A stretch of DNA of 64,000 bases from contig NC_134025.1 in NCBI RefSeq assembly GCF_964204645.1, positions 4,345,001-4,409,000 on the forward strand. The letters are read 5' to 3'. The position numbers were made by a program, and so were the translations under genes. Below the pieces are notes generated by a model that was not told where the DNA came from, searched no databases, and saw nothing but the letters and a program-made list of their open reading frames with translations. This DNA comes from Tubulanus polymorphus (lineage: Eukaryota; Nemertea; Palaeonemertea; Tubulaniformes; Tubulanidae). Shown one piece after another: positions 1-64,000 of this stretch (the first letter of the stretch is position 1; the number at the start of each line of letters is the position of its first letter).

Positions 1-600
1 GTTAATGCGATCATGTCAATGCAGTTTCTAATGTTTTTATACACGCCGTCATTACAGCATTCAATCCCACGATGTGGTCATGAACATATCATACTGGATA
101 CTTTATTATTTTCCAATATCGTATAAGAAAAGATTGATAATACACGAACTGATTTAAAATGATTTATCACGATATTATAAAATCATTTAGAATTAGTATT
201 TTACATATTCGAATTAACACTTCAGAATCCGGGCATACTACATCATTCACGGGATAGTTGTCTTATATCAGAATTTCGCTCATCATTTTCCTCGATTTAC
301 TCATTCCCCAATTACTAAAACACCGTAGTCCACATAATTGATACAACTGGGAAAAGAAAAGATGTCAGTTTTTGGTCTCGACCCGATACAGCTTATTAAT
401 GAGATATGAATCAATGATTGAACACGTGCCTGGAGAACGCGATTTTAGTCTCATTTATCCACGTTACTTCCACAAGTTCGCGCGTGTAACCTCCAAGCGT
501 AACGATCACCGTGTTTTATCGAATAGGGGAAACATGTCACATTAGCTGGTTTTACTTAACTTCGTCTCTCCTAGCTGATAAATATAATTAGTTATACCCA
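1..600. other. Non-coding sequence, nothing recognised
   Basis: AT-rich sequence with no convincing exon, RNA gene or repeat on either strand. It may hold upstream or promoter sequence for the low-confidence exon that follows. Confidence 0.4.
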
Positions 601-789
601 ATGGATTCCGACGTAAATGAGTTAATCAACTCGAGTCTGGACTGCTCAGAGGTACAGCAGCTGTTGGTCAAATCAATAGCACCTTCTACCTTTAGCAAAC
701 CTAACGCATTCACAGTTGACGGCTGGGAACACGTGATGTCACAATGCGTTTATGCTGTTTTGCTCGGATGTCGTCGCCGTCGAAAGCGG
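601..789 (+). CDS. Putative small first coding exon, function unknown
   Basis: An ATG opens a 63-codon frame whose last codons are Arg-rich. It runs into a good splice donor (GTAAG) at 790, which would leave phase 2. Spliced in that phase to the CNGA exon at 2605 the frame closes early, so it is not an obvious CNGA first exon by that route. A second donor-like GTACAG inside it, after about 17 codons, would be phase 0 and could join the CNGA exon. A third possibility is a separate small gene continuing into an open stretch near 1087-1205. No domain is recognised. Included as a weak candidate only. Confidence 0.2.
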
Positions 790-792
790 TAA

Positions 793-2604
793 GAATTAAC
801 GATTAACTAATTACAGACAACGAATTTCCTCGCACAATTGAAAATATTCACGATAACATCACAGCATCTGTTTCGAGTCATTTTTATTTTCACGTATACC
901 GTAACTTTTCACTATTCGGATTTTACAAGTTTCAACGTTAAACGTTAGTTCAAAATGAATAACTACAGCTTTGGTCTTAAACGAATGATTGGTTTAAGTA
1001 ATAGCCACCTATGCAAATATATTTACATACATTATATGTTTGCATGTAACAATTCATTTGATAAACGCCATATTGTGAAATTTGTAGAATTCATAACGGA
1101 ATTCAAAGCAGCTGCTTGTGCAACGAAATACGATTGTGGCTAATACACGATCAGCGGGGGTCGGAAGATAAACGTCAACAACGAATAGATGAATTTGACG
1201 CAATCTGACATTACGGATGTACAGAAGATTTTACAGATTTACAAATTGGTTTTACAGAAGATCTTAGTTCTGTTTATCACCTGTGACGACAGGGATCTGC
1301 GCAGTATACCTCCTGTAAAAAGATCGCTGGTTTTCAAACGTGTTCTTTCGTCGACATTATTTGATCTTCTTTTACAATGTACCACCGATTTTCGAATCGG
1401 AAGCTCATTTATTAATGATGAATCATTTGTCAATAGTTGGGCGGTAGATAATTGATTATTTATGACGTGTGCTAGTTGGTGAGAATAACTAAATACTCAA
1501 TCTGTGCCAAATGGATGTAATTATATTCCTATTTCAATTTTATACGTTCATGATTTTACATTAAATATGTGTGGAGTGTCAATTAGAAATTTCGTTTCAA
1601 GTAGAAAAAATTCTGTAGTGTTGTAACATATGAACTCATATATACTGGAGCTGTGATTGGCGTTATTGGAAACATTTATATCACCCGGTTTTGATTAAGG
1701 AGGAGAACAATTTAGAGCTTATTTCTGTTTTTAATAAATCGCTTTGTTATATGACCGGACTGCATAACGCAATTTCCTAATTACGTAGGGCTATAAGTTC
1801 TAACCGTTATCGTGGTAGAAACTAGTGAGAGGAAAGTGTTTAGTATAGTCACAATGATTGCTATGATTTTAGAATTCTAAATGATCAGCATCTTTAGGCA
1901 ATAATTCTAGATTTGGTCGTAAGGAGGGAGATATCAGAGTACCCACGACACCGTAACGACTAGTGTGTCACTCCATCGCCTGTTAGGGTCAAATGTCTAT
2001 AAAACTCAGTCAATGATAATCTAAAAGCCAGAATCACTCCTCAAAATATCGATCGATTCGACAAATTGGTTCCTCCGATCTTGGAATAATCAGCCTGATT
2101 ACTCCAAGGTCCGATGGAATCGAAGGATTGAAGTTCGTCATGGGATCAAGTCAAATTAAATTCAGCCATTCAGTCAATCTGGCATGATTGGTTTTATGAC
2201 CCTTGTGAAATTATCCGGTTCTGCCTGAATACCATAATATCCATTACTGTCTACTTCTCTTTCCACTTCCCGTTTCGTGGATTGTCTAAGATTGCTGAGA
2301 CGGGTCGATAATGATGAAGATCGTCGTTCAGTCTTTTTGAAGAAGGTTGTGTTTGTCGTTGGTTAGTGTTGTTGCTAGTTTTGAATGTGGGGACGATGAT
2401 ATTGTCAATGCACGATACTATTCAATTTCGTCCTCGATACGTGTTTTTCAATCACGAATACAAACAAGATAAAAACTGATTTTATCATTCATAACACGAC
2501 TCATTATCATTAGGATAATCGGATGAAATATCAGTATTTCATGATGTAGTCCAGAGATCTATTGAAATGATTGTGAAAGTCTATACATTTTCTAATTATT
2601 TCAG
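793..2604. other. Intergenic or 5' intronic sequence
   Basis: Contains short open frames at 955-1143 and 1189-1455. The second has several closely spaced TTACAG acceptor-like words near 1215-1260, so it could be part of a small unrecognised gene, but no domain or paralogue supports this. The rest shows nothing recognisable. Confidence 0.3.
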
Positions 2605-5600
2605 ATGCCGACGGAAAGCGACGAATTTGGGAGAACCAGGTAAGGTATTAATTTTGCTAATCTAATATATCACACACCCTTGGGCCGGGAGAGCAGTACC
2701 TGCATTTCTCTCTGTCCTGCAGTTTAAGTTAATTATACGTAAACCCTTTTTTTCGAAGGAAACGTCGGTAAAATAATAATCTAATTTCGAACATTATCAG
2801 TTACAAGATTCCCACTACAGTAGCTCGTTAGCTAGCGGACAATCCCTGAGCTATAACAAATTTCCTCTAACGACCAGATGTGCTCGTTTAAAGCTTCTTA
2901 TGTAGAATTTCACTTATAAGGCCTATACGTATATTTTCTCCGAAATGAAAATCATTAGAATATGCTAGCCTACTTAGGACTGGGTGTCGTAATGTTCAAC
3001 CATTTCATCTGATATCATTTGTGAATATCGTCATGAACATTTGCACATGCCGAAAGAGTGTTTCTGGTACTTCACCATTGTAAGTATTTTTCATCTCGCT
3101 TTCTATTGTTTTAAGAAGAGGAAAACCTGTCCTGGGACGGCAAATATTGATCCCTTGTCGAATACTTGTTAACAGGTGCTTTGACAATATGCAATTTCCA
3201 CCATTTCAACATGTAGAATGTTTCTCATTTCAGTCGCCTCGGTGTGTTCCGTGGATCGAGTGATACCGAACTCTTCAAACCTCAAGGAACGATTCCAACG
3301 CGGCAAAAACATCGCCAACATTCACCCGAACGTCGTAAATATACAGGTGTTCGTAAGCGAGATCACAGCCTACGGGAGTTAAAAAGAAGTTCCGTGAATC
3401 GTACTCGAACTGTAGCAGCCGTCTCTGCGACAGGTTTCGCCGATGACGAGGTATCTTCTAGACCACAAGGCAGGAATAAACGCGCTGTTAAGTCCAGTCG
3501 CTCGATATCAGAACCGGGTCCGAATCCGTATCAGCGAATCAGAACCAGTAAACGAGATTTAGAATCAACGGGCAATTTATTGCGCGATGATCATCATGAC
3601 AGCGAACTAGGGAGGGGATCCACATCAGAGCCTGATGTACGTCGTAAATCATTGAATTTTGACTCAATAAATCTGTCCGCTTCGCATTCTTCTATATCAA
3701 CGACGAAATGGCCAGATCGTAAAAACAGTCGTTCTATCGAACAGACGCAAAGACCTCCGCCAAAATTCGAAATTCCCGAAGTTCGCGTACAACCTCCCAC
3801 GACAGACACCGAATCGGAATCAACTGGAACTGAAACAAAGGATTTGACTCAAACCACTCGATCAATTAGCAATCATAATGATACGTCTCGGACTACATCG
3901 GAACGTGGCCCTTACGAATCAGCAACCAACGAAGTTAGTAACGTCAAATCAGCATATTAGTACATGATGCAGCATTTCTTTATTAGTCGTTCGTTCATCA
4001 TTTCTATTAGGTATTCTACTGCAGCTCAAAAGAGAGCTTGACTCTCACCTTGTCAGGGCAGCTTGTCAGGAATCTCCTACACTCTTCAAAATTCTCACCA
4101 AAGCGCTTATGGGGAGAGTTTTTTTTTTATCCCGCTTTCTAATTAACACTCTTATGTATACAATCTATCATCCGGGTTGTTGATGATATTCAACTAAACC
4201 GAATAGCTGGATATCCTCAGTTGATTGTTCGCCAACTGAATGATTATTTGCTGCGGGATCTTACAAACGATTTGATTTAGAAATATGTAATTATTTCAAT
4301 ACAAACCAGGATGATATATCAAAAACATACCTATTTTGTAATTTTGTATACATATGATATGATGACGATGTCCGCGTCGTTACAGGTACCAAAACTGGAC
4401 ACAACTGCACTCATAGGCGATAAATGTAATATTCCACTGGATAATGAAGTCTCATCGGTAAAAGTAGAACGAAATATTCTAGCCAAATCACTTTCGAGTG
4501 AGAAATCGGGAGAAATCTCTCATAATGCAGATGTTGATAACGATAATGTAGATAAAGCCGAATCAAAGATGGATAAAACAACTAAAGATATTTCTACGGA
4601 AGCTATTAAACAAATAGAGGAGATTGAATCAGATGATGATGATGACATTCTAAATCGTTCAAGACAGGTAAACGTGAATCTATAAAATTTATAGCTCCAA
4701 ATAATAAATGCGATTCCATCTCAAACACATGGAGTATAATTTCACTGAATGATACGCAGTTCACGTATAATTTCTACCTGAAATGAAGATTTTTATAACT
4801 GAATAGGGATTGTAATTACTCAGTCTTTTGTAGGAGGAGGATTTTGAAATAGAATCAAGTGAATTTGTTTTCGACCCAGACGGTAATATTTCGTACTACT
4901 GGATGGTAAGTACGTGTACATAGGTGTTGGGAATGGAAATTCGACTTCGACTTTTGTTCCCGTTGATAAGACGATTTGATTCGATTTCGAATCCCCAGCT
5001 CCCATTTGTTTCACAAATCACAGCATTTTCTGTTTTTCTTCTGGCTCCGTTGAATGTTCGATTAATCTAAAAACAGTCCTAACTTATGAAATTTATTTTC
5101 GATGAAACGTAACACATCATCATACTACATTGTGAAATATATGTAATTAGATTTGCGAGGTATCGGCAAGTCGCATGGATTATACATACTACATTCAAAC
5201 AACATGTTTTTCAATATTCAATAATTGAGATAAGCATTTAAAACAGCTGAACTATTATTGTATTGATTCTTATTGAATACATAGTTGCATTAGATTCCCG
5301 TTTCGAGTACACATCGCAGCTAGAAAATATTTTTGCGCCTTATGAAATATTAATTAGAAACAAGAATGATGATGAAAAATCAATACGCCCTTTATGAAAT
5401 TTCAATTCTGTGTACACCTGGTATATTCCATTACCAGATTTCTACTGTGCTTTCAGGGACTTGTTACTTTGACGGTGATGTATAACTGTTGGATGATCAT
5501 ACTAAGAATTGCTTTTCCAGAAATGCGCGAAGATGTAAGCTCCAACAAATTTATATCAAATAGCGCAAATAATTGAGTACCACGTGTATTAAGGCCAGCA

Positions 5601-8600
5601 TACATTATGAATTCATGTAGTTTATATGACATAAGTAGTCTTACTTAAGGAATAATAATATCATCACAAGTGACACTTATTTGAGACTATTGAAAGTTGA
5701 TGTTCCCCCTCGTATTAAAAGTCGTGAAAAATACGTCATCGTGCTTTTTTTGGTTTTTCAGCTTGTAAACCAAAGAATGTTTAACTTCTTCGACTTGGTT
5801 TGCGATCTATTCTACCTTGCCGATGTCTTCGTTCAGTTGCGTACTGCTTACCTGGAAAACGGAATTTTGGTAAGATAACCGCAGTAATATTGATATTGGC
5901 TTATGCCGTATTTCAAAATGCTGGAATACGTAAAGATTGTACATTGTCCGTGTATCGAAAAATGGTTCTTATTTCGTTCAGGTGCTCGATCCGGTGAAAT
6001 TAAGTCGGAACTACAGGCGGAAACCGGAATTCATACAAGATATGATCGCCATTGCACCAGTAGGAACCCTAGCTACTTTCGTCGCAAGTCAGTGTAAAAC
6101 CATCCTTTCACACAAAAATGTTGAATAGAAATATGGCATGACATTCTTTTAACTTGTATTATAGGGTTTACAGATACTGCTATCATGGATATTGGGGATA
6201 TCGATGGATGTAAGTTGAATATTATGAATCATATTTACTAAAATTATCATTATGTGAACATCTGTTTAGGCGGGAAAGTAGTATTATACAAACTCCGACC
6301 TCTCAAACCTTGAGCGCATTTATAAAGTGGGTGTCAACTTCTCTCAATGATATTTTGAAATTTGAAAACCCTGGACAAGAGTCTTATTTTTCTCGAGGAT
6401 TTCATATCTGTCATAATCACGCTTTTAATTCTCTTTTTTTCATAGCTGATGTCTATATACCAATTGTCCGAATTCCAAGACTGCTGAAGGTGTCTACTGT
6501 CGGTAGATTTTTCGATATTTCAGACAGTCGCACAAGTAACCCTAATATAATCAGAGCGATGAAACTGTCAATGTATCTAACTTTGGTCATTCACTGGATA
6601 GCTTGTTTTTATTATATGGTATCGCTTGTAAGTGAACTCTTCATCGCTTCTTACGATTAGATGAGCTCCAAGCGATTACCTCGGATTATTTGCCTTCTCT
6701 TGCAGTACGAAGGATTGGGCAGCAATGATTGGGTGTACCCTAATAAAACAGAAGACCTGGTATTCAGAAGGTAGGGCGAAATAATCAAACATCATAGTCC
6801 ATGGTGTCTGTCAAAATAAGTTCTGATTCAAAATTCAGAAGAAAATTTTCGGAATTTCGGAGTGCAATGTACTTGCATAACGACATTGTTCATGCTTATA
6901 TAACACGTAAATCTGCCCATTATATATTTGCAGAAAATACGTGTTATGTATCTACTGGGCAATGATGACTTTGACGACGATCGGGGAGACTGCTGGTCCA
7001 ACGACTGATCTTGTAAGTTTTTGTTTTTCTGTTTCAGCACGTATATACGAACTCTTTATTGGGCAACTATGACCCTTACTACCATCGGTGGTACTAATGT
7101 ACCTGTCACTACAATAGTGAGTATCTATATTGTTTAGTTAGGTTATCGTTGACTGTTTTGATATTGGGATTGGATTCTTTGAGTGCCCGACACTTTATTT
7201 GACGTGATGAAGTAGACACTTATTTCCGACACATTAGAACATCAACCGCTCAACGACTACTTTCAGGAATATATCTTCACTGGTGTTACGTTCCTCATCG
7301 GCGTTTTCGTTTTCGCCGCCGTTGTGGGTAACGTTGGCGACGTCATCAGCAATATGAACGCTGCCCGTCAAGAGTTTCAGTCGAGGATGGACCAGATAAA
7401 ATTCTATATGAATCATAGACGAGTACCAGAAGTATTGCAGAACCGAGTCAAACGATGGGCCGATTATTCCTGGTCGAGGTATGCCTCGACACAACCACAG
7501 CCGCTGAACATACGTGAATAATTTAAATTACCCGTGAACGTATTTTAATGAACCTACTGTTGAAGATACATACATATACTGAAAATCTAACATGAATTAT
7601 TTAGAATGAATTTTTGAGGCGTAGTCTATATACAATCGTATTTGGGTGTTTGTTTGTAGAACTCAGGCGATGGATGAAATATCTATGCTTGAAATGTTGC
7701 CAGAGAGAATTCGGACAGAAATAGCTATACACGTCCATCTCGAGACTCTTAAGAAGGTACCGCTATTTCGCTGATAGCCTATTGTTATATCATCGTTAAA
7801 AGCTAATGTCATTCTCACGCGATCGTCACTATTTTCCGAGCGCTCTAAGTCCACCCTCTGAATAGTAATGATTGCGTATGATGTTTTTAAGGTGAAGATT
7901 TTCGAAGAGTGTGAAATCGGTTTATTACACGAACTCGTGCTGAAATTACGAGCTCAGATTTATTCACCTGGTGATTACATTTGTAGAACTGGAGAAATCG
8001 GTAGATAGTTTTTAAAGGACATTTTTGAAGACTTTTTCTCGTAGCAAATCATGACTGCGTAGGCCTATATATAGTTTATACTTCGTTTCAGGGAGAGAAA
8101 TGTATATAATTAATCACGGCAAAGTAGAGGTACGCGAACCGGAATTGTTCGGTATGAATTTCATAAATTCGATCTAACCATATGATCTAACATTCGTTTC
8201 ATTGAAGATCCTCGTTAACAACTCGACCGCACCGGGAGGAAAGATGGTAGTTGCCAGTTTATCGGAAGGAAATTATTTCGGGGAGATTAGTTTGCTTAAA
8301 TTGGATTCTGGACAGAATAAGTATGTGCTCTTTCATCAACTAACGCAAAATCTATCAAATAAAAGCATCTTAATGAACGGGATTATTTTGTAGACGAACA
8401 GCTGATGTGAGATCTGTTGGATATTCCGAACTATTGGTTCTGTCTAGACGGGATTTGATGAGTGTAAGTATCACATGTGTATATTCGATTAATACACTAT
8501 CGACTGTTTTCAGTACAATTTCTAAATTCTTGATTTTGAATTTTCTAGGCCCTTGTCGAGTATCCTGATGCAAAACAAATATTAGAAGCACAAGCTCGAG

Positions 8601-10006
8601 AGAGGTACATATATATACATTACAAGAGGGTTATGGGCAAATTGAGTAAATCGAGTAAACAGGCATCTTAATGATACCACCCTCTCATTTCAATAATCAC
8701 TTAGATTTAAAATGATCAGACATGGTTCATAAAAACGAGAGAAATCCCACAATAAATTCAGCCAAAAATGAAAAGTTCTATATTAAGTACTGATGATGGC
8801 TAATAGCATTTAGCCGAAAGGTTGCTCGAAATATAATCATCTTTATATAGAACTTTTCATTTTTGGCTGAATTTATTGTGGGATTTCTCTCGTTATCATC
8901 ATACACGGATATTGTGTATTTTCTCGTCTCATGCTTCATTTTGATATGATATCATCTCATTATCGGTAAACAGGATGGAGAAAAATCGAGAGGTTCGTCG
9001 CACGAGTACAGTCGAGTCGAGTGATTCACAGGGAGCTACTGTACCCTCTGCTAATACCGAGCCTCCTTCTTCAAACAAGAAGAAGGACCAACTGATGCAA
9101 CTCATCAAATCAAATGATTTTCAACGCCTCGTTAAAGGAGGAAAAGTCGACGTTGGTAATTGATCTCGTGTTTCAAGAAATGAATTAGTTAAAAAGAGAA
9201 TAGTGATTCATAACGAATCAATTATTTCACAGGAAAAGAAATGTCTGAATTGCGACATGTGATACGAGAATTGAGAAGTTTCGATAGTCAATCGACAAAA
9301 TATCGCATTCAACAGTTAGCTGAAAAGGTCGGTATGGAGATTTTCGACAGAGTTTGTAATCTTATTTCGGTAACTATAACCGGATGCATATATAATAATA
9401 ATGTTGATGTGTATCTCGTAATTTTAGTGCGACGGTTTACAAGAGAAATTAAGAAAACGAGATGTAGAATTACGTCACGCAATTCGTCGAGTGAACGAAC
9501 TTGAGTTAATTCTGGCAAGTCCCGAGGAACGTGTGAAATTACAGTCTCGCAAAAAGTGCAATGGAATATCGCTGAGGCATCGGAAACATAAAGAACCAAA
9601 TAGTTCTGATAGTTTTCTACCCGCAGACACAAACGGAGCGAGCCATTCGCGTAAAATGCGAAGGCAGCAGCGCAGTGAAAGTACTGAAAGTTCTAATTCT
9701 CACAATTCCCCGCGGGATAAGATACATAGTCTCAGTCACGTGGTAGTGCCCGGAATCAGTATTAACGGTGTCGTAGAACAGGAAGTATCTAACTTGATTA
9801 TCGAAAAGGATGACGATGACGATGATCTTGAGATTGACGATGAACTCGATAATCGTGAAGAAAATGAAAAGGTTGTTCCGAACATTTTAGCGGATCTGGA
9901 AAGATTAGCGAACGATGTCAATTTGTACAGTGATACCTCCAAGTATAGTGACGACTTCAGTTCGACTGAAAACTCTTCCGATGATGACGACACGGATGAT
10001 AGATGA
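2605..10006 (+). CDS. Cyclic nucleotide-gated cation channel alpha subunit (CNGA-like), 21 coding exons
   Basis: Membrane cation channel opened by cGMP or cAMP, working as a tetramer, typically in sensory neurons. Exons: 2605-2639, 3234-3933, 4386-4667, 4834-4905, 5457-5534, 5762-5869, 5982-6087, 6165-6209, 6446-6627, 6706-6770, one of 6934-7012 or 7038-7116, 7267-7478, 7660-7756, 7892-8000, 8092-8129, 8208-8320, 8394-8463, 8549-8604, 8974-9155, 9233-9327, 9428-10006. All junctions match in phase and total 3,303 nt (1,100 aa plus stop). Residues 1-339 are a low-complexity, acidic N-terminus. S1 begins near 364, S4 (RIPRLLK) near 485, the pore spans 558-584, then S6 and the C-linker. The cyclic-nucleotide-binding domain lies about 688-816, with FGEIS and the RTA threonine of cGMP-binding subunits. 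A heptad-like coiled coil near 910-945 fits the CLZ trimerisation zipper of CNGA subunits, followed by an Asp/Glu/Ser tail. The start ATG directly follows an acceptor, so an upstream 5' exon is expected and extra N-terminal coding sequence is possible. Confidence 0.92.
6934..7012 (+). CDS. CNGA pore exon, version A (GET filter)
   Basis: A 79-nt exon bounded by TTTGCAG and GTAAGT. It encodes the pore helix and selectivity filter ([13 protein letters not shown]), residues 558-584 of the channel. The filter glutamate at residue 576 corresponds to the conserved Glu of CNGA subunits that binds divalent cations in the pore. It enters in phase 2 and leaves in phase 0. Only 25 nt separate it from version B. 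Confidence 0.9.
7038..7116 (+). CDS. CNGA pore exon, version B (GGT filter), alternative to version A
   Basis: A second 79-nt exon of the same length and phase as version A, bounded by TGTTTCAG and GTGAGT. It encodes the homologous pore segment ([13 protein letters not shown]) with Gly in place of the filter Glu at residue 576. Both acceptors join correctly to the exon ending at 6770 (Arg or Ser codon) and both donors to the exon starting at 7267. Including both would shift the frame, because 79 is not a multiple of three. The 25-nt gap is too short to be spliced as an intron. Confidence 0.85.
8734..8894. mobile_element. Long-arm foldback element in a CNGA intron
   Basis: The left arm (8734-8784) and right arm (8844-8894) are inverted copies of about 51 bp, differing at about one position, around a 59-bp loop. 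It lies wholly in the intron between exons ending 8604 and starting 8974. It is non-coding. This is a MITE-like foldback or a very recent inverted duplication; no target-site duplication was identified with confidence. Confidence 0.75.
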
Positions 10007-10688
10007 TTATTCATAATATATCGGAAAAATGATTAAATCTTTATCCAGTGTATTCGATTTAAGTGGATATTTAACCATTATGATGGACAAATGAGTATTA
10101 ATCTGTCGAAATGGAATATTTTTACACGAACGACGCATAATAAATCATCAAACGGTTACTAATTCAGCGTAGCTCAAAGTTGTATTGATGCAGGTTTGAA
10201 AGGAAATTTCATTTGAATTTGCTTTATGATACATAGCTGTCACATCACGACTATTAAAGAAATGCGCAAGATTTCTTTTCTTGTTTCAAGATCTAATTGA
10301 GGTCCAACACTTTGAGGTGTAGTACTGCTATGGGGTTTCGAGGTTTTCACGATCGTTGTTTGTGTCGTATTAGTTATTGAGATGGAAAAATAGGAATTTT
10401 TTTTCATTTCGAGTTATATCTCAACACAGATTCATTTACGATTAGAAAATAGTTATGCCGATATCAAAATATGACTTGACATGAAATCAAATTTTCCTTA
10501 TAAATGATGCCCCCATTACGCTTCCATGAATTTGATTTACAATGATAAACGGACAACTGAAATGCTACTTATGAACATTGCCTTCCATTAGCAATTAGCA
10601 GTTAGAATTAAATAATTTATCGCTATATTACCTAAATGCGAGCGATCTTAGTTTCCGACACACTGTCCACAAGTCCAGAGCCGATGAT
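10007..10688. other. CNGA 3' flank and left edge of the MAM tandem array
   Basis: From about 10190 the sequence is a diverged copy of the spacer that precedes the other MAM genes (compare 13215-13560). This marks the left boundary of the tandem array. The segment 10007-10190 is probably the CNGA 3' UTR; no coding content is seen. Confidence 0.5.
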
Positions 10689-11852
10689 ATGGAATCGCTC
10701 GTAAAAACTGCTGTATTTATGGCGATCATCACGGATGGAGTTTCTAGTTCAGTTTGCACAAGACAGCTATGCGTGAATCATTGTAAAGCAATCGGTATGA
10801 ATTGTTTTGGAATAGAAATAGATAGGTCGGATGGTTTATGTTGTCACCATGTAAGCACCGAATTTGCGAACGGTAAGAATTGTAACATTTGAAAACTAAG
10901 AATCATTACATCGGTTTGAATGTCTATAAAACACGTAACTCGTAGAAATATGCTCGCTTTTATAAGTATTCACAACACAAACAAACAATTTACACAAAAT
11001 ACATGATCGATTTTACCGATCACACCAGATCCTCATCAGGTCTACTTAGTGTGGGTCTTGTGTGATAATCCAATAACTCTCTATATAATTTGTCGATACT
11101 TTGATACTGGCGTGTCAATTGTTTTCGGATTGATTCAGAAACGGAAGACTTCGAAGATGGATTTGGTTTTTGGGTAACAGGTGGATCAGGGTCCTGGAAA
11201 CGTTACATTGGAAAAACACCGTCGGAAAACACAGGGCCGTCTGGTGATCATACGTCTGGCGGAGGTACGAATTTTTATGTTGAGTGACAACCTAGTCAGT
11301 TCAATTCGTAACTCCTTGAATTGCTTCATATTATTTACTCATTATAATCTAGGTTATTACATATATCTGAAATCGCCCTGGTATGGTAACTGTTATGTAA
11401 GACTCTACAGAATGCTGACGACAACATCAAACAAATGTAAAATGCACTTCTCGTACCACATGTCCGATGATATGACTACAATGTCATCTTATCTCAGACT
11501 TACGATTGGAAGTTCTCAAGTTTTTAAACTTTGGGGAAATCAAGGAAATCAATGGTTTACCAGCGCAAGTTTTGGTGTACCTGCTGGGGTGAATCAATGG
11601 GTAAGGTTCACTCTATACCAAAATGATCTTTCTTGTTATTCTATCGTCAAAAGCATGAAATCGTTCTCTTTTCGCTGTTTTGTCGCTATGGCCAGCTTAA
11701 TCGTAATTTCATTGTTTTTCCTTGTATCTACTAAGTACTAAAATCCAGTTTCTTGTGTTTTCCTTGAATTACAGATTATCTTCACTGGGTACAAAACCTA
11801 TGTATCCCGTTTTGAGATGGCTCTTGACGACATCGTATTTACGAACTGTTAA
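10689..11852 (+). CDS. Secreted Cys-rich/MAM-domain protein, array copy 1
   Basis: Exons 10689-10872, 11139-11264, 11353-11600 and 11775-11852 join in consistent phases (1, 1, 0). Exon 1 gives a short hydrophobic signal peptide and a Cys-rich segment (CTRQLC, then further Cys and a CC pair). Exons 2-4 form one MAM domain: a DFEDGFGFW start, a TGPSGDHT motif, YYIYLKS, CKMHFSYHM, GNQGNQW, and an ending in ALDDIVFTNC. MAM domains mediate extracellular adhesion or protein-protein contacts. The predicted product is about 210 aa with no membrane anchor, so it is likely secreted. Its biological role is unknown. The start is the ATG just ahead of the signal sequence; no upstream extension is needed. 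Confidence 0.82.
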
Positions 11853-13561
11853 ACATCACAATGAAATGGGTTTCAGAAGGAAATGTTAAAATTTATCAAT
11901 TATTTCACTTAAAATATATAACTATGGTAAAAACCAAAGAGGAATTAACATACGCAATACGACGATAATGCATTCGAAATATTGAATTGCATCTTATATC
12001 ACTTTATGTACGAAATTGATTTCATATTATTCTTTTTCTCTACTCGCTGATTGGAATTTGAAACCGAGAAGTCGTAGGTTCTAAGCGAAGTCGTTATTTC
12101 TAATAAATATGAACTCATGCCAATAAAAGTCAGTAATTCCATGATGCAGTTGTAGTTATTATTATGAGAATGACGTTGACTAATTGCAAGGATACATTTC
12201 TCATATCACAGAAGTGATACACACATAAATAATGCATATGCTTTTAGATACGTAGATGTTATCCAGGTTTCTGAAATGTATAAATGCCATTCGTTTAACG
12301 TCACAACACCGTGACGCATGTGAAAAATACACGTGATAAAAGTAACCTCGTTTCGTCAACTGTCAACGTGATATCCACTAGGGAAGGACAGTCGGAACCC
12401 GCAATGATTACTATTTGCCGTTGAAAACGATATTGGGATTTCTGTGTACTAGAATAGCACATATTTACCGCCGAAATATATAAATCTTCTCATTATATTC
12501 TTTTCTATACAATACGGACCACTGGACACAGTTTTATAGTCCGGTATTAACTTTAACCCAGGGGAAAATGAATTGAGTTAACCCCCGGGTTTAAGTTAAT
12601 ACCCAGGTCTATAAAACCGGGCCCTGGAGCCTAATTGATACTAATCCGTGCCAAATTTTAAATGATAATTCTATATTTTCGTAGATAACGATATTCTATT
12701 CTTTAGCAAAACTCATCCCCAGATTTACTGTATTGCAGACTCATTTTATTATAAAGAATGCCAGTTGTGTAGGTTCACATATATTTTTAAGAGTCTGAAA
12801 ATTTTCTCGGAGTCCAGCGCACTAATCGGTTAATAGTTTGTCCCCTACGGCCATCAAAGACTTTGGCAAGCGAGTATTATGTTAGTTCACATTTTCTCCG
12901 CTATGGTTATACGTAGGGGCACTACAAGACGGTCGAGATCGGACCTCACTGTGGCGGGCGAATCGTGCTTTATTTGATGAAATTAATAGAAATGAAATTC
13001 TCAAACTTTTGAATAGAAATGATTCTCAATTTGATCGATACGATTTTTTATTTCCTAAACACATTCCCTAATACTATTATCAGATACTCCTACTGAATTT
13101 ATGGCCAGTTTATCGAAAAGTTCTGGGTTAAAAACACCCGGTTCTTCGGGTAATATGATAATAAAAAAGTATTTGGTTACGTATTCAGCGTCATTCATAG
13201 TAAAAGTTATCATCACAGTTTGGAAGGAAATTTCATATAATTTCGAATAAGTCACCACTAGCAAACGAATGTCCATGATTTTCTAAGCAAGATTTCTTTT
13301 TATTGGAACTATGTCTTTGAGATCTAATTGTGGTCCATTATTGGAGGTACCGGTATATGGTTTCGGAGCTGGTCGCTGTCGTTATCGGTTTCGCATTGGT
13401 TATTGATAATTTGTTGTGGGGCAAAGTAAATTTGAGTTCACGTTGGTTAACGATCTACTGCTACTTTCCAATAATGATTTAATGATTCATTCCTATATCA
13501 GATAAAATGAATGAGTGTGATATTAGTTTCCGGCACCATGTCCAGGTCCAGAGCCGATGAT
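11853..13561. other. Array spacer between MAM copies 1 and 2
   Basis: Duplicated spacer holding a foldback element (12519-12627). A block at about 12833-13290 looks weakly gene-like in short frames, but its indels between copies are not multiples of three. No supported gene. Confidence 0.5.
12519..12627. mobile_element. MITE-like foldback element, array spacer 1
   Basis: Imperfect terminal inverted repeats: CAGTTTTATAG with TATTAACTTTAACCC on the left, and GGGTTTAAGTTAATACC with CTATAAAACCGGGCC on the right. About 109 bp, non-coding. It sits at the same place in the next spacer, so it was inserted before the unit was duplicated. Confidence 0.7.
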
Positions 13562-14730
13562 ATGGAATCGCTCGTAAAAACTGCTGTATTTATGGCGATC
13601 ATCACGGTTGGAGTTTCTAGTTCAGTATGCACAAGACAGCTATGCGTGAATCATTGTAAAGCAATCGGTATGAATTGTTTTGGATTAGAAATACATAGGT
13701 CGGATGGTTTATGTTGTCACCATGTAAGCACCGAATTTGCGAACGGTAAGAATTGTAACATTTGAAAATTAAGAATCATTACATCGGTTTGAATGTCTAT
13801 AAAACACGTAACTCGTAGAAATATGCTCGCTTTTATAAGTATTCACAACAAAAACAAACAATATACACAAAATACATGATCGATTTTACCGATCACACAA
13901 GATCCTCATCAGGTCTACTTAGTGTGGGTCTTGTGTGATAATCCAATAACTCTCTATCGAAATAACTAATTCGTCGATACTTTGATACTGGCGTGTCGAT
14001 TGTTTTCGGATTGATTTAGAAACGGAAGACTTCGAAGATGGATTTGGATTTTGGGCAACTAGTGGATCAGGGTCCTGGAAACGTTACATTGGAAAAACAC
14101 CGTCGGAAAACACAGGGCCGTCTGGTGATCATACGTCTGGCGGAGGTACGAATTTTTATGTTGAGTGACAACCTAGTCAGTTCAATTCGTAACTCCTGAA
14201 TTGCTTCATATTATTTACTCATTATAATCTAGGTTATTACATATATCTGAAATCGTCCCAGTATGGTAACTATTATGTAAGACTCTACAGAATGCTGGCG
14301 ACAACATCAAACAAATGTAAAATGCACTTCTCGTACCACATGTACGATGATATGGCTACAATGTCATCTTATCTCAGACTTAAGATTGGAAGTTCTCAAG
14401 TTTTTAAACTTTGGGGAAATCAAGGAAATCAATGGTTTACCAGCGCAAATATTGATGTACCTGCTAGGGTGAATAATTGGGTAAGGTTCACTCTATACCA
14501 AAATGATATTTTTGTTATTCTATCATCAAAAGCATGAAATCGTTCTCTTTTCGCTGTTTTGTCGCTATGGCCAGCTTAATCGTAATTTCATTGTTTTTCC
14601 TTGCATCTAATTGAACTAAAATCCAGTTTCTCGTGTTTTCCTTGAATTACAGATTATCTTCACTGGGTACAAAGGCTATGGATCCCGTTTTGAGATGGCT
14701 CTTGACGACATCGTATTTACGAACTGTTAA
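13562..14730 (+). CDS. Secreted Cys-rich/MAM-domain protein, array copy 2
   Basis: Exons 13562-13745, 14020-14145, 14233-14480 and 14653-14730, with the same structure and phases as copy 1. The protein has a signal peptide, a Cys-rich segment and a MAM domain ending in DDIVFTNC. It differs from copy 3 at very few places, including NNW for NQW at the end of exon 3. An upstream in-frame ATG at 13511 would add 17 residues ahead of the hydrophobic stretch; the ATG at 13562 is preferred because it matches copy 1 and gives a normal signal peptide. Function is inferred from the MAM fold only. Confidence 0.8.
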
Positions 14731-16455
14731 ACATGACAATGAAATGGGTTTCAGAAGAAAATGTTAAAATCTATCAATTATTTCACTTAAAATATATAAC
14801 CATGGTAAAAACCAAAGAGGAATATAGATACGAAATACCACGATAGCGCATTCGAAATATTGAATTGCATCTTATATCACTTTATTTACGAAATTGATTT
14901 CATATTATTCTTTTTCTCTACTCGCTGATTGAGTTTATATGTGATTGGAATTTGAAACCGAGAAGTCGTAGGTTCTAAGCGAAGTCGTTATTTCTAATAA
15001 ATATGAACTCATGCCATTTAAAGTCAGTAATTCCATGATGCAGTTGTAGTTATTATTATGACAATGACGTTGACTAATTGCAAGGATACATTTCTCATAT
15101 CACAGAAGTGATACACACATAAATAATGCATATGCTTTTAGATACGTAGATGTTATCCAGGTTTCTGAAATGTATAAATGCCATTCGTTTAACGTCACAA
15201 CACCGTGACGCATGTGAAAAATACACGTGATAAAAGTAACCTCGTTTCGTCAACTGTCAACGTGATATCCACTAGGGAAGGACAGTCGGAACCCGCAATG
15301 ATTACTATTTGCCGTTGAAAACGATATTGGGATTTCTGTGTACTAGAATAGCACATATTTACCGCCGAAATATATAAATCTTCTCATTATATTCTTTTCT
15401 ATACAATACGGACCACTGGACACAGTTTTATAGTCCGGTATTAACTTTAACCCAGGGGAAAATGAATTGAGTTAACCCCCGGGTTTAAGTTAATACCCAG
15501 GTCTATAAAACCGGGCCCTGGAGCCTAATTGATACTAATCCGTGCCAAATTTTAAATGATAATTCTATATTTTCGTAGATAACGATATTCTATTCTTTAG
15601 CAAAACTCATCCCCAGATTTACTGTATTGCAGACTCATTTTATTATAAAGAATGCCAGTTGTGTAGGTTCACATATATTTTTAAGAGTCTGAAAATTTTC
15701 TCGGAGTCCAGCGCACTAATCGGTTAATAGTTTGTCCACTACGGCCATCAAAGACTTTGGCAAGCGAGTATTATGTTAGTTCACATTTTCTCCGCTATGG
15801 TTATACGTAGGGGCACTACAAGACGGTCGAGATCGGACCTCACTGTGGCGGGCGAATCGTGCTTTATTTGATGAAATTAATAGAAATGAAATTCTCAAAC
15901 TTTTGAATAGAAATGATTCTCAATTTGATCGATACGATTTTTTATTTCCTAAACACATTCCCTAATACTATTATCAGATACTCCTACTGAATTTATGGCC
16001 AGTTTATCGAAAAGTTCTGGGTTAAAAACACCCGGTTCTTCGGGTAATATGATAATAAAACAGTATTTGGTTACGTATTCAGCGTCATTCATAGTAAAAG
16101 TTATCATCACAGTTTGGAAGGAAATTTCATATAATTTCGAATAAGTCACCACTAGCAAACGAATGTCCATGATTTTCTAAGCAAGATTTCTTTTTATTGG
16201 AACTATGTCTTTGAGATCTAATTGTGGTCCATTATTGGAGGTACCGGTATATGGTTTCGGAGCTGGTCGCTGTCGTTATCGGTTTCGCATTGGTTATTGA
16301 TAATTTGTTGTGGGGCAAAGTAAATTTGAGTTCACGTTGGTTAACGATCTACTGCTACTTTCCAATAATGATTTAATGATTCATTCCTATATCAGATAAA
16401 ATGAATGAGTGTGATATTAGTTTCCGTCACCATGTCCAGGTCCAGAGCCGATGAT
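14731..16455. other. Array spacer between MAM copies 2 and 3
   Basis: Nearly identical to the spacer at 11853-13561, including the foldback element and the flanking non-coding block. No supported gene. Confidence 0.5.
15413..15521. mobile_element. MITE-like foldback element, array spacer 2
   Basis: Same element as at 12519-12627, offset by 2,894 bp, carried along by the tandem duplication. A truncated relative lies near 18300-18390 in the third spacer, where only the left half matches. Confidence 0.7.
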
Positions 16456-17625
16456 ATGGAATCGCTCGTAAAAACTGCTGTATTTATGGCGATCATCACG
16501 GTTGGAGTTTCTAGTTCAGTATGCACAAGACAGCTATGCGTGAATCATTGTAAAGCAATCGGTATGAATTGTTTTGGATTAGAAATACATAGGTCGGATG
16601 GTTTATGTTGTCACCATGTAAGCACCGAATTTGCGAACGGTAAGAATTGTAACATTTGAAAATTAAGAATCATTACATCGGTTTGAATGTCTATAAAACA
16701 CGTAACTCGTAGAAATATGCTCGCTTTTATAAGTATTCACAACAAAAACAAACAATATACACAAAATACATGATCGATTTTACCGATCACACAAGATCCT
16801 CATCAGGTCTACTTAGTGTGGGTCTTGTGTGATAATCCAATAACTCTCTATCGAAATAACTAATTCGTCGATACTTTGATACTGGCGTGTCGATTGTTTT
16901 CGGATTGATTTAGAAACGGAAGACTTCGAAGATGGATTTGGATTTTGGGCAACTAGTGGATCAGGGTCCTGGAAACGTTACATTGGAAAAACACCGTCGG
17001 AAAACACAGGGCCGTCTGGTGATCATACGTCTGGCGGAGGTACGAATTTTTATGTTGAGTGACAACCTAGTCAGTTCAATTCGTAACTCCTGAATTGCTT
17101 CATATTATTTACTCATTATAATCTAGGTTATTACATATATCTGAAATCGTCCCAGTATGGTAACTATTATGTAAGACTCTACAGAATGCTGGCGACAACA
17201 TCAAACAAATGTAAAATGCACTTCTCGTACCACATGTACGATGATATGGCTACAATGTCATCTTATCTCAGACTTAAGATTGGAAGTTCTCAAGTTTTTA
17301 AACTTTGGGGAAATCAAGGAAATCAATGGTTTACCAGCGCAAATATTGATGTACCTGCTAGGGTGAATCAATGGGTAAGGTTCACTCTATACCAAAATGA
17401 TCTTTCTTGTTATTCTATCATCAAAAGCATGAAATCGTTCTCTTTTCGCTGTTTTGTCGCTATGGCCAGCTTAATCGTAATTTCATTGTTTTTCCTTGCA
17501 TCTAATTGAACTAAAATCCAGTTTCTCGTGTTTTCCTTGAATTACAGATTATCTTCACTGGGTACAAAGGCTATGGATCCCGTTTTGAGATGGCTCTTGA
17601 CGACATCGTATTTACGAACTGTTAA
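16456..17625 (+). CDS. Secreted Cys-rich/MAM-domain protein, array copy 3
   Basis: Exons 16456-16639, 16914-17039, 17127-17374 and 17548-17625. Signal peptide, Cys-rich segment and MAM domain as in copies 1 and 2. It is close to sequence-identical with copy 2 through exons, introns and spacers, so it is the youngest duplicate, or possibly an assembly artefact. The frame is intact throughout and the stop follows DDIVFTNC. Confidence 0.8.
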
Positions 17626-19355
17626 ACATGACAATGAAATGGGTTTCAGAAGAAAATGTTAAAATCTATCAATTATTTCACTTAAAATATATAACCATGG
17701 TAAAAACCAAAGAGGAATATAGATACGAAATACCACGATAGCGCATTCAAAATATTGAATTGCATCTTATATCACTTTATTTACGAAATTGATTTCATAT
17801 TATTCTTTTTCTCTACTCGCTGATTGAGTTTATATGTGATTGGAATTTGAAACCGAGAAGTCGTAGGTTCTAAGCGAAGTCGTTATTTCTAATAAATATG
17901 AACTCATGCCATTTAAAGTCAGTAATTCCATGATGCAGTTGTAGTTATTATTATGACAATGACGTTGACTAATTGCAAGGATACATTTCTCATATCACAG
18001 AAGTGATACACACATCAATAATGCATATGCTTTTTAGATAGATGTTATCCAAGTTTCTAAAATGTATAAATGCCATTCGTTTAACGTCACAACACCGTGA
18101 CGCATGTGAAAAATACACGTGATAAAAGTAACCTCGTTTCGTCAACTGTCGACGTGATATCCACTATGGAAGGACAGTCGGGACACGCAATGATTACCAT
18201 TTGCCGTTGAAAACGATAGCGGGATTTCTGTGTACTAGAATAGCGCATATTTACCGCCGAAATATATAAATTTTCTCATTATATTCTTTTCTATACAATA
18301 CGGACCACTAGGCCCAGTTTTATAGTCCGGTATTAACTTTAACCCAGGAGATTTGGACTTACGTCACGACTGTGCAACTGGCCCCAGCTGGAGCCTAATT
18401 GATACTATCCGTCCCCAATTTTAAATGATGATTCTATATTTTCGTAGATAACGATATTCTATTTTTTTTTAAATCAAAACTCATCCCTAAATTTACTCTA
18501 TTACAGACTAATTTCATTAGAAAGAATGCCAGTTGTGTAGGTTCACATATATTTTTGAGAGTCTGAAAACTTTCTCCAGCGCGAGTCCAGCGCACTAATC
18601 GGTTAATAGTTTGTCCACTACGGCCATTCAAAAACTTTGGCAAGCGAGTATTATGTTAGTTCACGTTTTCCCGCTATGGTTATACATAGGGGCACCACAA
18701 GTCGGTCGAGATCGGACCTCACTGTGGCGGGCGAATCTTCGTGCTTTATTTGATGAAATTAATAGAAATGAAATTCTCAAACTTTTGAATAGAAATGATT
18801 CTCAATTTGATCGATACGATTTTTTATTTTGCTTAACACATTCCCTAATACTTATAAAAAATTATCAGATACTCCTACTGAATTTATGGCCAGTTTATCG
18901 AAAAGTTCTGGGTTAAAAACACCCGGTTCTTTGGGTAATATGATAATAAAACAGTATCTGGTTACGTATTCAGCGTCATTCATAGTAAAAATTATCATGA
19001 CAGTTTGAATGGAAATTTCATATAATTTCGAATGTCACCACTAGCAAACGAATGTCCATGATTTTCTAAGCAAGATTTCTTTTTATTGGAACTATGGAAG
19101 TCTTTGAGATCTAATTGTGGTCCATTATTGGAGGTACCGGTATAGGGTTTCGGAGCTGGTCACTGTCGTTATTAGTATCGTATTGGTTATTGATAATTTG
19201 TTGTGCGGCAAAGTAAATTTGGGTTAACAATGATTAACGATCTACTGAAATGCTACTTTCCAATAATGATTTAATAATTCATTCCTATATCAGATAAAAT
19301 GAATGAGTGTGATATTAGTTTCCGACAAACTGTCCCCAAGTCCAGAGCCGATGAT
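17626..19355. other. Array spacer between MAM copies 3 and 4
   Basis: More diverged version of the array spacer, with a truncated foldback element near 18300-18390. A longer open frame at 18611-18916 arises here because of indels relative to the other spacers; those indels argue that the block is not under coding constraint. Confidence 0.45.
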
Positions 19356-20541
19356 ATGGAATCGCTCGTAAAAACTGCTGTATTTATGGCGATCATCACG
19401 GATGGAGTTTCTAGTTCAGTATGCACAAGACAGCTATGCGTGAATCATTGTAAAGCAATCGGTATGAATTGTTTTGGAATAGAAATAGATAGGTCGGATG
19501 GTTTATGTTGTCACCATGTAAGAACCGAATTTGCTAATGGTAAGGATTCTAATGTATATAAAAACTAAGAGTTATAGAGGTTTAAAATATCCATAAACAC
19601 TCAACTGGTAGAATACCCTCACTTTTATGAAATTCGCAACGAAAAACATTCAAAATGCATGATCGATTTCGATGTTTACACAAGATTTTCATCTGGTATA
19701 ACTGGCGAGAATCTTGTGTAATGAATAACAGTTACCCCTTACCAGAATTTACATCGGTTTGCTAAACTAATTCACCACTGTTTTGATATTGTTTTGATAG
19801 TGTTTCAATTTTCTTTTGATTCATTTAGAAACGGAGGACTTCGAAGATGGATTTGGTTTTTGGGAAACAACAGGTGGATGGAATCGTTACATTGGAAAAA
19901 CACCGACGGAAAACACAGGGCCATCTGGTGATCATACGTCTGGCGAGGTATGAATTCTTCCTGCATTTTTCATGCTGAGTGAGAACAGTCATTTCAATTC
20001 GTGACTCCTTGAATTGCTTCATATTATGTACTCATTATAATCTAGGTTATTACATATATCTGAAAGCGCCTAGAAATAAAAACTATCATGTAAGACTGTC
20101 CAGAATACAGACGACAACATCAAACAAATGTAAAATGCACTTCTCGTACCACATGTACGATGATATGGCTACAATGTCATCTTATCTTAAACTTACGATT
20201 GGAGCTTCTGAAGTTTTTAAATTTTCGGGAAATCAAGGAAATCAGTGGTTTACCAGCGTAAGTTTTGATGTACCTGCAGATCAATGGGTAAGGATCATTC
20301 TATACCGAAATCACCTTTCTTGTTATTCTATCGTCAAAAGCATGAAATCGTACTCTTTTCGATGTTTTGTCGTTGTCGCCAGCCTAATCGTAATTCCATA
20401 GTTTTTCCTTGTATCTACTAAGTACTAAAATCCAGTTTCTTGTTTTTCTTTCTTGAATTACAGATTATCTTCACTGGATTCAAAACCTATGTTTCCTCTT
20501 TTGAGATGGCTCTTGATGACATTGTATTTACGAATTGCTAA
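19356..20541 (+). pseudogene. MAM-domain gene, array copy 4, apparently frameshifted
   Basis: Candidate exons 19356-19539, 19829-19947, 20046-20287 and 20464-20541. The signal peptide, Cys-rich segment and MAM blocks are recognisable, and splice sites and the final stop are retained. However, exon 2 is 119 nt instead of 126: a 6-nt in-frame difference plus one extra lost G just before the donor (GGCGAG against GGCGGAG). This leaves phase 0, while exon 3 needs phase 1, so reading meets a TGA within six codons of exon 3. It could be a pseudogene, a sequencing error, or use an unseen alternative splice site. Confidence 0.6.
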
Positions 20542-21394
20542 ACATGACAGTGAGATGTGTTTCAGAAAAAAAAAGTTAAAATTAATCATTTATTTCACTT
20601 ACAAACATACAAGTATGGTTAAAAGATCAAAAAGGAAATAAAATTAGAAATATCAAGATATCATGTTCGAAATATTGAATTGTATCTTATATCTCTTCAT
20701 GTAACGTCCCATTACGTCATAGATTATCATTACGCATGAGAAAAATATGCGTGACGTCAGCGAAGAAATTTTAGAAGGTCCAAATATTGCAACTCACTGT
20801 TTTGATTTATTCGGTAACCAGACCACCAGTGAGAAAAATGCGAGCTAGAAGATGACGGCAGAACTGCAAGCGAATCTCGTAAATACCAACGTCCGGCTCA
20901 CAGGGACGCTTTTCGATTTAGTTACACCTACTGAATTTTTCTTCCCAATTATTCATCTCTCAAGGTCAAGCTTAACAAAAATCCGTGGAATCAATTCATT
21001 TTCCAAATATTGGTACTTTCATTTGTTTATATTTACGTGGCCTCATTATATCCAATCAGTTATCAATCTATTAAGTAAGGCAATAATTTGAATCAAAAGG
21101 TCAAAAATTTCATGATTCTGACTGTAGAGCATATTCTCAACAACCTGTTAAATCTGTAATCGCGTATCATTAATCGGATACGTATCATTAATGATGACAC
21201 AGTGGTGTTACAAGTGAACGCTTGCTTGCCCCTGACATTAACTGCTTTAACCAAAGTCTGTTATGAAATTCATCGCATGGGTTGAATTTACCAAATATGA
21301 TTCGTCGTTGGTATATGACTACTGGCAAGTGTTATGCGCACTTCGCGAAGTATTATGTGCGCTTGGCTTAGTTCTCACAAATATACAAGCAGTC
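20542..21394. other. Intergenic, right edge of array to receptor gene
   Basis: The array similarity fades just after copy 4. Open frames here (20852-21091 and the upstream part of 21263-21523) show no domain. The region probably includes the receptor gene promoter and 5' UTR. Confidence 0.4.
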
Positions 21395-24300
21395 ATGGAT
21401 TTTGGGAAATATGTTTGTCATTTTGTATTCCTGGTTATATGTACAAATACGGTAGAAAAAAACACAGGTAATTTCTTTTCACTTGACACATCAAATTTTC
21501 ATTTTTTCTTCGTTCAGGGATGATATTCATAATCTTCCAGAAATATCAGATGAAGTTTTCTAAATTCTAGCTTCAGCTTTTTATACTGGAAGGTTAAATG
21601 AATGCTTCAGTATTGGCGCGCACTATACTGATATCGATAATACTACAAGACTTACCGAATTCATTCCGGGTAATGCCGTCATTACTCCCATACCATTTCG
21701 TCAACAACGAGTATTCAATTTGTGTCTAAGATCAACGGATATCTCTGGTCAACATATCCTTATAAAGGTTGACTCGAAGAAACTTAGGTCGTGGTCGCAA
21801 TGTTACAGTTCGCCTAGAGTAGAAGTATCAGATGGTAATATGAAAAGTTTGATATCTGTCGATAATGGCGTATTTCTAACGAGGAAAAGGTACGTGCACC
21901 TGGATGTGTTCATGAAGTACAACACATATAACGTCGAAGGATTTTGCAATGAACTGAGAATTAGCATAGTTGCGATACCAGAAAATATCATCAATATCGA
22001 GAAGAAGGAAATGCGTATCGAGACGTCATTGCCAAAATACGGTAAAATGCACTATACACTTTGGACTCTAAAGAGCGATGTTCGTTTGAAATTAAATCTT
22101 ACATCATTAGATGTCGGCTCGGATAATAAGGCTATAGAAGACTTACTGCAAATATACAAGATGGCAGAAATACGAACACCTTGGGAAAAAATTAACACAA
22201 ATATTTCACTAGATATGGACGATGGGTAAAATATTCATATTCATTTTTCCTTTTTTCGAAGAAGCAAAACCTCGCTTTCAAATGATAATGAGCAATGGAA
22301 TTTTCTTTTGATAATAGCTTTCCAGATAATGAGCATTTACGCATAATCGATGGCTCAACGCAAGGAATTTATTTTGGAAGAGATAAACTTCAACTTACGC
22401 GTAATTTACACGATCGTATACGCAGACAACTGCCATACTTCGTAACGAAATCGACCAGTTTGACCATTCTTCTCATAAACAGGGGTGAAGCTGCATTCAA
22501 TTTGACGATAAAACCAATACCAGGTAATAAACCGTTGAAATTGTGCTAAAGCATATTTCATATAAATTCAGCGTTGATTTTACATATGCAAGTAACTTTA
22601 TTCGCACAATTTTAAAGGTTTGTCCGATGGCAGATACTCGTGTGTGAGTGGTAAGATTATTTCTGCAAATCAACTTGCTGACGGTAAAATCGATTGCGAT
22701 TCCGGTGAAGATGAAACTGTGAATTGTAAGTAGATAAGTAGGCCTTTTAGTAGTTATTGTTAACAGCGTGAAATAAATGAGCATATTCTGCTGAATAAAT
22801 AACCATGAAATTGTACTGACGTTAATTCAGATCATGTCTGGTGGTTCTTTGCGTTGTCTAAAACGGCGGTAATCCCTGGAAACCCTGTAGCTACATTGTC
22901 TTCGCCAAACGTCTTGGTCACCAGAAGAAGTGGAGCTCAGGTTAAAGCACGATATTCGGAGACGATCAACTTCGGTAGTAGAGCACGGAACTGCTTCTAC
23001 GACACAGGTTACGTGTATTTCTTACTTATCGTTTAAAACATATGCAATAATGAATCGGTATCTTAACACTATTTTCTTTTTAGAATATTGTGGAAATGGA
23101 TTTACCATGTATTTCCGTATAAAAGCGAATGGACTGCAAAGAAAAGATGTGTCAATATTTCGACAGGAATATAACGATTGCACATTGACTCAATATGGAA
23201 TAGATATCAAGTTGGCTGAATGCAATCTAAATGTTGAGATTAGTAATAAGCATCATATATGGACATCACAATATTACTCTTCCGAATGTTTACTTCTCGT
23301 TGATTGGTCCGATTTATTTGTTATATGGAGCCCTAGGAATGGCATAAAGGTACGACACAAAAATAAGAAATATCCATAATTATTATTGACGCAAGACGTT
23401 TTAGTTGATATTCTGTTTGACTTTTTTAGTCAAAGTACAATAAAATGTATGTCATTCTAGATCCATATAAACGATGTTGAGCATAGTGCACATGTCGTAA
23501 CCTCCCAGATTAGACTACGATTGTTTTATGGTTCAAACCTATTTGGATTCATGAGTATGTATGGGTTGCTAACTTCATCTTAACTTAAAATAAAACTATT
23601 AAACCTTTTGTAAGATACTCGATAAACATGGCGATTTTTCCAAATGGTACGTACATGTATTGAAGTATAATTTTGTCCATGTCCTATACAAACAGGTCTG
23701 CCATTCAATACGACCTGGCATTCTAATCTTAATATTGTGAGTATCAAGTTTTTCGATTGGGAAGTAACGTTCCAGCAAAGGAAGCGAGCTATTGGTGAGT
23801 CAATTCTTTTTTTATCTTAAAATAGGGATTGACCCTGTTATTTATATGGTTGGTAAATTTTGTTCGAACTTTTTGATTGAGTGTCCCTTAAAAAACCCAC
23901 CGTCAATTCTACCGTTATGCTTTATTATTACATTCGTTTCGTCAATGAACTTCATTAACTTTTATTTAGAGGATTCATGTTTTCCGAATCCGTGTCTTAA
24001 CGGTGGAACCTGCAGGAAGCACAGAGTAAGGAACTTCATCTGCTTGTGTGCCGCAGATTTTTCGGAATCCATGTGTCAACATTGTATGTAATTCACAACT
24101 ACGAAAAAATGGTAAAGTGGGGAAATTGATTGAAAAATTATGCAATTTTTGGCAAATATATTTCAGATGATGAATCATGTTCTGATAATTTACCGCTTGG
24201 AATGATGTCTGGCCGAATTGTAGATTCACAAATAAGATATTCCTCATGTTTATTCGAATCCAAGAATTTCACGAACTTTAAATGGTCGATGCGACTTTCG

Positions 24301-27300
24301 AATAAACCAAGTATCTACTGGAATGAAGTGCATCCATGGATTCCATCTGCAACCGATCAAAAACCATATATCTCGGTAAAAAGTGCTTGCATTTACAAAA
24401 AATCCATAAATCCATTACCTCGTATAGATGAATATATTATGCGCCTTTGTTTATATTTGCAGATAAGTTTCCAATATTGGACATGGGTCAAATCGATGAT
24501 AATCTCTGGATATCCGACGATTTTCCAACTGGTCGATGACAAACGCATTGGATACGCTTATACATTTCAATTACACTACATAGATAGAAACGGAACGTGG
24601 ACATATTTGGTAGAATACGTTGTCATTACTATACAATATCGTTGCGGGTTTTGAGAACTAGCTTTTAAATTATTACTTAATTATTAATCAATTGATTATT
24701 ATCTTAGGAAGAGTACGCGGGAGCTGATCCGGGTGTATATTCTCTGAGACACGACATCACTGCACCCGGTGTATTCAGCAGCTCCATAAAACTCGTCATC
24801 AACAGACCGGATTTATCTAAATATCCAAGCCTGAAAATGGAGGTGTTTGGTTGCGAAAGTAGGTTTCTTTATAAAAACGTTACTTTATTGAAAAAGTGAA
24901 ATAGTAAGAATATGATTTTCCGGAATCTCGTCATTGTTTTAACTTACAGGCGATGAATTAGCTTTTCCTCTACCAACCCTCACTTACAGATTCGATCCCC
25001 AAGGTTAGATTCACAAATGAATAGAATTGGAACATCAAAGAGAAGTACAAATTGGCGATTTGATTTTTGCATTGCAAATGCGTAATGCGTTATGTTTCGC
25101 GGGATTAACGAGTTTTAGGAAGGGTCTTGACTTCTAAAAGATTCTATGCGAAAATCGCCACACAACCAGCTGATCGAATACTGTTTCTTTTGGAATTTAC
25201 AGGAACTGTTCATCCTTTTATGAATTCCACCGATTACACAAAAACCATCGATCCTAACGTCAAATTAAACATCATATCTAATGCATCAGATGGTTACATA
25301 CAGGAGATCAAATATGCCGGACCTCTTCCGGTTTGCCAAAGTCATACTCTGACAGCTGAAACAGATGATGCACCAAATGCTCACCTTACAGTGTAAGTTA
25401 TGAAGTAGAACTCGTTTAATTAGGATTTTCTAATCTGGACTTTCACCTAATTCTGATGAGATATCTGATCCATTTAACCTCGAACCGTGTAAACTATGAT
25501 ATATTCATAATTTGGATTTTACTTGATTCGAAGAAATCTTGGCATCCGAATTAAGTGAGTTATTCTGTACCTGGATACAGTCGAACCTCGGTACAAGCAC
25601 TGATGTTCGACTGTATATGAAACAAGGACTGATGTTCGACTGTATATGAAAATATTCAATATTTGTAATTCAAAAAGGTGTGATTAGAAGTTTTAATGAG
25701 TATAACATCATTTACGTTCACCTTTCTCGTAGCCATGAAGGAAATTCATCGATTCAGTTCAACAATAAAGCATTTGTTTTATCACCCATTCTTCGTATGA
25801 CATGGAATCCAGTTTATTGCGAAAGCAAATCATTAAGTACTAAATTGGTCATTGCCATTGATGTTACCAGTAAGTAGAAATTTATATCAATGATAATCGA
25901 ATCTTAGATATTTTTCTTACAGTGCCTTGATTTCAGATCACTTTAATCATATAGTTCTGATTTATTACTGTAGAATGTTCTGTGTGTCCGACGTCTACAT
26001 TTGAAGCATGTCGCAAAAAATGCGGCCGCTTGTATTTGCCTTCTCCGCTGACACCAGCACATCAGACGAGACCATACGTCTACACGTGGATGATTAAATC
26101 GAATGAGGATTCACATATAACCCTTGTGTTCACATATATGAATAAATACTCAAAGTTTGTGCCAAACGTTACCATAACAGACCAGCAGCATAATCATGTT
26201 CTAGGATACTACTTAGGAAGCTACTTGTCGGTTATCGAAACTAGGAGTACAGCATCAAATGATATCAATTCGGAGAATTCTACGCAACCACAAACTTTAT
26301 CTCAATATTTTTATCAACCATCCGAGGATTTTGTGCCAGTTTTCTGCACGAATTCCAATTCAATGAAAGTAGAAATGACAACATCCTACCTCATTGCATA
26401 TCACCAGTTCTTCAGGTCGCAGTATTTACTTGTTAACAAATCAAAAAGTAGGTAACGTTAATAATTGATTTATGGTGTCTCCTGATTTAAATATCAAATA
26501 TGATATCAGAAGACCAATGCCGCAAACTATGAGCTTGCCTGTATAATAATACATATAGTGCTAAATCTCATGATGACTTCAAGCCCTTAATGGAAAAATA
26601 TACAACATTACAGGTCATGAGATACAATATTCTATTACATTTCAGTTGTAAGTTTCATTAAAAATATGAGTTTTCAGTCTTTTCTTAAAACATACATCGT
26701 CCGATATGTAAGAACATAGTTATGAACGCTTGACAACTATTTTGATGCAACATTCATGTTCTGTAATTTATTCACATTTTTACGACTGCAATGATTTTCG
26801 GAGTAAACGCACGAAAACTTGCCGAACTTGAAAAAACCAGAACAACTTTGTTAGGATTCTTCATAACGTGATATTCCCGTTGACGTTTACAGGATGTAGA
26901 TTTCCCGTCGTGGATCTGGTACCTATTTCCGGTATTCAGATACCTTTGGGTGGTTCATGTAGAATGGGACGGAATAATCTCTACCTACTCTTTCAAAAAG
27001 ATTATAGAATACACGAACTGAGAATCGAGATGGGTGAGAGAAATCCACAAATTTCCATATTTGGTAAAGGGTATTTTCTACGGCGTTTACTAATTTGAAG
27101 AATTTCTGTAGGGATGGATGCCAAGAATAACACGGGCTCATTTGCTGTAAAGACAGGAATGACCACTATGAAAGAGACCACTCTTGTTTTGATGGATACA
27201 AAGATAGTTTCTTTGAAGTTTGACAACCTTCAGCTTTCATTAGTCGGTGATCGTTACTCTGTGAAAATCAACATGAACAAGAACACGACTTGCCGCGTCC

Positions 27301-30300
27301 AACTCCTCGCAGAACGTAAGCTACTATCTTTCAGTAGACATTCCGAAATTAGAGATGAACATTTCACAGATATTATGCTTAGATTTGTCTTACAATAGCA
27401 ATTGGAAAACTGAAGCTGGGCCAAGAATGTAACGTAACGAAAATCTCGAGATTAGAGATGCACTGCTCGGTTATGTCCCGTGTGGATAATCCACACGTAG
27501 ATGACTATTTCAAGGTAAGGCATTTAGAACGCGATGTATTGTGATTTTCGTTTACCAATCTATCAAATTCTACATTTCGTAGGTATCGTTTGGTACAAGC
27601 GTTGTTGTATCTGGTGTGTTCGTTAATCTAGTTAACCGGGGAGGTATCAACTGGTATGCGACCAAACTACAATTCTATTACCTGGATGACCTCGGTAACT
27701 ATAGACCGTGGATGGTTCCTCCCTCGGTAAGTTCCATCCATTATTTCATTTTACTTGATTCAATCCAAGATTGCATATATGATTTTATGACGTGAGGTAA
27801 TTAGAGAAAGTTTCATTATTGCAACAATATTTTCGCAGGCACCAACAGATGTAAATGATTTGTTTATCCCCCCTATCGTCGTTCCAAAAACTGAATTCAA
27901 ACGAAGGTTCGCCTCTAGTCTGATAACATCAAGCGCCTTGGTGAAAAGTTACGGCCAATTTCCCCCTGAATATCAAATTGAAATTCAATTTCTTGGCAAT
28001 TATTTACAAGGTGTTGGTAAGTTTAATGTATACTGAATCGAACACTTGTTCTCGGCAATTCAGTTCGATAGCTTAAGATTTTTAAACATATCTATATCAT
28101 TTCATTCTAACAGTTACCACGCTGAAGCCACAGAAAACGTTCGTCAGTTTTCCAACCCCAGAACACCCCTTCATGGCGAATCGGGACGCAATCTTTGAGT
28201 TCTCGTTGACGTCTAAATTGCTATTCGTTTCATTAAAGCCTGTGCAAGATTCTATTCAACCTGGATACTTCAATTTACCAAAAGAGCAAGTATAAAACTT
28301 ACGCAAATATTACTATCTCAGACGGTTAGATAATCTGCTCTATCTTTTTTTGTCATTTTAGACCCAATGATGAATCAAATACCTACACTGCGTTGAGAAT
28401 ATCGAAAAATAAAGCATTTACTCTCGTATTCACTTCTCTCTTTAACGGAAAACTGCCGTTAGTTATTTCCAGTTCAAAGACTCTTAAACTAACTCTAGAA
28501 ACCCATTTTACGATGAAGGGAATGAATTTTCAATCGAATGGAAGATTGGGTTTCAAAATCTTTTACGAAAGCACAAGTGAGTCTGTATCATATTATCGAC
28601 AAAGTAAACGTAAATGTGATAATCATACCACATGCCTGAAATTTAAAAAAAAACATTGAAAACGATATTTCATTTCAGATATTTCCAGTTGTGATAATTA
28701 CCCTGGAAACTCTTTCGTCTGTTTCCACGATACCGCGTTTATTCATAACTTCGAATATCCAAATGCCAAGTATCGTACCGAAACGCTATGGAAGATTATC
28801 ACAAAACCGGGTTATTTCATCAAATTAGAACTCCTTGAATTTGGCGACGGAAAGCCCCACCCGTGTCTTCGTAATTACATACAAATAAAGGATCTGGTTG
28901 CAGTAACGCGCGATGACAAACGTATATGTCCGCCACCTAAAAATAATGACGCGTTTAGATCTTCGTCGAATGCAGTGACGGTAAAGCACAGTACCGATGC
29001 TAATCTGGGTATGAAGATGTTTTATACATCGGAATTAAGTTTAATGGCACGTGTCGATATTCTTGATATCAGCTCGAATGAAAATTATAGTTCTCTTTGT
29101 GAAAACGGTTGGATTTGGTTTAAGAATAATTGCTATCAACGGAAAATCATTACGACATCATTCAATTGGATAAGAGCAGAGGCAGCGTGTAACACCCTGT
29201 CTAGTCATCTGATCAGTATCGTGGACGAGGACGAGCTCGACTTTGCTCATAGTCTTATGATGAATGGTTCAAATAAACTGGGCGAAGCAATGTTTATTGG
29301 TCTGACACATGGCAAGAATCAAGTAGAGAAAAGATGGTCGGATGGGCGTCCATTGACTTATACGAACTGGTACCGTCATCTTGATAGTATTGCCACCGAT
29401 AACCCAGCTAACTACCAACCTAATGGCGGTAATTTTGAAAGATGTACGTCGATCATTGTGCGGTCGTTGTCCCATAAAGATCACTGGAACGATGTCCCAT
29501 GTTCATTTAACGATCCCGAACTTCCTACGAATATAATCATTTGTAAGAAAAGTCAGAAGAATTGGCCCACGGAATATTTTCTATCATCAGTTAATAAAAT
29601 GCTAGATTCTGCTTACAAGAGACACTCATTACGATGCCCGACATCGTATTTCCAGTGTAATAATGGTGAATGTGTATTGTTAACTAATGTTTGCGATGGT
29701 GTAAATGATTGCCACGATGAAAGTGATGAAACGTCTCTTCTGGCAAACGCTTACTGTACTGAACGATATAAATTCAGGTGCAAAGATGGTGGCACTATAT
29801 CGATATCCAGTGTCTGTGACACTTCACCTGATTGTATCGATAAATCCGATGAAATGGGCTGCTGTAAGTTTTTTTTAATGAAAGTTTCCCTGCTGTTATG
29901 TACAATTTCCATAGATATTTAATATGGTTACTAAATACTATCTTACAGATTATCGGCAATGTTCTTCGACCGAATTCAGGTGTGCAAACAGCCAATGTAT
30001 TGAGGAACGCTATCGATGTGACGTCACGATAAATTGCTTTGACGGAAGTGACGAAACGAACTGCGATGACAAATTGTTCACGTGCTACGATTCGACCCTA
30101 TTGGCGCACGAACGAGTCTGTGATGGAATTGTTGACTGTCCAGGGTTACTGAAAGAAGATGAATATAAATGCTACAACGATTCTTTATCGGGAACCATCA
30201 TCGACTGCATTGATCTGAAAACGGATGTATTAAAGCGTAACCACAGTAGATGCTCTTGTAATAATAAAAAGATGATCGACACTGATATACTTTGTTTATA

Positions 30301-33237
30301 TGACTTCGACAGTGGATGTCGTGATGCCAGCCATTTACAGAGCTGTGAGAATTTCGTCTGCCCTAGTGGCTTCATTAAATGCCCTGGAAAGTACTGTTTA
30401 CCAATACATTTGATATGCAATGGTGTGAATGATTGCCCCGAAGGTGAGGATGAAATCTCGTGTGCTAACAAATCGTGTCCCGGAATGTACAAATGTCGAG
30501 CTAGTAACGTATGCGTTCCTATGGCTCGACGATGCGATCACGTCTTACACTGTCCAAAAGGAGACGATGAGTTTTACTGTGATCTAACTTGTCCGGCTAA
30601 GTGTCGTTGTGCTGGTTTATTTCTGGACTGTTCCAACGCATTGTTATCAGCGCCGCCTATCTTAACATCATGGAGAGACATCCGGAAGCTCGACTTATCC
30701 AATAATCAGCTTATATCATGGACGCAGTTGGCACCCATATCCAATGCATCGATGCTAATTTCACTGAATATATCTTACAATAAACTGGAGAATCTTCAGA
30801 ATAGTCTGGACAATCTCAGCAACCTTAGAGAACTCGACTTGTCATATAATATGCTGAGAACGATCGACGGCGAAACCTTTGAAAACCTTAAAAACCTCCG
30901 AGATATTATCCTTATCGGTAATGCCATAAAGACAATAGCGCCTTACGCGTTTACTGATCAGGAGAATATCAATTCACTGGATTTGAGCGGCATGTTAATC
31001 GAAAAAATAAACGACAATACGTTCGTTGGACTTACGAAGCTCGTAACTCTAAATATAGCTAACAACATGATCAGCGTGCTTTCTACTGATGCATTCGCCG
31101 GTCTTCCAAATCTTGTTGGTCTGGACTTGAGGAATAATACAAAAGATGTGAGTTATTCGCGCGATATATTCGATTCGCTCCCGAAACTCGAATATCTTCA
31201 AAGTGACGAGTTTGCCATTTGCTGTATCGCCGCGCAAGTACTTACTGAGAATTGCCAGCCATTGCCTGATTTCTATTCCTCGTGTAGTAACTTGTTGAGA
31301 AACAATGTTTTACAGTATTGTCTCTGGATCCTTGGATTCATGGCCATCATCGGAAACATCGGAGTCGTCATATCTCGAGTTATCTATAAAGACTTTAAAC
31401 AGTTGGATGGCTTCCTCATTATGAATCTTGCCGTTTCAGATCTTCTCATGGGAATTTACCTCGTAATAATAGCCTCAGTTGATGTTTATTACCGAGGTAT
31501 CTATACTTTAAACGAGAAATACTGGAAGCGGAGCGTCTTATGTAAAATTTCTGGAATACTGTCATCAGTATCTAGTGAGGTGTCAGTATTTGTGCTGCTA
31601 TTTATGACATGTGAACGCTGTGCAACTATCAAATTTCCGTTTCGTAAAACACCCGTCACCCGTAATCGAGGTGCACTCATAATGGCTTTGGCTTGGATTG
31701 GTGTATTTGTGATTTTCATCCTTCCCGTTCTCAAAATACCATACTTTGGAAATGAGTTCTATTCGAATTCGGGTCTGTGCTTGCCGTTTGTTTTGACTGA
31801 CCGAAAAACGAAAGGTTGGGAGTTTTCGGCTGCCATGTTCATATATGCGAACCTCGTCGCGTTCATTGTTATTTTCGTGTGCTATGTTGTCATGTACAAA
31901 CATATCAGAGCTACCGGAATATCGGTTTCCAAATCTAATGATATCTACACCAAAGCTGCCAAGCGAATGGCCGTCATAGTTCTTACTGATTTCATGGCAT
32001 GGATTCCGATCATTGTTTTGGGATTGCTTGCAATGTGCAATGTACAAATCCCTGGTAAGAATTTTAATTGAATCCCTCATATGATTGACACATCATGCTA
32101 ACATTTCATTGGCATTGATCGTTTACTTATAACTTCGTTTCTAGGAGAGGTATATTCTTGGGTTGCTACATTTGTTATACCTATCAACTCCGCCATCAAT
32201 CCGTTTCTTTATACCTTTTCCGTTCTAGCGTAAGTAGCATACACAAGTAATCCCTTACATGCATTTATCATTCTTAAAAATCGACATCTTTACGTCAAAT
32301 CTGTTAATGAACTTTTATATAATCTGAAATTTAAAAAGTGCCCCATTGACCAATACGTACTTGCTTCCATAGAGAACGTCGTCGAATACGTAAAAAGAGG
32401 CAATCGAGAAGAAGCTTCGGACATACTTTATCCACTGGTAAATAAGAAACTTAAATGATATTTACATGTACCACACAGTGTTTATTCAAATATGCATAGA
32501 AAGATTGTTTCTTTTTATTCCTCATAGACACGACTCGAAGTGGTAACCGTAATCCAGCATATCGCGATGATTCGATAATGGGTATTTAATTAATGAATTT
32601 AAATTTGCTGGATGTTTATTCATCCGTAATTGTATAACTCATATAATGCTTCTTCATGTATTCGGTTGATGTCCTTTATTCATAACTTAGATCATATCTT
32701 TGAAAGCAACCTGAAATTCTCATTCCAGCCGATAAAACCACAGATAAGTTTTCTGCCATAAATCGTACAGATGCGATAGCTCATTCAGTCACAATTAGGA
32801 AGGCAGATATGTATTCGAACCTTGCATCGATAGGTTTCAAATTGTCCAAAGAAGATGTTACGAAAATCGGCGATAACATTGGTACAGCCCTTGGGAACCT
32901 GCATAGCTGTAAAATGGCGTACGGGAAAATTACTTTAGAGGATATCATAGTTGCTTACAATAGGACCAATATCAACTCTACATACATTGAATCAAAGGTA
33001 GTTAATGACATAGTAGTGTTTTCATTTAATGACCAAAGAACAATTAATCATTGTCAATCTTTTAATCTGTTTTTTCGGGTTTTTTAGAATGTCGTCATAA
33101 GCGCTTATCTGGTATCAGAAATGGCTGAACTGATGGCTAATCCCGACAAGGAAACCGAAAGACGTGATCTGGTTTATCTTGATGAAATTCTCAAACAGAT
33201 ATCAGATTCCGGAAAGACATTAGACACATATATGTGA
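21395..33237 (+). CDS. Giant chimeric LDLa/LRR 7TM receptor (GRL101-like), 30 exons, about 2,801 aa
   Basis: Cell-surface GPCR with a very large modular ectodomain. Thirty exons join in phase, totalling 8,406 nt. Approximate residues: signal peptide 1-20; CUB-like modules 25-311; LDLa 312-347; CUB-like 348-559; EGF-like 560-597; discoidin (F5/8C)-like 598-769; CUB-like and Cys-containing segments 770-1097; second discoidin-like 1098-1370; CUB 1498-1620; C-type lectin domain about 1637-1788; LDLa repeats from about 1815 to 2075 (five to six, one degenerate); LRR N-cap and about six leucine-rich repeats to about 2320; 7TM about 2347-2622 with ERC in place of DRY at TM3 and NPFLY in TM7; cytoplasmic tail 2623-2801. 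The LDLa-LRR-7TM core matches snail GRL101 and type C LGRs (relaxin receptors). One intron (28286-28361) needs a GC-AG donor. The C-terminal modules from 28679 onward are certain; the upstream CUB and discoidin assignments are by motif and less sure. Ligand unknown. Confidence 0.85.
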
Positions 33238-33756
33238 TTATACCGGTATATCGATGTAAACATTCCGATATTAAAACGACTACTTATTCACCTCTAGTTG
33301 ACTGTATTTGCTTTATTATCATTTATCGGATTTGTCTCATGAGTGGATAATTCTATGTCGTTGTCGCCATGCACTATTGTGTATCTATCATGTATTATGC
33401 AGATTATGGGTAGAACTGTTTCACACTAGATACATTTGAATTGATTTCTATGACGAGGAGTAAATTGTTAATTAAGATTTATTCAACACAAAGTTAAACC
33501 GCTTCTTAGATAAAATTACCTCCGATTGAATTACTCAACAAGAAAAAGCTTGAATAATTTAGTAGTTTATAAACACTTCACTCATTTCATCACGAATTAA
33601 ATTGTTTTGAAACTAGATCTTTGAAAGCTTTTACTGATAAGTAAACTGCGATATTTAAAACCAAAAATATTACGCTTAATTCATTGAAACAATAAACTCT
33701 CCATATATATTTAATACTGTGTGTGCTCAAGCATACACAAAGTCTCAAAAATATTT
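33238..33756. other. Convergent intergenic region, nothing recognised
   Basis: AT-rich gap between the convergent 3' ends of the receptor gene and the GPCR piece on the other strand. Probably holds both 3' UTRs. No gene or repeat seen. Confidence 0.4.
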
Positions 33757-34320
33757 CTATCTTTCACCCTTAAATAATTTCTTGAAACATTTTCTAAATT
33801 GAACAGAACTAAGACAATAAAGATAGAAATTTATGGCAGAATTCAGAGTAATGGACGAATTACAGGCCATATAAAAGATAACCCAGTGATTTGAGAAATG
33901 TATGATCCACGAAGCTACAATGAAACATAAGAACGGAAGATGTGAAACGAAGAAAAAAGTGGATATGAAACACATCATGACGTTCAGCGATTTCTCTTGA
34001 ACGTTGTGTTTCGTGTGTTGTGACATTTCTGCACTTTTTCGGCATATTTTTTTCAGAGCTATGAACAAAGCAATGTTACACGATACTATGATCAAGAATG
34101 GAACGAAAACATTAAAAAGCATATTGGAAACATCGTGATAGATCATAGGGATATATCCACCGACTCTAGATGTACAACTGATCTTACCAGATGTCGTTAT
34201 TTTCGATGAATCTTGAATTGCTTCTTTTTTTGTATAATGTTTTGTATTATAGATAGAGTTCGTCGCATACAGGGGTAGAAACGGTTTGAGTGATATAGCT
34301 GTCGATGATATCGCATTCAT
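33757..34320 (-). pseudogene. Partial rhodopsin-like peptide GPCR, TM5-TM7 only
   Basis: The 187-aa frame begins in what looks like extracellular loop 2. It contains TM5 (NVFVPFLIIVSCNIALF), TM6 (FFFVSHLPF) and TM7 (NFYLYCLSSVQFRKCF), typical of FMRFamide-receptor-like family A GPCRs. TM1-TM4 are absent: an in-frame stop lies just upstream of the first Met, and the 270 bp up to the next gene hold no GPCR-like exon. It is either a 5'-truncated duplicate or the last exon of a gene whose first exon is out of place. Its sequence differs clearly from the neighbouring receptor, so it is an older paralogue. Confidence 0.6.
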
Positions 34321-34592
34321 AAATTGTTAGAAGATGCGCAATGTGGATTTACTTCCAAATTTCTGTTGCTGGTAGTTTTCGTTTGAAGATTCGATTTGAG
34401 AGAAATGGCAAATCTAAGATTCTACATAACGTACGTTACAATACCAAAATGTAAATCATATCATCTCGAAAATGTATAAAAATTAATGATTAGAATAAAG
34501 ATATGATGATGTTAGAAAGAATATCAATACTACCTGATACATGGTGTATATAGCGTAGCGTGGTGTTTTAGTTGCCCGAAATCAATTGAATA

Positions 34593-35546
34593 TCAGGAAA
34601 ATATCCTCCGAATTAGTATAAAAAACTGCGCTCGAAAATACGAACCAGCCAGACAATAAATGAAAAAGTTAATAGCATGGTTTGAGTGCTTCAATAAAAC
34701 CAAAATTCCGAATACCAATGGAGAACCTATGAAATCATTAACCATGTATGCTTGGTAAGGTAAAGTTGTACTGATGAAGACGATATTAACGGATAACAGT
34801 AAACGAGTCAAGTTATCGTAACGTGAGTCGTCATTTTTTACGTTTTTGTTCATTTGTTTCGCTGCTATGCGAGATCGGTTCAATTGTACAATTATAATCG
34901 TATTACAAACAGTTATGAATAGAAAGGGTAGTATTGAATACGCGGTTGCGGTTACCCATATTCGATATTTTGTGGCGTAGAGTTGCCAGCCCGGTGTTGG
35001 AGCACGACAATTATGTTTACCACGGACGTGTATCAAACTGACGCTCCCCGCAAATACGGTGGAGTTTGCGGCGACGATGAATATCACAACGACTGAAAAA
35101 ATGAACATAGCTCGTCGTACAGTCCAGATAGTTCTGGCCTTTGTCGGCTGTACTACGCATATACATCTTTCAATCGTCAACAAGACGATAATCCACGATG
35201 ACGTTTGTTCGACAAACCTCGTCATGAAAGACAACGAGACACAGGATGCCAGCGATACTGCGCGTATGTCGGGAAGCAACCGTTGTGGCCAATACATAAC
35301 CCTCGTGAATTTCTTCACGAGTAATTCCACATTTATGTCGAGCAGATCAAAGAATGCTAGAAACATCATTAGAATACCGGACGAAGAATTGCGGTAAAAT
35401 TTCGAAGAAGATAGGACTATAAGCGCCAACACGTTCCCGATATTGCCTAGAATAATAACAGGCAACGCTCCGTATTTTATGACGAAGAAGTAATTCTTAT
35501 AGAACGTGAATAAAGTAGAGACTTGTGTTCCGTTGGACGATGACAT
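34593..35546 (-). CDS. Intronless rhodopsin-like peptide GPCR, complete, 317 aa
   Basis: A single uninterrupted frame with all seven membrane segments. TM1 carries GNIGNVLAL, TM3 ends in ERC instead of DRY, TM5 to TM6 are joined by a Lys/Arg/Asn-rich loop, and TM7 reads NFFIYCL in place of NPxxY. An Asn-glycosylation site (NGT) lies at the extreme N-terminus. It most resembles invertebrate neuropeptide (FMRFamide-like) receptors and would couple a peptide ligand to G proteins; the ligand cannot be told from sequence. A truncated, nearly identical copy lies 1.4 kb upstream on the same strand. The short C-tail ends shortly after the presumed helix 8. Confidence 0.85.
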   Translation of the reverse strand: MSSSNGTQVSTLFTFYKNYFFVIKYGALPVIILGNIGNVLALIVLSSSKFYRNSSSGILMMFLAFFDLLDINVELLVKKFTRVMYWPQRLLPDIRAVSLASCVSLSFMTRFVEQTSSWIIVLLTIERCICVVQPTKARTIWTVRRAMFIFSVVVIFIVAANSTVFAGSVSLIHVRGKHNCRAPTPGWQLYATKYRIWVTATAYSILPFLFITVCNTIIIVQLNRSRIAAKQMNKNVKNDDSRYDNLTRLLLSVNIVFISTTLPYQAYMVNDFIGSPLVFGILVLLKHSNHAINFFIYCLAGSYFRAQFFILIRRIFS

Positions 35547-36406
35547 CAGACTGAAGCGTGTTATCAGAAGATTTTGCCGAGAAACAGATGATAGTCAGAG
35601 AAGATCGACTGATATTAGTGCGGGCATCGGTTGAATACGACGTAAATAAAGAAATGCCCGATCGATACAATATCCAGACATTTCATTCAATCAAATGATA
35701 ATAAAATCAATCAATCAATGATATATTGCTTCACTCGCGATTTGATTTTTAATCAATAACGCAACATCTTTTGTATAATTCCCCATGATTTAAAAGTCAT
35801 TTCTATCTGGTGGATACTAGTTTTGTAAACTGTGGGCTTTCAAACAAAACATATATTGTGAATTCCATCAAAACTTGGATGAATTGTGTTTTTCTTTTAT
35901 CAGGAATTAGGTGAATGTACATGTATATCTTAGTATGTAAGATCGAATACCCGGTAAATGAAATGAACTGAAAATGAATTTCAAAGTGACAAGCGCGAGC
36001 TCTAAGTTATTGGCTGATTTTTGATACGTATTTTTCATGCAGCGTATGTTTTGTATTTGGAAATTTGAGAAATTAATTTCAGCTACTTACGAACGATTTA
36101 GATTCCCGATCAAATAATGATGAGGATTCTGTTTATTTTTCTGGTTGACGATCTGGTGAGAGCGACCTCGAAAATTGATTTCCAACATTTCGCCGAGTCT
36201 CTTTTCTAGAATAGTGACGATTAGTTTCAAATACATGGATGGTCATGTATGTGCAGAAATTTAATTTCAAAAGGAAAAATGGGTTCCTATTATACGGACT
36301 ATAATTAACCTATGGTATCGTATGTGGCAATGTTAGACAAACTCATTTTAGTTAAGGACTTCTAAGAATACAGCGGAGTACCAATATTGCATGAATACTG
36401 TGAGAG
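35547..36406. other. Intergenic between duplicated GPCR copies
   Basis: About 860 bp with no recognisable gene or repeat. Presumed upstream region of the complete GPCR. Confidence 0.4.
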
Positions 36407-36970
36407 TCAATGAAAACGTGAAAACATCCTTTTGATAAGCCTAGCAAGCTGTGCTCTGAAATACGAACCCGCCAGACAATAGATAAAAAAATTCATAGCA
36501 TGATTCGAGTGCTTCAATAAAGCAAAAATACCAAACCATAATGGTGAACGGATGAAAATGTGTATCATGTATGCTTGGTAAGGTAAAGTTGTACTGATGA
36601 AGACGATATTAACGGATAACAGTAAACGAGTCAAGTTATCGTAACGCGAGTCGTCATTTTTTACGGTTTTGTTCATTTGTTTCGCTGCTATGCGAGATCG
36701 GTTCAATTGTACAATTATAATCGTATTACAAACAGTTATAATTATAAAGGGTAGTATTGAATACGCGGTTGCAGTTACCCAAACTCGATACTTGGTGGCG
36801 TAGATTTCCCAAGCCGCTGTCAGGGCAAGGCACTTGTACTGGCCCTGTAAACGTATCAGACCGACGCTTCTCGCAAATACGGTGGAGTTTGCGGCGACGA
36901 TGAATATCACAACGACTGAAAAAATTAACATAGCTCGTCGTACAGTCCAGATAGTTCTGGCCTTTGTCGG
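36407..36970 (-). pseudogene. 5'-truncated duplicate of the neighbouring peptide GPCR (TM4-TM7)
   Basis: The frame is highly similar to the complete receptor at 34593-35546 from the second intracellular loop (PTKARTIWTVRRAM) to the end (AGSYFRAQ). Identity breaks off sharply at about 36970. Just beyond it the frame meets an in-frame TAG, so TM1-TM3 are missing and no functional 7TM product is possible from this copy alone. TM5-TM6 are almost unchanged, including at the DNA level, so the duplication is recent or has been homogenised by gene conversion. Confidence 0.8.
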
Positions 36971-38019
36971 ATTCTATGCCATTTTTAGAAAATATCAAAA
37001 TATAGAATAGAAACTCATCTATAATTATTATCGAAAGGTAAGTAGACCAGTGGTTTACTTCCATCTTTATCACATTTAAAACTATCATTACCGGGGCAAG
37101 TTTGCTAATTCAATCATTATACGAAAAGCAAAGAAAAGAAAACTTTTGAAAACATAACAAAGCTATTGACAACACAGATTACTATTTACAATATAATCTC
37201 TACAGGAGGAATCTATATAATCTAATCCTAAGAATTTATCCAGTCAAATCAGATTTTATTTTCCTAATCGTAATTTGCACGCGTCCTGAATCATAATTGT
37301 ACGGAGAAATAAATTTGACGATTTGTTCCACACGGCTGACAAGAAAATACTTCCCGTGATTATTGACATATATCTGTTTCTACGAGTACGGATGAGTTTC
37401 AGTTTCACTTCGAGTTTTGAAAACTACTGGAGTAGGATGAGTTTTATTTAAAACACGGACTGAAACGTTCAGTTGATGATACCACGTGTATCGTGTTTAT
37501 AAACACAGCAAAGAGCATGTTCACTGCCATCAAAATGGCGGAAACTCTCTTGCGAAAAAAATTGTGAGTCCGCCATGTAAATCGTGATATGATAAATCAT
37601 AAGATAGAAATGCCTACCCTACACAGTTCCTGGCTATGAATCAACGCCGCTTTAAATTTAAAACTTTCCAAATCAAATTTGATTACGCCCGGAAAATCAG
37701 TTTCGATTTGACAGAATAAATTCGCCTCTAGTTGATAAGGTTCTTTAGAAATTAATTATTGTAGACCAACATCTGAACGACAAGTGTATGTACCGGTAGA
37801 TTCATTTGAATGTTGTCCGAGGCGCATTCCATTCCCGCCGTGACTCCGTGTTTTATTCAATGGCGTCATGGAATTTCCTCCGCGCTCAGATACCGGAAAG
37901 CACGTGCTAGTGTTTACATTTGTATCAGCGCGACACCTTGCGGTTATTTTACGTGTGTCAGCTTGTCAAAAAACAACAATCCTTCAATTATTTGATCGGT
38001 ATCGATGCTCGACGAAAAA
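36971..38019. other. Intergenic, upstream of GMPPA
   Basis: Unrelated sequence beyond the GPCR duplication breakpoint, then the likely GMPPA promoter and 5' UTR. Short open frames only (for example 37810-37995). Confidence 0.4.
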
Positions 38020-41000
38020 ATGTTGAAAGCTATAATATTAATCGGTGGACCTCAAAAGGGTAAGGCTTTGTTATCGAGATGGGTAATAACGAATGTCGAG
38101 TTATTCTAATATTTTGGGATCGTTTTTGATTCAATTCAATTTAAATTAATCCTTATATTGAAATACTTTTTAGGCACCAGATTTAGACCATTATCGTTAG
38201 AAGTACCGAAACCATTGTTTCCTGTTGCTGGTTTTCCAATGATCCATCACCACATTGAAGCTTGTTCCAAGGTGAGTGACAATTATCAGTTTATTTGCCT
38301 CATCTTAAAAACTCGTCAGTAGTGTATCGTACATCCACAGTCTATCACTCCTTTTTCCGAAGAATTGTAGGTAGACTTCAACTCCTACACACAGAATGAA
38401 ATTGAAACAAGTAGTAGGCCTACCACTACCGCAAAGCCTGTGAATTAAAACAACAAGCCTACCCCTAGCCAATATGCGTCAACCCGGTCATAGACACAGT
38501 AAACATATCAAGATCAAGAAACGACTTGAGACTGAATCTTACTTAAAAGGGTATTTTGTGAATTATTATTCAGGTTCCAGACATGAAAGAGATAATTTTG
38601 ATTGGATTTTATCAACCAAATGAGGCCCTGAGCAGATTTATATTAAGTTCACAGAAAGAGTTTAAAATACAAATAAGGTATGTATGAGCATTCAGGGAGG
38701 AAGGTAAGACATATTTTGTGCACCTCCCTGGTATGATTAAGAATTAATTCGACTTTCATCAAATTACATGTAAGATATTACTTTATTAGCATTTTTTGAT
38801 AAGAGACATACAAACTCTGGAAATTATTTTCAAGCTAATCATTGTTGACCACTTCCAGGTATCTTCAGGAGTACAATGCACTCGGGACTGCTGGTGGTCT
38901 CTATCATTTCCGAGACCAGATTCTGTCTGGTAATCCTAACTATTTCTTTATCCTAAATGCCGATGTCTGCTGTGATTTCCCTCTCAATGAGATGCTTGAA
39001 TTTCACCAACTGAGAGGAAATGGATCACATTTTACAATTATGGCAACCGAGGTAAATGGCAATTTATTTCGATAGCAAATTCTTATTACGTGTATCTTTT
39101 ATTTTGATCTTTTATTTATATATGGGGCTTATTATGAAAAGCGAGGGCTGGTTCTCTTTTATTGAAGTATTTTTTCTGTAGGCCACGAGACAACAGGCAG
39201 TACATTACGGTTGCATCGTTGAAGACAAAATTACTCATGAAGTGTTACATTATGTTGAGAAACCGAGTACATTTGTTAGTTCGAGTATAAACTGTGGTAT
39301 TTACCTGTTCTCACCGGAGATCTTCCAACACATCAGTGTCGTGTTTCAGAAACACATGGAAAAGAAGTTCCTAAAGTAAGTGATGATTATTGATTTGATT
39401 TACTAGTGACGCTGCATTATTCAGTTTTGCATGCCATGCATGTTTTATAGCATAATACCTATTTGATCTTTAAAGCTTGAGACCTAACATATGAAAGTGA
39501 TTATTATGCATTGCATGTTATGAGAATTTTTAATAGCCAATTGGTGTAACCTTTTCATATTGTCAACATAATGATAAATATAATGAATTTAGGACCAGTG
39601 GTCAGTTGCTCAAAAGTTGGTTAGAGTTAACCAGTAGTGACAATTAAAAAGTTCATTGTTACTATGGTATTTATCTGCCGGTTATCTTAAACCAACTTTT
39701 TAGCAACTGGCCCCAGTATTATTGCAATAGAATAGAACTTTTCTTTTTCAAAGTTTTAGAAGCCATTGAACAATTTGGAAATTTTCTGTCAAATCTAAAT
39801 TACAGATAAAAGTTTTAGTTCTGCATACATCCATAGGTAATCAATACAATATTGACTAACTCCCCTAGTAGACTTTTTTACTGTGGATACTGCTCTACTT
39901 TATTTTTTCAATTGAAATGAAGATTGCTGATTATTCGTAATCAATTATTTTACTATTTCTTTTATTTTTCTTTAGTTGATAAGAATTTCTAGAATAACCA
40001 ATAACAAGATATTTATTGTACAGAAGCCTTCTGGGGAAGTATTTGTAAAAGAAACTTGAGTTTCATTCCAAGTTAGCTAAGACAGAATAAACTACACCAG
40101 TAAAACTACTAATTGCTGAGAAAACTAGTTCATTCCAAGTTACAAACTTGGAAAGAACCTCCAATTCCAAGTTCCCCAGGATGCTTTCGTACTATTGTAG
40201 CAGCCAGAGATTTTATAGAAATCTCTTGATTTTAAAACAGGGCATGTCTACCAATGCTGTTTTGTTAATGTAAAATGTTGGATTGTTTGAACAGAAATAA
40301 CTTGACATTTTGTCGTTGTAGTAATGAAATAAGGTTGCAGAGAGGAGAAAGGTGAAAATGTTATTAACATGATCATTATGGCATGTTCTGTTCGTTTGCT
40401 TTCACATGGCTTGAATTGTTCATTACATAATTACTAATGTCAGTTTTCCGGCCTGTTTACCATTAACATAATTAAATATGACCGATAAGTGTGAGTTTGG
40501 ATGAACTAATGACGACCTGCAACAACAACCAGTGCTTATAATTCATGGATGATTTGTAGCGCAAAGATAATTTTTCTGGATGTTCATTCAGTCCGTGGCA
40601 AAAAACTATAGATCAGATAAAGCCATGTCTGTAGTGCAGTTTACTGATGTGACTAACATAGATTCAATCACTAATAGACACGTGTCGAACGACAGAACAA
40701 ACCCGTCTCAATGAATGAGTGATTTCTGTCAAATCCTCCACGATAAACCAATCAATATCCATGTGAAAAAATGTTGCTTTGAAATTCTTTATTTCCACAA
40801 ATATCAATGATACGGCATCAGTATATAAGATCAAATGAATATACCAAATTGAGCTTATTTCAATTGCATACATGCTTCTGTTAGATGTGTTAGTGTACCT
40901 CACTGATGCACAATTTGAACATAGTGCTCCGGATATCTTTAACATGTTATAGTGAATAATGTTATAGTACAAACCTATCCTTGGTCTTTATTTCTGTGCG

Positions 41001-43077
41001 GCTCTTTCTAGGTATATAAAAACTATCAATTCTTATAGGAATTAATTTTTCATGATTTAACTTAAAAGCTTTTACATATGCTGGTAAAAGGGAATGCATT
41101 TTTGCTAAAAAAAAAAAAGTATACAAGGCTTTGTTCCTAAATTTGAGGACATATGTGCCGTAAAGAGTAAATTGGAAATGCATCCAAATTCTTATCTTAC
41201 ACTGCTGGACAGTAGAATTGTACGAGTCCATAAGCTTCCTCCGAAAGTATTTCTCATAATTTATTGAATGGTTTATTAATTGCAGTTTTGATTACAATTC
41301 GTTGTCAAAGGAAAGAATCATGTTGGAATCGGAGATATTCACACCACTAGCTGGAACTGGAAAGCTTTATGTGTACCACACTACTAGATTTTGGAGTCAA
41401 ATCAAATCAGCTAGGTTATATCCTATTTCCATCTCAAATCAAATGAGAGAATTTCAATTGTTATTAAAGGTTAATTTTCTTTTTAGCGCTGCCATTTATG
41501 CCAATCGACATTACCTAGCCATTTATCATAAGACACATCCTGACCGTTTGGCGAATAATGAAGCTGATCAGCCACTTATAAAAGGGGATGTCTACATTCA
41601 TCCGACTGCGGTGGTGCATCCGTCTGCTGTGGTATGTATAATATTAACTGTTTTATGCACTCGAAAAGTGTCAACCTGCATGTCTTGAGTGTAGATGAAT
41701 TTAAGGAAGGATAACTTTGAAATAATGAAAGATTGCCAGAAGTAATTGTTAAATTGTAATCATTTAGGATTCACATTTAAAGCATAGCCCTAAATATTAT
41801 TCTTATAAATACATCTAAATGATGTTGCAATAAACCGCTAGATGGCAGATGTGTAGAATTCCTCGTCTAACATTGATTATCAGGACCACTCCTTTTCATT
41901 CATTAAGTTTGCGCTTGAGTACAGTTACCACGGTAATCAATACTGTAACTCATTCATAATATTGCTGCGTGTACATAGAGTAAATCACATGATGATTTCT
42001 GTAGCGTCCTACAGTAGCCTACAGTAGTAACTCTTATGGTCAAAGAAAAATAAATCTGTACATGAATGAAATACATCCTGCAAAATATTTCAGCCTTGAG
42101 TTTTGATAGCGCTTGACAGAGGAGCTCATTCATCTAAATGCTACTTCTTTTTCATATACCAGTATTTCCCAGTACTTAAATTCCAGGGAAGCATATTATT
42201 ACCGTTGTTAAAAGTTTGTCCCTAGAGTTCATTTTGATACCAGCGAGGACAAGTTAGGGGAAGGGCAGGGCAATATCTCATTGCATGTATTATTGACATG
42301 AATTCTGTAGATGCTGACAAGATTTCCGAAGCGAATGCTAATGGCAAACTCAACATGGCCGCATTTCCTGCTTAAGTGCCATACACGAATGCTATATCTC
42401 ACTTGAATGTTGCCGGTGTTTTGATCAATGTCCATTACAGTGTTTTTTGTCCTATTTTCAGCTTGGTCCTAACGTCACGATCGGTTCAAATGTGATCATT
42501 GGTGAAGGTGTTCGTGTACGTGAATCAATGGTTCTTTCAGGTTCCAATCTACAGGTAACATGAATTCTGTCTTCTGATAATCCTGAATTGTTGAAGTAGG
42601 AATGGCTGCATATTTTGTATTGTTATGAGTAAAAGCAGTAAGATCCAAGCCCCTGATTCATACATTGTAACCAATTATATTTCTGTTGTAATAAATGAAG
42701 TGAGTATTTTCTTTCAGAACCACAGTTGTATATTAAATAGCATCATTGGTTGGAACACTTCAATTGGTGAATGGACCAGAGTAGAAGGAACGTTAAATGA
42801 TCCAAATCCAAATAAGCCATTTGCTAAATTGGAAACGTCTCCTCTATTTGACAATGATGGCAGACTGAATCCATCCATTACTGTCATAGGTAAGTTCTTC
42901 AACAGATCTTGTGCTCCATATTCATATCCATCAAATGTTTATGCTGCTTAATTCTTTTCTGTTTATGTTATTACAGGATCAAATGTATCAATTCCTGCAG
43001 AAGTTATCGTGCTAAACTCGGTTGTACTACCACACAAAGATCTCATATGCAGCTACAAAAATCAAATCATACTGTAG
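38020..43077 (+). CDS. GMPPA: Mannose-1-phosphate guanylyltransferase regulatory subunit alpha
   Basis: Cytosolic partner of GMPPB in GDP-mannose synthesis, needed for glycosylation; in animals the alpha subunit senses GDP-mannose and restrains the catalytic beta subunit. Exons 38020-38059, 38174-38271, 38574-38677, 38859-39051, 39182-39375, 41286-41414, 41487-41631, 42462-42554, 42718-42889 and 42977-43077 join in phase to 1,269 nt (422 aa, close to the human 420). The N-terminal nucleotidyltransferase domain begins [20 protein letters not shown] and includes [14 protein letters not shown] and YVEKPSTF. The C-terminal left-handed beta-helix shows hexapeptide repeats ([16 protein letters not shown]) and the protein ends in NQIIL as in vertebrates. 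An in-frame upstream ATG at 38005 would add five residues; 38020 matches the conserved start. Confidence 0.96.
39376..41285. other. Large GMPPA intron 5
   Basis: The 1.9-kb intron contains a foldback element at 39594-39716 and a short poly-A tract near 41108. No nested gene is supported. Confidence 0.6.
39594..39716. mobile_element. MITE-like foldback element in GMPPA intron
   Basis: About 123 bp with imperfect 35-bp terminal inverted repeats (GGTCAGTTGCTCAAAAGTTG on the left, complement of CAACTTTTTAGCAACTGGCC on the right). Non-coding, consistent with a short non-autonomous DNA transposon. Confidence 0.65.
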
Positions 43078-43737
43078 TAAACAACAAGAATGTAAAATTT
43101 GAAAAACACTTTCCTGTGGATTGCTATGATTCCTGTTTCTTCGTTTTAGTGTGTTTACATACTGGTACAAGATTAGTGGGCATAATTTATTGAAAATTAT
43201 CACTCCAATCAATATGTGCTTTCTTGTCTATGCAATTTTTGTCACCATTAATACCTTTGATCTTGAAGATCAAAACAAATGCTATTCTTATAAGATGCAT
43301 ATATACTGGTATATTATTGGTGAATATGGTATTTGTACTACAGTGTAGTAATCCAGGACTGGACATTGGACTTATGTAATGTTTCTTCTGGTACAAGGTC
43401 ACAAAGTACAAGTGTGGTGGCTCCACTAATCTATCATATTTAATCAATTAATCCTCTCATGGTATAAAATATTGGGTTAATCATATGAACTTGCTGTTTA
43501 CTATTTATTAGAATCCTTGTCATTTTGTTATTATGCTTTATACCAAGTTTATGTTTACTTTAATTATTTCACAGAATTAATTCAGTTATACAGAAAAAAT
43601 GTCGATTTATTTTTATGTATTCATCATTTCATATACAATACAGCTATGACCTGCTCTTTTCTGACTAAACATGAGAAGCAATGTATTTCTTGGGTCTTCT
43701 TTGTTTTCATGGCTTTATTTCACTCATTGACCCACTA

Positions 43738-43909
43738 AGGATTTGAATGCAAAAGGATAAACCATTCTGGAGAAAGGGTTATAATGGAATCCCAAATATA
43801 CCCGCCCACATCGGTGAAAACTGAGGATTTGAATGCAAAAGGATAAACCATTCTGGAGAAAGGGTTATAATGGAATCCCAAATATACCCGCCCACATCAG
43901 TGAAATAGG
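43738..43909. repeat. 86-bp tandem duplication, two copies
   Basis: The segment beginning AGGATTTGAATGCAAAAGG is repeated once with a period of 86 bp and almost no divergence (a G/A difference near the CCCACATC block). Non-coding. Confidence 0.85.
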
Positions 43910-45782
43910 AATTTTGGTCGTATAGACAATAAGGTGATAAGTTGACTATTCCAAGTCAAAATACTGATGTCCTGTTCTCTGAAAAAACCTGGTGTAATGC
44001 CAGGTGGTGGTTTATCGGAGGCGGTAAATCTGGGATTGACTACATGCATTTATACTTGAAAAGTGACAGATCCACTCAAAATATTAAACAGCGATATTTC
44101 TGGAGTTTATTAACACTTTATTTGTTCAACATGGCTGTATGTTACAGATGATCACATCTTGTCCAGAGTAATGGAGCAACAATTACAATAGTTTTCAACA
44201 AGTCAACCATAACATGCAAGAAATCATTTACAATGAGTTGAATAATACAAATTACGTTCAGAGAGATATAACAATTTTTGAGCATGAATTTTTAATCATC
44301 GCAGAGCACAACACTATTTTTTACGTAGATTCAACACAAGTATTTACAGAATGATATGAACAATTGTACAGTACTGCAGTATATAAGCGTGATGTATCCA
44401 ATTAGAAGCACAAAAATATATTTCATTCTTGGTTTTGATTACAAGTGAATTACCAGTAAAAAGATAAAAGTAAGGTGTTTTCTCCAAATGATGACAATAA
44501 TTTCTCGTTGATGAATTTATTCTTTCAAGTTAAAATTGACTCAGTGAATGACTTTTACTATCCTTTAATAGAAGATATCTTCAGAAACCCAAAAAATATG
44601 ATGTCAAAATGATATTGATAATTCAACCCACCTGACCAACTAGTCCTGTGAGCTTATTGGTCAACAAATTAGGTTTTTCTGACCAATCAGACAGTGAACA
44701 TTTTCATAAATTATGTCCACGTAGATTTCAAACCAATGAGACAATTGTGAGCTTTACCTGCCTAGGAACGTCTTTTTTTACCGTTAGTCACCGAGAGTAA
44801 AACAACTATATCAATATAAACAGAATTGTATTCAGTTGAATGTACATTATTAGGCATTTTTCGGTTCGATTTAAACGAAATAAAATAACATACATCAGTC
44901 CAAATCTCAAAGGTTCTTAACTTTAACTTTTCAAATTTCTAATACTTAATGTTTCGTTATATCCCGTATCATCAGTTTACATAATCTTGATATGGAAAAT
45001 TAGCAATTGTTGAGAAATTCCATTATTATTATGGTATGTACCGAGTAATTATAATATCATAACCACTTATGATGACAGTTAGCTCCGAAACGACTTACAT
45101 ACGCAGTCGAAACCCATACAAGCTTTGTATGCCTGGTGAATGATCAGTAGATTGATACCTGGATCTAGTTAATTAACGCGTGGCGGTGCTAGTTCAGGTA
45201 CATGCAGCGCAGGCACCAACTATCATTCAAGTAGGTTATGAAAACTGACGATTTATCATTATTATAATTCTATACTCGTCGCAACAATCGCACCGATTGA
45301 ACAACACAGAAGGAAATTTAACCACACAGAAACCTAATCAAGAGAATAATACAGTAAGAAGTTGTAATTCTAATTATCATCGCAAATATGAACTTAGTGC
45401 AGATAGAAATATATTTCCTCGTTATTTTATTTTTTACACCATCAGTTTATTAATACACACGTTATAAAATGTTACACAGCATCATACAAGCAAATAATGA
45501 TACAGATCTCTAAGTGAGATTTGCTACCAATGCCTACATCAGCCATAGATATATGACGTGTTTTTTTTCAGATTCATCAGGACTTCCAGTTACGATCCAT
45601 TCCCCTATCTGTGAAACCCCTTTACAAGTGAGCCATTAAAGCAATAATCATTATAAAAATTCAGATTGCAAAAAAATCAGTAATACAGATATTCTGACAA
45701 GCTCGACTAGGTGAGTCGTGCCTTTCTTACATTTTTCAGTAGAATTGTCATCGTTATAATTCGAGTGCTCTCAAAAATATCA

Positions 45783-45860
45783 GGGGTCAGTTTCACAAAG
45801 CGATTACAAAGTCAAACTTGTCATATTCGATCATAATCAGCTCGGTGAAACTGGGCCCTA
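45783..45860. mobile_element. Short foldback element
   Basis: About 78 bp with inverted ends (GGGTCAGTTTCAC and GTGAAACTGGGCCC). Its ends resemble those of the foldbacks in the MAM array and the GMPPA intron (CAGTTT...ACTGGGCCC type), suggesting a shared family. Confidence 0.5.
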
Positions 45861-47953
45861 GGGTCTACAAATTGTTCAAGCCACGTACGTTAATAAAAAG
45901 AAAACAAAAATCAAACAAATAAAACTTGTGAGGAATGTCTAAGAAACAATGCCTATTATTTCACACCTGAGAAATCCAGCTTTTTTATTATACATCAGTA
46001 TTACACACAGCTCTTACACCGATCAAAGGCAAGATTAAATCAAAACAAATCAGAGGCTACTTCTTTATCGAGGCGATCGAATAACTTATAGAGTAGAAAT
46101 TCTTCTTTTTTGCAAAAATAAAGGAAGCACTCATCAAGATATATGATAATTCGACAAATACTCACGCATTTATATCATTCAATAACTACCCACTGTTAAC
46201 CTTCAACACTCTTAATTACCACGCATGAACCTTATCAAATGTACAGGAATACATCATAAACATTTCTAACGATCCATACTCCTATGTATCTATTCTAAAA
46301 CTCTTTTCATCTCTACCAAATATCTTCTTATGCCAAAAATTCTTAATGAAAATGTTTCAAGTCAATGCTCCTTAACATAATTTTCTCATACAAGCCATTA
46401 CATTGTATTTCTACAATGGTTGTATCTTTAAAGTTAGTGAAATGCTCAAAATATATGTATATATGAGAATACTATCTTGATTAAGAGAGAAATACTTTCT
46501 GACTCGCATAATACATGTATATGACACAATTGTTTTACTTTACTTTCCGAGGGGCTGTGTCCGCAAGTTCATCTTAAAGATATTATCGGCACCATATTTA
46601 GATAATGTTCCATCATTGTGAGCAAAGTCGCGCTTAAGATTTCAGAAAAATATGTCAACATGATAGACTTTTAGAGTTAGAAGCATTTTTTGGTTGATTG
46701 TCATACGACTGACAAGGCAAAGCCGACAATACTGATATTGCAATTGGTGTGTACACTTAAAATAGAGGGTAAATCGTACAAATAGATTTCGTCCATGCAT
46801 GTGCAAACCTACGTAACGGAACATTATCAAGCCATTCTATTCAAGACCGCTATCACATCACATGGATTCAAGAACAGAATATTGATGGCTGTGATAAACT
46901 TTATGAAGACCAAAATTTTTTTTCCAATGTAGTAATCAACTTATATTCGCAGTTGAATTAGCGCTATCAAAGTATCTACCATGAATTCTATGTTACCCAA
47001 GTCAAATTCCATACAGAAGACTTCATGTGGCCTCATATGAGGACAAAATACACGTAATAAAATTTCATTTTTTTGGTCATTTCTTAGATTTCGAGCTAAC
47101 TGCACGTGCTAATATCAGAATCAGTTTGCAACTGCATTTCTTGAGACAGCTTAAAATTTGAATGAAAAGTAAATAACAAAGAGATGAAAGCACAAAAAAT
47201 GAATAATAATAACAACAGAAAAATGCATATATAATATAAACATCAAAAAGCATGCAAAACATACAACCAATGACGAGCATCTGGTTTAACATAACTAATA
47301 TATCAAAAATAATCTTTGTTATTTAACGAAACTAAGGGTTTGCGAACCTCCTTATACCCTGTTTATCTATATCCATATATACTTTCCATTCCATCCATCA
47401 AACTTACATCCTCAGGTTTTGTCATTTATGAAGTGAAGCAAAAGTCTTGACTATATATTTTACTAGCTCCAGTCACGAATAAAAGCCCTACTTTATTGTG
47501 GAAATAACATAATGATGGTTAAAAGCACATGCATGTACATCAAAATTTACATCACAAATGTCACCAAATTACAGGTATTGCTCACGATAATAATGACAGT
47601 TATGATTTTTTTCAATGAACACTCCCAAAGAAAGCCACGGATTAAAACACACACGCACCACACAAATTAAGCACTTTGAAAGCGGACTTACTCACTTTGA
47701 ACATTATATATAAATAGACAAGAAATACCTCACGGTAAATATTTGAAATCTGGGATACAGAATAATACAGCTAAATCAGTCCCGTATTCTCCATTCACCG
47801 CCGATTAAGCCATTCTCTGCTTTGGAAGGTTTTATCTCGGTATTCTGATTATTCCAATTTGTACCGCGTAAGACTATCCCGCGTCAGATAGAAAAATATC
47901 ATTCTATACGCACTACAAAAGGCGAGTGTTTCTAAACTGATTTCAGGTTGGTT

Positions 47954-50900
47954 TCAGTCGCTATCGCTAGCACCGCTTAGCGTCTCGGGGTCGGACATTT
48001 GAAATGCTTCGGCGAAATATTGTTTCTCTCTGAGATACTGTTTCAACGCTTGTGGCAGTGGTAACTGGTTGATATGATCGTATCGTAAATGTTTCAGAAT
48101 TATAAACCGACAGCGGTGTTGCAACGACTGCATGAGCTCGAAACGTGAAATCGGATACAACAATGCGACCGATGACGGCGGCAACCCAGGCGCGTGCGGA
48201 CGTAAGAAATATAAAAATTTGCCATTCCTGGAATGTTCCATCGCTTTATCGATGAATTCAATGATGGACATTCGACCATGCGAAACCGGCTGCGACCAGA
48301 ATGCAAACGTTCCTACGATGAATAAAGAATAATTATCTATATAAATATGGAACAATATCAATATTTTGCATTATGTACATTAATAAACAATAAATATGGA
48401 TGCGACTATAGATATGAAAATGATCTGTGTTGTTTCGTTTATTCAGGGACACGTTATGCCTATTCAAAACTATAGAAATTCTAATGAGCGAAGATTTACG
48501 GCAGGGCCCTCGAAACAAATACGAAGTCATAACGAGATACAAGAATTCATGACAGCCTATAGCATATGTTTGGTTCTATTAAGACATTTCGTACATCGGC
48601 AATCATGAACTTACCTTGACAATGTTCGATACGCGTGTGATGGGTTTTTCCCTGCGAACGGAAACTAAGACTGAGTATGTAACTGTCATGGGAGCTATCG
48701 CGCACTAGGAATGAACCATCCTTCTTGTTGTGAAGTTTCGCCTCTGCGTCTTCTAGGCTTAGCGGACCCCAGTACCAGCCAACCTATAAACAAAGAAAAC
48801 CCACACGCAACATATAAGTTTATCGGAAAATGCACATCTTCATAGAAATAATACGTACAATAGATAATGACACTAATATAGTTCCACCTATAAGCGATAT
48901 TTCAGTGGGATACATCATTGGGGGCTTCATTACTATTCACCATCAAGGAACAATTTACTGAGTTTCTACACAATATAAATCACCTAGCCAGGAGCGATAC
49001 GAAAATATCTCTCAGAATTTCAATAAACTCCTTTTAATTCCAATCTTAAATGGGTCACTTTAAACCTGCTTTTGTGCTTACAACAGATTCTTAGGATTCT
49101 GTTAACATACAATGCGAGTATGTACACAAATGAGGGTTACACCGATGAGAATAGAACATGATCCAAATCTTCAAAGTTCTCAAGTCAAAAATTGAGTAAT
49201 AACTAATCATAATCAATAGCCCCTTGAATATCTAAATTGAATGCGCATTGCGGTTACATTAGAAATCCCAGAATACCCACATGAATCATGAAATACCCAT
49301 ACCAAAATGCACTTTTTTGGGAACTGTTCAGGCAAACAAATAAACATCATGAAGTACCTTTAGTTTTCCTTGCGCAAAATATCTGAAGGCTGTTAGTATA
49401 GATATTATAGTTGTTTTGCGCTTTGCAAGGTTAAGTTGTTTTATCGTTACGAGAATGCCAGTAATGTGTGATGATGCAGATTATGATGTTTATACTTTGT
49501 ACTTTACAGCGAGTGATAGTGAAATATTATTCTAGCCTTTCACAGGAATGAATAATGGAATTGTGCGTCGAAACATAATTCATCAGAAAATAGTTAAATG
49601 TCATCATCCCCATTAAATCAAAGCAACAAAGGAAATGATGTCCATTTGAACTGAACTTATTCAATAAATAGGACTAAAAAATCATGAATTAGGTGAGAAA
49701 AAATTCGAAATAAATATAACTGGCAATACCAACAACTCCGGTATTTCCAACACATATGAGATATGTAACTCCTTTCATGCCAAACCAATGAAATGTCCAA
49801 ATTTCTATTACCGGTATTCAACTCTGATTTATATTAGATCATTTCCTTCATTCATATTATCGGATTAGTCAGATCGGAGGAATTTCGTTTCTTGGAAAGG
49901 AATTGCAGGTTTCATGGAAAGATCAACTTCAGTTTGCTCAAACCCAGTCTCCTCGGAGGTTACATAATCACTTATAGATCCGTGCTTTAATTAAGTTGAG
50001 ATTTCTCCGTGTTCTTGAATTTTTCAGATTAGACATTTCTTAGCTCTTGAGCTTATAACACTCTCAAGTTTGACACAACTTATGTGTTTATGCCATGAGA
50101 TGTATAAGATACGGGCTCTCGTATGGTGGTGATGTTTTCAGAAGAAATTCTTTGCTAAGTAGCTACTATGTAATAACCTTGTAAACAAGGCAATACTTAC
50201 CTCACGGAGCTTCAGAAGACTGTCGATAAAGTTCTGGGTATTGCGTTCTACAAAAAACAAGCGAAATATTTTCTAAGTTTACTGGCAACGTGTAAGAGTA
50301 CACAATTACATATAATACGTACTTCAAGGTACGGGAGCTGAGAGATTTTTATCACCAGTCAGGTGAGCACGAAAAAAACAACCATAAATCTTTTTTAATT
50401 GAGCACGGAATTTGAACAAGGGAAATACAGCGGTTACAAACGTTCAACGCAAATCAAATCCAAATTTCAAGACGAGATAAACGGACGCTTTTACAACTTA
50501 CGCTAATCATGATTAAATAATACAATTCAGTATTATCAGTGGGTACAGCAATATCAGAGACGCACCCGGGAAGTTTTATAGTTTTTCGTACATTAAAATT
50601 TTGATTTCGTTGTAACTCCTTGTTTTTAAATGAACATTTTTTTTTTGGATTTAAATGAATCTATAAATAATGATAAAACATGTAGAAATTCCAAACATCG
50701 GATTTGTTGCCAGCCAGCGATCAAAAAAGGAAACCAACAGCCATGAACTAATTAGTTCCTAACTTTCAGAGTTTCAGAGAACATCACCAGTCATAACGGA
50801 AAATTCATCATAAACGCGGAAATGATAATATTGCGTAAATCTGACTATTATTCCTATCAGCGAAGGATGAAAAAGACACAAAAACCGAACGAACAAATGC

Positions 50901-53900
50901 AATGTTTTGTCCAGTGCGCAATAGAATTCCGCGTACTTGATTTACGGGACTGTTTAAAGGCTTAGCTACAGCTCGTCTTGTCGATACAGGGATTGGCCGT
51001 GAGTAGCACGAGGCAGTAACATTAATTTATTGCGGCTGTTGCATAAAGAGAGGTTCGGCCAACGCCAAATATTAAACATTACATAATAAGTTATACTATG
51101 TATACACCTGTTAATAGCTATCGGAACAGATTCAATTCCATACAGAATGAAATTTCAGCTTCGTAATTTTCCATTCATTTTCGCCGATGAATTCTAATAT
51201 TTGTTTTAAGATTTACGCAATTAACATCACATCCCTAGTCACATCAAATCTGTTATCAAATGAATAGTATAGCGATGAAAAACGACAAAACTGATATAAT
51301 CTCAGATATTCACGCTAAAAGTATCTTATCTAACTTCCTATATGTAACAGCAATAAGTAATATATTTTGTTTTGTTGATTCTACATTTAACGACAAAAAA
51401 TAACTTTTACCCAAAGAATGAAGTTTCTGACAAATCATTTTGATGCGATGTAGTGTCTACCTTTCCAAAAATTGCACCAGTTTGGAATTTCAGTTTTCCC
51501 TAGTATATGATTTGACAACGACCAATATGGCCGCATCTGCAGAAGTTGTTGCCACAGTATATCATATGTTCGCTCCTTAAAATGGCGTTATTCACAGGAT
51601 GTGATAATTGTTTTGTGGGGAATGAATATGAAATTCACAGTAGCATAGTAAGTAAGGGCGGATGCGGCAATAATTTTTAGTGAATTTTGTTGATGATTGT
51701 CAGTAATCAGTCAGTAAACGAATCCTGCATCACTATTAACCTGAATCTATGGCTTATCGATGTAATGATGAAATTGACAGTTTGATAACCAAACAATGAA
51801 CTGAAAATCTACTGAAGAAGTATCTGGTTACTTACTTAACTACCGAACAATTTTAATATTAGTTTTCAAGGCAAGATGTGATATCGTTTATTGAACACCT
51901 GGCTAAGAACAAATAACAGGAATTTTCATCATTTCATTTTTTTTCAACAGTGAATAATAAGGAAACTGCACATACAATTCTCATCATAACATACCGATCC
52001 CAAGATAGTGTGGCGCTGGTGTGAATGCGATGACCATCACAATATCGTTACGAGTAAAAATGTATAAATACTTGGTTAAGTCGTAATCGTATGAGTTTTC
52101 ACATCATGTATGTCATCGATATTTTCTAAAATTCCAATTCAATTTACGAAGAGTAAGTCATCATTTGGAATCGTCAACATGATGATAGTAGTAAGGCCAA
52201 ATATTACATGAAGATGATCTCTAGAGAGAGAGTTCGAAACGTTGTGTCTTCCATTTTTGATTTTCAATTCTCGATACATAGATTCTACTTTTGATGTTTA
52301 AATTTGTAAACAGTGGGTTTTAATCATATGGCCGTCGACTTGACTGTACAACTTTAAAATTTCGAAACCAAATCAAGGACTACGCTTTAGATCTGGATGA
52401 TTTCTTCATTACAAAAAATAGACAAAGCCATTGAAAACCAAAACCAGTTCGACTTTTCAAGATGATTCAATTTTTGATAAGCTAGGCAACTGAAATAGAT
52501 TTGTTCATGAACTTCTGCATTAAGATGTAATGTTCATATGCATGGAACTAAGCAGGGGTGAACAGATAATGAGTAATTTGTTACCAAAGGGGTAGGTCTA
52601 TTGTTGTATCTTCTTACAATTGCCAAAATTGTAACTTATTTATCTATGAATAATACAATAAATCATGGATTGACTGAACCTCATAAATACCTAACCCCAG
52701 CACCTATTAATTCTCACTGGTATCGGCATATGGCAATGATGGACGCCAGCTTTTCCCAGGCATCAAATATTTACCCTATTTTTAACAAATGTATATACAT
52801 TAAATTTGAATTATACCTGTCAACCAGTTCATTATCAAAAGTTTATACGGAATCCATTGTCGTCCCAGTCAGATTTCAGACCATCTGGCCACCTTTCAAC
52901 TGGATAAATTTGCAAAATATCAAATGATGAATGAATACTTCACATCAGCGCCTGCAACAATGCTTTTTCCTCCCATTTTAAAACCCCAAATGATAAAATG
53001 ATCACGTATCAAAGTGCCATACAAAATATTTTATGAGTGCATGAAAATCGGAATGTATGTCACAGGTGCATTATGCGCAGGATTGGTGATATTCTTTTTA
53101 ACAAATTCATTATTACGTGGAATAACCACAGATTTTTAAATTCAAATTTTTACCTTTGGTGTACTTTTACCTTTGGTCGCTCGACAATAAATCAACCTTT
53201 TAAACTCGTAATGAATAAACCTTCAACAATACAGATGCACACTAAACATTTTTATATTAGAAGTATTGTTCCATTTATTTTGTATGCATAGGAGGTGGGA
53301 AACGTTTTAAACCTACCGGTATTGAACAGTAGTTATGTGATATAATATTAAAAAGTCGGAAAAAGTAATGTACCTATACGATATATGAATAATCTCAATG
53401 CAAACTTCTCTCAACTTAGATCCAGAGTTTAGAATTAGAATTAATATTTGGAATCAATGTCAAGACAGAAAAATACTTTCTACTTCTTGCAGATTATAAG
53501 AGACCGACAATAAATTGGTCTATTCATTACGTTATGGTTCTTTGCGGTTATTTTGAATATAAATAATCTCACAAATAACAGATTTAAGATACCATGGCCA
53601 ATTTACAGGATTTATTTTCAAAATCGCAGTGATTAAATGAATTTACCAGTACGCACTTCTTAATTTTCTAACCTATTTATCTTCAAAATGCCTTTACTTA
53701 AAGAAATTAGGATTAAAATGAAAAAGTTCTTTTAAAAAAAAATTTCATTCCTAAAATGCATTGAAATCCAATAAGCTACCAGGAAAACCATGACTATAAC
53801 TACATACAATCTATTAACCAAGAAATCGTTACCAAATTATCACTTTCGAAAAACTAGTTTAGAAAAAGAAATTCAACCAGATTTAGAGATATCATTCGAT

Positions 53901-56900
53901 CGAGATAGCAAACTATGATTTGATTGAGGATGAGTAGCTCGAAAAGTCTAGACTAGAAGGGGTATATATATATATAAATATATATATATATATTATTACG
54001 TAGATATATACGGGAGTGATTACATCAGGGGCTAACATGTCTGGATCACAGACTCAGACATGTTTCACATCGAGAGCTCGCGCTAACAAGTTAAACGATA
54101 AACTCGGATACCTTACCTCGTCGATACCGCGATCGTTTAAATGGCTACTTCAAATCGACGCATTCTTCCGTGAACAATTAAATCTGGACAATTGCTCTCT
54201 GATGATCGTATGCGCTGTACACGAGAGCGAGCCCATCGGCAACGGGTGCCGACTCTGTGAATGCGCGCGTGGGTAAGCAGTTGAGAAATAAATTATCATA
54301 AGCAATTACTTATGATAAATTATTTTCACCTATCTAACCGGAGAACTCAAAAATTTGAGACTTCGATGCAAAGTTTAAACTATGCGCACAAAGCGCTTAA
54401 GCTTCAATAAATGCGCCCGGGATAAATCTTTGAAAATCAACGACTGCAAAAATGTTCAACTTGTTTTATCGTTTTGAAGGATATCATTGGTCAGGAAAAT
54501 GCAAAAAATTAAAATCCAATAAACCTATAAACCCAAATTTGATAAACGTAAACAAACTTTCTCGCGCCTGAAAGGATCGATAGAAAATTCAATAAAGAGC
54601 TAGAAAAAAATCAGTTACACATACATACCTTGGTCGTTGAGATCAGTCGCCTGGAATGGTCGAGGTGGACTCAAATCATCAGTAATACAACCAGGTGCTG
54701 GTACTGGTGGCAGTCGACGCTGGTCAGAGTTCTTATCACATTTTGTTCCAAGTTTCTTCGTGAAAAGTTTACCGAACGATTCTTTAGATTTGAACAGCGC
54801 GCTCAGCGGATTTTTCTTTTTCTCCTTGACCGACGAAGTCGCGTTCAACGCCTTTTCCGGGCTCAGGTCGCCGCTTTGAAGACTATGAGGGTTTTCGAGG
54901 GATATGCTACGAACGACTTTCTGGGCGATTTTGGAATTATTGGGCGATTTCTTATCGGCGGCGACCTTGCACATTTTGTCAGGTTTACGCGGCGGCGTGA
55001 CGAAGGAATGACGTGAATTTGGTAAATGCAACGATACCGGCGGAGGTGACCCGTGATGTACCGCCGTACTGTGCGACGACGCACGCATTAAACGTACAGG
55101 AATAACCGGTTCCCCACCGACCAACTCCTCCAGCGATAAATGAGTCACTTCGTCCGACGTCGAGTCACAAATCGCGCGACCGAATTCGAGGTTATTTTTC
55201 GCCGGCGATAAGTCGAGCGGTAGCAGCGGCGTCAGCAACTTGAGATGAGAATTCGCGCTGTTCTGGTGTATTTCAGATGGAATCGGCGGCAACGATTTTA
55301 CTTTGATTCGTTCTTGACGAATGATATCTCGACGCGGCCGCATTTTAGCGACCGCCAGATGAACGCCGCTGCTGCGACTTTGATGACCGTCCTGTTTCAG
55401 ATTATAGTTACGTTTTGGAATGGGAGGAGGAGCTACCTCCAGATATGGATGTCGTAAACAATGTTTGAATTCGGCTATGTTGCCGTTATATAAATGACAC
55501 GTACACGGTCGATCTTTGTTTTCTAATTCCTCTTTACTGATCGCCGTTTTCGGTCTGGGTTTACGTCGTTGCTTCTCGCGATTGATTTCTTGATATAACG
55601 GAGGATGTTCCGGTAATTCGTTTAAATGCGCGCCACCGTGAGCCATACCGCCGACCTTTCCGCTTATGTACGTTTTATTTTCGTAGTATTTCGGCGGCCT
55701 GGGCATAACGGCTGGGACGACAAACGAGCCGTCGCTATCGCTATCGCTACTGTAGTCGCTCATATTATCGACGAACTTGTTCGGCGAGATTTGCATCGCC
55801 CTTTCAGCTTCGACGACCAAGTCCAAATTATCACAATAACAAGGATTAGACATGGCAAGAGAATTAAACATCGAACACAAGTGACTAGAATCTACGTCAA
55901 CCGAAGCCGGACTGCCCTCGCTCGGGGAAACTGAACTTTGTCCGCTGTCATCTGGAAACGGGGGAATTGTCATTTTAACGCATTTATTACTAAATTCTTT
56001 AATGCAATCGCTTTCGATGTATTCATTCGCTTTTGACTTTCGTATGTGGTTCAGATTTTCGAATACGAGCGGCCCATCAGTGCTTTCGTCGCTATCATCA
56101 CTACTACTACCGATGTCCCACATGTCGTTATCAGTCACTCGCTCGGGAGATAGAAGATACGTTCGTTCGGGGATTGGTGGAGGAGTATCTTCTGTACTTC
56201 GGGAACATGAATTGGTGTTATTCATCGGTGACAATGATCGAGTTTTTACATTTTTTGTCTTCGTCTTTTGCTTGGGCATCCCGCTTCCCGATCGACTTTT
56301 ATCAAAATTTTCCAATTTCACTGTTTCTGAACTCGAAACAGAGTCAGTGAAATGCTGCAGTTCGATATTCAATAACTGCTGTATATTGACATGAATTGGT
56401 TCATCGGCTGCATTGAATTCGGCATTCTTATCTTTATGATGAAAATTGCTTACCGAATTCATTTTTGCCATTGGTTTTTCCGTCGAATGTGTGCACAGCT
56501 TATCTAAACTAGTATCACCAATCAATAAATTTGAACTTCCAGAATTTTGTCCACAAATTTGGCAAACCTGCAATTTTTCGCAAATATCACGTTCCGTTTC
56601 ATTATTAAGATCAAGTTCGCTATCACAAATAGTTTCGTTACCGCACCCCGTAGTTCCGTCTTCGATGGATGAGATTTTCAGTCGACTCGCAGCAGAAATA
56701 TCCTCACAAACAGCCACTGATAAACGTTTATTAACGTCGCTGTTCGGATCAGTTGTTTCTTCGCTAGTTAACGATTGTTTAGTTTGCTCAGTTTTGATAC
56801 CAGTCGTCGATGGAGCGCGTATTTGTCGGTTAAAGCTGTTGTTATTATCAGACGCGAGATTGTCATCGAAATCGCGATGGTACTTGTTACACCTGCTTTC

Positions 56901-59351
56901 AATGACACCGATTAAACGCGCGTTGTCGGATTGCGATTGTAGTGAACTGAATTCCGGCCGATTTTTCATTTTCGCCGTAGCCGACGATGAGTCGCTCTTG
57001 TCAATCACGACGAGCGACGACGGCAGACGTTCAGTTTGTGAATGAACGCAATCACTGCTCCGCACAACTTTTTTATGAGCGCAACCGACAACGCGATCGA
57101 TATCGATGATGCTACCAGTTCGCCCATCCTGTTCGCGGCTGCATATCGAATCGTTCGTATTATTAGAATTGATACGTACGCCCAGCAGCGGTGATGTCGA
57201 AGTTGTTAACTGATCCGCCTGCTGCTGAATACTCCCAGAACACTCCCCTGTCCTTTCGTTTTCTGCTTTGCACCCATTCAATAGTTCATCGCTGTTACAA
57301 CTCGTATTTCTGTCCGCGAGTCGTTCATTCATCACCGAGCTATCAGTGCACACGGCACTCAATGTGCCACACCTTTGTCGCTCAATTACGTGGTTGCCAT
57401 CGTGAATGCCCGAGCTGCTTTCATTCATAAAGCTAGAACCTGAATGAACATTTCCGCATTGATTAGGATAATTTCTATTCAGATAAGAATCGCTATTGCC
57501 AACATTAATTTCATCCGCGATGTAGCCTTCTTCAAACTTTGAATTGTCCCATTCACCGATGCCTTCCTCGAGCAAACACTCATTGTTTTCTTCATTTTGG
57601 TCGGGATATTTAGAAGCAATTCTTGTGAATAAATCACCACCGGAGGGTGGTCGTTTCACATACACATTGGCATCTGCACTCAAATCTGACCCTATGTTTG
57701 CGCTATAATTATCGTCCTTCTTCGCCAAACATGATAATTGCGTAGAATCCTCGCCTTCTGAAATGATTTTGCCTTCGCAATCTGAATCCCCGCATCTTCG
57801 AGCATCGCGCGTCGACTGTAAAACAGCAGGTTTTTCATTATCGCTAACGTTCGCAAATCGTTTCGAACTAATCATCAACTTTTCATCTTTCATTCCTCGC
57901 GACGATTGACTCGTTGCAAGTTGTTGGTCGCCAACCGGATGCTGGCACTGCTGCAACTTGCTCCGTGTCGCGCCATTATGAATGAATGAATAGTAGTCCG
58001 AAGATTCATTGAGCACTTTATAGTCACGTGACAATCCACAACCCATGCCGCTCGCTGCTGCACGATTTACTCCTGAATCAATTATAATATTTTGCTCGTC
58101 GTTACCCGGGCGAGCTGCAATATCAGTTGCTTCGAACAAATATCCGACGTTGTTGCCCGTGACAACAGAATCGCCGAGAGCTTCCTTCTCCGATAATTCT
58201 CGAATTTCTCGGCGAGCATGTTTTCGTATGAAATCTGGATCGGCGTAGTTCGAGTCGGTTTTTAAGGTTGCATGCGGCGAGCGCGATTCAGGTTCTGCGC
58301 AGTACACCGTTTGGTCGGTGCGCTGAATATGAGCGCCGCTCGCCGTCGAGGAACGCGGAAAAATTTGATAGCTTATACTACGAACACAGTCAGTCGACCG
58401 TAGTTCATCATCCTTCTTACAGGAGATAACATTGTTGCCAGCTTTGTTACAACCACTCCTTGCATCAAGTTCACACGAAGGTGGTTGTCTAGTACCATTA
58501 TTGCTAATGCAAGCTGTTGGCTCAACGACGCCAGTACTGGTAACTAGCGAACATATATCAGTAGGCATATTATTAGCACCCATCTCTGCTCGCGTTATTT
58601 TTACCCCTCGTTCTAGTTCATCAGTTTCAGGCTTCCCCGGCGAGCTAGTTCTTACACCGCGTTCATTCAAACTATCGCATTCATTCATGCCACGGTTTTT
58701 ATCAATGAACTCGGGTTTAATCCGCATGCTGGCAGCCGATTGGTTAAAATCAATAATGTCACTGCATCTCTTAGCAGCCAAGGGATTGGCACTTTCTGCA
58801 TGTGTAATGAGATTACTTCTGTCGTTATTGCTCGTAGCATGACTTTCCTGACAATGAACGCCGCTCCCTTTCGCCGTCGCCATAGAGCCATCATCGGTTT
58901 TTACGGAGTAAACTGCAGCATCAAGTGGTCTATCTGCACCGACGACATCATTCAACGATGCTGAATCATTAGCAGTCGACGGCACCGCGTTCCCAGGGTC
59001 GTCTAATCCGTGCTTAGGCAACGTCGAACTTAACGCTTTCGCCTTCGTTGATTTCTTTGAACTCTTTTTGCCCTCTCGTTTAATAGAAAGGTTTTCGGGT
59101 GAAGCAGAATTTGAATCCGCCGTTTGATCGACTTCAGCGTCGTTGTCATGTTGTAAAGAAGAAGACGCGCTGAGTTTAGTTTTATTCGGCGAGGATTTTT
59201 CATCGCGAATGCTACTTTTCTCACAAACCACCTGCTTTTGATCGGACGTCACATTTTCTAAAGAATAGCGTTTCTTCCCTGATAACGATCGATGATGAAA
59301 AGTTCCCTTCAGTTTCTTTTTGAATGATCGTGATTTCTCATTCCCCTCCAT
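47954..59351 (-). CDS. SOCS6/SOCS7-type SH2 and SOCS-box adaptor, 1,765 aa
   Basis: Adaptor that binds phosphotyrosine through SH2 and recruits an elongin BC/cullin-5 ubiquitin ligase through its SOCS box, damping receptor signalling. Exons on the minus strand: 59351-54629, 50247-50201, 48783-48615, 48312-47954, joining in phases 1, 0, 1 to 5,298 nt. Residues 1-1574 come from one exon and are largely disordered, Ser/Asn/Asp-rich, with proline motifs (PPPIPERTY, PPPIPKRNY, RRLPPVPAPG) like those in SOCS6/7. NTQNFIDSLLKLRE leads into the SH2 domain (GWYWGP, DGSFLVRDSS, YILSLSFRSQG, THHTRIEH), then GKFLYFLR and a SOCS box (SLQHRCRF, LPLPQALKQYL). An acceptor lies 2 nt upstream of the ATG, so at least one 5' UTR exon exists further right. 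The protein is about three times the length of the human paralogues (from memory, 535 and 581 aa). Confidence 0.93.
48784..50200. other. SOCS6/7-like intron 2
   Basis: Intron of about 1.4 kb, AT-rich. No nested gene or repeat recognised. Confidence 0.6.
50248..54628. other. SOCS6/7-like intron 1
   Basis: Intron of about 4.4 kb. Contains a (TA)n tract near 53959-53999 and an 87-codon open frame on the opposite strand at 54016-54276 that ends at a good GTAAGC donor. That frame has higher GC than its surroundings but no recognised domain. Nothing else is identified. Confidence 0.55.
53959..53999. repeat. (TA)n simple repeat
   Basis: Alternating TA/TATATA run with one interruption, within the SOCS intron. 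Confidence 0.85.
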
Positions 59352-61563
59352 GCCTGAAAAAACAGAGGAAACATAGTCTCATAATATACAGGAAACCCTG
59401 ATTTCAGACACTAAACACTCCTCACGAGAAATTCTCAAATATTTCAGATACACTTCTGCACATAAGTGGATATTGATTAATAACAAGGCAAGTCAATGGG
59501 GAGTGGCACAACCATATGATCCTTATGAATTGATCGAAAATATTCAGAATGCTAGACATAAATGTCAAACAATCATCAATTCATCATCTCCTATGAATTC
59601 AAAATTTAGTTTAAAACCAAATTAGTGTTAGGCCTAAATCTTTATCCAACACTAAAGGCCAGTTTCATAGTCGAGACTTGATTCCAAAAGTGATCTTAAA
59701 ATCTTAAGATAGGTCTTAAATTAAGTAGTTAGATTGGCTTTAGGCCTAGAGCTAAGTTGGTCTTAAACTGATCTAGGAATAAAACAGTACATTGTATTAT
59801 TGTCTATTCAATGCAACGTCATCCTAAAATCATTTTTTTTTTCAATTATCTTTTGGTTCTACACAAAATGAGGGTTTGTATCCAACATGAATATTTTCAT
59901 TGTCCAAATAAGGATATATTTCTTCTTCCTCTTTTCTATTGTCAATATATCCATCATTGCATACGCTTTTCATGTATGAAACTATGCAGCCATATTGGAA
60001 TTATGTGCATGTAGCCTTGTAATCATGCTGGCAGCGATGATCAAACTCGAAATGATTTCATAACCAAACCAGAAAATGAAATGATAAATGGCTTTATATT
60101 AAGATTACATTACTGGGAATACAGGCTTTTATAACTGCTAACAAAACAAACCTCATGGAAAAAAAGTCAGTTAATTCGTTATTTATGTACCTTGCCTTCA
60201 TAAAATATTTTCCAAAACTCAATGCATTAGTAATGAAACACATTCACCTGACCCCCTCAACCCATCCCAAAGCGGTGTTATTGCGTTGCAATAACATGAC
60301 CTTGTAAAGCTAGCTACCATATTGAATTATTCACAGCATACTGCCAAATATACCAACCTCAATGAATGCAACCTTGGGGGTGTAAATTAATGAATGATAA
60401 AAGGGAGATTGCAATACGTAATTAATCTTTAGACAAAACGAGACAAAATGATTTGGAGTTAGGCAGAATTTTTTCAATGAATCGGGCTGCATAATGAGAT
60501 ACACGATGACAGCTTACGAGTTGAGTCTCCGGGGGTAGTAACTCACAACACTCCCAGTAACCATCTGATGAATGAGTTCGCCAAGATGCTGTTGTCATGA
60601 CAACATTTGGTTCATTTTGAGAAGAAAAATTGCCCGAGTATTAAACATAACATCATACGCATTTAAATTGCATCTATTCGCTAATGTTGATTAAATAATT
60701 TACTTGAAATGGAATGAAAATATGGCTTTCTTAATGCGTCGGCATTCGTAATTGGAGTCGTGTATGTAATGTATGTTTACAATGAACCAATCCCAGTTTC
60801 ATTGATAAATTCAACGAAAACAATAGACAGCACTGCCATCTTTCAGCAGAATTGAACAACTCTAAGGCAATGTAGACTACAAATAATCAAACATAACGAT
60901 AGATGGCTTCACAAATGATTATGATACAATGAAATGTACCATTATATCAAATAGTTGTTAGACATACCTCGATTGTGTCAACTAAACTTAGTGCTATCAG
61001 GAGGTTTGTCCAAAAGTTTTTTACTCTAAGATGATAATTAATCCAAGAAAATAGGACTCTTCTTGTTAAGCTCAGACTTCTAAGAGTTTCCAAAAAACTG
61101 ACGTAAACATGTATGCCTATATTTTGTATAATGCTGCACGTCACAATTATAAATAAGGCATGAATAGATTTTTACAATAAATGGCTCAATGAATTGAATA
61201 AATTGCAATAAAAATCAATAACTTCCTTGTTGAAGTAATTTTTCGGAAAATAAAGGCATCCTGTATCCTGTGACTCAAATACGCGATCACATGAAAGTAT
61301 ACCCTAATACAGTACAGCAATATAAAACATACCAAACCTGTTTCTTCCTATTCAGTATTCAATGACAGAAAATATCAATTTGACACATCTACTGGTACTA
61401 GGCATAAGCCCTTGTAGGATATCACATTTGCGCAATTAGAAAGCATATTCAATGGAAAAACAACTCGGAGAAAAAATTATTTTCAAAAATCAATATAGAA
61501 TTTCTGAAATATATCAATATGTATGGTGGCTGATAAGGGCCATAGCGTAAAATTCCTGGTATG
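59352..61563. other. 5' region of SOCS gene, intergenic
   Basis: Likely holds a SOCS 5' intron and promoter. A partial foldback-type element beginning GGCCAGTTTCATAGTC, with several AAGATAGGTCTTAAATTAAG-like motifs, lies near 59655-59780. Otherwise nothing is recognised. Confidence 0.4.
59655..59780. mobile_element. Partial MITE-like element
   Basis: Starts with GGCCAGTTTCATAGTC, similar to the termini of the other foldbacks in this window, and contains internal short inverted segments (TCTTAAAATCTTAAGA, TTAGGCCTA). The matching right end is not clear, so it is likely degraded or truncated. Confidence 0.4.
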
Positions 61564-62741
61564 TAAATGAGGGCGCCAGAACGCCAGAACGCCAAAACGA
61601 AAAAAAACGTCCAATTTTCTCTGAAAGTTCGTTTTGGCGCGCCAAAACAAAGAAAATTCCGTTTTGGCGCCCCCGCCAAAACGAACTTTCATTTTGGCGC
61701 CCCCGCCAAAACGAACTTTCGTTTTGGCGCCCCCGCCAAAACAACGAAAAACGTCGAAATTTCTCTAAAAGTTCGTTTTGGCGCGCCAAAACAAAGAAAA
61801 TTCCGTTTTGGCGCCCCCGCCAAAACGAACTTTCATTTTGGCGCCCCCGCCAAAACGAACTTTCGTTTTGGCGCCCCCGCCAAAACAACGAAAAACGTCG
61901 AAATTTCTCTAAAAGTTCGTTTTGGCGCGCCAAAACAAAGAAAATTCCGTTTTGGCGCCCCCGCCAAAACGAACTTTCATTTTGGCGCCCCCGCCAAAAC
62001 GAACTTTCGTTTTGGCGCCCCCGCCAAAACAACGAAAAACGTCGAAATTTCTCTAAAAGTTCGTTTTGGCGCGCCAAAACGGAGAATATTCCGTTTTGGC
62101 GCCCCCGCCAAAACGAACTTTCATTTTGGCGCCCCCGCCAAAACGAACTTTCGTTTTGGCGCCCCCGCCAAAACAACGAAAAACGTCGAAATTTCTCTAA
62201 AAGTTCGTTTTGGCGCGCCAAAACGGAGAATATTCCGTTTTGGCGCCCCCGCCAAAACGAACTTTCATTTTGGCGCCCCCGCCAAAACGAACTTTCGTTT
62301 TGGCGCCCCCGCCAAAACAACGAAAAACGTCGAAATTTCTCTAAAAGTTCGTTTTGGCGCGCCAAAACAAAGAAAATTCCGTTTTGGCGCCCCCGCCAAA
62401 ACGAACTTTCATTTTGGCGCCCCCGCCAAAACGAACTTTCGTTTTGGCGCCCCCGCCAAAACAACGAAAAACGTCGAAATTTCTCTAAAAGTTCGTTTTG
62501 GCGCGCCAAAACGGAGAATATTCCGTTTTGGCGCCCACGCCAAAACGAACTTTCATTTTGGCGCCCCCGCCAAAACGAACTTTCGTTTTGGCGCCCCCGC
62601 CAAAACAACGAAAAACGTCGAAATTTCTCTAAAAGTTCGTTTTGGCGCGCCAAAACAAAGAAAATTCCGTTTTGGCGCCCCCGCCAAAACGAACTTTCAT
62701 TTTGGCGCCCCCGCTAAAACGAACTTTCGTTTTGGCGCCCC
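61564..62741. repeat. Palindrome-rich minisatellite, 144-bp unit, about 8 copies
   Basis: The perfect palindrome GTTTTGGCGCGCCAAAAC recurs at 61631, 61775, 61919, 62063, 62207, 62351, 62495 and 62639, exactly 144 bp apart. Each unit also holds three imperfect hairpin motifs, TTTTGGCGCCCCCGCCAAAA. Units fall into two types just after the perfect palindrome (AAAGAAAATT or GGAGAATATT) in the order A A A B B A B A. Because 144 is a multiple of three and the unit lacks stops in some frames, long open frames appear on both strands; these are a by-product of the repeat. A degenerate lead-in lies at 61564-61630. Confidence 0.95.
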
Positions 62742-62924
62742 GGAAACGTGTCTACTCCAGATGCTGACATACAAATTATGTACATACGCATACGTACTCG
62801 TGCACGACCGCTTAATTATAATGGACACCGTTCGGACTTGTATCCTTTTACGTAATAAAGACCAAGTTGCTCAACGGTCGATTTTGCTGTTGATCTTGTT
62901 GATGATCTTAACAGATTCCTCTAG

Positions 62925-63893
62925 TTGATGATACTGTTAGGAAGCTTTTTGCAGATGGGTACACAAATGCAGAAATGAGGATTGCCATGTTATCTAACTT
63001 CGGAATAACTATTAGGTACGTATATATAAATTCCATGGCCTACATCAAGATGGTCTAAGAATAGATTTTAATTGTCTGCAGCTACGTATGGGCACTGCCA
63101 TTTTTATTCAATATTACTCCTTATAATGATGTGATATAGTAGTTTAGTTCACAAACCGTCTTGTTTATTTTAAACTTTCAGTGAACGCCACCTCAAACGA
63201 CAATTGAATAGGTTAGGTTTGAAAAGAAACAACAATTACGTTCTCAATGACGTAACCGCTGCAGTCGAGGAAAGTAATCCGAATTTTTGAAGTGATGCTT
63301 ATATCTGATAGAAATTGAAAATGTCTTTTGGGTTTAAGATTATGTTCTCTGCATTATTACAGGTTGAGCTTGCTGGCAGCGGATGTTGCATGGGATATCG
63401 TGCTATGTCACAACGTCTCCGTCAACGCTACGGAATAAGAGCCCCTAGGTAAGATGTATGATCGGGTGGCTACCTACACGGTTAATTCCTGACATGATAA
63501 ATGAGGGCGCTAAAGTACCAAAACGCCATAACTAAAAAAACTTAATTTCTCGAAAAATATTTTTTGGCCAAATTGAAGAATTGTCAGTTTTGTTACTCCT
63601 GACAAAAAGAACTTTCGAATCGGCCAGCATATGTATAAATGTGTATTTGATTGATGTAAGACCTTTAAGATGAGATCTGGATCACTTCACTCATGTGTTA
63701 TATGATTGTTTACTTCTAGGTCTCTAGTTTCCAATATCCTTCAGAATTTAGACTTCGAAGGAGTACAGAATAGGACCCATGGAGTTTTAAGACGACGACG
63801 TTACTTTAACAAGGGTCCCAATTATCTTGTCCATCTCGATGGTTATGACAAGCTCAAGCCTTTTGGTTTCCCGATTCATGGGTGTATAGATGG
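62925..63893 (+). mobile_element. Integrase-like (DDE) transposase gene, 5' part, intron-containing
   Basis: Recognisable exons: 62925-63015 (VRKLFADGYTNAEMR, a helix-turn-helix-like start), about 63182-63272, about 63363-63450 (LAGSGCCMGYRAMSQRLRQ), and 63720-63893 (RRRRYFNKGPNYLVHLDGYD and FGFPIHGCIDG). The last exon starts the integrase-like catalytic core; the Asp in HLDGYD is the likely first catalytic acid. Its end, GATGG at a GTAAAC donor, implies continuation beyond the window. The family is the intron-bearing eukaryotic integrase-core proteins common in aquatic invertebrates and fish genomes. The junction between the second and third exons needs a weak donor (GCA then GTCGAG), so it may be decayed. 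It could be an autonomous element, a domesticated gene or a relic. Confidence 0.6.
63495..63625. repeat. Diverged relic related to the 144-bp minisatellite
   Basis: Begins ATAAATGAGGGCGCTAAAGT and continues CCAAAACGCC, a run of A, a TTTCTCGAAAA-like block, TTTTTTGGCC and AAAAAGAACTTTCG. This parallels, in the same order, the lead-in and first unit of the minisatellite at 61564-61700. A single degraded copy, lying in an intron of the integrase-like gene. Confidence 0.6.
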
Positions 63894-64000
63894 GTAAACA
63901 TAATATATAATTGATATATCCTAAAAGATATTATTTCCACCTATCAACAGCAGTTGCTATAAGTTCAGAATTTGGTTTGTCGAACATGTTCATAAACACA

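Follow-up and report, generated by a model that had tools for sequence, protein, structure and literature searches.

The stretch of DNA analysed here (the window, 64,000 nucleotides from the nemertean Tubulanus polymorphus) carries a CNG channel gene on its forward strand, at positions 4359-10006, with the stop codon at 10004-10006. The gene has 19 exon positions, the alternative exons A and B being counted once, and encodes a protein of 864 residues in both isoforms, with an Ion_trans domain, a C-linker and a cNMP-binding domain. The model was built by hand with consensus splice sites and gives one open frame for either isoform; its start, the ATG at 4359, is putative, upstream exons having been sought by a simple frame scan only. 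In Pfam, the protein matches Ion_trans (PF00520, 1.9e-25) and cNMP_binding (PF00027, 1.4e-16), and the union of a six-transmembrane Ion_trans domain with a C-terminal cyclic-nucleotide-binding domain identifies it as a CNG channel.

Between the constant exon that encodes the S5-pore turret (6706-6770, forward strand, as are the exons, gap, candidate branch point and hairpin described below) and the constant exon for a CNGA-type S6 and the start of the C-linker (7267-7478) lie two homologous exons in tandem, exon A (6934-7012) and exon B (7038-7116). Each is 79 nt long and encodes the pore helix, the filter and the post-filter loop, the filter reading TTIGET in A and TTIGGT in B. Both are entered after two nucleotides of a codon and left on a codon boundary and, given this shared length and phase, either one alone fits between the exon ending at 6770 and that starting at 7267. 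The splice sites are of the consensus type (ttgcag/GTAAGT for A, tttcag/GTGAGT for B); the donor of exon B scores lowest among the donors of the gene on a small 17-site matrix but nevertheless matches the general GTRAGT consensus. In the inter-exon gap of 25 nt (7013-7037), the donor of A runs straight into the pyrimidine tract of B and its acceptor. Transcripts with A only or B only stay open, and the spliced pore segment compared for each isoform comprises 31 residues, whereas inclusion of both exons, of neither, or of A, the unspliced 25 nt and B results in each case in a frameshift or an early stop. The arrangement is thus that of a mutually exclusive pair, namely, homologous tandem exons in the same phase with the frame lost on double inclusion, and also that of a filter-switching pair of the NALCN kind, with alternative exons that differ at the ion-selecting residue (Glu340 versus Gly340). 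The original prediction of two adjacent 79-nt exons in identical phase is exactly confirmed in coordinates, lengths, splice sites and gap; the Glu to Gly change that it described recurs in the spliced isoforms, and the frame shift that it expected on double inclusion is borne out, skipping of both exons being equally disruptive. The one correction concerns the switched residue, which had been numbered 576 and occupies position 340 in the present gene model.

The glycine of exon B had been likened to CNGB-type subunits, and for the filter residue itself the comparison stands: as in CNGB1 and CNGB3, the filter is TIGG, with Gly instead of the Glu of CNGA (PMC10761061). It does not extend to the gene. 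The window gene scores 130 bits against CNGA3 versus 85 against CNGB1 in phmmer and is 57% identical to human CNGA1/3 over S6 and the C-linker; in a tree of the shared S6/C-linker region, it falls with CNGA-like sequences, the CNGB clade (human CNGB1, CNGB3 and the CNGB of the same genome) being separate with 99/98 support. CNGB genes form a family of their own, marked by an Arg in S6 and a basic residue in the pore helix; the window gene, by contrast, retains the CNGA-type Gly in S6 (GNVGDVI) and has Met at that position of the pore helix. Thus, CNGB membership, as the Gly filter might suggest, is ruled out by the tree position and the S6 residues. The domain layout and the TIGE filter of isoform A are those of CNGA and of the CNGA-like groups CNGC/D/F (Lagman et al. 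2022, PMC9803222); by the TIGE/TIGD filter that marks CNGA-like channels, isoform A belongs with them and isoform B, with TIGG, does not. Unlike classical CNGA, the window protein has no recognisable C-terminal leucine zipper: a Pfam search of it found no match to PF16526, although the paralogue L022 matches at 8e-24, which argues for a CNGA-like rather than a classical CNGA gene. Judged by these sequence characters, the gene is CNGA-like, within the range of CNGC/D/F-type groups, and not CNGB, so that the glycine of exon B is a CNGB-like state reached independently inside a CNGA-like gene.

In the same genome, the CNGA-like paralogue L023 (G000:C11:5657167-5657520), which has no leucine zipper match either, runs through the region in one long open frame with the unusual filter TCIGEQ. 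The CNGB orthologue (G000:C3:2858405-2858701, minus strand, L024/L041) reads TATSIGKNPIP, the Glu/Gly site being occupied by Lys, whereas it is a glycine in human CNGB1 and CNGB3; a lysine in the filter ring could weaken cation binding further. Among the other CNG paralogues of the genome, no second pore-exon pair was seen.

We consider it very probable that A and B are genuine mutually exclusive exons of this CNGA-like gene, with exclusion expected to be steric and B expected to confer reduced calcium block. With 36 differences in 79 bases, exons A and B are too far apart for repeated-read error to explain them, and when the 26 whole-codon residues of exon A are run against the 64-kb window in six-frame translation, exon B matches at 14/26 and the next best segment at 8/26. 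An assembly artefact or a chance exon-like sequence is therefore hardly conceivable as the source of exon B, and nothing was found in favour of it, even though the comparison comes from one assembly of 268 Mb in 77 contigs. Silent sites are saturated between the two exons (pS 0.81) and replacement sites are not (pN 0.33), so the exons were duplicated long ago and their protein sequence has been held; in a simulation of neutral drift to the same DNA identity, none of 20,000 replicates kept 14 residues without a stop. Exon B resembles human CNGA3 and CNGA1 (15/26 and 14/26 matches) as closely as exon A does (14/26 and 15/26). Furthermore, exon B keeps 9 of the 10 columns that are invariant in six CNGA-type pores; the tenth, the Ser of column 9, is Ala in both exons, and at column 10 the Thr of the family is kept in B and is Met in A. 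Two acids are missing from exon B, that of the filter and the Asp close to the mouth of the pore (D to T). Exon B is not decaying faster than exon A, and the pair is, on this evidence, ancient and under purifying selection since duplication.

The same data weigh on the possibility that exon B, once an alternative, has lately been retired in a gene that now uses exon A alone. The canonical filter is indeed found in exon A alone, as that scenario would have it, but the reading frame of exon B is open, its two splice sites are intact and it retains the residues that are invariant in CNGA-type pores. Given that only 26% of simulated 79-nt copies remain intact after 5 random substitutions and 8% after 10, any retirement must be recent, and we regard it as very unlikely.

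If, as we favour, both exons are in use, the layout of the locus suggests how splicing would take one of them per transcript. The introns of the exon-A transcript (n=18) measure 73-551 nt, so that the 25-nt gap falls far below the shortest intron of the gene model and, as had been proposed, is too short to be removed as an intron. In addition, the best match to yUnAy for exon B in the range of -15 to -60 is CTGAT at 7005-7009, 30 nt before B and 4 nt before the end of A; its adenine at 7008, the candidate branch point, falls within exon A. With the donor of A 25 nt from the acceptor of B and the likely branch point of B within A, machinery assembled on the donor of A would be incompatible with machinery on the branch point of B, and this crowding would keep the spliceosome from joining A to B; inclusion of both exons, or of neither, would ruin the frame as well. 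Steric exclusion of double splicing is thus the expected outcome, and the mutual exclusivity anticipated in the original prediction agrees with every sequence test applied, that is, phase, gap, frame, the candidate branch point of B in A, and constraint. There is precedent for the principle: in OGDH, a branch point near a donor enforces exclusive splicing, and alpha-tropomyosin is cited for the same relationship in that study (PMC7969005). As in alpha-tropomyosin and OGDH exons 4a/4b, exclusion would be explained by a branch point too close to the upstream donor; unlike in those genes (PMC7969005), the gap in the CNG gene is just 25 nt and the best predicted branch-point match lies within the upstream exon itself.

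The choice between the two exons might have a further determinant. The upstream intron is predicted to pair with the 5′ half of exon A in an RNA hairpin at 6884-6964 (-29.8 kcal/mol, z -5.1), a fold computed on a single sequence that none of 200 shuffles equalled and that encloses the acceptor of exon A together with its candidate branch points. The A/B choice could, then, be driven mainly by this hairpin, a hidden acceptor leading to B and an opened one to A, with the short gap only blocking double inclusion. The position of the fold speaks for such a switch; however, the hairpin is one of 9 comparably strong folds in the 64 kb, and at about one per 7 kb the chance of overlap with the acceptor of exon A is roughly 2%. 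As a regulator of exon A, the predicted hairpin is suggestive only, and as the main driver of the choice it is possible but rather doubtful; it is, in any case, compatible with sterically exclusive exons. Docking-type pairing of exon B with its neighbouring introns was sought as well, and no perfect match of at least 8 nt was found. The duplex at 6884-6964 could also be an RNA editing target in exon A. Elsewhere in the gene, the intron at 8605-8973 contains an almost perfect inverted repeat (window 8729-8899). Its two arms, each of 59 nt, are separated by 53 nt and are 95% complementary, and it may be a small mobile element of the hairpin type.

What the two isoforms would do can be anticipated from work on CNG filters. 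Both the permeation of calcium and its blocking action require the filter glutamate, CNGB subunits have glycine in its place and show weaker calcium block, and changing the filter glycine of CNGB1 to glutamate strengthens the block (PMC10761061). Isoform A, with the standard filter and its ring of glutamates, would admit calcium and be blocked by it, in CNGA-like fashion. Isoform B has the glycine of CNGB at the filter and has also lost the second acid near the pore mouth; by analogy with neutralised CNGA channels, its homomers would be expected to be blocked only slightly by calcium and to let little of it through, possibly with a small inward current, and mixed A/B tetramers to have intermediate properties. 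If A and B share a tetramer, the A:B ratio would set the number of glutamates in the ring. We infer that both exons are used in RNA, that their exchange has an electrical effect and that the two kinds of subunit co-assemble; our confidence is high for the exon anatomy and moderate for this physiology.

Alternatively, both exons could be used, with B serving as a dominant-negative or low-conductance subunit that quiets the channel rather than retuning its calcium block. Neutralisation of the filter Glu markedly lowers inward current and produces outward rectification (PMC10761061), as this scenario would need. Yet current does pass through native CNGA/CNGB heteromers in which one filter has Gly (PMC10761061), and the constraint along the whole pore segment of B suggests a working pore, so that we consider a silencing role unlikely.

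Retuning of the filter by a pair of mutually exclusive exons, as we envisage it here, is known from NALCN, a precedent absent from the original prediction, in which exons 15a/15b (EEEE/EKEE) and 31a/31b are mutually exclusive (Senatore et al. 2013, PMC3557258); published occurrences of 15a/15b span flatworms, molluscs, annelids, echinoderms and hemichordates (PMC3557258). With the human sequence of NALCN domain II used purely as bait, two tandem exons were identified in the Tubulanus genome (C2:31626573-31627060, minus strand, L042/L044), reading LLTQEGWVEV and ILTQKGWVEV. By their sequence, these are the published 15a (LTQEGW) and 15b (LTQKGW), and they serve as a positive control in that filter-switching exon pairs are recognisable in this genome; their presence also points to an animal from within that wide range of phyla. 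COX1 had no match in the assembly, and the annelid linker and molluscan haemocyanin families, tried as phylum markers, gave no hits, a result of no diagnostic value because the controls were silent too. Viral contigs, searched for relatives, yielded nothing. The CNG pair shares with NALCN (PMC3557258) tandem exclusive exons over the P-loop, a change of the key filter residue, and Glu in the upstream exon. By contrast, NALCN is a single chain of four domains in which one of four filter residues changes, to Lys, whereas the CNG exons alter a subunit of a tetramer, with a change to Gly; in the CNG channel, therefore, the change can extend to all four positions of the filter, and mixed tetramers are possible.

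Within the open-access subset of the literature that we searched, no paper describing paired mutually exclusive pore exons in a CNG gene was found, and the main text of Lagman et al. 2022 (PMC9803222) mentions neither exons nor pore nor filter. Absence from such a subset is not proof, but the claim that no such CNG gene had been described holds to that extent. Filter switching by mutually exclusive exons is, then, already known from NALCN, and the CNG case appears new, no precedent having been found.

CNG channels as known so far adjust calcium block and permeation by combining the products of two gene families, CNGA and CNGB. Here, the tuning would come from splicing of one 26-residue cassette. 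Our tentative proposal, to which we give slightly less than an even chance, is that one gene provides both CNGA- and CNGB-type pore loops and that the ratio of A to B transcripts sets the number of filter glutamates, from 0 to 4, and with it a graded block. If this is true, calcium block would be cell-specific and graded without a separate CNGB gene product. The swap of A for B would be the natural equivalent of the classic experiments that neutralise the filter Glu, and would offer a testable system for the number of filter charges that a CNG tetramer needs. It would also add, after NALCN, a channel family in which the ion filter itself is under splicing control.
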